From: a virus
DNA: 23,846 nucleotides
Direction: 5' to 3' (one strand)
Virus record (IMG/VR): IMGVR_UViG_3300042924_000328
Coordinates: 1 to 23,846 of that record
The notes under the pieces: model-generated
The model's database searches: none
What the model was told of the DNA's origin: nothing
Seen by the model: the letters and a program-made list of their open reading frames with translations, nothing else
Part shown: one piece after another, positions 1-23,846 of the stretch
Layout of the letters: each line of letters opens with the position of its first letter
Position numbering within the stretch: position 1 is the first letter of the stretch
Program-made: the position numbers and the translations under genes

Positions 1-1383
1 CCCATTACACGCAAGTACAAGTGGCCGGGCAGGTACAAGCCCATGCAACACCAGATCGAGACGGCAGCGTTCTTGACCATGCACCGCAAGTCGTTTGTGT
101 TCTCCGAACCCGGCACTGGTAAGACGCTTGCTGCACTGTGGGCGGCGGACTACTTGATGCAGATCGGTCATGTACGTAGAGTGCTGATCTTGTGCCCGCT
201 GTCCATCATGCAGTCCGCATGGTTAGCAGACTTAAGCAACAGCATCATCCATCGCTCTGCCATCGTCGCTCACCACACGCAGGCTAGTCGGCGCATTGAG
301 ATGATTCAACAGGACTACGAGTTCGTCATCACAAACTACGAGGGGTTGAACCTGATAGCCGATGAGATCAATGCTGATGGGCGCTTTGATCTGGTGATTG
401 TGGATGAAGCCAACGCATACAAGACCGTAACCACACGCAGATGGAAGTCATTGAAGTCAATCATCAAACCAAACACACACGTATGGATGATGACGGGTAC
501 TCCAGCATCGCAGTCGCCAGCAGATGCGTATGGCTTGGCCAAGATCGTGAACCCTGACGGTGTGCCCAACTTCTACACAGCATGGCGCGACAAGGTGATG
601 AACAAGATCACGCTATACAAGTGGGCACCAAAAGCCAACGCTGCTGATCTGGTACACGAAGCACTGCAACCAGCGATACGGTTCAGCAAAGCGCAGTGCC
701 TTGACTTGCCCCCAGTGCTGACAACCACACGCGAAGTGCCACTCACACCACAGCAAGCCAAGTACTACACGATGCTCAAAGACCGCATGCTGGTGCAAGC
801 CGCAGGCGAGACGATCAGCGCAGTCAACGCTGCCGCTGGTGTATCAAAGTTGTTGCAGATCAGTTGCGGCGCTGTGTACACAGATGACAAAGAAGTTGTC
901 GAGTTCGATGCTGCCCCGCGCTTGGGTGTGTTGGAAGAAATACTGGATGAGACAGATCGCAAGGTCATCATCTTCGCGTTGTTCCGCTCCAGCATCGACA
1001 GCATCCAGACGCACCTGACAAAGAAGAATATTCCCAACGAGTGCATACATGGTGGAGTCACACCAAACAAACGCGCAGACATCATCCACAGATTCCAGCA
1101 TGAGAAGGAGCCAAGGGTGCTGGTCATGCAACCACAAGCTACGGCACACGGGATTACCCTGACTGCTGCGGATACCGTGGTTTTCTTTGGGCCATTGATG
1201 AGCGTGGAGCAGTACATCCAGTGCATTGCACGGGCTGACCGCAAGGGGCAGAACTCAGACAAAGTTACTGTTATCCACATCCAAGGCTCGCCAATTGAAA
1301 AGAAAATGTTCAAAGCATTGGAGGCTAAGGTAAGTGATAACTCACTTCTTACCCAGATGTTTGAGATAGAAATAAATTCTTGA
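1..1383 (+). CDS. SNF2-family DNA helicase/ATPase, 5' partial
   Basis: The frame is open from base 1; the codons before the ATG at 43 read as helicase sequence (KPMQHQ, a Q-motif-like stretch), so the true start lies outside the window. Numbering from that Met, the Walker A motif is EPGTGKT (22-28), motif II is DEAN (121-124) in place of the usual DEAH/DEGH, motif III is MTGTP (150-154), and motif VI is ARADRKGQ near base 1230-1250. The length and motif order fit the two RecA-like lobes of small phage SNF2-type helicases. Such proteins are superfamily 2 ATPases that translocate on or remodel DNA; in phages they usually sit in replication/recombination operons, as here. The gene ends 70 bp before the next start, with no clear terminator between. 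Family assignment is strong; the exact role in this phage is inferred. Confidence 0.93.
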   Translation, partial: PITRKYKWPGRYKPMQHQIETAAFLTMHRKSFVFSEPGTGKTLAALWAADYLMQIGHVRRVLILCPLSIMQSAWLADLSNSIIHRSAIVAHHTQASRRIEMIQQDYEFVITNYEGLNLIADEINADGRFDLVIVDEANAYKTVTTRRWKSLKSIIKPNTHVWMMTGTPASQSPADAYGLAKIVNPDGVPNFYTAWRDKVMNKITLYKWAPKANAADLVHEALQPAIRFSKAQCLDLPPVLTTTREVPLTPQQAKYYTMLKDRMLVQAAGETISAVNAAAGVSKLLQISCGAVYTDDKEVVEFDAAPRLGVLEEILDETDRKVIIFALFRSSIDSIQTHLTKKNIPNECIHGGVTPNKRADIIHRFQHEKEPRVLVMQPQATAHGITLTAADTVVFFGPLMSVEQYIQCIARADRKGQNSDKVTVIHIQGSPIEKKMFKALEAKVSDNSLLTQMFEIEINS

Positions 1384-1453
1384 AAGGAGTTGCAAAACAA
1401 AATTTATTGTGTAACATGTCAAACCTTAGACAAACAAAAACAGGAGAAGCATA

Positions 1454-1858
1454 GTGACTGAAGAACAAGTACCGTTCGATAAGTTGGTGAAGATTTACCG
1501 CAAGATGAAGCTGGAGATCGACACCCTGACACAAGAGTACGACACCAAGGTGGAGTTACTCAAAGCGCAACAAGATGAAATCAAGTTCGCTATCAAAGAC
1601 CAGATGAAGGCACTGGGTGTCTCATCTGTAAAGAGTCCCTTCGGGACTGTATCCATGATGACAAAGACGCGTTACAACACGCAGGACTGGTCGTCGTTCA
1701 AGGAATTCATCCTTGAGCACGCGGCTGTTGATCTGCTGGAGAAGCGCATCGCTCAAACCAACATGGCGCAGTTCCTTGAAGAGAACCCGGGGGTAGTACC
1801 GCCGGGACTGAATTCAAACACTGAGTTTGAAATTCGTATCACCAAACCAACCAAGTGA
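1454..1858 (+). CDS. Small phage DNA-metabolism protein, coiled-coil N-terminus
   Basis: A 134-residue protein starting at GTG, chosen because an AGGAG ribosome binding site lies 7 bases upstream (1442-1446). Residues 8-52 are heptad-rich and probably form a coiled coil. The C-terminal half has a compact pattern (about 62-130) including the segment LLEKRIAQTN and a PPG turn (116-118). I recognise this only as the type of unnamed protein that often precedes the ssDNA-binding protein in phage replication operons; no catalytic motif is visible. Its stop codon comes 7 bases before the next gene's ATG, so the two are probably co-translated. A role in replication or recombination is inferred from context only. 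Confidence 0.8.
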   Translation: MTEEQVPFDKLVKIYRKMKLEIDTLTQEYDTKVELLKAQQDEIKFAIKDQMKALGVSSVKSPFGTVSMMTKTRYNTQDWSSFKEFILEHAAVDLLEKRIAQTNMAQFLEENPGVVPPGLNSNTEFEIRITKPTK

Positions 1859-1865
1859 GTTTTAT

Positions 1866-2834
1866 ATGTCAAACATAACGCTTTTCTCGTCCGCAAACGT
1901 ACCTGCATTCGCTCGTAACAACGAACTGTCCGACACAGCCAGAGCCTTAACAGGCGGCAGCGTCTCCAACACCAAGCGCATCTCTATCAAAGGCGGCGTG
2001 TTCCGTCTTTTAGCTGGTGGCAAGGAAGTTGCAGCAATTGATGACCGCCATCTGGAAGTCGTCATTGTGAAAGCTGCCCCCAAACTCAGCCGCATTTTCT
2101 ACGCTGCTCAGTACGATGCCGAAAACATTGTTCCCCCTGATTGCTGGAGTAATGATGGCGAACACCCTGATGCTTCCGCGCAAAACAGGCAAGCTGAAAC
2201 CTGCATGGCCTGCCCACAAAACATTGCAGGGTCTGGTCAAAACAATAGCCGTGCTTGCCGCTTCCAACAGCGCTTGGCCGTTGTGCTGGCCGACAACATT
2301 GCTGGGGATGTGATGCAGTTGACCCTGCCTGCCACTTCGGTGTTCGGTAAAGAAGAAGGCGACAAGCGTGCGTTACAAGCTTATGCACGTTACTTGGCAG
2401 TGCAGAACCCTCCTGTGAATCCTGAGCAGATCGTCACCGAGATGCGCTTCGATACTAAGGCTGAGTCCCCCAAACTGTTCTTCAAGCCCGTGCGTTGGTT
2501 AAATGACGAAGAGAACGAAGTTGCTAAGGAGCACGCCGCTAGTACTGTTGCACAACGTGCCATCGTCATGACTGTCGCCCAAAGCGATGGCGTGAAGAAC
2601 AACGCGCCAAAGATGGCAATCTCCGGCACACGCCCTATGGGTGACTTGACCAAAGAGGAAGACGCACCTGCCTACGAGCCGATTGCTGAGAAGGCTGAGA
2701 AAGCCAAGAAAGCAAAGCCTGTGGTCGATGCTGAAGACGAACCCGAAGTTCGCAAGGACGCTGCCAAGGCTTCAGCCGTGCCTGCCAAGAAAGGCAAGTT
2801 GGCTGATCTGGTGTCTGAGTGGGATGACGAGTAA
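1866..2834 (+). CDS. Probable phage ssDNA-binding protein with Cys cluster and acidic tail
   Basis: 322 residues from the ATG at 1866. An in-frame ATG at 1827 lies inside the preceding gene, so the later start is preferred although its ribosome binding site is weak. A four-Cys set, C93, C113, C116 and C131, could bind zinc. After about residue 260 the chain becomes Lys/Ala/Glu-rich and disordered, ending in SEWDDE. A basic/acidic linker with an acidic aromatic-containing tip is the hallmark of ssDNA-binding proteins such as T7 gp2.5 and bacterial SSB, where it recruits other replication proteins. The position between helicase and primase genes agrees. I cannot recognise an OB fold by eye, so the assignment rests on the tail, the Cys motif and context. 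Confidence 0.72.
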   Translation: MSNITLFSSANVPAFARNNELSDTARALTGGSVSNTKRISIKGGVFRLLAGGKEVAAIDDRHLEVVIVKAAPKLSRIFYAAQYDAENIVPPDCWSNDGEHPDASAQNRQAETCMACPQNIAGSGQNNSRACRFQQRLAVVLADNIAGDVMQLTLPATSVFGKEEGDKRALQAYARYLAVQNPPVNPEQIVTEMRFDTKAESPKLFFKPVRWLNDEENEVAKEHAASTVAQRAIVMTVAQSDGVKNNAPKMAISGTRPMGDLTKEEDAPAYEPIAEKAEKAKKAKPVVDAEDEPEVRKDAAKASAVPAKKGKLADLVSEWDDE

Positions 2835-2841
2835 TTGAGTC

Positions 2842-2913
2842 GGGGGGAAAGCGGATGCTGTGCTCTTGGGGGGTTCCCCGCGAGAGGCCAACGACAGTGC
2901 AGCGAGTACCCCC
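2842..2913 (+). promoter_or_regulatory. Structured intergenic leader, possible RNA element
   Basis: The 95-base gap between the ssDNA-binding-type gene and the next gene is GC-rich and can fold. A hairpin pairs CTCTTGGGG (2863-2871) with CCCCGCGAG (2876-2884) around a GGTT loop, 8 of 9 positions pairing with one G-U. Flanking it, GCTGT (2857-2861) can pair with GCAGC (2899-2903) and GGGGG (2842-2846) with CCCCC (2909-2913), making a nested structure ending shortly before the AGGAG at 2919-2923. There is no T tract, so it is not a simple terminator. It may be a translational control or RNA processing site; function unknown. Confidence 0.35.
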
Positions 2914-2929
2914 ACCTTCAGGAGAAACA

Positions 2930-3268
2930 ATGAGCACATTCGGAACAAACCCACACATACTGCACAGGGCAGACAGCTCTGACACAAGCGTAGCAGCCGC
3001 ATACGAAGTCGACACTACGCGCCTTGAGGGGTTGGTGTACTCCACCATCCACCGCTTCGGTGACCGTGGCTGCATCAGTGACGAGGTGCGTGCGCTTTAT
3101 CCTGAATACCCTTACTCATCCATCACAGCGCGGTATCGTGCGTTGCTGGACAAAGGTTTTATTGAAGACACCGGCGAGCGCCGTCAAGGCAAGTCCGGTA
3201 AAAACCAGCGCGTTATGCGCGCTATCTTTAGAGAGAAAGAAGATGGCCTACTCACAAAAAACCATTGA
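2930..3268 (+). CDS. Small winged-helix DNA-binding protein
   Basis: 112 residues from the ATG at 2930, which has an AGGAG at 2919-2923; an in-frame ATG at 2855 lies in the structured leader and has no comparable ribosome binding site. Residues 32-100 look like a winged helix: a first helix (LEGLVYSTI), a short turn with GCISDEVRA, a recognition-type helix SSITARYRALLDKG (63-76), then a basic wing with ERRQGKSGKNQR (83-94). This layout is common in small phage regulators or replication accessory proteins. The 3' end overlaps the next gene by 26 bases. It could be a transcription regulator of this operon or an origin-binding factor; I cannot distinguish these. Confidence 0.78.
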   Translation: MSTFGTNPHILHRADSSDTSVAAAYEVDTTRLEGLVYSTIHRFGDRGCISDEVRALYPEYPYSSITARYRALLDKGFIEDTGERRQGKSGKNQRVMRAIFREKEDGLLTKNH

Positions 3269-3521
3269 CGCAATCATGCGTGCCCCAAAGACTCAAGGCA
3301 ATCAGCTTGGGCGTTGGGCAGCGCATCTCAACTTTTCAGTTGTGCGTATTGCAAAAGCATTGGGCGTGTCACGGCAGACTGTTTATAACTGGTTTGAAGG
3401 CGGTGAGATTTTTGTTGCCTACGAACACCGAGTTGAAACAATGCTCACGTTCTTGAAGAATTCCAAAACAGCAGATGAAGCATGGAGAAAAATATGTCAG
3501 CACTACGGCCTCGCACCTTAA
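3243..3521 (+). CDS. Small helix-turn-helix protein
   Basis: 92 residues. The start at 3243 is chosen because an AGAGAAAGAAG purine run lies just upstream and the protein sense begins there; the frame is open further upstream only as a shadow of the previous gene. Residues about 33-52 (VRIAKALGVSRQTVYNWFEG) form a clear helix-turn-helix of the Cro/C1-like kind, the SRQTVYNW part being the recognition helix. Its 5' end overlaps the winged-helix gene and its 3' end overlaps the next small gene, so three small proteins are translated as a compact block. A Cro-like regulator or DNA-bending accessory protein is plausible. Confidence 0.78.
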   Translation: MAYSQKTIDAIMRAPKTQGNQLGRWAAHLNFSVVRIAKALGVSRQTVYNWFEGGEIFVAYEHRVETMLTFLKNSKTADEAWRKICQHYGLAP

Positions 3522-3682
3522 GCAATCAAGAACTCATCAAATACTTTGCCATGTATGTGGACGACAACCCGATGGGTGCACCACTGGATTGGCAGATTGA
3601 ATTGCTGCGCCGCTTCATTGCAGTAGCACCAGAAAAAGAACACCCTCCGCACGACGACGCACAACTCGACCTGTTCAAATAA
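3494..3682 (+). CDS. 62-residue protein with C-terminal sliding-clamp-binding motif
   Basis: The ATG at 3494 is preferred over the in-frame ATG at 3482 because GGAG (3484-3487) sits six bases before it. The protein is mostly helical in character (LSNQELIKYF..., DWQIELLRRFIAV) followed by a charged linker (EKEHPPHDDA) and the C-terminal end QLDLFK. QL(S/D)LF is the consensus peptide by which bacterial proteins dock in the hydrophobic pocket of the DNA polymerase III beta sliding clamp; here it sits at the extreme C-terminus after a flexible linker, as in many clamp binders. The gene lies directly before the primase-helicase. The family is not recognised; clamp binding is inferred from the motif. 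It could recruit the host replisome or inhibit host replication. Confidence 0.75.
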   Translation: MSALRPRTLSNQELIKYFAMYVDDNPMGAPLDWQIELLRRFIAVAPEKEHPPHDDAQLDLFK

Positions 3683-3699
3683 CCCAACCGAGGATACAC

Positions 3700-6591
3700 A
3701 TGAACCCGCTTGAATTTCTAGCGGTTGTTTTGCCGTCCCCGGATAATGGGTTGTACTGTGCGGCAGAGCTAACTACAAAAAAGAAGGAGCACAATTTTGT
3801 TGAACATCTGGAGGAATTACCCGAAGCCGTAGCCAAGTGGGGCGACAAGAAAGACATTTACTTCGCACTATCCACGTTTGAGAACAAAGGCAAGCGCACA
3901 GCCGAGAACGCACGGTTCATCCGGTCGCTGTTCATTGACATGGATGGCTACGACACCAAGAAGGCAGCGGCAATGTCGCTCAACGATTTCATGGTCAAGA
4001 CTGGGCTGGACTTGCTTGGCACACCGTACATTGTGGACTCAGGCGGTGGCTTGCACTGCTACTGGCCGTTCACAAAGGATATACCTGTTACTGAGTGGAA
4101 ACCGGTTGCTGAGAACTTCAAGCGCCTGTGCAGACAAGAAAACATGAGTATTGACATGACGGTGACTGCGGACTCTGCCCGAGTACTGCGCTTCCCCGGC
4201 ACGTTCAACAACAAAGAGAAATACGCTGCGCCGCGACCGGTGCGCATACTAGCCGAGGGCGACACGTTTGATTTCGATGACTTGGCCAACCACATTGAGA
4301 GCCAGCTTCGATCATTGCCGATGCTTCCGCGCCAGCAGAACACAACCCTCGCACTGCCCGGCCAACGCCCTGACGCACCACACACGCCCACCACCGTCAA
4401 GCTGTTTGAGAACAGCGTCACGTTGTTCAAGAACATCTACAAGAAGACCAAGGATGGCGCAGGCTGTGAGCAGCTTCGGCACTACGCTGAGAACGCAACC
4501 GATGATGGCATGGAGCCGTTGTGGCGTGGATGGTTGAGCATTGCACAGAAGTGCACCGATGGCGAGAAGGCCGTGATCTGGTTGTCTGACCTGCACCCAT
4601 ACCCACACGAGCGCATGCACCAGAAGTTGGCTGAGATCAAAGGGCCATACCCATGCGTGAAGTTTGACTCAGAGAACCCCGGCATCTGTGACGGGTGTCT
4701 GCACAGGGGCAAGATCACAAACCCACTGGCGCTTGGACGTGAGACCGCCGTGGTAACCGCTGAGACTGCGCTTGCACTACCAGCAGAGGATGGGCAAGAA
4801 ATAAAAAAAGTCATCCGCCCTGAAGCACCAAAGGGTTATGCGTACGGTGTTCGGGGCGGTGTGTTCATGGAGAAGGAAGACACAGACGCTACAGGCAACG
4901 TGACGAAACGTCAGATCATGTTGCTACCCTACGACTTGTTTCCTGTGGACATCTTGAACCATAACGGTGAACATCTTGTGCACATGATGGCTGTGCGGGA
5001 CTACAAGGTGCAGCCCATATCTTTTGCACAGAAGGCCGTGGTCAGCAAAGACGAGACAGTCAAAGCGCTGGCACAGCAGAACGTGATGTCCAGCTTTGGC
5101 TCGGGCAACGACAAGAATCTGTACGACTACGTACGGGCTTGCGTAGAGAAGATGAGCAGTGAGAAGAAACCAATTGAAGTGCCCGACAACTGCGGCTGGC
5201 AACCCAATGGCACTTTTGTGTGGGGCGGCAAGATTTACGCACCCAACAAAGAAGCCATTGAAGTGCCCATGCCCGGTCTTGAGAACATCACAATGAACTC
5301 CAAGCCCACCGGAACGCTGGAGGATTGGCGCAAGTTTATTGAGCTGCTGGTGCGAAGAAAGCTTTGGGATCACTTGGCCGTCATCCTGATCGGCGCTGGC
5401 TCACCATTGATGCGCTTCACAGGGCTACACGGTTTGACCATTCACTGTGCCTCGACCGACTCCGGTACTGGCAAGTCGCTGGCGCTTGAAGGTGCGGCAT
5501 CCATCTGGGGTCACCCCGTGCACTACCGTACAGGTGCTGGCACTTCCGCTGTTGCAATGCAGCAGCGACTTGGTTTACTGCACAGCAACCCACTTATCAC
5601 GGACGAGATCACCAGCAGGAACCGTGAGGGGTTTGAATGGTTTCCTGCGTTCCTGCTTAGTATGACCGAGGGTCGCGGCAAAGAGCGCATGGAGTCTGGT
5701 GCAAACAAAGAACGCTTAAACTTGTCTACATGGTCAGCGATGGCGATCATGTCATCAAACACCCACGTCGTGGACAACTTGACTGGCCTTCGCAAGCATG
5801 CTGCCGAAGGTGAGCTTCGCCGCGTGATTGAGTACATCATGGACGACAAGTTGGAGTGGGATGCTGATGAGATTGAAATCATCAAGTCTTTGCGCAACAA
5901 CTACGCAGTGGCAGGCGCTATGCTGGTGCAGTACATGGTTGACAACATCGAGATGGTTGGGACGTTGGTAAAACAAACTGTTCGCCAGATGTACACCGAG
6001 TACCGTGCGCCCAACGATGAAAGGTTCTGGATGGCTGGCGTGGGGTGCGCTATAGCTGCTGGTATTTTGATGAACAACGAACACGCTAAGATTGCCGAGT
6101 TCCCGCTGGTTGAAGTGATCGAGAGTTTTCGTAAGCGTATCAATCACCAGCGCGGCTGTATCAAAGGTAGCTACCGCACAGCCGAAGACGTGCTCAACGC
6201 ATTTGTGCAAGAGTATCAGGGCAAGTTTGTGGTGGTCAAGTACGGTGCTCAAGCTGGCCCACTGGCGCATCTTGGCGATGGTTCAATGGTGGACAGAAAC
6301 ACGACACGAGCCGAAGTCATGGGGCGTGTGGAGCACGGTGTCACAGCAGGGCATGTGGACTTCTTCATTGAAGAGCGTCTGTTGAAATCGTTTTGCTCAA
6401 ACATGAGTTTTGGGTATTCCAACTTGGTGCGGCAGTTGAAGGACTTGTTCTCAGTGTCCTATGTCCAGAAGAAAGACATGATGTCCAAGACCAGTGCACC
6501 GCCGATGAGAGTGTCGGCCATACACATCAGCCGAAAGATAACGGACACAGATGAAGCAATTATTAATCCGCTATCCTTGGAAGGGTCTTGA
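3700..6591 (+). CDS. Primase-helicase: AEP-type primase fused to DUF927-like ATPase
   Basis: 963 residues, ATG preceded by GAGGA. The N-terminal part resembles an archaeo-eukaryotic (AEP) primase-polymerase: DMD at 80-82 supplies the metal-binding acidic pair, SGGGLHCYW (114-122) is the sGxGxH motif, and RVLRFPGTFN (161-170) carries conserved basic residues. A linker follows with C285, C319, C330, C333 and H335, a zinc- or FeS-binding cluster typical of these fusions. The C-terminal half is a helicase-type ATPase of the DUF927/superfamily 3-like kind: Walker A SGTGKS (588-593), Walker B ITDE (D635, E636) and a sensor-1 Asn, N687. It likely unwinds the fork and lays primers. Its 3' end is overlapped by 41 bases by the next gene. 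Domain identity is strong; polymerase activity beyond priming is unknown. Confidence 0.9.
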   Translation: MNPLEFLAVVLPSPDNGLYCAAELTTKKKEHNFVEHLEELPEAVAKWGDKKDIYFALSTFENKGKRTAENARFIRSLFIDMDGYDTKKAAAMSLNDFMVKTGLDLLGTPYIVDSGGGLHCYWPFTKDIPVTEWKPVAENFKRLCRQENMSIDMTVTADSARVLRFPGTFNNKEKYAAPRPVRILAEGDTFDFDDLANHIESQLRSLPMLPRQQNTTLALPGQRPDAPHTPTTVKLFENSVTLFKNIYKKTKDGAGCEQLRHYAENATDDGMEPLWRGWLSIAQKCTDGEKAVIWLSDLHPYPHERMHQKLAEIKGPYPCVKFDSENPGICDGCLHRGKITNPLALGRETAVVTAETALALPAEDGQEIKKVIRPEAPKGYAYGVRGGVFMEKEDTDATGNVTKRQIMLLPYDLFPVDILNHNGEHLVHMMAVRDYKVQPISFAQKAVVSKDETVKALAQQNVMSSFGSGNDKNLYDYVRACVEKMSSEKKPIEVPDNCGWQPNGTFVWGGKIYAPNKEAIEVPMPGLENITMNSKPTGTLEDWRKFIELLVRRKLWDHLAVILIGAGSPLMRFTGLHGLTIHCASTDSGTGKSLALEGAASIWGHPVHYRTGAGTSAVAMQQRLGLLHSNPLITDEITSRNREGFEWFPAFLLSMTEGRGKERMESGANKERLNLSTWSAMAIMSSNTHVVDNLTGLRKHAAEGELRRVIEYIMDDKLEWDADEIEIIKSLRNNYAVAGAMLVQYMVDNIEMVGTLVKQTVRQMYTEYRAPNDERFWMAGVGCAIAAGILMNNEHAKIAEFPLVEVIESFRKRINHQRGCIKGSYRTAEDVLNAFVQEYQGKFVVVKYGAQAGPLAHLGDGSMVDRNTTRAEVMGRVEHGVTAGHVDFFIEERLLKSFCSNMSFGYSNLVRQLKDLFSVSYVQKKDMMSKTSAPPMRVSAIHISRKITDTDEAIINPLSLEGS

Positions 6592-6739
6592 AAAGGGGCA
6601 GGGGTTCTTTGTACCCTGCCTCGACACGGCTGAGATAAAACGTGAAGGTTTGAACAAGGCGCTGTCCTTGCGCCTGTTCGATGCCCGAGCCACCCCGTGT
6701 ATACGAGATGGACTTATTGGGGTATGGTTTTATCGGTAG
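6551..6739 (+). CDS. 62-residue small phage protein, last gene of the + operon
   Basis: It starts inside the 3' end of the primase-helicase gene (41-base overlap) and ends at a TAG immediately followed by a strong terminator hairpin (6740-6776). The reading has protein-like texture: a basic amphipathic start (MKQLLIRYPWKGL), then GQGFFVPCLD (16-25), a helix with EIKREGLNKAL (28-38), and a hydrophobic end GLIGVWFYR (54-62). I believe similar short proteins with a G-FFVP core occur after replication genes in other phages, but I cannot name a family. The ribosome binding site is weak (CGGAC), suggesting coupling to the upstream gene. Function unknown. Confidence 0.68.
   Translation: MKQLLIRYPWKGLEKGQGFFVPCLDTAEIKREGLNKALSLRLFDARATPCIRDGLIGVWFYR
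6591..6620 (-). terminator. Candidate rho-independent terminator of the - strand operon
   Basis: On the - strand, GGCAGGG (6620-6614) and CCCTGCC (6603-6597) form a perfect 7-bp stem with a 10-base loop. It is followed by CC and TTTT (6594-6591). It lies about 94 bases past the stop of the 2530-residue gene and inside the opposing 62-residue gene. The T tract is short, so strength is uncertain. Confidence 0.4.
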
Positions 6740-9700
6740 CCTGCTCCACAGTTGTGGCGAAGCGGGTTTTCATTTTGCGAATCTCGTCCAACTGCCTACG
6801 TTTTTCTTCGGACGTTGCGTTGGATGCTTTGATAGCGTTTTCGTACTGGGTTAGCTCGCGCATGGTTGACGTGTAGTAATCGGCAACCTCGGCCATTGCA
6901 TACTCATTGCCGCGCGTACTCAACAGTTCCAGCGCATCAGCTTTATACCCGCGATTAATTAAGTTATCAACGGACTTTTCAACTTTCTTAAATTCGTTCA
7001 TGCGGTCATACACGCGTGTGCTAATTGCGCCAGCATCGTTGGGCTGGAATGCGCTACCAACAACGGGCAGATCAGACAACCGTTTGACCGCAGCTTGCGG
7101 GCCTTCTTGTTTGGGCAAACCCAAACTAACGGCCTGCACAAACGCTAGACCCATTGCGCCGGTATAGCCTTGCACTAAGCTGTCCAAAATGATAGGGGAC
7201 ACGCCCGCAACGCTGCCAATTGTTTTGGCCACTTCAGAAGTTTTCTCACGGAACTGATATTCTGGAAGCAATTCTTTTTCGGACGCAGACAAAATGTCGC
7301 GGCCTGTGTAGAACGACTTACCCAACCCTGCCTCAATAGCTGGACGCATAGCTTGCGGTATGCCGTATGAAGTACCGCCGGGAATCAACTGTTTCAAGAT
7401 ACTGGTAAATGCTTGAACCGCTTCTTCTTTGCCGTGATCGTTGACCATGCTGTTGTACAAGGCTTCAGGCAACGCTTTGAAGATGTAACCAATCTCAAAA
7501 GGAATGGGCAGACGTACAGGCTCATCAACGCCCGGAATACGGATAAACCAGTTGCCGTACTTTTCTTCAGGACGTGCGTTCTTGTAAGCCTCGTCGTCTT
7601 GCATAGCAACGGCGTACGCCAACGTGCCTCCAGCAATCATGCCGCCACGCAACAAAATCTTGCGCTGAATCTTCAACTTTTCATTGAACGGCAATTTGCC
7701 GCCAATTGCTTTGTACAGAACATTCAAACCTTGAATCTGTGCATTGAAGAACGGAATCAATGAGTTAGCCCAATGCACGCTTGGAGAAGCGCCGCGCTTG
7801 TTAAAGTTCATGGATTCCAACGACATCAAAGTAGCTTCCATTTCTGACAAGCCTTGTTTGATGTAACTGTTGTACTGGGCGCGGCGAGTAGAGGCATCAG
7901 CCTCCATGTTGATAGCTTCGAGTTTTCCAAACGCTTGCACCCAGCCGCTGTTATCGTTGGCAATATCGCGCAAGATTTTTGAAATGTCTTCGCTGGAGCC
8001 AGTAAAAATCTGCCCGCCAGTAATACCCCGACGCTCAAGTATGTCTTTGGTAGAACCTTTACCAATCTGACGCAAAGCACCAATGACCGGCATAAAGTCT
8101 GCACCGGCCAATATGGGCGCTGCCAACGAATCACGGAACAACTGCCTAGCGGCGTACAACGGCGATGCTGTAACGGCTTTACGCAAGAACGTGGCGGGCA
8201 TGCCCAACAAACGGAACATACCGGGCATCTGTGTGGGGATACCTTCCATGCCCTTGACCAACACATCCGCAGGCACACCAGCGTCGTCAGTGTTGATGAT
8301 TGCGTAACGATCTTCGCCATCAACTTTAAAACGAACAATGTCCGGGCCAGCCATCTTGGTCTTACCAATCTTGGCCAAACCCATGTTGGCTAATTCAATG
8401 ATTGCGTTCTTGGTTGATAAGTTGCGCAAACCCATGTCCGCCAGCATGTTGGTGTTCTGTACGGAGCTAGTCATGAAATCCAGAATGGGGCGGTCGCCGC
8501 CAATCAACTCTTGCAGGTAAGGCTGTTCTTTTATGTTGCCAATCTTGATAGGCGCTTCACTGCCAATGACCAGTTCGGCAACGCCATTGCGCTCACGATA
8601 CCAAGGGATGTAGTCGTTGTTCTTTGTCAGTTCAGTAGCCACTTCTTTAGAGATAGCGCCGGTCTGTGCAAGGAAGTTCATCATGTCCTTGTTGTAGGCG
8701 TTGTACTCGGCACGGGCAGCGTCAAAGATTTTTTTGACTTCTAGGTTCTTGTCAATGGATGCCTTGGCTGCTTTCAGATCGGAAGGAGTCAAGTCTTCCC
8801 CAAAGTGCAGAGCCGCAAACCCTTTATCTTCTGCACGGATTGCGGACATGTACATCGTAAACAAACGGTTTACAGCTTCGCCGTTACCCACCAATGGTGT
8901 AGCCTGTTTCAAAATGCCGACTGTGTTGGCGATACTGGCTCCGCCGCCCGCCTCGATGACGCGCTCAATACTGCCGTCCTTGCGGGTTTTCTCAATGATT
9001 TGCAGTGCGCCGTTGCCTACAGCCTGAGACACAAAGTTCATGCGTTGGTCGTACATGCGCAAGTAGTACATCATCTGCGTGCCAATCAGCGGCTTCATGA
9101 TTTTGGACAAACGCTCAAAGCCCGCGAAGCGGTCAACGTATTGGGTTTCAAAAACAAGCCCAGATGCGTTAGCCTTGACCTTGTCGTAAATTGTGCGGTT
9201 CTTGGCCACAAACTTGTCAGTCACCTTGCCAGCAAATGCAAAGTCTGGATTGACGTATGTAGCTTTCTGATAAACCAAACCTGTGCCAGCCGACTGCATA
9301 CTGACAGGAGCTGACATAAGCGTGTCAACAGAAGCCAACGCCACATCCAGCATGTTCTCTGGGGTTTTTATACCCAGCATGTTGAGCAGTATCTTCTTGA
9401 AAGACTCCCAAGCGTTTTGCAAAGTCCAAGGCTTTTGTTTCAACTGGGCTTGCAATGCGTTGTTGGACAACGCTTCGGCCACAAACTCGCTCAGGCTTTC
9501 CTTGGCGTTTTCGCTGGTAATTGTGTCGTCGTTTTTGATTGCCTCATACAGAGCAGTCAGTTCTTTCTTGGCCGTACGCTGTTCGGGCGTTAACTGGTCT
9601 TCGGGCGTTTTCAGGATACGTTCGGTAGCAGCGTGCACTGATTCGTGCAGCAGCGTTTCTTCGTTCATGCCTGTTTTGCTGTCCAACCAAATATCCATGC

Positions 9701-12700
9701 CGTCCGCAGATGCGGCACCAAAGGCGGCTTCGCCAGTGTCGGTTTTAAGGCCGTCAACCAGCGTGACTTTGGTGTCAACCAGCAGCTTCTTCAAGCGTTG
9801 GGCAATAGCCCTGTTGAGTTGACTCTTTGATGTACGGGACACATCGTCAAGCGCAGTTACAACTTTGCCGCGTTTGAGTTCGGCTATAGCCGAGGCTGAC
9901 AACGGCACCGCGCTTGCTTCTGTCAGTATTTGGTAATTAATACCGGACGGATAAAATTTTGTTTTTTGGTCAATAAAAGATTGTTCAAAAACGTTAAGTG
10001 TTTTACCGCTTGCTTTTTTCTGAAGCAGCTTATCCACGCGTTCTTTGTCTTGTTTGGTCAACTCTTCTTGGCCAACACCTTTGCTGCTGTACGTAGTCTT
10101 TTCGGGTTTGATGCGCTTTTGTACTTCAGAACGCGTCAGCTTCTCACCGCTGGTGGTTGGCGCGTTGGCACGCTTACCGGCTTCAACACCTTGTTCTTTT
10201 TGTAGGGCTGCGGCAACCGCTTTCTTTTGCTTTCTGTCTGGTTTGATTTCACCCTTTGCTGGCTTTTCTTCAGGCAGTCGAATCTTGCCGCTGTTAATCT
10301 TGTCTTCCAGTGAATCGGCCTTGTTGTAGAACTCGGACAACTCTTGGATGTCCTTGGCCATACCCTTCCATGTCAACGGCTCACTGGCAAGTTTGGTTGC
10401 AGCGTCGTCATACGCATTTTCAGCGGCTTCCAATTTAGGCAGTATTTCTGAACGCTGATCCGCAAACTGTGCGGCTTTGTACTGTTTGTCCAGCTTGTCG
10501 CGTGTTTCCAGCAAGTCTTTCAGTTCTTGCATTCGCGCTTCATTAGAAGTTGCCTGTGCTTGGCTTAAGCGTTTTTCAATGGTTGTGATGCTACTGCGGT
10601 AGCCACCCAAAACTTTAAGCGGGTTCTTGGTGACATCAAACTGTTCTTCTTCAGACAGTACTGGCTCGCCCATTTCTCTGGATGCACGCTGTGCTTCTGA
10701 AATAGCGGGGATTTCAACACCGCGTACAGACTCGCCGTACATTGCTTCGAGGCGCTCTTGTTTTGCTTTGCTCAGGTCAACACGTTCTTGTACAGACTTG
10801 GCTGCGGCAACAGCATCGGCAGTGCGTTTGGCACGGGCGGCTTCTTCTATTTGTTTTGCAACTTCCTTGTTTGCGTTGCTTTCAATAACACCCTTGGCGC
10901 GTTGAGCGTCTAGTACGTTTTGCTTTGCGGTAGCCAGCGCTTCTTTGGATGCCAGTTGTGGGTTGAGCTTAGCCAATGTTATTTTGGCGGCTTCAACTTT
11001 CATTTGCGCTTCAAGCGTTTGGAGTATTAAATTTACCTCTAAGACATTAGTAGAAGCTTCATGCAGTTGTTCTTCTACGTCATTGAGTTCTTGCATGAAA
11101 GGCAGTTCAACGGTCTCACCAAGAGCACGCCCTTCCTCAATAAGCATCCTGCGTAATTGCTGCATTCCTTCCAGACGACCTTGCAATTCCATGCGATCAA
11201 TAACCCGATCAGTCATGACAGCTCGAACCTTATTTATATCTTGGCGTTGTTTGCCCACATCACGGTTAAGCTGGATGGTGCGTGCCGCATCTGAGTAGTC
11301 CAGACGAATCTTTTCCATCTCACTGGCTTTGGCTTGCAGCTCTTTGATTTTTACTTTTAAATCGTCAAGCTTGGCACGGTCAATAGCTTTTTGGTCAGTT
11401 CGCAAAGCTTTACGTAGCTTGTTGACAAACGGGCTGCGCATGAAACGCTCAAACGCTGCACGGTCTGGTTTGATGTAACCAAGCTTCTTCTCTTCATCTG
11501 GGAACAACCCCATCTGGCCAGCTTGGTCTTCAGCCAACGCACGTTCGCGTGCTGTCAGTAACGGTTCAATCTCGTCCTGCAAAGACAGCGGTTGTGCTTT
11601 TGCGCTTGGCCCGCGCAGAGTGTCGCGAGTTACATCTGATACGCGCTTGTTGATTGCAGTATCGCCAACAGGGAATGCTTGCAGTGTGGTGGGCTTCGGT
11701 GCGCCTGCTCTGGCACGGCCTTCTGCACCGCTTTCAATTTTGCGTAATTGTTTGTCAAGCAGGGACAACACGCCTTGGTTGTCTGTCTTGGGAAGAATGT
11801 TTTCTGCCCTGCGCAAGAATGCATAGGTCTCATCAGTCAGGCCGGGCTGTGCAAGGGCGCTGGCAATGCGTTGAGAAATTTCTTCTGATGTGTTTGCACG
11901 AGTTGGTTCGCCTTGGCGGGCAAACAAACGGAAACCTTCGCTTGGCGCTTTCTGCACTTTTCCTGCTGGAACAGCGGTTCCTGTACGAGCAGCACGAGAA
12001 ACTAAATTATCTGCTTGAAGGGGAGACTCAAATGGTGCTCGACGTAATACTTCTTCTGCACGTTGTAAATTTTGTCGAGCTTCAACCAACTGTTCTTTTA
12101 AATCTTGTGTAAGTTCTGTTCTACGGTCTTCGCTTATATTTTTTGACTCGGCAACCTCTCTTAAAGATTGCGTTACGTTATCCACTACATTACGCGCATC
12201 ACGGTATTTTCTTTGGGCATCCCCAACAAGTAAAACTTGGGCAGTGTCCGTTAATACGGCTGAACCTTTTGGTGGTGGTTCGCCACCGCGTGTGGGAATC
12301 TCAATGCCCATCTCTGGGCCTTCATCTTTGCGGCCTGCGATGCGCTGTATACCTTGAATCTCTGGGCGAATCTTCTGTTGATACTCTTCTTCCAACGCTT
12401 TGCGGCGTGCGGCTTGGGCTTCTGTTAAACGTTGGGTAAAGTCTTTCTGTGTTTCCGACACCTGTTCTTTGGTGGCTTTGCCAAAGTCAAGACCCATTTG
12501 TCCGGGCTTTGCTGTCTTGGCTTTCTCTTCCAGCGCACGGATGGTTTTAATTATCTTGTCGGCTTTTACAGGGTCATACCCTTCACCACCCAAACTTTGA
12601 AGCTGGGCTTTTTGTTTTTCAATCTTGGCGCGAATAGCGTCTAGGGAATCATCCGCAGGCTCCGCACCCATTTCGCCCAACTGTTTGTTGAGGTACTCCT

Positions 12701-14306
12701 GTTCATTGAGCAGCATCTGACGCTGGGGGCGCAGCTTATCAAGCGCGTCTATGTCACCTTTAGCGGCAGCGTCTGCTTCTTTTCTTTGGTGGGACTCCAG
12801 TAACTGCGCCAGCTCTTGCTGTTTCTGCATGAACTCTGAGCGTCTGGCCGTTAAGTCTTCCTGTGGTGGGGGCGGTACGTTCTCAGTTTCCATTGGCTCA
12901 AGGCCGGGGATGCGCTCTTGATACCCTTGGATACCTTCCGCAGGTCTTTCTTTTTGTTTTGACGCTTCCAGCGCGTCTTGTATTTCTTTTTGGCGTGCAG
13001 CTTCAGTCTGTATGCGGGTTTGTTCGTCGCGCTGTTTCTTTAGGTTGTCGCGGATACTTTTAGTTTGCTGGTAGTCCGCAATGACTTGTTTGTATCTGTC
13101 TGTCTTTTTAAATGTTTTGAGCGCGTTTTGTGCAGCTTTCTTAGCCTCTTCCCCGGCCAAGTCTCCATCGGCAACTTTGCTTCTGGCAGTTTCTTTTAGC
13201 TGAGCGTGTTCTTGTTGCAGCTCGATGTATGCTGTTTCAGCTTGTTGTGCAAACTCCGGTGACTCACGGCGTATTTTTTCTGCGGCGGCTTGTTCAGCAG
13301 TAGCGGCCTCTTGAGCGGCGCGGTCTTTTTCTTCTTGTTCAAGTCCAGCCATGCGTTTTTTACGCAAGTCCAACATCTGCTCTTGGTCAACTTGTTGCCG
13401 CGCACCACCAACTTCAGATATGCGACCGACTGCACCCAAGGGGCCAAGCAAGCTGACCTGATAGGCGGTTTCGCCATATTCTTTCAGTGCGTCTGGGCTT
13501 GTTAGGGATAACCCTGCTTGCGCACGTTGCAGCATTTGCTGGGCAACTTCTGTGGGAATTTCCGCCATCACACCGGTTGTGGTGCCTTTGGCCAGTGTGG
13601 CAAGTAAGCGTTCTTCGGCTAATTTTGCAGCTTGTGCAGATGTGCGACCCAGTAGTGTTTCAACGGGAAGTCCGGTCAGTTTGCTGACCAGTCTGCCGCC
13701 CAAGGGAATAAAGCTACCTGCTACATCCAACCCGCCTTGCAGTGCTGCTGCTGGCAACGCTTTGCCTACGCTGACTGGTTGACCTTCGGCTGCCTGACGT
13801 TCAACGTTACCGCCCAACTGTTGCAAAACTGAAGGAGCAATAAAGCCTGCACCACCGCCAATGACAGAACCCACAGGCCCAAATGGTGAGCCTGCCAAAG
13901 CACCAAGACGAGCGCCGCCAATATTGGTGGCTAAATTGGGAAGTTGTTCGGCAAGTGCGTAAGGGATTTGACCAAGAGCTTCGCCAGCGGCAGAAAGCAA
14001 ACCTTTATCTTCGTAGGCTTGCTTGACTTTTTCAAGGCTTACTTGTTGGGCATAGCGTTTGTTGATGTCTTCGCCGCGCTCCAACCCGGCCCTAGCCGCT
14101 TCATCACCTGAACCAACCAGCGAACCAATACCAGAACGTAACTGGGAGAGGGTTGACTCAGCGCCTTTTTGAATTCCAGCAATCAACCCCTCTTTGGGTT
14201 TCGGTGCCAAAAGTTGCTCGCGAATTATTCGCTCTGCTTCGTTGTGCGGGACACTGTCCGGGAATTCAACGACACGCCCATCGGGCAACGCAACTTCATA
14301 AGACAT
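6714..14306 (-). CDS. Giant polyvalent virion protein: zincin (MPTase-PolyVal-like) and LPD38-like regions
   Basis: 2530 residues; AAGGA lies before the ATG, overlapping the previous gene's stop. Residues 1-35 carry a short N-terminal module (VVEFPDSVP). Residues about 105-165 are Gly/Ala-rich and hydrophobic, possibly membrane-inserting. About 310-1450 is dominated by charged coiled coil and Ala/Gln/Lys-rich linkers. HESVH (1554-1558) with downstream acidic residues in SEFVAEAL (E1607, E1611) is a zincin metallopeptidase signature. The C-terminal part, about 1700-2400, has DYIPWYRERNG, ASPLYAARQLFRDSL (from about 2047) and IPFFNAQIQGL (around 2185), matching the LPD38 type seen in large polyvalent proteins. 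Such proteins are carried in the particle and ejected with DNA; roles in ejection, host-wall passage and takeover are proposed for the class. It is the last gene of the - operon. The peptidase's substrate is unknown. Confidence 0.88.
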   Translation of the reverse strand: MSYEVALPDGRVVEFPDSVPHNEAERIIREQLLAPKPKEGLIAGIQKGAESTLSQLRSGIGSLVGSGDEAARAGLERGEDINKRYAQQVSLEKVKQAYEDKGLLSAAGEALGQIPYALAEQLPNLATNIGGARLGALAGSPFGPVGSVIGGGAGFIAPSVLQQLGGNVERQAAEGQPVSVGKALPAAALQGGLDVAGSFIPLGGRLVSKLTGLPVETLLGRTSAQAAKLAEERLLATLAKGTTTGVMAEIPTEVAQQMLQRAQAGLSLTSPDALKEYGETAYQVSLLGPLGAVGRISEVGGARQQVDQEQMLDLRKKRMAGLEQEEKDRAAQEAATAEQAAAEKIRRESPEFAQQAETAYIELQQEHAQLKETARSKVADGDLAGEEAKKAAQNALKTFKKTDRYKQVIADYQQTKSIRDNLKKQRDEQTRIQTEAARQKEIQDALEASKQKERPAEGIQGYQERIPGLEPMETENVPPPPQEDLTARRSEFMQKQQELAQLLESHQRKEADAAAKGDIDALDKLRPQRQMLLNEQEYLNKQLGEMGAEPADDSLDAIRAKIEKQKAQLQSLGGEGYDPVKADKIIKTIRALEEKAKTAKPGQMGLDFGKATKEQVSETQKDFTQRLTEAQAARRKALEEEYQQKIRPEIQGIQRIAGRKDEGPEMGIEIPTRGGEPPPKGSAVLTDTAQVLLVGDAQRKYRDARNVVDNVTQSLREVAESKNISEDRRTELTQDLKEQLVEARQNLQRAEEVLRRAPFESPLQADNLVSRAARTGTAVPAGKVQKAPSEGFRLFARQGEPTRANTSEEISQRIASALAQPGLTDETYAFLRRAENILPKTDNQGVLSLLDKQLRKIESGAEGRARAGAPKPTTLQAFPVGDTAINKRVSDVTRDTLRGPSAKAQPLSLQDEIEPLLTARERALAEDQAGQMGLFPDEEKKLGYIKPDRAAFERFMRSPFVNKLRKALRTDQKAIDRAKLDDLKVKIKELQAKASEMEKIRLDYSDAARTIQLNRDVGKQRQDINKVRAVMTDRVIDRMELQGRLEGMQQLRRMLIEEGRALGETVELPFMQELNDVEEQLHEASTNVLEVNLILQTLEAQMKVEAAKITLAKLNPQLASKEALATAKQNVLDAQRAKGVIESNANKEVAKQIEEAARAKRTADAVAAAKSVQERVDLSKAKQERLEAMYGESVRGVEIPAISEAQRASREMGEPVLSEEEQFDVTKNPLKVLGGYRSSITTIEKRLSQAQATSNEARMQELKDLLETRDKLDKQYKAAQFADQRSEILPKLEAAENAYDDAATKLASEPLTWKGMAKDIQELSEFYNKADSLEDKINSGKIRLPEEKPAKGEIKPDRKQKKAVAAALQKEQGVEAGKRANAPTTSGEKLTRSEVQKRIKPEKTTYSSKGVGQEELTKQDKERVDKLLQKKASGKTLNVFEQSFIDQKTKFYPSGINYQILTEASAVPLSASAIAELKRGKVVTALDDVSRTSKSQLNRAIAQRLKKLLVDTKVTLVDGLKTDTGEAAFGAASADGMDIWLDSKTGMNEETLLHESVHAATERILKTPEDQLTPEQRTAKKELTALYEAIKNDDTITSENAKESLSEFVAEALSNNALQAQLKQKPWTLQNAWESFKKILLNMLGIKTPENMLDVALASVDTLMSAPVSMQSAGTGLVYQKATYVNPDFAFAGKVTDKFVAKNRTIYDKVKANASGLVFETQYVDRFAGFERLSKIMKPLIGTQMMYYLRMYDQRMNFVSQAVGNGALQIIEKTRKDGSIERVIEAGGGASIANTVGILKQATPLVGNGEAVNRLFTMYMSAIRAEDKGFAALHFGEDLTPSDLKAAKASIDKNLEVKKIFDAARAEYNAYNKDMMNFLAQTGAISKEVATELTKNNDYIPWYRERNGVAELVIGSEAPIKIGNIKEQPYLQELIGGDRPILDFMTSSVQNTNMLADMGLRNLSTKNAIIELANMGLAKIGKTKMAGPDIVRFKVDGEDRYAIINTDDAGVPADVLVKGMEGIPTQMPGMFRLLGMPATFLRKAVTASPLYAARQLFRDSLAAPILAGADFMPVIGALRQIGKGSTKDILERRGITGGQIFTGSSEDISKILRDIANDNSGWVQAFGKLEAINMEADASTRRAQYNSYIKQGLSEMEATLMSLESMNFNKRGASPSVHWANSLIPFFNAQIQGLNVLYKAIGGKLPFNEKLKIQRKILLRGGMIAGGTLAYAVAMQDDEAYKNARPEEKYGNWFIRIPGVDEPVRLPIPFEIGYIFKALPEALYNSMVNDHGKEEAVQAFTSILKQLIPGGTSYGIPQAMRPAIEAGLGKSFYTGRDILSASEKELLPEYQFREKTSEVAKTIGSVAGVSPIILDSLVQGYTGAMGLAFVQAVSLGLPKQEGPQAAVKRLSDLPVVGSAFQPNDAGAISTRVYDRMNEFKKVEKSVDNLINRGYKADALELLSTRGNEYAMAEVADYYTSTMRELTQYENAIKASNATSEEKRRQLDEIRKMKTRFATTVEQATDKTIPQ
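6740..6776 (+). terminator. Rho-independent terminator of the + strand operon
   Basis: CCTGCT (6740-6745) pairs with AGCGGG (6761-6766, one G-U), and inside it CCAC (6746-6749) pairs with GTGG (6754-6757) around an AGTT loop, with a three-base CGA bulge. TTTTCATTTT follows directly. It begins one base after the stop codon of the last + gene and lies within the C-terminal codons of the opposing gene. The placement supports the reality of that last small gene. Confidence 0.72.
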
Positions 14307-14315
14307 ATTGTGTCC

Positions 14316-16703
14316 TTAACCGATTTTTCCTGTTTCCGGGTTGTAGGACAGCTTTTGCCCAGCCGGAGCGCCAGCGGCCATTATAGGATTAAGTCCAAGT
14401 TGTTGGTAGATTGCTTTTCTCACCCGCGCTTCTTCTATGGCAGTAGCGTTGGGGTTTTGCAGTGCTGCAATCTTGCCCGGGCCAGCCAACCATTTTTCCA
14501 TGCGTTGTTGCACAAGCGTTTCGGCTTGCAGTTGTTCGTCTTTCTCTTTGGCACCGCGTTCGATTGCTTCTGCGTACGAGCCGTAGTACTTGGCTTGCAT
14601 TTTTTTCAATTCGCTATCGGATAGGCTTGCTGCTTGGGCTTGTCTGGATTTTTGTTCAGCCAGTTGCGCGTCCAAAGCGCCAAGTCCGGCTTTGCCTACG
14701 TTTACCGCAGCGTACTGTGACTCCCCCGCCATCAAACCAAGACCAAAACGAATCAGGAAGCTGTTGAAGTCCATGCCATTGTCAGCGGCTTGTTGTTTGA
14801 GTTCGCCAGTAGTCGCGCCTGTGGCTTCTTTAAGTTTAGCTATAACAGCTTGTTCGTCCTCTTTGGGCAGTTCGGGCATTTGCTCTTGCCCTTGCTCGTA
14901 CCCGTAGTTCATACCGTCGTCCAAAGCCGCAATGCCTTCTGGTGCATTTGCTGCCCCCACAGCCGTTTGCGCGGTAGTTTTTGCATTTGTTGCTGCCCTT
15001 GCCCGCGCCATTAACCGCGCTGCTTCATCCGACTCTCTGATGAAAGACGCTTGTTGTAAACGTTCGGCAGCGCTGGGAATATTTTCCGCTGTTTTTGCTG
15101 TTCGTGCGGCTGCTTGTGTTGCTGCCAATTGATCCGCCGCTTGATTTGCTAAACGTATTTTTTCTAAATCTGCTGCACTCTGAACGACGGCGTCGCCTGT
15201 TCTTGTAACAGGAATTGCATCGCTGCCCGCCTCAATTACTTTTGCAGGAGGAGTTAAGCGAGGGACTAATTGCCCAGCTTGCGCAAGGTCGGCTGCTTTG
15301 GCAGCTTCGGTTTGTGCCCTAAGCGCCGCAATTTCTTTTTGTGACATACCTGCAACTGGGAACATTTTGTTGTAAAGCTTGTCGCCTAAAGCAGCAATCC
15401 CTAAACCGCTTTGCGAAGTTTTTGGTAATGTCGTAACAGGCGACAAAGGTGTTGGTGCCATAAGGGTGTTGAAGACATTACGGCCTACATCTTTGGACAG
15501 CCCTAAATTTTCTGCACCGCTTTCAAACTGCCCGGGAGACAAGAAACTTGTATCTACAGGTTTTGCAGGCGGCGCTTTGCTTGTTTGCGCAGGAATTTGC
15601 TTGAGGAGCGCTTCTCTTTCACTAACAGCGTTACTTGTTGGTGCAGGCGGAGGGGGTGTTTTATCCCCAAAGAAAAAATTAGTTACATCTCCCAGTTTTT
15701 TAAACAACTCCTCTTTTGATTGAGCCTCTGTTCTTATTTTTGGTGCTGCTGGTGCTTGTACTGGTGGTGCGGCTTGTACCGGTGCTGCTGGTGCTTGTAC
15801 TGGTGCTTGTACTGGCGGTGCGGCTTGCGCGGTGCTAACCGGCATGATTGAAGGGAGCCTTGTTTTATTTGCAGCCCATTGCGTAACGTCACCAACACTT
15901 TTATTTTTAAAAAGAGAAGCGTTACTTTTAATAATGTCAGCAGCATTTTCTGGATCTGCTTTTGTAATTACGTCTTCTACAGACGCTTTAGGGTTTGCCG
16001 CAAGAACAGCACGGCCAGTGGAATCCCCAAGCACCCATGTGACATATGCTTCAGAAGCAGAAGGTTCGCGACCGGTTGCATTTTTAAAGTTGTCCGTATT
16101 GCTGCGCAAAAGTTTGGCTGCATTACGCACTTGCGTTTCCGCATCCCCCCTCTTGCCGCCGCCCATTTTTTTCCACATATCGTCAAGCAATTGACCTGCA
16201 CCATGTGCTGTAGATTTTGGGTTTTTAGCGGTGGTTTTTCCTTCGCTTTCTACTTGGATAATCCGTGACAACACAGCAGGGTCAACATTGTATTTTTTGG
16301 AATACGTGTCTATGTATGTTGAAAGCAGTCTTCCACCTTCTTTATACCCCGGCACTTGGCCACCATCCTCAAACGCAACGATGCCGCCTTCAGCCATGTT
16401 CTGCATGTTCTGGGCGGGAAGCTGGCCAATTCCAGTGTCTTCTGGAAGCATCTGTTGCTGCGGTGCAGCAGCCATCTGTTGTGGGGGAGGAGCCATACCT
16501 GCAATTTGCTGGTCAACCACTCTAGGTTGCGGCATCATTCCCGCTTGGCCATCTTGTGCGACCTTCAGTTTTTTCTTTGTGTTCGCCATAGACAGCGCCA
16601 TCGACACAATGTAAGGGTCGTTCTTGTTTACCCTAGCGTAGTCTTGCAGCTCCTGCAAGTCCATGTCGGTCAACGTGTCAGTGAGCGTTTTTAAATTAAG
16701 CAT
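14316..16703 (-). CDS. Virion ejection-type protein with lytic transglycosylase (SLT) domain
   Basis: 795 residues; AAGGA precedes the ATG by six bases and a nine-base gap separates it from the giant gene. After a Met/Gln/Pro-rich region (about 50-100) and a Gly-rich segment MAEGGIVAFEDGGQVPGYK (103-121), residues about 127-270 form a soluble-lytic-transglycosylase-like fold: VDPAVLSRIIQVES with the probable catalytic Glu at E152, then HGAGQL (167-172), the GxGQ-type motif. Pro/Ala/Gln repeats (about 295-325) and long helical stretches follow, including a Gly-containing hydrophobic stretch in FLIRFGLGLMAGES. By analogy with T7 gp16, such a protein would cut peptidoglycan locally while DNA enters the cell. 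It is a different activity from the M15 endolysin encoded nearby. The C-terminal 500 residues have no recognised domain. Confidence 0.87.
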   Translation of the reverse strand: MLNLKTLTDTLTDMDLQELQDYARVNKNDPYIVSMALSMANTKKKLKVAQDGQAGMMPQPRVVDQQIAGMAPPPQQMAAAPQQQMLPEDTGIGQLPAQNMQNMAEGGIVAFEDGGQVPGYKEGGRLLSTYIDTYSKKYNVDPAVLSRIIQVESEGKTTAKNPKSTAHGAGQLLDDMWKKMGGGKRGDAETQVRNAAKLLRSNTDNFKNATGREPSASEAYVTWVLGDSTGRAVLAANPKASVEDVITKADPENAADIIKSNASLFKNKSVGDVTQWAANKTRLPSIMPVSTAQAAPPVQAPVQAPAAPVQAAPPVQAPAAPKIRTEAQSKEELFKKLGDVTNFFFGDKTPPPPAPTSNAVSEREALLKQIPAQTSKAPPAKPVDTSFLSPGQFESGAENLGLSKDVGRNVFNTLMAPTPLSPVTTLPKTSQSGLGIAALGDKLYNKMFPVAGMSQKEIAALRAQTEAAKAADLAQAGQLVPRLTPPAKVIEAGSDAIPVTRTGDAVVQSAADLEKIRLANQAADQLAATQAAARTAKTAENIPSAAERLQQASFIRESDEAARLMARARAATNAKTTAQTAVGAANAPEGIAALDDGMNYGYEQGQEQMPELPKEDEQAVIAKLKEATGATTGELKQQAADNGMDFNSFLIRFGLGLMAGESQYAAVNVGKAGLGALDAQLAEQKSRQAQAASLSDSELKKMQAKYYGSYAEAIERGAKEKDEQLQAETLVQQRMEKWLAGPGKIAALQNPNATAIEEARVRKAIYQQLGLNPIMAAGAPAGQKLSYNPETGKIG
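15741..15830 (-). repeat. Tandem GC-rich repeat coding for a Pro/Ala/Gln linker
   Basis: Two imperfect copies of a unit of about 39 bases (15742-15780 and 15781-15829); the second contains an extra 12-base GGTGCTTGTACT copy. They encode alternating APPVQ, APVQ and APAAP steps in the linker after the transglycosylase domain. Repeat-length variation between relatives would be expected. Confidence 0.75.
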
Positions 16704-16712
16704 GAGTGTTCC

Positions 16713-17873
16713 TTACTGCATTTTCATCAGTGCCAACTCAGCCAAACCGGCTGGGCGTTTCTTTGCTTTAACGGAGCCACCCTCGGCTTTGCCTGCAATC
16801 GAACCTGTGCCGCCTGAGTTAGTAGCACCTAATTGAGACAGCCCGTATGCGGCAGTGCCCAGACCGGCCAGTTGAGAAGCCATGCTTGGCGCTGCTTGAT
16901 ACATCTGCGTAGTGCCCGCCTGCATTGGCAGACCGCGAGTCAACGCGTTCATATTGGCCAACTGCAACATGGGGTACTGCTGTGCGGTAGCGTAGTCTTG
17001 AATCTGTTGGTTGATCTTTGACTGCTCCAACGCCTGTTGCTGTGCGCCATACTGGTTCTGCAACTGGTTGATGCCCATTTGCTGGCCATAAACATTTTGG
17101 CCAAGCTGTCCCAACTGGCCTGCGGCCTGTAGGCCGGTCTGAAGTCCTTGCATACCAAGAGTAGAACCAAACTGTTGTTGGCCAATGTTGGCTTGCTGCG
17201 CCTGCATGCGAGCGGCTTGATCGGCGTTGAACTGTTGCTGAGCTTGGCCAAATGCGCTTTGCAATCCTTGGGCTTGTATGGCTCCTTGCTGGTCAGCCAG
17301 CGCACGGTTAGCTTCGGCATCCATAATGGCTTGGCGAGAACCGCCAAAAGCGCCTGCTTGCGTGGCTTGTGCATTACGCTGTGTTCTACCAATATCGGCT
17401 TGGCGTTGGGCTGCCGCCTGCTGAATATTTACCACGTTCTGCATGTACGGCGACATGTACTGGTCGGCTTGGCGTTGGCCAAACTGCTGAGACCGCGCCA
17501 TCAGCGGGTCATACTGCATGCCCATAGCGCCCATACCGGCAGCACCGGCCAACCCCGAAGCCATGCCGGTTTCAGGAGTGACACGCATATTCGCAGCCTG
17601 TTGCTGCGCCTGTTGCTGCATGGGAGAGAACCCAGCAAAGTACGCGTTGGGGTCGGTGCTGAATGGTTTGTACGGCTTGATGCTTGTGCCGTCTGCATTA
17701 AAAATCTCTCCCCGCGCAGAGCCAAGCATCTGCTCAACATAGGGTTGAGCGTACTCAGGTATGTTGGATGTCTGTGAGTATGTGGTGTTTGGTTGACTGC
17801 TTCCACCACCGCCCATATACAGGATGAACTGCTGCCCAGTCAGCCAGTTAAAAAAATGCTTAGCAATATTCAT
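16713..17873 (-). CDS. Gln/Ala-rich structural protein, probable ejection component
   Basis: 386 residues. The ATG at 17873 overlaps the previous stop as ATGA and has GAGG eight bases upstream; homologous-looking sequence begins at an internal Met, M20 (MGGGGSSQPN, base 17816), which has no good ribosome binding site, so the longer form is kept but the shorter is possible. The body is extremely rich in Gln, Ala and Gly, with SNIPEYAQPYVEQML (36-50) and AGAFGGSRQAIMDAEANR in the middle, both patterns I associate with phage proteins encoded next to ejection proteins. The chain is predicted to be helical; the end has AEGGSVKAKKR (363-373). No enzyme motif is seen. A role in the ejectosome or tail interior is inferred from position. 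Confidence 0.8.
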   Translation of the reverse strand: MNIAKHFFNWLTGQQFILYMGGGGSSQPNTTYSQTSNIPEYAQPYVEQMLGSARGEIFNADGTSIKPYKPFSTDPNAYFAGFSPMQQQAQQQAANMRVTPETGMASGLAGAAGMGAMGMQYDPLMARSQQFGQRQADQYMSPYMQNVVNIQQAAAQRQADIGRTQRNAQATQAGAFGGSRQAIMDAEANRALADQQGAIQAQGLQSAFGQAQQQFNADQAARMQAQQANIGQQQFGSTLGMQGLQTGLQAAGQLGQLGQNVYGQQMGINQLQNQYGAQQQALEQSKINQQIQDYATAQQYPMLQLANMNALTRGLPMQAGTTQMYQAAPSMASQLAGLGTAAYGLSQLGATNSGGTGSIAGKAEGGSVKAKKRPAGLAELALMKMQ

Positions 17874-18277
17874 AATTTAACCCTCATCACTTGATGGGTG
17901 TTTTCCAACCCCATCTTTTCGTACATCTGCACCAATGAGCCTCTTGCCCAACACTGGGCTTTAGTGGCTCCAAAACTTCGCATCCAATCTTTGGCTGCTT
18001 CAAATACGTGGTCTCTGACTATGCCTTTGCCGCCCATCAAGTTGACATGTGCTACACGTTCACGGGGGAAATCTATGAAGTCCACAGTTACAGCGCCTGT
18101 GATGCCGACATCCGGTTCGTCCCACACCAACAAGAAAGTGCGCCCTGTGCGCACAGCGTACTCCACCTGTTCAATCGTAATCATCTCAGGTTCAAGGTCA
18201 ATTGCTTTTTGCAATAACGCTGCTGCAATAGGCCACACCTGCGGCAGTTGACTTGGGGTGATTTGATACAGAGCCAT
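17870..18277 (-). CDS. GNAT-like fold protein in the structural operon
   Basis: 135 residues, two bases after the previous stop, and ATGA-coupled to the next gene. The layout matches a small GNAT domain: N-terminal helices (IAAALLQKAIDL), a strand pair with TFLLVWDEP and GAVTVDFIDF (47-70), HVNLMGGKGIVRDHVFEAAKDWMRSFG (77-103) where the loop before the helix would contact acetyl-CoA phosphates, and a final CWARGSLVQMYEKMGLE (109-125), typical of the GNAT C-terminus. The pyrophosphate-loop signature (Q/R-x-x-G-x-G/A) is only partly met, so catalysis is uncertain. Proteins of this type recur in phage tail/ejection operons, where they may act as scaffold or virion factors rather than enzymes. 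Confidence 0.7.
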   Translation of the reverse strand: MALYQITPSQLPQVWPIAAALLQKAIDLEPEMITIEQVEYAVRTGRTFLLVWDEPDVGITGAVTVDFIDFPRERVAHVNLMGGKGIVRDHVFEAAKDWMRSFGATKAQCWARGSLVQMYEKMGLENTHQVMRVKL

Positions 18278-18279
18278 GT

Positions 18280-19446
18280 TTAAGCGAGGTACTTTTCAGG
18301 GTTGATTTGCTTGCCTTGCTTCTTGTTGCCTGTACGGGCTTGACGAACTCTATCCATCATCTTGTACAACGCTTTGGCACCGGCTTCAGACGAGCCATTA
18401 CCGAGATGAGAAACCACGTCGGCAGGAACTACAAATTCGTCGTTGGCCAGTTTTGCGGGTTGCTTGTTGGCAATTATTGCCGGTATGTCGTCTGACATTC
18501 CATCCCCCGGCCCTTTGAGCATACGCCCACCACGAGCATAGTCAGAGTAACCGCCCAGATCAGCCAGACCGCCTTGTGCATACTGCGCATACTGTGGCGT
18601 GTACGGAGTCGGAGGAGTTGGTTCATACCCTCTATATGCACCAGCATTGAAAGTGGATTTGTACTTTGGCTTCTCGTAGGGCTTAGGCTGGTTAAGCATG
18701 TTGTAAGCCGACATTGCGCCCATACCAACCAACAAAGGATGTTTTTCTGCGTAGGCTATGCCTTTATCAAGCAGCCCTTGAAGTCCACTGCCCTGACCGT
18801 GCATTGTTTGTAATTCTGCCTGTGTGTAGGGCGTAGCGTTACTTGCTGATCCAATTTGTATAGGGTTTCCTTGATACCCTGTTCCCGGGCCTCCGAGGGA
18901 GGAAGCTTCTGCAAGTGGTGCAGTAATATCCGGTAATGGGTTCGGCCCCATGCCGGGTGGTGCTGGTGGTTGTGCGGAACCGTAGAGCGTAGGAGCCTGT
19001 TGCGGAGGAGGTTGAACAAAAGGTTCCACAGTGGTTGGTGCAGAAGGAACTGACGTTGGGCCAGCACTAGCCACATCCGCTATTTTTGTGGACGTATCTA
19101 TCAAGGGTTGTGTGCCTGATGCCGCTTGCCGATATCGCTCCATCTCAGCCGCTGATGTTGTAGTTTGAAGAGGCGTTTGGGTGGTTAGTGTTTCAATTCC
19201 TGTGGGAGTCGTACCCACTACTTCTTGCGTCAAAGCCTGAATACCGTTTGTTGATGCCTGTGTGGCTTGAGCGGCTTGTGTGGTGGCTTGAGCGGCCTGT
19301 GCGGCGTTTTGAGTGGCTTGAGCAATTTGTGCGGCTTCGGCTGTAGCTGCGGCGGTGGCAGCTGCCGCTTGTTGGGCCATAAGGATTTCCGCTGCAAGAG
19401 CTTCGGCTGCTGCAATCTCGGCGGCGGTCATAAGCAGTGCTGGCAT
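18280..19446 (-). CDS. Virion-associated protein with conserved C-terminal Gly-rich module
   Basis: 388 residues, preceded by a strong AAGGAG. The N-terminal 75 residues are nearly pure Ala/Gln/Thr helix encoded by short DNA repeats. A Pro-rich disordered middle follows (about 120-230), then a short hydrophobic stretch (HPLLVGMGAMSAYNML). The C-terminal part holds YAQGGLADLGGYSDYARGG (289-307) and then a conserved-looking block with GPGDGMSDDIPA (312-323), ANDEFVVPADVVSHLGNGS and the tail KQGKQINPEKYL. I associate this C-terminal module with proteins in many tail operons, but its function is not known to me. The neighbours suggest a small tail or ejection-associated component. Confidence 0.78.
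   Translation of the reverse strand: MPALLMTAAEIAAAEALAAEILMAQQAAAATAAATAEAAQIAQATQNAAQAAQATTQAAQATQASTNGIQALTQEVVGTTPTGIETLTTQTPLQTTTSAAEMERYRQAASGTQPLIDTSTKIADVASAGPTSVPSAPTTVEPFVQPPPQQAPTLYGSAQPPAPPGMGPNPLPDITAPLAEASSLGGPGTGYQGNPIQIGSASNATPYTQAELQTMHGQGSGLQGLLDKGIAYAEKHPLLVGMGAMSAYNMLNQPKPYEKPKYKSTFNAGAYRGYEPTPPTPYTPQYAQYAQGGLADLGGYSDYARGGRMLKGPGDGMSDDIPAIIANKQPAKLANDEFVVPADVVSHLGNGSSEAGAKALYKMMDRVRQARTGNKKQGKQINPEKYLA
19256..19340 (-). repeat. Short imperfect repeats coding for an Ala/Gln/Thr helix
   Basis: The unit GTGGCTTGAGC recurs at 19262, 19283 and 19313 (as read on the + strand) with similar flanks. It encodes AQAT/AQAA steps in the N-terminal part of the 388-residue protein. This looks like slippage-driven low complexity. 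Confidence 0.65.
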
Positions 19447-19449
19447 AAA

Positions 19450-19773
19450 TTACTCCTTGAATTGGGGTGACTCGAAGCCAGTCCCACGCAGATTGTGTAA
19501 ACAACAAAGCACCACGTCGTCTGTCAATGCTTTGAAAATGTGTTTCTTGCCAGCCGGAATTGTGAGCACAGCGGGGGCAGTGAATTGTCCGATATTTTTC
19601 CCGTCCTGCCAAGCCTCAATAGTACCCCGAGAAATGAGGGTGGCATGGGGGTGTTCATGGACGTGCTGGGATAAACCGCAACCCGCCTTCTCAATGGTGT
19701 ACGACCGAATCCAAATGTCGTCAACCTCGTCAAACTGGACGTACTCGGTGGGGGTGGTGGCTGTGTGGGTCAT
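19450..19773 (-). CDS. Small cupin-domain protein
   Basis: 107 residues; its ATG overlaps the preceding stop as ATGA, and it ends just before the next gene's start. A single-domain cupin is indicated by HVHEHPH (37-43) as metal-ligand motif 1 and by PAGKKH (73-78) plus the following strand as motif 2, with a conserved-looking AWQDGKNIGQF turn between them. H37, H39 and H78 are the likely metal ligands; H41, H43 and CCLH (90-93) add further candidates. Cupins range from dioxygenases to sugar- or metal-binding proteins, so the reaction is not predictable. It sits in the middle of a virion operon, which suggests a structural or host-surface role or a moron-like gene. Fold assignment is good, function open. 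Confidence 0.8.
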   Translation of the reverse strand: MTHTATTPTEYVQFDEVDDIWIRSYTIEKAGCGLSQHVHEHPHATLISRGTIEAWQDGKNIGQFTAPAVLTIPAGKKHIFKALTDDVVLCCLHNLRGTGFESPQFKE

Positions 19774-20105
19774 GTTGAAGTCTTTATGCGAAGCATTTGG
19801 CTTGTTGCTTGCACACCATCTTGCGTGTCTCTGTAAACATCCCCAAGCCTTAAATTAGGCAAGTCCGCCTCAGTCGGCAGGCTAACTACAAACTGGCCCG
19901 GATTATTAAAGTCAGGTTGAGCAAAACTTAAAGCGGTTACGACATTGGTAGTCCCAACGCCTTGAGAAGCAAATACGGCTGGAGAGGCGTTATCCAATTG
20001 ATTAAAGTACAAACGCAGAACGCTAATAAGTTGCTCCATGTACTGCCGGTCATACTGATCGGGTGCTGCCGGTAAGCGTGGTTGAGTTGCGGTTTTTAAT
20101 CCCAT
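19770..20105 (-). CDS. Small conserved-type tail-region protein
   Basis: 111 residues with an AGGAG ribosome binding site seven bases before the ATG, and coupled by ATGA to the cupin gene. The N-terminal helix DRQYMEQLISVLRLYFNQLDN (19-39) and the segment LPTEADLPNLRLGDVYRDT (76-94) are patterns I associate with small proteins following the nozzle/hub gene in podovirus-like genomes. There is no enzyme motif, signal peptide or membrane segment. A role as a connector or virion accessory protein is inferred from position only. Confidence 0.75.
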   Translation of the reverse strand: MGLKTATQPRLPAAPDQYDRQYMEQLISVLRLYFNQLDNASPAVFASQGVGTTNVVTALSFAQPDFNNPGQFVVSLPTEADLPNLRLGDVYRDTQDGVQATSQMLRIKTST

Positions 20106-20107
20106 GC

Positions 20108-22309
20108 TTATCTCCTGCCGTCAGGACGAATGTCGATACGTGTAGCCCCCAACTGCCACTGAACACCAAGCTCATCTGAACTTACCTTGAACGCCATCTG
20201 GCGACCACGAATCCGCACATACACCTGCTGGGTAAACTCTTGGACGGCGTAGGTTTTCTGGTTCTGGTAGTTCTGCGTACTGACAACATCAGGGTTGTTT
20301 GAGTTTCCATATGGTGCACCCGAGTTGGCGCGGGGAAGTACCGTGAACATGGCGGTCGGCTGGTTTACGTTTGATCCGTCAAAGGTCAAGTCTGGGATAA
20401 TTCTCCAGACAAACCCCAAGTTATGCCCGTCGCCAATATCAAAGTCGGAAGATGTGACCTCGTCCACTCCGCTCTCATGGTACAGAAGCTGTGCGTTTGA
20501 GTTGCCGCCCGCCACACCGTATGTGGTTGCCATAGGGAATGAGCGCAATGAACTGTCCAGCCATGCTGTACGGCCTTGACTCACGCTCTGGTAGTTGTCC
20601 CAGTCGCCGTAGTACCAACTATTTTCAAGGTGGTTGTAGATTACATAGCGATCAACCACGGACGAGTTGGCGGAACAGTACTGCCACCATACCTCGCTGT
20701 AGCCTTCGTTTGTCCCCGCGCAGAACTGAAACGCCTGCTCAAGATTGATGTCGTTAAACACATACTCCCGCAAGGTAGACGGCAGAGTCTGCACCCGACC
20801 AGAGTACATATAGAACTTGTCTGTACCCATCCAGTATGTGATGTTGTTAGCGGTTGCTATCGCATTTGGCCCAGCAATTGATATGTTGTCGCCCATGATC
20901 TGGAAGCTCCAGACATACGGTGGGCCAAGGTACTGCATGGAATAAATAGCTGAGTCCGTCAAGACCAAAATCTCTTGGCGGGTCTGCATGGCGGTAATGA
21001 TCTGTGAGCCGTGGCTCAGTCGGTAGCTACCTGCTTGGTTTGTTACAGCCGGAATCCACGTAGCAAAACTCTCTTGGTCAGACCAACGAATGAGCAGCGG
21101 GTCTTGAATTGCGCTGCCGTAGTCATTGACACCAAACGTAAGAACAAATCTTGAGGCATCAGACACCATTACAAAATTGGCAACCGTTGGGCACGCGGAA
21201 TCCGTAGTTATAGTTCCCGCTTTGGTCACAATCGAAGTGCTTGGGCCAAGGTATTGGCCTCGGTTAAATGTGCTGGCTGATGCTGCGTTTGCCCAGTAAT
21301 ACAGCGCACCTCCACGGGGGTTGAAAACCAAGTCTTCGCCAAAGTTTGACTGACTCCACAAGCGGAGTTGAATGCCAATACCTGTAGCCGCAGGAGAACC
21401 CCAGCCCGTAAATGTGGTGGACTGCGTTACTGTTGCGTTGTCTGCATGGGAGGCGGCTGCGCCTGATCCTGTGCCACTTAACCCACGGGTACATCCCAAG
21501 AATTGGGTTGAATTCTTACTTGTGTAAGAGATGTTTTCTGAGTCGATCAGGATGTTTCCGGCTGCTGAAAACGCAGTTGTGTCATCCACCGTGATTGTGG
21601 TGACGGAATTGTTTATAGCACCATTAAGTTGATTTGTTGCCGTACCAAAAACGATACCGCCCCAAGTACCTGCGCCCCAGCCCACATTCAGAGAGTAAAT
21701 ATCTACGCCGGTTGTGATCTGGTATGCAGCCACAACAGATGATCCGCCGTTACCAGAATCCCCTGCGGTTGCGTTGACTGAGGCTGTGATGGTGTACTGG
21801 TTGGAGCTAACGTAGCTGGTGATCTGGAACTCTGCGTTCAGGATAGCGGCGGTGATGTTGCCGCCCAGAGATACCGCGCCACTGTATGTAACGAAGTCCC
21901 CTGCCTGCGCACCGTGGGCGATGTCAGTAACGGTAATGATGGGGGAACCAGTGGTCGCGGCAAAGGTGGCCTCACCTGCGCCAGTGGTAAAGCGCAACGG
22001 GGTAACGTCGTATACCAAACCATTAGGGCCGTTTTGGATATAGTACTTGAGGTTTGTACCTATCGCCAACAGGTTGTAGCCTGTCAAATTAAGCCAGTTC
22101 CACAACCCCCGCGCAACACCCCAAAGCGTTCCAGTTGGGGGTTTTAATGCAGATACAGTCGCTCCAGTGTCCGCTGCCCAGCCGCCAATCTTTTCTGGTT
22201 GCCCTGAACGGAACCGAATCTTATTGGAAGCGTAGTACCCACCCTCGTTGGCATAGGAGGTGTTTTCTCTATTTACACCGGGGCGAAGCTGGAGCTTTTG
22301 CAGTGGCAT
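20108..22309 (-). CDS. Tail nozzle/hub-like protein with two inserted beta domains
   Basis: 733 residues. The start is three bases after the endolysin stop. The N-terminus (LQLRPGVNRENTSYA...) and repeated beta-strand segments (LLAIGTNLKYYI, ILVLTDSAIYSMQYLG, ITYWMGTDKFYMYSG, WWQYCSANSS) suggest a beta-propeller hub such as P22 gp10 or the T7 gp12 nozzle, which closes the tail and retains DNA. Two insertions interrupt it: residues about 115-200 (DIAHGAQAGDFVTYSG...) and about 229-298 (TITVDDTTAFSAAGNI...CTRGLSGT), both of types that recur as surface domains in phage tail proteins. The C-terminus (QQVYVRIRGRQMAFKVSSD) is another beta element. The fold is inferred by pattern, not by search; an alternative is a tail-fibre-like structural protein. 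Confidence 0.8.
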   Translation of the reverse strand: MPLQKLQLRPGVNRENTSYANEGGYYASNKIRFRSGQPEKIGGWAADTGATVSALKPPTGTLWGVARGLWNWLNLTGYNLLAIGTNLKYYIQNGPNGLVYDVTPLRFTTGAGEATFAATTGSPIITVTDIAHGAQAGDFVTYSGAVSLGGNITAAILNAEFQITSYVSSNQYTITASVNATAGDSGNGGSSVVAAYQITTGVDIYSLNVGWGAGTWGGIVFGTATNQLNGAINNSVTTITVDDTTAFSAAGNILIDSENISYTSKNSTQFLGCTRGLSGTGSGAAASHADNATVTQSTTFTGWGSPAATGIGIQLRLWSQSNFGEDLVFNPRGGALYYWANAASASTFNRGQYLGPSTSIVTKAGTITTDSACPTVANFVMVSDASRFVLTFGVNDYGSAIQDPLLIRWSDQESFATWIPAVTNQAGSYRLSHGSQIITAMQTRQEILVLTDSAIYSMQYLGPPYVWSFQIMGDNISIAGPNAIATANNITYWMGTDKFYMYSGRVQTLPSTLREYVFNDINLEQAFQFCAGTNEGYSEVWWQYCSANSSVVDRYVIYNHLENSWYYGDWDNYQSVSQGRTAWLDSSLRSFPMATTYGVAGGNSNAQLLYHESGVDEVTSSDFDIGDGHNLGFVWRIIPDLTFDGSNVNQPTAMFTVLPRANSGAPYGNSNNPDVVSTQNYQNQKTYAVQEFTQQVYVRIRGRQMAFKVSSDELGVQWQLGATRIDIRPDGRR

Positions 22310-22311
22310 GA

Positions 22312-22779
22312 TTAGGCTATGAGTCCGGGTACATACTGCGTTTTACCAGCGACTTTCATGGCGGTCAACTCCTGCTTTTTCAGGTTATCTGGGTCGTAGC
22401 TGACATGCACCCATCCACTGTCAGGAATGCCCGGAGTGTAAAACTCCAAAATCAGTTGGGTGTATTCTAAGTTATCCATGATCCATTGGGCAAGCTCTGC
22501 GTTGGGGACTCCGGGTATCTCTATATCGGCTGCTTGGCCCTTGACGTGGTCTGAGGTACGAGATCCTCCGACTGCTGCATTACTTTCCGCACTGCGGAAC
22601 CCAGAATTACACTTGACACCTTTACCAAAGTGATCGCGCACAGGTTGGAGAACCCGCTCAGCCAGTATCTTCAGATGTTCAGTTTCCACTGGGCCGGGGG
22701 TATTGTCAAAGCCCATGCGCAGGGCTGTCTCGGACTTGGTCAGTTCGTGCAAAGAGAAGTTGGCGGTCAGTTGCATCAT
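22312..22779 (-). CDS. M15-family peptidase endolysin (L-Ala-D-Glu or D-Ala-D-Ala type)
   Basis: 155 residues. Tandem Met codons at 22779 and 22776 are possible starts; AAGGAG is three bases from the first and six from the second, so the second (154 residues) is better placed, though the first overlaps the Rz stop. The zinc ligands of the peptidase M15A/M15_3 fold are visible: SGFRS (59-63), GSRTSDHVKGQAADI with H78 and D85, and WVH (123-125) with H125. There is no signal peptide or wall-binding domain, so the enzyme would need a holin for release. It cleaves peptide bonds of the peptidoglycan stem or cross-link; the exact bond cannot be read. It lies directly after the spanin pair. Confidence 0.9.
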   Translation of the reverse strand: MMQLTANFSLHELTKSETALRMGFDNTPGPVETEHLKILAERVLQPVRDHFGKGVKCNSGFRSAESNAAVGGSRTSDHVKGQAADIEIPGVPNAELAQWIMDNLEYTQLILEFYTPGIPDSGWVHVSYDPDNLKKQELTAMKVAGKTQYVPGLIA

Positions 22780-23255
22780 TTACTCCTTAGGGTTTGGTAG
22801 ATGGCGTTGTATGCGTCGATGCAGGCGTTGAGTTGCCTTGTGTTGGCATCTCCTTGGTCGGTGATGGCGATAAGAGATTGAGCAGTCGTTGCGTCAAGTT
22901 CGGCTCCTGCTTGAACGCTATCTCCGGGGGGAGGGGTGGGATCTGCGGCGGTTTGTACGGGGCAGACGGGGGTTTTGACAGGAAGGCGCAGCCTGAGAGC
23001 GCCAGAGGCAAGAGCAGCGTCGCGCTCTTTTGCAATAAGTTTTGCATCTTGGTTTGCTTTCTGAAGTTTGGTTGCTTGGGTGGTGACGGCGTTTACCAGC
23101 GCCTGTTCTTTTTGTCTAGCTTCGGCGTTGAGCGCGGCAATCTGCAACTGCTGACGGGTGACCTCATCCTTTGAGCCTTTGTAATACCCGCCGCCAAAAC
23201 TGCCAACAATGGCAAGCACAACAGCGAGCAGAACGTAAGGGTTAAAGATACTCAT
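22776..23255 (-). CDS. Rz-like inner-membrane spanin (i-spanin)
   Basis: 159 residues. One N-terminal membrane segment (about 7-24, YVLLAVVLAIVGSFGGG) with the rest periplasmic, a coiled coil (about 30-82), and a C-terminal part with ELDATTAQSLIAI and two Cys (C98, C145). This is the Rz plan: the inner-membrane subunit of the spanin complex that fuses inner and outer membranes in the last step of lysis. Rz1 is nested within it in another frame, which clinches the call. The start overlaps the EF-hand protein's stop by four bases and the stop overlaps the endolysin start. Confidence 0.9.
   Translation of the reverse strand: MSIFNPYVLLAVVLAIVGSFGGGYYKGSKDEVTRQQLQIAALNAEARQKEQALVNAVTTQATKLQKANQDAKLIAKERDAALASGALRLRLPVKTPVCPVQTAADPTPPPGDSVQAGAELDATTAQSLIAITDQGDANTRQLNACIDAYNAIYQTLRSK
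22787..23047 (-). CDS. Rz1-like outer-membrane spanin lipoprotein, nested in Rz
   Basis: 86 residues, wholly inside the Rz gene in a different frame. A signal sequence with Leu-rich core leads to the lipobox LSGC with the lipidated Cys at C20 and Ala at +2, compatible with outer-membrane sorting. The mature part is Pro-rich (KPPSAPYKPPQIPPLPP), as in Rz1 of lambda. It stops 11 bases before the end of Rz. The ribosome binding site is weak, so expression may depend on Rz translation. It is the outer-membrane partner that binds the Rz C-terminus. Confidence 0.87.
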   Translation of the reverse strand: MQNLLQKSATLLLPLALSGCAFLSKPPSAPYKPPQIPPLPPEIAFKQEPNLTQRLLNLLSPSPTKEMPTQGNSTPASTHTTPSTKP

Positions 23256-23578
23256 GGCTCTGCCTTACCACGCACGTACGCTTGTGCCGCCATGAAAGCC
23301 ACCACGATTGTTCCCATCGCTGCGCAGTAGGTGGTGGTCAAGCCGCTCAATGCGTTGACTTTCTCTAAGGTTACCCAAGTAGACGCAAGAAATGCAATCA
23401 ATACAGGCGGTGCACCTAAAGCAGCCCATGCCATGACCCTTTGCTGGTCAGCCATCTTGTCGAGGTTTTCAATCTGAATCATGCGCTCAGATCGGGACAG
23501 TTCAGCGTCAGTGACAATGCCATCGTGGTCGGTGTCAAACTTGTCGTACTCTGAATCTTTCTCAAGTTGCTTACTCAT
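23252..23578 (-). CDS. EF-hand protein with two membrane segments, holin-like
   Basis: 108 residues from the ATG at 23578, which has AGGA six bases upstream and overlaps the previous gene by eight bases; an in-frame ATG at 23602 is less well placed. A soluble N-terminus contains one canonical 12-residue EF-hand loop, DTDHDGIVTDAE (15-26): Asp at 1, 3 and 5, Gly at 6, hydrophobic at 8, and Glu at 12. Two hydrophobic helices follow (about 48-69 and 78-101). It sits immediately upstream of the spanins and endolysin, the usual holin position, and its size and two TM segments fit a class-II-like holin. A holin role is inferred; a calcium-responsive membrane protein is another reading. Confidence 0.78.
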   Translation of the reverse strand: MSKQLEKDSEYDKFDTDHDGIVTDAELSRSERMIQIENLDKMADQQRVMAWAALGAPPVLIAFLASTWVTLEKVNALSGLTTTYCAAMGTIVVAFMAAQAYVRGKAEP

Positions 23579-23738
23579 CTTTTTTCCTTTCCTGCTGTTC
23601 AAGCTGTCTTCTCAACTTTTCCACTTTTTGAATCTGCGCTTTGGCCTCGTTCTTTGTTTCCAGCACATCCAAATACAACATGCCCAGCAAAGGCAGTAGC
23701 AGGGCGACCAGCACACAAGCAGCAATCCAGCCGATCAT
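23571..23738 (-). CDS. Small single-TM protein with charged coiled-coil tail, lysis-cassette member
   Basis: 55 residues from the ATG at 23738, preceded by GGGGGAAG at suitable spacing. The frame is, however, open to the right edge (with GTG codons in the repeat near 23770), so a longer protein starting outside is possible. One membrane helix (about 2-22: IGWIAACVLVALLLPLLGMLY) is followed by a strongly charged helix ending QQERKKDE. Its stop overlaps the next gene's start. It could be an antiholin, a pinholin-like helper or a membrane anchor in the lysis module; there is no diagnostic motif. Confidence 0.58.
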   Translation of the reverse strand: MIGWIAACVLVALLLPLLGMLYLDVLETKNEAKAQIQKVEKLRRQLEQQERKKDE

Positions 23739-23846
23739 TTCTTCCCCCACTGACTTACGAACCACAGCCACAGCCACAGGTACAGGAGGAATATAGAAGT
23801 CGCCACCACTGCCGCCAGTTTTGCTTGCAGGTTTCTTTTTTCTTCC
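23735..23846 (-). CDS. Possible C-terminus of an upstream small membrane protein (edge, partial)
   Basis: A second - strand frame is open from the right edge to a TGA at 23737-23735. That stop overlaps the ATG of the 55-residue gene as ATGA, the coupling style used across this operon. It reads as a basic segment (EEKRNLQAKL), a hydrophobic helix including SIFLLYLWLWLWF, and a WGKK end, which is the look of a small membrane protein. It competes with the longer reading of the neighbouring frame over the same bases, so at most one of the two is probably right upstream of 23738. Confidence 0.3.
   Translation of the reverse strand, partial: EEKRNLQAKLAAVVATSIFLLYLWLWLWFVSQWGKK

Follow-up and report, generated by a model that had tools for sequence, protein, structure and literature searches.

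A tiny gene in the replication module of a viral contig (IMG/VR record IMGVR_UViG_3300042924_000328; the window is the whole stretch of 23,846 nucleotides that was analysed) encodes a protein whose C-terminal tail very probably binds the β sliding clamp of the bacterial host, judging from its sequence and those of its relatives. We give about an even chance to the whole protein being a two-part adaptor that belongs to the phage replisome and docks on the host clamp. In such an adaptor, the terminal QLDLF on its flexible linker would dock into the peptide pocket of the host clamp DnaN, and the predicted N-terminal helical hairpin would hold a protein of phage replication. The likeliest candidate for this protein is the primase-helicase encoded downstream, and the family A DNA polymerase (PolA) is a possible one; phage priming, unwinding or synthesis would thereby be brought to DNA-loaded host clamps. 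The setting, as seen in the relatives, would be phages without a DnaN of their own and with a motif-free polymerase.

The product of the ORF at 3494-3682 on the plus strand is MSALRPRTLSNQELIKYFAMYVDDNPMGAPLDWQIELLRRFIAVAPEKEHPPHDDAQLDLFK, with QLDLFK as its C-terminal letters. An in-frame ATG at 3482 is a second possible start, but the start at 3494 was preferred because the GGAG at 3484-3487 fits it. The gene overlaps the helix-turn-helix (HTH) gene (3243-3521) and its stop lies 17 nt ahead of the primase-helicase gene (3700), which agrees with the initial annotation that placed it directly before that gene. In comparison with relatives, dN was lower than dS overall, and the dN of the linker was several times that of the core. 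The AlphaFold2 (AF2) model, built from 35 sequences, contains helices at residues 11-24 and 31-44 with a pLDDT of about 90, forming a two-helix hairpin without strands. The C-terminal tail had a pLDDT of 50-60 and no secondary structure, so it is predicted to be disordered and accessible, as expected for the flexible linker that had been proposed from the sequence.

Table 1. Features of the replication module in the window and parts of the tiny gene
Feature	Position	Strand	Basis or remark
SNF2-type helicase, cut at the left end of the window	1..1383	+	PF00176; gene of relatives begins further upstream
Small protein with weak Mu-Gam-like matches	1454..1858	+	Pfam/PHROG
Putative SSB-like protein, acidic WDDE end	1866..2834	+	phrog_27714 (unknown function); assigned from tail and position only
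Small gene, phrog_1123 (unknown function)	2930..3268	+	Only in some relatives
HTH protein, overlaps tiny gene	3243..3521	+	PF13384
GGAG, probable ribosome-binding site of the 3494 start	3484..3487	+	Sequence
Tiny clamp-motif protein, 62 aa + stop	3494..3682	+	ORF; dN << dS against relatives over entire gene; 88 distinct homologues
Core, predicted two-helix hairpin, residues 11-44	3524..3625	+	AF2; also kept in tail-less relatives
Variable linker, residues 46-56	3629..3661	+	Top column entropy and top dN; length differs among relatives
QLDLF, putative clamp-binding motif, residues 57-61	3662..3676	+	Conservation, chance estimate, rules in PMC11139829
AEP primase / DUF927 helicase, probable partner	3700..6591	+	PF06048, primase PHROGs

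The protein had been described as otherwise unrecognised, and this still holds. No Pfam or PHROG profile matched it at E-values up to 1, Rfam gave no match, and neither did a profile search of solved structures. The fold search with the 62-residue model returned nothing at E < 0.001, the best match being an uncharacterised phage protein of 58 residues. Among sequenced phage isolates, tblastn with five queries found no convincing homologue, and the weak matches in isolated phages were judged to be due to chance. In prokaryote genomes the only match was to one contig from a metagenome-assembled genome, therefore there was no sign of prophages. This contig (L090), which carries the tiny gene and was binned as Myxococcales from a lake metagenome, probably comes from a phage that ended up in the bin.

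Peptides that bind the bacterial clamp follow the pattern Q-aliphatic-x-[LM]-[FL] or a six-residue form of it, in which positions 1, 4 and 5/6 are the most important and position 2 is tolerant; QLDLF is the strongest pentapeptide reported for the peptide pocket (PMC11139829) and was built into Pol III alpha so that it would hold the clamp more tightly in cryo-EM work (PMC4703070). From the residue frequencies of the window, QL[SD]LF would be expected 1.5e-4 times among the 10 C-terminal residues over all of its 18 genes, and the loose form Q..[LM]F 0.022 times. Loose internal matches are expected by chance about twice per window; QIELL inside the core and QIMLL/QVMLL in the helicase conform to the loose form as well, but fall within regions predicted to be structured and were disregarded. 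An internal QMGLF that matches the clamp motif is also found at residue 931 of a 2530-aa protein (6714-14306 of the window), and is missing from most homologous ORFs.

Searches of viral contigs recovered 27, 58, 74, 80 and 80 loci, in overlapping sets, the final two with profiles trimmed of the tail. The core HMM gave 88 distinct IMG/VR proteins, 87 of which have Q-x-x-L-F at the end, with 0-4 further residues behind it. These ends fit Q-[LIRKQ]-[DNSE]-L-F, position 2 being non-aliphatic in some, and the conserved motif was recovered also by query profiles lacking the tail. Within the 35 close sequences, Q57, D59, L60 and F61 are invariant, L or R occupies position 58 and the linker (46-56) is variable; it is longer in some of the more distant members. 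Across 114 distinct ORFs the motif codons differ synonymously, and variants of the motif include QLDLF, QLELF, QLSLF, QLNLF, QQNLF, QKDLF and QAPLF. The sole exception among the close relatives (L067) has a stop right before the motif, near the end of its contig, and the motif codons still follow. All other gene families of the replication module lack a conserved terminal motif. As the motif end is kept in nearly all close relatives, the protein probably plugs the phage copying machinery into the host clamp, or blocks the clamp.

Scanning the genomes for terminal motifs revealed a second small protein family in some of the same phages, which was then searched with its tail removed. It is unrelated to the first, is recognised by LQYxYPNGGSNYVVYV (L359:921-1259, L362:19027-19374 and L365-L401) and was not seen in the window. 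Clamp-type ends were found in all 19 distinct sequences, in five-residue (QGDLF, QLPLF, QQDLF) and six-residue (QLNLPF, QLSLPF, QLTLPF) forms, and remote members deviate (QLPLW, QLPLL, QQPLVW, QQRFTY).

All of these queries for the tiny protein were derived from motif-bearing proteins, therefore a second sample was anchored on the helicase gene, comprising 80 loci; at least 579 helicase loci exist. A core homologue was recognisable ahead of the helicase in 71 of the 80 and was seen by eye in two more (L269, L270), giving about 73. The five-residue motif was present in 24 of them (QLELF, QLDLF, QRDLF, QAPLF, QASLF, QLKLF, QLRLF) and a six-residue motif in 6 (QLPLPF, QIPLPF, QLPLLF, QLELPF), so that 30 of the about 73 have either form. 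The other 43 are motif-free and end shortly past the hairpin or in GFADG-type repeats. Repeats of the GFADG/GFEEG type replace the clamp motif in many tail-less relatives (L225-L243), one of which weakly matches phrog_4785. The presence of the motif switches at least 6 times on the helicase tree, indicating that it has repeatedly been gained, lost or exchanged; TKPLF in L289, next to QAPLF in L283, looks like a decayed motif. The tail is a detachable module on the predicted helical hairpin.

The tail-less lineages that were examined share this module, which contains no substitute clamp motif in them; terminal matches elsewhere in two tail-less genomes were in ORFs that look spurious. Clamp docking is therefore dispensable in these lineages, and the tail, missing from several lineages, is not universally required. 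The proposal that the QLDLFK end is a bacterial clamp motif is thus well supported at the sequence level by the invariant Q1, L4 and F5, the six-residue forms and the second family. In the suggested comparison of homologues, asking whether a terminal QLxLF is more conserved than the rest, the close relatives keep the motif as the linker drifts, but distant homologues without it exist, which partly goes against the proposal.

The place of the tiny gene is fixed. The HTH gene is ahead of it in all 127 loci, and the primase-helicase gene follows right after it in each of the 124 loci that reach that far. The gene order of the relatives is PolA - SprT - Cas4/RecB - HNH - SNF2 - Gam-like - SSB-like - HTH - tiny - primase-helicase, with PolA lying some 5 kb ahead of the tiny ORF. 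Because the left end of the window cuts the SNF2 gene, the polymerase is expected just beyond it. That no phage DNA polymerase was in view is literally correct within the window but misleading, and the premise of a polymerase-less phage is wrong for the group, as 15 of 16 and 18 of 22 long relatives have a family A polymerase. One contig of 75 kb (L085, G016) has a second, far more canonical family A polymerase at 69576-70727 (E 1e-59), beside that of the module. The polymerase was rejected as a carrier of the clamp motif because the PolA proteins of the relatives lack it; one loose match at the extreme start of one stop-to-stop polymerase frame was discounted. The middle domain of DnaN, the one type of clamp that the search covered, was found in none of 16 long relatives, whose records are possibly incomplete.

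The probable partner, the primase-helicase, has 963 aa; its N-terminal part matches phage primases and its centre is DUF927. The fold modelled for the primase-helicase of a relative matches SCCmec Cch, SaPIBov1 Rep and the AEP primase-polymerase (PrimPol) of cyanophage S-2L. As the core persists without the tail, a separate partner is expected for it, and its constant position with the primase-helicase makes a partner in the phage replisome probable. Tethering of the primase-helicase by the tiny protein is plausible on the grounds of this invariant neighbourhood. Both proteins were also modelled as a pseudo-fusion, by reading through the stop in relatives with the two genes in frame, which is a modelling device and not a claim of readthrough. 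The pLDDT of the hairpin was 70-80 in the pseudo-fusion, compared to about 90 alone, and no confident dock was seen, as judged by pLDDT.

Instead of recruiting the clamp, the protein could fill its peptide pocket and shut off the host polymerases, which we consider unlikely, if the best of the alternatives. The affinity reported for QLDLF would suit such a takeover, absence of the motif from some lineages fits a dispensable factor, and a phage-encoded clamp inhibitor is already known in Gp168 of phage Twort. Gp168 resembles the tiny protein, as proposed here, in being phage-encoded and aimed at the host sliding clamp; however, it sits in the DNA channel of the clamp and stops clamp loading (PMC11139829), whereas the motif of the tiny protein is of the pocket type. 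A takeover is also at odds with a gene that is fixed in a replication module and with tail-less relatives that retain the core, a part that would be superfluous in a pure blocker. We therefore rank the adaptor above a pure blocker, as it accounts better for the retention of the core together with docking by the tail.

It is improbable that the tail binds something besides the host clamp, such as a phage protein, with a coincidental likeness to clamp motifs. The R, K or Q at position 2 of some members and the many relatives without a tail would agree with a coincidence, but these phages have two unrelated families whose alternation between five and six residues and fixed Q, L and F conform to the clamp rules. 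Substitutions in the tiny-protein family likewise follow the published rules, being tolerated at position 2 with positions 1, 4 and 5 fixed, and R, K or Q at position 2 may result in weaker binding. Least probable is a clamp-dependent regulator like Hda, for which the loaded clamp would switch the AAA+ primase-helicase (ATP hydrolysis, initiation control) and not tether it: in Hda, too, the clamp motif is terminal and disordered (PMC11139829), and the gene that always follows the tiny one encodes an AAA+-type helicase, but the tiny protein has no AAA+ domain and no likeness to Hda.

The mode of binding proposed for the adaptor is already known. Pol II, Pol IV, Hda and IS transposases with QLxLF likewise have a disordered terminal Q-x-x-L-F or Q-x-x-L-x-F (PMC11139829, PMC4549789), but the phage protein is a 62-residue hairpin plus motif, is not an enzyme and has no sequence relatives among them. 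The hairpin-plus-motif family is undescribed in the libraries and open-access papers searched. The MP protein of SCCmec, the partner of CCPol with Cch2, is also small; its operon encodes a family A polymerase together with a self-loading helicase, and MP binds both CCPol and the helicase (PMC7581432, PMC10061031). However, MP is an ssDNA-binding OB-fold protein, whereas the tiny protein is modelled as two helices and shows no OB fold. Pseudomonas phage Rollin and Rhizobium phage RHph_TM3_14A (L072, L073) have a similar module with a related helicase (24-27% identity), but a homologue of the tiny protein is absent beside it. The helicase of RHph_TM3_14A is annotated as an integrase.

In many lineages the tail probably adds docking on the host clamp to whatever the core provides, going by the motifs found. 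A tentative extension, possible but not favoured, is a hybrid replisome in which small, exchangeable adaptors from at least two unrelated families would put the phage PolA and primase-helicase on the host clamp in trans. Such adaptors would stand in for a motif on the polymerase itself or for a phage-encoded clamp, and lineages would switch between five- and six-residue motifs or have none.

Clamp motifs are known from bacterial enzymes, Hda and transposases. Should the small phage protein be an adaptor, it would illustrate a way for phages whose family A polymerase lacks the motif to make use of the host clamp; should it be a blocker, it would be a natural example of a protein carrying the pentapeptide known to bind the pocket most strongly. 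The natural presence, absence and five-to-six-residue switching of the motif provide a ready series on the value of clamp docking to a phage.
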